Below are positions 1 to 8,934 of a stretch of DNA of 8,934 nucleotides, piece by piece. The position numbers and the translations under genes were made by a program. The DNA comes from an uncultured Flavobacterium sp. GTDB taxonomy: Bacteria; Bacteroidota; Bacteroidia; Flavobacteriales; Flavobacteriaceae. Numbering within the stretch: the stretch's first letter is position 1; the number at the start of each line of letters is the position of its first letter. A model generated the notes under the pieces. The model did not search any database, had not been told where the DNA came from, and saw only the letters and a list, made by a program, of their open reading frames with translations. Location of the stretch: the NCBI GenBank assembly GCA_946479395.1, contig CAMLFV010000110.1, positions 1 to 8,934 on the forward strand. Direction: 5' to 3'.

Positions 1-708
1 ATCAATTATTTGAACAGCAGCATCCGCACTTTTGTGTTCCCATCCGTTGCCGATGAGGTAAGGTACTTCAAGGAAGTACAGCCGTTGCTGGTGAAGGAAT
101 ATATATTCTTTAAAGGTCTGCAGCAATTTTATAGCAATGTTTCACCACTGCGTTTGCAGCAGCCAAAAGTGTTCAGCAAGGAAATAGACCGTCTGTTGCA
201 GTTCACAGATAGCGAAAGGACTTTTTATGACTATATCTGTCAAAAACATACTTATAACGACCTGCTGTATTTCCGTAGGTTATCTGAAACCAACGAACAC
301 TCTGTTTACAGCCTTACGGGTGATCTGCATTCTTCCTGTTCCCACGGGTTTCTTCTGGCCAAGCTGTTGGCTTATGAAAAGCTGGTAAGGTTTTATACGC
401 AGCAGCTTCGGAAGCTTACGCAACCTGCCAGCATCTCTGTGAACCATACGGCGCGCCTTAAGTGGACTGCAAAGAAGGTCGACGCCGTGGAATTGGTTTA
501 TGCCTTATATTTTTCCGGCGCGGTGGATACCGGAGAATGTACGCTTCAAGACCTCGCCAAACAGTTCGGGAACATCTTCCAGGTTCAGATTGCCGATCAG
601 TTATACCGTGAGTTTATCGATATCAAGCGACGCAAGATCGAACCGGCACGGTTCCTTGTAAAGCTCACCGACCAGTTCCGCGAAAGGGTGGAAGACGACT
701 ATTTGTAA
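1..708 (+). CDS. rteC: RteC-family regulatory protein, 5'-truncated by window edge
   Basis: The frame is open from the first base, so the start lies outside the window; 235 residues are visible. The C-terminal part, with the LKWTAKKVDAVELVYALY segment and then a helix-rich region ending in RRKIEPARFLVKLTDQF, is what I recognise as the RteC family. In CTnDOT-type conjugative transposons RteC is a DNA-binding protein that activates the excision operon; other Bacteroidota carry homologues as cargo or remnants. Family members are usually about 270-290 aa, so roughly 40-50 residues are probably missing to the left. An in-frame TTG at base 10 is unlikely to be the true start. No excision or transfer genes are visible nearby, so its present role is unknown. 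The family call is from memory of the family, not an alignment. Confidence 0.8.
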   Translation: MNYLNSSIRTFVFPSVADEVRYFKEVQPLLVKEYIFFKGLQQFYSNVSPLRLQQPKVFSKEIDRLLQFTDSERTFYDYICQKHTYNDLLYFRRLSETNEHSVYSLTGDLHSSCSHGFLLAKLLAYEKLVRFYTQQLRKLTQPASISVNHTARLKWTAKKVDAVELVYALYFSGAVDTGECTLQDLAKQFGNIFQVQIADQLYREFIDIKRRKIEPARFLVKLTDQFRERVEDDYL

Positions 709-1070
709 AGCGCGTATTCACTTCTTATGTGGTTAAGCACCAGTTTTTTTGTAAGCTATGTAGAACAGTTCTATTAGAGCGCTGGCAATGTCAAATAAAA
801 GCTTGTTGCTGGATCAATATTGTAAATGGTATATAAACTAGCGGTATTAAGCTTTTAGCGGGTGTCAAAATTGTGCAGGTAGTATTAAAGCATATCGGGG
901 TGCGAAGCGCCGTTTCGATAGGCTGGCTAGCAAACAAGATTTTGACCGTTAAAAGCTTGACCGCAATAAAAGCACTTTTATTCAAGCGCTATTATTTTGT
1001 TTTAGTTTTCATGATTACTTCGCCTTAGACTATACCGGTAATATTTTTCTTTTGAAAAGGCTCGTAGTTG

Positions 1071-1094
1071 GTACTTTTTGTGCGTAAAAAGTAC
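1071..1094. repeat. Perfect 9-bp inverted repeat (GTACTTTTT / AAAAAGTAC)
   Basis: GTACTTTTT at 1071-1079 pairs perfectly with AAAAAGTAC at 1086-1094 around a 6-nt loop. A sister element, TTACTTTTT / AAAAAGTAA with a 6-nt loop, lies at 5769-5792. Similar hairpins are common in Bacteroidota intergenic DNA and can act as bidirectional terminators; that role is inferred here. Confidence 0.6.
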
Positions 1095-1163
1095 GGAAAA
1101 ACCGAAATGTAGCAATTACAGACAATGGGGATTGTAAACCGAAAACTAAAGTTGTATTAATAT

Positions 1164-1260
1164 GAATCTAAACCCGACATTATAAAAAAGCCGTAAAACG
1201 AGGAATATTTTTACAAGTTAAGAACAAAATGCTTGTTTGAGCAGAGCGAAATGGAAGGTT
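1164..1260. repeat. Dispersed ~98-nt repeat, copy A
   Basis: Begins GAATCTAAACCCGACATTAT and runs to GGAAGGTT. It matches 4494-4591 in the same orientation at about 84 of 98 positions, with one indel, by eye. The core TTAAGAACAAAAT is identical in both copies. A further identical 15-nt word (ACAACATACAAAAAG) occurs after each copy, at 1316-1330 and 5026-5040. Confidence 0.75.
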
Positions 1261-1501
1261 AACTTCGTTCAGTCGCTTCGCTCGAGTCACGATTTCAAAA
1301 TGCAAAATAGATGATACAACATACAAAAAGAAAAGACCTTTGCTTCATCTGGTCACAAAAATGAAGAATGACAGTTAATTTTAATTGTTGTAAATGTCGT
1401 AGTCATTGAATTTTTGATAAACAACGGAATAGTTTAATTATGGGAATCTACGCACATACCTATAACGGGAATGTAAAAACAGATTTTGATCGAATAATTT
1501 T

Positions 1502-1520
1502 TTTTCCCAAGGTGGGAAAA
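1502..1520 (+). promoter_or_regulatory. Perfect hairpin/palindrome upstream of the ATPase gene
   Basis: TTTTCCCA (1502-1509) and TGGGAAAA (1513-1520) form a perfect 8-bp inverted repeat with a 3-nt centre, 46 bp before the ATPase ATG. It could be an operator or a small leader hairpin. No clear TAnnTTTG promoter element is seen next to it. Confidence 0.4.
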
Positions 1521-1566
1521 TTACCAAACCATTCATCCGTATTTAGCTGAATAAAAATTCAAAATT

Positions 1567-2181
1567 ATGGACTTCAATCAAACTTTCGAATTAAAAGACG
1601 GTATGCGCAAATACAATTTTGTAAGATGTATAATGTACCTGCAGCTGCAGGCTAGGGAACTATACGGTAGCAATTACCACATCCGTCCCTCACAAAGAAC
1701 GCAGTTGCAAAAACTGTTGGCGTACGCTACAGCAGACCGGGACACTTGTACGTTTTACGGTTTAGACCTGAGCAAGGGCTTATTGATAAGCGGACCCGAA
1801 AACAGCGGAAAGACCAGCCTGCTGCATCTGCTGAAACCTTTCTTTGAACATGAACGGCACTATTTTATCCGCAGCTGTAGGGAAGTGGTATATTGTTACG
1901 ACCTGTTCGGTAAACAATCTTTACAATGGTATACCGATAAAGAATTATGTTACTGCTACGATGATCTGGGTATCGTTCCCCGTTGTATAAATAGGAAGTT
2001 GGATCGTTCCGTGGTTTGGGAACTGGTTAAAACAAGGTTTGTGGGTAGCACGGCTATTACGCACATCATTACGCGGCTGGATACCGAAGCACTTTGTAAG
2101 GTCTATGGTAGGCATTTTACGGCCTTGCTGTTCCGTAACCTCAACCATATTGAATTCACAGAATCATTTAATTTAATATAA
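1567..2181 (+). CDS. DnaC/IstB-like AAA+ ATPase
   Basis: A 204-aa cytoplasmic P-loop ATPase. Walker A is GPENSGKT at residues 76-83 and a hydrophobic Walker B ends in DD at 132-133 (LCYCYDD). A sensor-like stretch, HIITRLDTEALCKVYGRHF, resembles the TTNL...YG-R region of the helicase-loader DnaC and the transposition ATPase IstB. It is shorter than DnaC (~245 aa) and IstB (~250 aa), and its ~65-residue N-terminal region is unfamiliar to me. The ATG at 1567 follows the A/T-rich leader typical of Bacteroidota. Its stop is 6 bp before the next ATG, so the two genes are very likely cotranscribed. With an RteC-like gene upstream, a role in replication or transfer of an integrative element is plausible, but the partner is unknown. 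Confidence 0.7.
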   Translation: MDFNQTFELKDGMRKYNFVRCIMYLQLQARELYGSNYHIRPSQRTQLQKLLAYATADRDTCTFYGLDLSKGLLISGPENSGKTSLLHLLKPFFEHERHYFIRSCREVVYCYDLFGKQSLQWYTDKELCYCYDDLGIVPRCINRKLDRSVVWELVKTRFVGSTAITHIITRLDTEALCKVYGRHFTALLFRNLNHIEFTESFNLI

Positions 2182-2187
2182 CCGATT

Positions 2188-2388
2188 ATGAAGAAGCAGG
2201 AAGTAAGGTTGTGTATTTATCCGAAAGACGTTCAACGCATCACCGGTAAAAGCTACCGGCAAAGCATACGTATATTGAATACCATACGGCAATTATTTGA
2301 TAAACATGATAAAAGCTATGTGTCGGTTTTTGAATTCTGCGTATATAGCGGACTTCCTTACGAGGAGGTAGCTGCGTTTTTAGATTAG
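2188..2388 (+). CDS. Small conserved-looking hypothetical protein, possible DNA-binding
   Basis: A 66-aa protein starting 6 bp after the ATPase stop. It has the pattern IYPKDVQRITGKSYRQSIRILNTI, then a basic loop, then VSVFEFCVYSGLPYEEVAAFLD. This looks like two short helical modules, the second resembling an excisionase-like helix-turn-helix (VFEFCVYSGLPYEEV). I have seen similar short proteins in Bacteroidota as hypotheticals next to mobile-element genes, but no function is established. The tight spacing suggests it works with the ATPase, perhaps as its DNA-targeting or regulatory partner; that is inference. Confidence 0.65.
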   Translation: MKKQEVRLCIYPKDVQRITGKSYRQSIRILNTIRQLFDKHDKSYVSVFEFCVYSGLPYEEVAAFLD

Positions 2389-2659
2389 CTGCATTCGCAG
2401 GCGTGTTGTTATTTGGATAATTGATAGCTCTTTTATCAGCTTCCCATATTAGGTTAGGCTGGCTGTGAAAAGGTAGCTGTGCCATCAATGGCCTTACTTC
2501 TTGACTTTATAACATAAATAACTGTTACACAACTCCTTAATTTTAAAAAGATCATGATGAATATCGCTTTGTTTAGTGTTTATAAGCGAGGTGTATTTTT
2601 TAATAAGCATACTGAATTCTAAATTTTGCGTTGCTTAAAATGAAGTATTTGATGTTGTA

Positions 2660-2884
2660 TTAGATAGATTTATAAAAAACAAGTTCTTTTCCTTTATGTA
2701 AGGATAAAACTTGGGCTGAAGTTTTGGGAATTTTAAAAATAAAACGCAGGTATTTCTTCAAGTTGTACGATAAACTTGACATCAATACATGTTTGTTTGC
2801 CTGCGCCGTTCCCCGACTGTTGATACGCCAAAAAGGGCACGTGTGCGGCTTATAGTGGAATGCCAAGACAATTCTTCGTTTAAA
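2660..2884 (-). pseudogene. Transposase C-terminal remnant (IS1182/IS4-like DDE)
   Basis: On the minus strand a short frame encodes FWRINSRGTAQANKHVLM followed by a segment ending YNLKKYLRF. This matches the C-terminal end of IS1182-like transposases, where a '..RG..qANK..lM.a.aYNLKK.lkf' segment follows the last catalytic Glu. The rest of the transposase, including the catalytic core, is absent: the frame is closed by a stop at 2885-2887. Just upstream another minus-strand frame starts with ATG at 2913 (MKVIHIIKDDLNEELSW...) and runs out of frame into the remnant, ending at 2782. The junction may therefore join a lost gene start to an insertion-sequence scar. Confidence 0.55.
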
Positions 2885-3107
2885 TCATCCTTAATAATAT
2901 GTATTACCTTCATTCTTCCTGTTTTTACGATTAATTACTGACAATATACGTTAAATCAACATTTTACGGAAATTATGTAAGTTTGTTTTTGTGAATGATA
3001 TGTTTTGAATTTAATTAACAAAATTTATTTTCAACTATTCGTGATCAAATTTATTTTTAAAAATTGGTCAGCAAATGTTATTGGTGCGTTGTTTTATGCA
3101 TTTACTA

Positions 3108-3359
3108 TCAGCCGTCAGTTTTGTATTTAGTAATGTCGAATTCAAAATCTAATAATTCTTTAGGATGAACATTAAGTGCTAATGCAAATTTCATTAAAGT
3201 TTTTAAAGTAAGATTTTTTTTTCCTTTCTCGTGCTTACTGACATCTGCTGTATCAATACCAGTAAGGAATTCAATATCATTTTGAGTTTGTTTGTTTTTA
3301 ATTCGTACGTCATGTATTTTTTTACCAATGAGTATTTGTAAATCTTTAGTAATATCCAT
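3108..3359 (-). CDS. XRE-family (Cro/CI-type) HTH transcriptional regulator
   Basis: An 83-aa cytoplasmic DNA-binding protein made almost entirely of one HTH_XRE domain (about residues 13-70). The pattern is IGKKIHDVRIKNKQTQNDIE, then the recognition-helix region TADVSKHEKGKKN, then LTLKTLMKFALALNVHPKELLDFE. It lacks any extra effector domain, so it is a minimal repressor of the antitoxin or phage type; no toxin gene adjoins it. The ATG at 3357-3359 gives a natural N-terminus. A perfect 18-bp palindrome lies 48 bp upstream, which may be its operator, implying autoregulation. It is transcribed leftward, away from the long gene-free region. Confidence 0.85.
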   Translation of the reverse strand: MDITKDLQILIGKKIHDVRIKNKQTQNDIEFLTGIDTADVSKHEKGKKNLTLKTLMKFALALNVHPKELLDFEFDITKYKTDG

Positions 3360-3406
3360 TTTGCTCTATTATATACAGCAAATTGCATTTAATAATTAAA
3401 ATTTTT

Positions 3407-3424
3407 ATTGGATTATAATCCAAT
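3407..3424. promoter_or_regulatory. 18-bp perfect palindrome, candidate operator of the XRE regulator
   Basis: ATTGGATTATAATCCAAT is its own reverse complement and sits 48 bp upstream of the XRE start codon. A second inverted repeat, AATTACAA-cata-TTGTAATT, lies at 3455-3474. A plus-strand TATATTTG at 3441-3448 fits the Bacteroidota -7 element TAnnTTTG, but no TTG lies at the usual spacing. Confidence 0.5.
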
Positions 3425-3522
3425 GTTTAAAATAATTGTTTATATTTGTTATATAATTACAACATATTGTAATTTTGCAATACTTTATATAGATAATATT
3501 TAGCTATTGCTTAGAGTCTCGT

Positions 3523-3628
3523 CATTGAAAACTGGTAATTTTTGGACACACGAGATGATAAGTAGATTAGCTCACGACCATGGCGTGAGCTCACTTATCC
3601 TGTGTGTGGGTATACCAGTACCTCAATG
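3523..3628. other. Long multi-segment hairpin, possible structured RNA or recombination site
   Basis: Five nested paired segments are visible: CATTGA (3523-3528)/TCAATG (3623-3628), ACTGGTA (3531-3537)/TACCAGT (3613-3619), ACACAC (3546-3551)/GTGTGT (3602-3607), ATAAGT (3558-3563)/ACTTAT (3593-3598) and AGCTCACG (3569-3576)/CGTGAGCT (3584-3591), with terminal loop ACCATGG... These are 33 pairs with small bulges over 106 nt. I do not recognise the family. It could be a small RNA, a folded single-strand recombination site, or a non-autonomous hairpin element. Confidence 0.6.
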
Positions 3629-4295
3629 GCGGATATGTTGAGTTTCACGCCTTTTTATGCTTCTTACTCAACTTTTGATGGTTATGGTGCTGTGCGCAGG
3701 TGCCAATGTTAATAGATATTTTAACAAAGATTAAATCTAAATTTAAAAATTTATAAGGTTTTATAGCTGGTTTTAAACTCGATGTTGTAGCGCATTTTAT
3801 TAAAGTGCCAAACCGAAAAATTTTCGGAATAGCAACTAGGAGGATACTCCGTAGATAAAGCATAGTAAAGGCATGGATAGTGCATGAAATACATTTTCGG
3901 AAAAAACAGTAAAAAACAGTGGTTTATTCTAAATTTTTCGATTTAGTCAGAAAAAACGGAAAATTCAAAAATATAAAAAATGGTGGTTTAAGAAGTAAAA
4001 ACAGTTAAAGATAACAAATTTAAAATAAACCGCGGAAATACCGTGTGCAAAATTGGTTTTTGCACTATAAATGAAATTTGTTCTTGAGGAAAAATTTTAT
4101 TCATTAAACCTAATTCAGAAATCTTTTTTCTTTTGACCGCAAACCGTAAGGTTCACGGCTTCCAAGCTGTAAAATAGAGTCTGGACGTAAAAGAAACAAA
4201 CACAAGCCTATTGTAGTTTATCTACTTATTTAGAGGGGACTAAGGCGCAGTGTTCATGAGAACAAAAGTAAAATAGACATGCTCGAATAAAACTC

Positions 4296-4430
4296 CTGAG
4301 CGTCACTACTCGTGGTCGATTAACGATTTAATAGCGAAATCAAATAAACTTGCTTTTTCAAAGCTTCGGACAACATTTGATTTTGCGCTATTTTCATCGA
4401 ATCGACGCTCACTGCGTTGTGAATGCTCAG
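4296..4430. repeat. 135-bp imperfect palindrome
   Basis: Nested arms: CTGAGC (4296-4301)/GCTCAG (4425-4430), GTCGATT (4315-4321)/AATCGAC (4400-4406), ATAGCG (4331-4336)/CGCTAT (4386-4391) and AAATCAAAT (4337-4345)/ATTTGATTT (4375-4383). The inner arm is the best, with 15 pairs interrupted by one bulge. No flanking target-site duplication was noticed. A non-autonomous hairpin element is possible. Confidence 0.6.
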
Positions 4431-4493
4431 TTTTAAATTGTAGTAACTTGTATTATTGGATTTATGATTGAAAAGGGAATAGACTAACTAGGA

Positions 4494-4591
4494 GAATCTA
4501 AAAACCGACATTATAGAAAAGCCGTGAAGCGATGAATGTTTTTACACGTTAAGAACAAAATACCTGTTTGAGCGTAGCGAAATCGAAGATT
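4494..4591. repeat. Dispersed ~98-nt repeat, copy B
   Basis: The second copy of the repeat at 1164-1260, same orientation, about 86% identical by eye. It begins GAATCTAAAAACCGACATTA and ends AATCGAAGATT. Differences are scattered substitutions, so the copies have diverged for some time rather than arising from a recent duplication. Confidence 0.75.
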
Positions 4592-5183
4592 CATGAATAC
4601 ATTATTATAAAATATTAAAGAATGAATAATATTGTTTTGTTTAGTGTAAAAATATGAAGAGTAGGCTTTTTTATGGAGTCTTGAAATCAAGAGCACTTGT
4701 ATTTGTTGGTAGAATTATAATTTTTTAGCTCGAAGATTCACGAACACAAAAATAAAATAAAATCGGTGAGTAATTTTTGGTTCGTTTTGCATCAAGGTAA
4801 AATGAACAAAAGAAATTGAAAAACTGGATGTGATACTGCATCACTTGTATTGCTTTAGCGGAAGTGCAGTATGACAAAGTCGATAGCATATTGAATTTTG
4901 AATGAAAAACGAAAGAGATCTTTCATTATGTTCAAAATGACAACCAAAACAGAAAATTGTAGTAACATAAAACAAAACAAAAATGTAAAATATATGAAGA
5001 TAAATCTTACAGCTAAAAAACAATCACAACATACAAAAAGTTAGCTGCGTAAGTCACGAGCAAAGCACATAACAGCTTCTAAACCATAATAGATTAAATA
5101 TTAATATAGTTAGTTAAGTGAAGTAGTTAAACCCCTGGGAGCGTTATGTGCCGAAGCTCTGAAAGAAGTATAATCCCATAAAC

Positions 5184-5230
5184 CCAAAGCTTTTTTTGGG
5201 CTATATGGAGAAGCCCCATTTAAGCTTTGG
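5184..5230. repeat. Two-segment stem-loop
   Basis: CCAAAGCTT (5184-5192) pairs perfectly with AAGCTTTGG (5222-5230), and inside it GGGCT (5198-5202) pairs with AGCCC (5212-5216). It could act as a terminator or be another intergenic repeat; no adjacent gene shows which. Confidence 0.5.
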
Positions 5231-5631
5231 CTTTATTAAATCCGAAGTTGAACTTTAAATTGTAAGTGAAGTATAAGGTCGATAATACACGAATCTAAGC
5301 GCCATTGGCAAGAAAATGAATAGCTTGTCCCGATTTAGCGGGGTTGCCTCGCTGCATAAAGCGTAATCACATCGGCGAGCGTAGCGATGGTTTCGATGAG
5401 ATAGCTTTAAAAGCGAAAAGGTAACCGTTTGCGAGCCACGGCAAGATTAAAAAAACTTTGCTTCTTTAGTTATAAAGAAGAAGAAAACGGAATGTAATAA
5501 TCACGAATAAAGGGATTGATAATCCAGAGAGATTTATCACACCGTTCAATGCAGCTTGAACAGCGAGGATAATATATTAGATCTTTAATTGGAAAATAAT
5601 TTTAATGGATACACATATTATCATGAATATC

Positions 5632-5751
5632 CAGCCCATTAAGCCAAAGGCGTTAAAAACGTTAAATGAAACTTCGTAAAGAAATTTCGGCGCAAGGCAT
5701 TCGAAATTTTAGAAGTAAAAGCCAACGTTTAGCCTTTGGGTTGCAGGGCTG
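5632..5751. repeat. 120-bp imperfect palindrome upstream of the sigma gene
   Basis: Nested arms: CAGCCC (5632-5637)/GGGCTG (5746-5751), CCAAAGGC (5644-5651)/GCCTTTGG (5732-5739), AACGTT (5658-5663)/AACGTT (5724-5729) and AAATTTCG (5682-5689)/CGAAATTT (5702-5709). It ends 182 bp before the sigma factor ATG. It may be a repeat element or could insulate the cassette from upstream transcription. Confidence 0.6.
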
Positions 5752-5867
5752 AAAAAAGAGACTTTTTGTTACTTTTTAGTCATAAAAAGTAAAGAAGAAA
5801 AATCAAAAAACAAATTGTAATTGTAAAAACCGAATGATTTGTTAGAAACTAAATTTAAAAGTTTATA

Positions 5868-5894
5868 CCTACAAGGTTTTTAAAACCTTGCAGG
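5868..5894 (+). promoter_or_regulatory. 27-bp palindrome 39 bp before the sigma factor start
   Basis: CAAGGTTTT (5872-5880) and AAAACCTTG (5882-5890) are perfect inverted arms around one base, extended by CCT (5868-5870)/AGG (5892-5894). Near-identical AAGGTTTT/AAAACCTT palindromes are a frequent intergenic repeat in Bacteroidota. Its place in the probable leader of the sigma gene makes a regulatory or terminator role possible but unproven. Confidence 0.5.
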
Positions 5895-5933
5895 AGAGAA
5901 AACACAACTTGTATAATATTAAACCCCACTATT

Positions 5934-6680
5934 ATGCCACAACAAAACTTTGAACTACTAAAAAAAAGCGACCCTGCAGCATTAGAAAAAATTCATGCCC
6001 TATACAACAGACGGATCTTTTGGATAGGCAGAAGGATAATAGATGATGATTATGAGGTGGAAAACCTGGTACAGGATACTTTTCTAAAACTATGGGATTA
6101 CCGGGAAACCATCCAAGAGCCAATGCATATCCTTTTTTTCTTGCAATATGTTATGAAAAGATCGTGTTATTCATACCATTCAAAACCTAGGAACAAATTT
6201 TTTAGGACGGTAGGGTCATTGGAAAGCTATGAAAACTTCCAGAACTATCTTGCAGGTTACGATCCCGCTGATGTAATTGAAAACCTAAAGGATCAGGAAT
6301 CGCAACAAAAAATGTTCGATCTGATAACAAGCGTACTGCCGCTCATTAAGCCCGAACGGAAGCACCTTATCAACCTTTGTCTGAAATATGGTTTCAGATA
6401 TAAACAAATTGCGCAGGTTATGGGAAAAAATACTAAACAAACGGTAGACGAGGTAAATAGGGCAATTGAAGATATAAAGAAAATAGTTGCTTTAAGAAAC
6501 AGGAGCGAAAAGAAGTTTAAACCAAAATTGGAGCAGAACGCAGTTAGCGAAAGGCAGTCACAGGTTTTAAAACTGCGTTGTGAAAACAAACTCTCATTTG
6601 CAGCCATCGCCGAACAACTAAACCTTTCCCAAAAGCAGGTGCACGAAGAATTTATGCTAGCCTATAAGTTTGCGCAGTAG
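5934..6680 (+). CDS. ECF (sigma-E type) RNA polymerase sigma factor paired with dCas12f
   Basis: A 248-aa sigma factor. Residues ~14-82 form region 2 (DPAALEKIHALYNRRIFWIG... then YEVENLVQDTFLKLWDYRET, the polymerase-binding and -10-melting helices). Residues ~127-185 form a region 4 helix-turn-helix (IKPERKHLINLCLKYGFRYK, QIAQVMGKN). An additional C-terminal HTH follows at ~203-246 (SERQSQVLKLRCENKLSFAA, IAEQLNLSQKQV), so it is longer than a typical ECF sigma of 160-200 aa. No anti-sigma gene adjoins it; instead the Cas12f-like gene starts 31 bp downstream, implying an operon. In the reported dCas12f-sigma systems the sigma is recruited by the guide-RNA complex and needs no promoter motif; that role is inferred from context. 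The ATG at 5934 is supported by the A/T-rich leader and by the domain beginning soon after. Confidence 0.88.
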   Translation: MPQQNFELLKKSDPAALEKIHALYNRRIFWIGRRIIDDDYEVENLVQDTFLKLWDYRETIQEPMHILFFLQYVMKRSCYSYHSKPRNKFFRTVGSLESYENFQNYLAGYDPADVIENLKDQESQQKMFDLITSVLPLIKPERKHLINLCLKYGFRYKQIAQVMGKNTKQTVDEVNRAIEDIKKIVALRNRSEKKFKPKLEQNAVSERQSQVLKLRCENKLSFAAIAEQLNLSQKQVHEEFMLAYKFAQ

Positions 6681-6711
6681 CATAACATACAATTACTTTA
6701 AATCAGTTATT

Positions 6712-7806
6712 ATGAAGGAAACCATGAAACTAGCCCGGAAAATACAGATTATCATCGATCTCCCTACGAAAGAACAGCGGAAAGAGGTATGGGAAAAGCT
6801 GTACAGATGGCAGAACATATACTGCAGGGCAGCCAACCTTATAATGAGCCACCTGTATGTGCAGGCTATGATTAGAGATTTTTGTTACCTGTCCGAAGGA
6901 ATAATGTACAAGCTGGTTGATGAAAAGAAAGATCCGAACGGCATGCTGCAATGTTCGCACAGCAACAGCACATACCGCATGCTTAGCCAACGATTTAAAG
7001 GTGAGATTCCCATTAATATTCTCAGTTATCTTAATCATGAACTGATGAGTAAGTATAAAAAATGTTATATGGAGTATTTTAACGGCACGCGCTCTTTAGA
7101 CAATTTTAAACCAGATAGGGGGTTTGTGTTCGGACCGGAAGGCTTTCAGCGCCTGCAGTACAACGAAGAGAAAAAAACGTTTTGTTTTAGGTTGTTCCGC
7201 ATTCCCTTTAGTGTTTATATCAGTAAAAGATGTGCCGACAAACTTAAATGTTTGGAACAGCTTGCTAATGGTGAAGTGAAACTGTGCACCTCGCGTATCC
7301 AACTTCAAAAAGGGAAAATCTTCTGGAATCCGGTTTTTGAAAGTGCCAAAGAAGTACACTTTTTAAAAACCGAAATTGTTGCAGAAGCTTCTTTGTCGTT
7401 AGAACATCCCATTTCTGTAAGAATTGGTAAGAACCATTTACATATTGGTAACAAGGAGGAGTTTTTACACCGCAGGCTGGCAATACAGGCAGCACACAGC
7501 CGAACCAAAGCTGGGGTAACTTACTCTAGGGGTGGCCACGGAAGGGAACGCAAATTGAAGGCGCTGGACAGATTTAAAAATTTGGAAGCTAATTATGTTT
7601 CAAACCGCCTGCATGAGTATAGTCGGAGGCTGGTTGATTTTTGTGTAAAACACCAGGCAGCGACGCTAGTATTGATGGATATGCAGCAAAATTCGGAAAT
7701 AGCCAAAGACGAACAGTTTGTATTGCGTAATTGGAGTTATTACGAACTAATAAACAAAATAAGGTATAAAGCCGAAAAGGCAGGTATTGAATTGATTACT
7801 GCCTAA
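6712..7806 (+). CDS. dcas12f: Nuclease-dead, C-terminally truncated Cas12f-like RNA-guided protein
   Basis: A 364-aa protein of the Cas12f/TnpB family. The C-terminal third carries the family's layout: GRERKLKALDRFKNLEANYV (277-296), the HEYSRRLVDFCVKHQAATLV helix/strand (301-320) and LRNWSYYELINKIRYKAEKA (338-357), which in active enzymes lies between RuvC-II and the zinc finger. Catalysis is lost. The RuvC-I Asp position reads Ser227 (EASLSLEHP), the RuvC-II Glu position reads Met322 (LVLMDM), and the chain stops at GIELITA, before the CxxC zinc finger and RuvC-III Asp. It should bind guide RNA and DNA without cutting. I chose the ATG at 6712; an in-frame TTG at 6670 overlaps the sigma gene and adds no family-like residues. 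Guide RNA scaffolds begin 14 bp after the stop. By analogy it recruits the upstream sigma factor to RNA-chosen sites. TnpB-derived repressors (TldR) are the alternative, but the linked sigma favours activation. Confidence 0.88.
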   Translation: MKETMKLARKIQIIIDLPTKEQRKEVWEKLYRWQNIYCRAANLIMSHLYVQAMIRDFCYLSEGIMYKLVDEKKDPNGMLQCSHSNSTYRMLSQRFKGEIPINILSYLNHELMSKYKKCYMEYFNGTRSLDNFKPDRGFVFGPEGFQRLQYNEEKKTFCFRLFRIPFSVYISKRCADKLKCLEQLANGEVKLCTSRIQLQKGKIFWNPVFESAKEVHFLKTEIVAEASLSLEHPISVRIGKNHLHIGNKEEFLHRRLAIQAAHSRTKAGVTYSRGGHGRERKLKALDRFKNLEANYVSNRLHEYSRRLVDFCVKHQAATLVLMDMQQNSEIAKDEQFVLRNWSYYELINKIRYKAEKAGIELITA

Positions 7807-7819
7807 CAAACAATATATC

Positions 7820-7909
7820 GAGGGTGCTTGTACACCCGTGAGGTGAGGTTGTTGGCACACACTCACTGAATGCATAAAGCATATACAACTAGGAATATTA
7901 ATAAAAAAA
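7820..7909 (+). ncRNA. Guide RNA 1: 70-nt scaffold plus guide
   Basis: The scaffold spans 7820-7889. Stem 1 is GGGTG (7822-7826)/CACCC (7833-7837), stem 2 GTGAG (7843-7847)/CTCAC (7862-7866), stem 3 ATGC (7870-7873)/GCAT (7879-7882). It ends ATACAAC, like the 3' ends of Cas12f repeats. Loop 1 TTGTA (7828-7832) is complementary to TACAA (7884-7888), a possible pseudoknot next to the guide. The guide is inferred to start at 7890 with TAGGAATATTAATAAAAAAA; its true length is unknown, and the end given assumes 20 nt. It lies 14 bp after the dCas12f stop and may be processed from the same transcript. Scaffold identity with copy 2 is 63/70. Confidence 0.82.
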
Positions 7910-8033
7910 AGGCTAACCTTACAGCAAAGAGGTACAATTAATAAATAGTTTAATCGTAATCAATCACAAAGCATAGCAGATTACTGTAATGATTATTGGA
8001 CAAATGCAGAACCTGCTGTCAGTCATAATATTT

Positions 8034-8123
8034 GAGGGTGCTTGTACACCCGTAAGGTGAGGTGGTTGATCCATACTCACTGAATGCATAAGGCATATAC
8101 AACTAGAGATAGAGATATTAAAA
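8034..8123 (+). ncRNA. Guide RNA 2: 70-nt scaffold plus a different guide
   Basis: The scaffold spans 8034-8103, exactly 214 bp after copy 1, with all stems kept: GGGTG/CACCC, GTGAG (8057-8061)/CTCAC (8076-8080) and ATGC/GCAT. All seven differences from copy 1 fall in predicted loops or linkers. The inferred guide starts at 8104 with TAGAGATAGAGATATTAAAA, unlike guide 1 except for a leading TAG and an A-rich core. After the guides, similarity between units resumes at GTACA(A/G)TTAATAA (7932 and 8144). Only the guide segment therefore stands apart, as expected of a duplicated guide RNA gene that was re-targeted. The guide end is assumed. Confidence 0.82.
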
Positions 8124-8267
8124 AAAACGATCTTAACTGTTGCGTACAGTTAATAACCAGTTTAAAACGTAGGTAGTAACCTGGCACAGCAGGTTATTGA
8201 GATGGTCTCGTCAAAAGGTTGCGGGGGCTTAGAACCTGCCGTAAACTGATGGGCAGTAAAAATAGTT

Positions 8268-8572
8268 GAGGGTAAATTATATATTAGTTTGAACTGGATG
8301 TAATGTGTTGTTGATCATGGCTGTCGGATGCGGACTAAGCAGGTTGCAGGGAAGCGGCAAAAACCTATAAGGAACGTAGCTAATGCAATGAGGTTATACA
8401 ACGGACACTACCCAGCATAAACGGTAACCTGTTTATTGCGGGGGCTGTTAAACGCATGTGGATTATTTTGGACAGGCAAGCGTACTGATATATGCCTCTG
8501 CACGCTGTGCTTGCGGGTGCTGCAGTGGTCTATTAGCAGTGGTTTGCTCAATTGTAATTGATATCACAGGGG
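8268..8572 (+). other. Non-coding, comparatively G-rich stretch; possible decayed third guide unit
   Basis: No convincing coding frame. It starts with GAGGGT (8268-8273), like the other scaffolds, but diverges at once. Later it contains GTTGATC (near 8308) and, at 8382-8402, AATGCA followed by TATACAAC (8395-8402), echoing the scaffold 3' end AATGCATAAGGCATATACAAC with mismatches in the middle. The stems are not preserved, so a working guide RNA is doubtful. A GCAAGC (8476-8481)/GCTTGC (8509-8514) hairpin lies near the 3' end and could serve as a terminator. Confidence 0.3.
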
Positions 8573-8881
8573 TTAATAGCGCACGCGATGCTTTATCCTT
8601 ATTTTACACACCTTATCTTCAAGGTTAAAATAAAAGTTAAGGACGCATTTTTTCTTGCGTATCCAGAATTTTGGGGTATCGTAGCTCCAGGCTCCCGTAC
8701 TGTAAATGGTATTTGCTGGACCATATTTTTTTTGAAGTTCCTGCTTGCTGTAACCTATTTCCTTTTTTTGCTTGAGTATCTTATTGAGAAGGAGGAAACG
8801 GTGGCTTTTCTTGTGGTTCCAAACATAAGTTTCAACATCGTGATAGGGGTAGCCTAATAGTAAGAGTATTAACTTTATCAT
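8573..8881 (-). CDS. Small protein resembling BamE/SmpA-type domain
   Basis: A 102-aa protein read leftward, converging on the guide RNA units. It has a short hydrophobic start (MIKLILLLLG, residues 1-10), a basic middle, then GYSKQELQKKYGPA (43-56), W65-SYD, and a final strand pair VLNFYFNLEDKVCKI (80-94). A 'turn, helix, KYGPP, W.Y, F..gkV' order is typical of small BamE/SmpA/OmlA-like periplasmic or lipoprotein domains. The N-terminus is too short and lacks a lipobox Cys, so export is uncertain; it may start further upstream or be a cytosolic relative. The opposing frame on the plus strand is its shadow. Its link to the guide RNA cassette is unknown. Confidence 0.65.
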   Translation of the reverse strand: MIKLILLLLGYPYHDVETYVWNHKKSHRFLLLNKILKQKKEIGYSKQELQKKYGPANTIYSTGAWSYDTPKFWIRKKKCVLNFYFNLEDKVCKIRIKHRVRY

Positions 8882-8934
8882 ATCTTTTTGTTAAAAATTA
8901 TAAACAAAATTTATAAATACTAAACTATGGTTAA

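Follow-up and report, generated by a model that had tools for sequence, protein, structure and literature searches.

Where would a sigma factor encoded beside a nuclease-dead Cas12f (dCas12f) and two guide RNA units start transcription, and which genes would it serve? The window (the whole 8,934-nucleotide stretch of DNA analysed here) raises this question through a cassette at 5934-8119. A sequence-only reading had proposed that a sigma factor gene, a Cas12f-like gene 31 bp 3′ of it and two guide units lie together here, and all of these elements were confirmed. To our knowledge, RNA-guided activation in nature is a recent discovery whose regulons have hardly been mapped. The founding study of dCas12f–sigma systems is reportedly that of Hoffmann, Sternberg and others, 2025, and is said to give a 5′-G rule for guide sites. 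The literature that we searched, with that founding study outside its coverage, included no paper on natural dCas12f–sigma systems or on the link between leader and guide described below. We regard the cassette itself as of a described kind and the leader–guide link as the new part, and what makes this cassette interesting to us is the clade it belongs to, its pair of guides and, most of all, its leader. Coordinates are collected in Table 1.

Table 1. Cassette and leader features in the window
Feature	Position	Strand	Basis or detail
ECF-type sigma factor gene, 248 aa	5934-6680	+	Region 2, then two helix-turn-helix segments toward the C terminus
Nuclease-dead Cas12f (dCas12f) gene, 364 aa, ATG at 6712	6712-7806	+	Match to PDB 9n9c; RuvC Asp to Ser
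Guide RNA unit 1, three-hairpin scaffold	7820-7889	+	Model R1, 84.9 bits; third hairpin covaries
Guide 1, first 16 nt 3′ of scaffold, TAGGAATATTAATAAA	7890-7905	+	Length from family guides
Guide RNA unit 2, scaffold	8034-8103	+	Model R1, 83.2 bits
Guide 2, first 16 nt, TAGAGATAGAGATATT	8104-8119	+	Length from family guides
Conserved structured leader element, 5′ of cassette	3515-3646	+	Model R2, 128.6 bits; covariation; no Rfam match
Canonical-type site within leader, G + 16 nt GCGTGAGCTCACTTAT	3582-3598	+	Exact match to pattern GGYGTGRGCTYWCTTAT
TCACGCC strand and T-run, possible terminator	3645-3656	+	Alternative pairing with the site's arm
Conserved site ACCGAAAAATTTT 3′ of leader	3812-3824	+	Kept in 5/5 related loci

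Both cassette proteins match a solved RNA-guided transcription complex

Residues 2-362 of the 364 in the window dCas12f match PDB 9n9c, ‘Nuclease-deactivated Cas12f’ (E 4.7e-150; 53% identity over the structural alignment), and residues 4-246 of the 248 in the sigma factor match the sigma of the same solved complex, a protein of 261 aa (E 1.5e-80; 52% identity). The complex is represented by PDB entries 9n9c, 9n9m, 9n9o and 9n9q, under titles that include ‘RNA-guided transcription complex’ and ‘dCas12f-gRNA-DNA complex (partial R-Loop)’. Because an A. taeanensis locus (L008; L and G numbers are our handles for loci and genomes) scores 813.8 bits against 9n9c, this or a very near species is likely the source of that entry. 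The window sigma factor also matches the ECF profile TIGR02937 (E 4.9e-19), and its helix-turn-helix segments, at residues ∼139-183 and ∼204-240, both follow region 2. Curated profile scores for the Cas12f-like protein are weak (NF040570, 61.8 bits, under the curated cut-off of 100; Pfam TNB, 13.7 bits, not significant), so we take the PDB match as the decisive evidence for dCas12f; it places the protein inside the Cas12f/TnpB family, a point that the sequence-only reading had put up for checking. The predicted structure of the protein is of low confidence (pLDDT 64). Close metagenome relatives share 90% with the dCas12f and 92-99% with the sigma factor.

The claim that the nuclease residues are lost stands as well. 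A serine occupies the position of the RuvC aspartate of active Cas12f, which we take to be the catalytic residue, in all 33 aligned family rows, the window included, and the protein stops short of the C-terminal part seen in active Cas12f; the active RuvC site expected of a type V-F nuclease is absent. We scanned seven window ORFs with Pfam and NCBIfam, the remaining shorter ORFs falling outside the scan, and these seven encode no anti-sigma factor, no Cas1 or Cas2 of a type V-F CRISPR–Cas system and no transposase, including the TnpA of an IS200/IS605 TnpB element, just as had been noted earlier. Two 70-nt repeats, the first starting after 13 bases beyond the dCas12f stop codon, are the only units present in the window, which bears out the reported absence of a CRISPR array. 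A worn remnant of CRISPR type V-F or of a TnpB transposon would share the Cas12f/TnpB ancestry of the window protein; we give this explanation almost no credence, given the absence of adaptation genes and transposase among the ORFs scanned and of an array beyond the two units, and given that the dead form is conserved in 33/33 aligned rows.

The sigma factor and dCas12f genes are paired across the family

A scan of species genomes returned 233 relatives, the best 80 of which gave 79 loci; the window brings these to 80, and the 153 weaker relatives were left out of all family counts. Among these loci, from the best 80 of 233 relatives, a sigma gene lies at most 400 bp 5′ of dCas12f in 78/80, and the co-occurrence that the earlier reading had asked of related genomes is found. 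The two exceptions are L037, where the sigma gene is ∼510 bp upstream, and L077, where the contig begins at dCas12f. Viral contigs were also considered as a source of relatives, and of 55 pattern matches none proved to be a relative by tblastn.

This near-constant pairing bears on a reading in which the sigma factor is an ordinary ECF factor serving its own promoters, and dCas12f and the guides act separately, for example as a TldR-like roadblock repressor. Retention of region 2 and of region-4-like helices in the sigma factor would fit such a reading; the gene pairing argues against it, as does the RNA-guided transcription complex of relatives, which contains both sigma and dCas12f, and we consider it improbable. 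The likeness to dCas12f–sigma systems first suggested from the sequence holds for both proteins, for the gene order and for the downstream scaffold, all of which match the solved system. We conclude that the sigma factor, dCas12f and two-guide cassette, as a homologue of that complex, very probably serves to bring RNA polymerase to sites chosen by the guides and to start transcription there; gene activation by the window copy is predicted from the same homology.

A tree of the dCas12f proteins (80 rows; rooted at the midpoint for drawing only) puts the window in an eight-row Paenimyroides/Myroides clade, apart from the other 72 rows, with 100/100 support in a bootstrap that had not fully settled, which supplies the phylogenetic comparison that the first reading called for. 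When the model of the guide scaffold was run on six related genomes, four had units at two or more places; one genome, G001, carries four dCas12f genes. Because these 4/6 genomes hold several copies or unit groups, the window cassette could itself be the target of a second paralogue that carries the commonest guide of the family. In P. ummariense, a second dCas12f copy (L245) has an interrupted frame and a guide resembling the commonest one of the family.

The guide scaffolds score as intact and the window guides diverge

The scaffold covariance model R1 scores window unit 1 at 84.9 bits (E 1.7e-19) and window unit 2 at 83.2 bits (E 4.4e-19), both units being among the 51 from which the model was built; the next best match within the window reaches 10.3 bits. 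With this model of 51 units, the scaffold is found in 80/80 loci (128 units; best 80 of 233 relatives), and in the same set a pattern search finds at least two units in 25/80. Changes on both sides of a pair affect three of four pairs in the third hairpin, one of five in the first and none in the second. One locus, L003, has six guide units in tandem at a spacing of 207-213 bp (11106-12221). Behind four of these six comes a shared protein-like tail (KEVQLI.SLIVINNKAQQIT); in window unit 1 a stop interrupts this tail. The tail peptide was considered as a trace of a captured target gene and rejected: its strong matches in five genomes are those units only.

We set guide length at 16 nt because family guides agree with the leader site only to position 16. 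Both window guides are AT-rich. As 16-mers with up to two mismatches they have no target within the window, and pattern searches with them in six and five related genomes gave counts like those of a reversed control. Used as 14-mers with a 5′-G against the window and four related loci, guide 2 gave no match at up to two mismatches and guide 1 gave two, in L002 and L003, with two mismatches each. No site with a 5′-G that lies 5′ of a gene and matches the window guides was found in the window or, above chance level, in the related genomes searched, and against the window leader their best fit has 7/16 mismatches, which is chance level. For the L004/L005 guide, a search of two genomes gave no match beyond its own unit, present in one of them. 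A further conserved site, ACCGAAAAATTTT or a one-base variant of it, lies +230 (window), +308, +844, +724 and +233 from the leader site in 5/5 related loci; L001 and L002 have guides that resemble it (at L001 the 5′-G is there too), whereas the window guides do not.

These searches suit the view that the proteins are intact while the AT-rich guides have drifted until they match no site, so that this copy is heading to decay. Related loci do hold degenerate units (one each in L002, L003, L007, L070 and L073, at 40.9-48.4 bits), and the P. ummariense copy with the interrupted dCas12f frame points the same way. We nevertheless judge decay unlikely for the window, where neither ORF is interrupted, close metagenome relatives exist for both, and both scaffolds score as intact ones do; moreover, the target searches covered the window and related genomes only. 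We favor instead an intact cassette that is predicted to be RNA guided, with guides that differ from the commonest one of the family.

The commonest guide of the family agrees with a leader arm

A guide within three mismatches of GCGTGGGCTCTCTTAT stands directly, or one base, 3′ of the scaffold in 45/80 loci (best 80 of 233 relatives); we call it canonical. Nearly the same 16 nt recur in a conserved upstream stretch, where they form one arm of the leader, an element that had been overlooked in the first reading of the window. Guides agree with the leader consensus at position 16 in 41/45 and at position 17 in 1/45; only this sharp end of the agreement is independent, because the rows were selected on positions 1-16. 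Leader and canonical guide occur together in 22/80 loci (best 80 of 233 relatives), and in these the guide fits its own leader with at most 3/16 mismatches in 19/22 and at most two in 15/22 (shuffled best, 4). The other 23/45 canonical-guide loci have no leader beside the cassette.

Across genomes, a degenerate canonical pattern with at most one mismatch gave 67 matches in 26 genomes, compared to six for the reversed pattern, and 21 of the 67 start with CGCG, as guide units do. For the taeanensis-type guide, four genomes were searched: three of them contain a total of six non-self sites with one or two mismatches, each lying 259-289 bp 3′ of a leader; in the fourth, G029, no non-self site was found under three mismatches, and at three mismatches pattern and control turn up about equally often. 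In P. ummariense, canonical-type sites at L183 (2022, oriented) and L185 (2131) lack leader-like flanks and lie 417 and 355 bp 5′ of 998-aa SusC-sized genes, as if the DNA site had been retained without the RNA fold.

The window leader scores 128.6 bits against model R2 (E 1.8e-28), its copy being among the 51 in the model. Its site matches GGYGTGRGCTYWCTTAT exactly, where 0.13 matches would be expected at up to three mismatches, and its 16 nt differ from GCGTGGGCTCTCTTAT at 2/16 positions, 6 and 11. The element lies 2,288 bp 5′ of the sigma gene, and in the nearest relatives with a leader this distance is 2.4-3.5 kb. Between leader and sigma gene we found no ORF of at least 120 aa. A decayed SusC/SusD gene was looked for in the window and rejected, since the two SusD matches were at chance level (E 0.49 and 0.79) and fell outside 3700-5930.

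Other features of the window may be recorded here. A second conserved noncoding stretch at 4923-5252 is 87-96% identical in L001-L003, compared to ∼83% for the cassette genes; it contains a hairpin and T-run (∼5178-5236) and has no credible Rfam match. A dispersed noncoding repeat at 4286-4501 has two copies in L003, at 93-95% identity, and a counterpart in L004 at 91%. On the minus strand 3′ of the cassette, a 102-aa ORF (8573-8881) is conserved in L001 (12002-12310). At the left end, the gene at 10-708 is RteC-like (Pfam E 1.5e-47). Conjugative transposons are known to carry RteC, so the left part of the window may be a mobile element.

The leader is a predicted conserved RNA structure with the layout of a possible attenuator

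The leader is a structured element of ∼130 nt. Helix B pairs at all five positions in 47/48 distinct cases and does so through 30 different 5-mers, where shuffling gives a mean of 8.2 and a maximum of 16; helix D pairs in 23/42 (shuffled mean 4.5, max 11). These counts come from 51 parsed copies, one further copy being skipped. A crossing helix A, which would form a pseudoknot, is weakly supported: it pairs in 20/34 distinct cases, where shuffling gives a mean of 14.2 and a maximum of 19, and some rows are misparsed. On an alignment fitted to the model, and hence biased toward the modelled structure, changes on both sides of a pair occur in 119 cells compared to 33.9 when shuffled, while further pair types show no excess (34 compared to 32.3).

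Two pairings are open to the guide-like arm, one with its 5′ partner and the other with a strand that comes later, ahead of a T-run. A pattern search found this alternative strand in 43/52 leader copies (the pattern misses it in 9/52), and 42 of these 43 strands pair with the arm (shuffled mean 33.2, max 38). Since the arm has two alternative partners, the later one before a T-run, we infer the layout of an attenuator and refer to the leader as a putative attenuator. Rfam 15 gave no match for the leader in window 3480-3720 at E up to 5, and at gathering score it returned two tRNAs and no leader family from L010, L036, L074 and L021.

Leaders precede cassettes and SusC-type genes

One strong leader copy (at least 117 bits) lies 5′ of the cassette on the same strand in each of 44/80 loci (best 80 of 233 relatives), many of the 44 copies having been used to build R2. 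Distance to the sigma match was measured in 43 of these loci, and in 32 of them the leader ends 103-206 bp 5′ of it. In a sample of 120 family genomes, one of the two scans being run with stricter filters, the leader occurs in 23 and dCas12f (E at most 1e-40) in five, all five with a leader; in this sample the leader is not restricted to dCas12f-bearing genomes. Flavobacteriaceae account for most of its occurrences, and isolated loci were seen in Weeksellaceae (L043) and Cyclobacteriaceae (L055, L060).

Among 30 leader loci that we fetched, the first downstream ORF has at least 250 aa in 17. Twelve of these 17 ORFs were tested and 11 encode a SusC/RagA-type TonB-linked receptor (10 by Pfam, L219 by NCBIfam), the exception being that of L208; among the other five, two resemble the cassette sigma gene. 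In nine of the first 20 fetched regions a SusC-sized gene lies 476-616 bp downstream, called by size alone except at L171, where a profile confirmed SusC and the next gene is SusD-like (52.6 bits, below the cut-off of 725). Because the commonest guide agrees with a leader arm that precedes both SusC-type genes and cassettes, RNA-guided initiation at the leader is probably the usual wiring. In the clade of the window, the leader is retained and the guides differ, having probably been re-aimed.

A proposed model for RNA-guided initiation at the leader

From the solved complex and the sites described above, dCas12f with its guide RNA would open an R-loop adjoining a 5′-G, and sigma would recruit RNA polymerase. 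In the canonical wiring, initiation would fall at or just 3′ of the leader, self-activation included, and what is transcribed would be either SusC/SusD operons for uptake at the outer membrane or the cassette. Transcripts starting beyond the switching arm could no longer form the terminator, and attenuation would be bypassed. Pairing between guide and leader RNA may be an alternative to DNA targeting; we prefer DNA targeting because the R-loop has been solved. Joined into one proposal for RNA-guided transcription in Flavobacteriia, which we put forward tentatively and hold somewhat more apt to fail than to stand, the guide would be a 16-nt copy of the switching arm of an undescribed pseudoknotted attenuator, dCas12f–sigma would bind the attenuator DNA, SusC/SusD and dCas12f–sigma transcripts would start beyond the arm and lack the terminator, and the clade of the window would form a re-aimed relay. 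For the window, an attenuator kept 5′ of the cassette together with re-aimed guides would suggest a place in a relay of RNA-guided switches; the cassette, predicted to be intact and RNA guided, may in turn be controlled by a paralogue with the canonical guide.

The leader offers an explanation for the commonest guide, which agrees with the leader before SusC-type uptake genes and before the system's own genes, and it gives named sites for the mechanism, for self-activation and for the bypass of attenuation.

Comparison with known systems

In engineered CRISPR activation, a guide brings an activator to DNA by way of a dead Cas protein; the window system differs in being natural and in having a sigma factor as the partner. 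TldRs are described, in the part of the source available (PMC13418256), as TnpB-like nuclease-dead repressors. The window system resembles them in using a dead TnpB-type protein with a guide RNA in regulation and, unlike TldR as that part describes it, encodes a sigma factor alongside. The closest likeness in both proteins, gene order, dead RuvC and scaffold is to the dCas12f–sigma system of Flagellimonas/Allomuricauda taeanensis (PDB 9n9c/9n9m/9n9o/9n9q). Unlike that system, the window has two guide units, its guides are unlike the taeanensis guide and unlike the commonest guide of the family, it falls in the separate Paenimyroides/Myroides clade, and its leader stands 2.3 kb from the sigma gene rather than ∼150 bp as in the taeanensis type. 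The window copy is predicted to extend RNA-guided activation to a separate clade with multiple guide units and differing guides.
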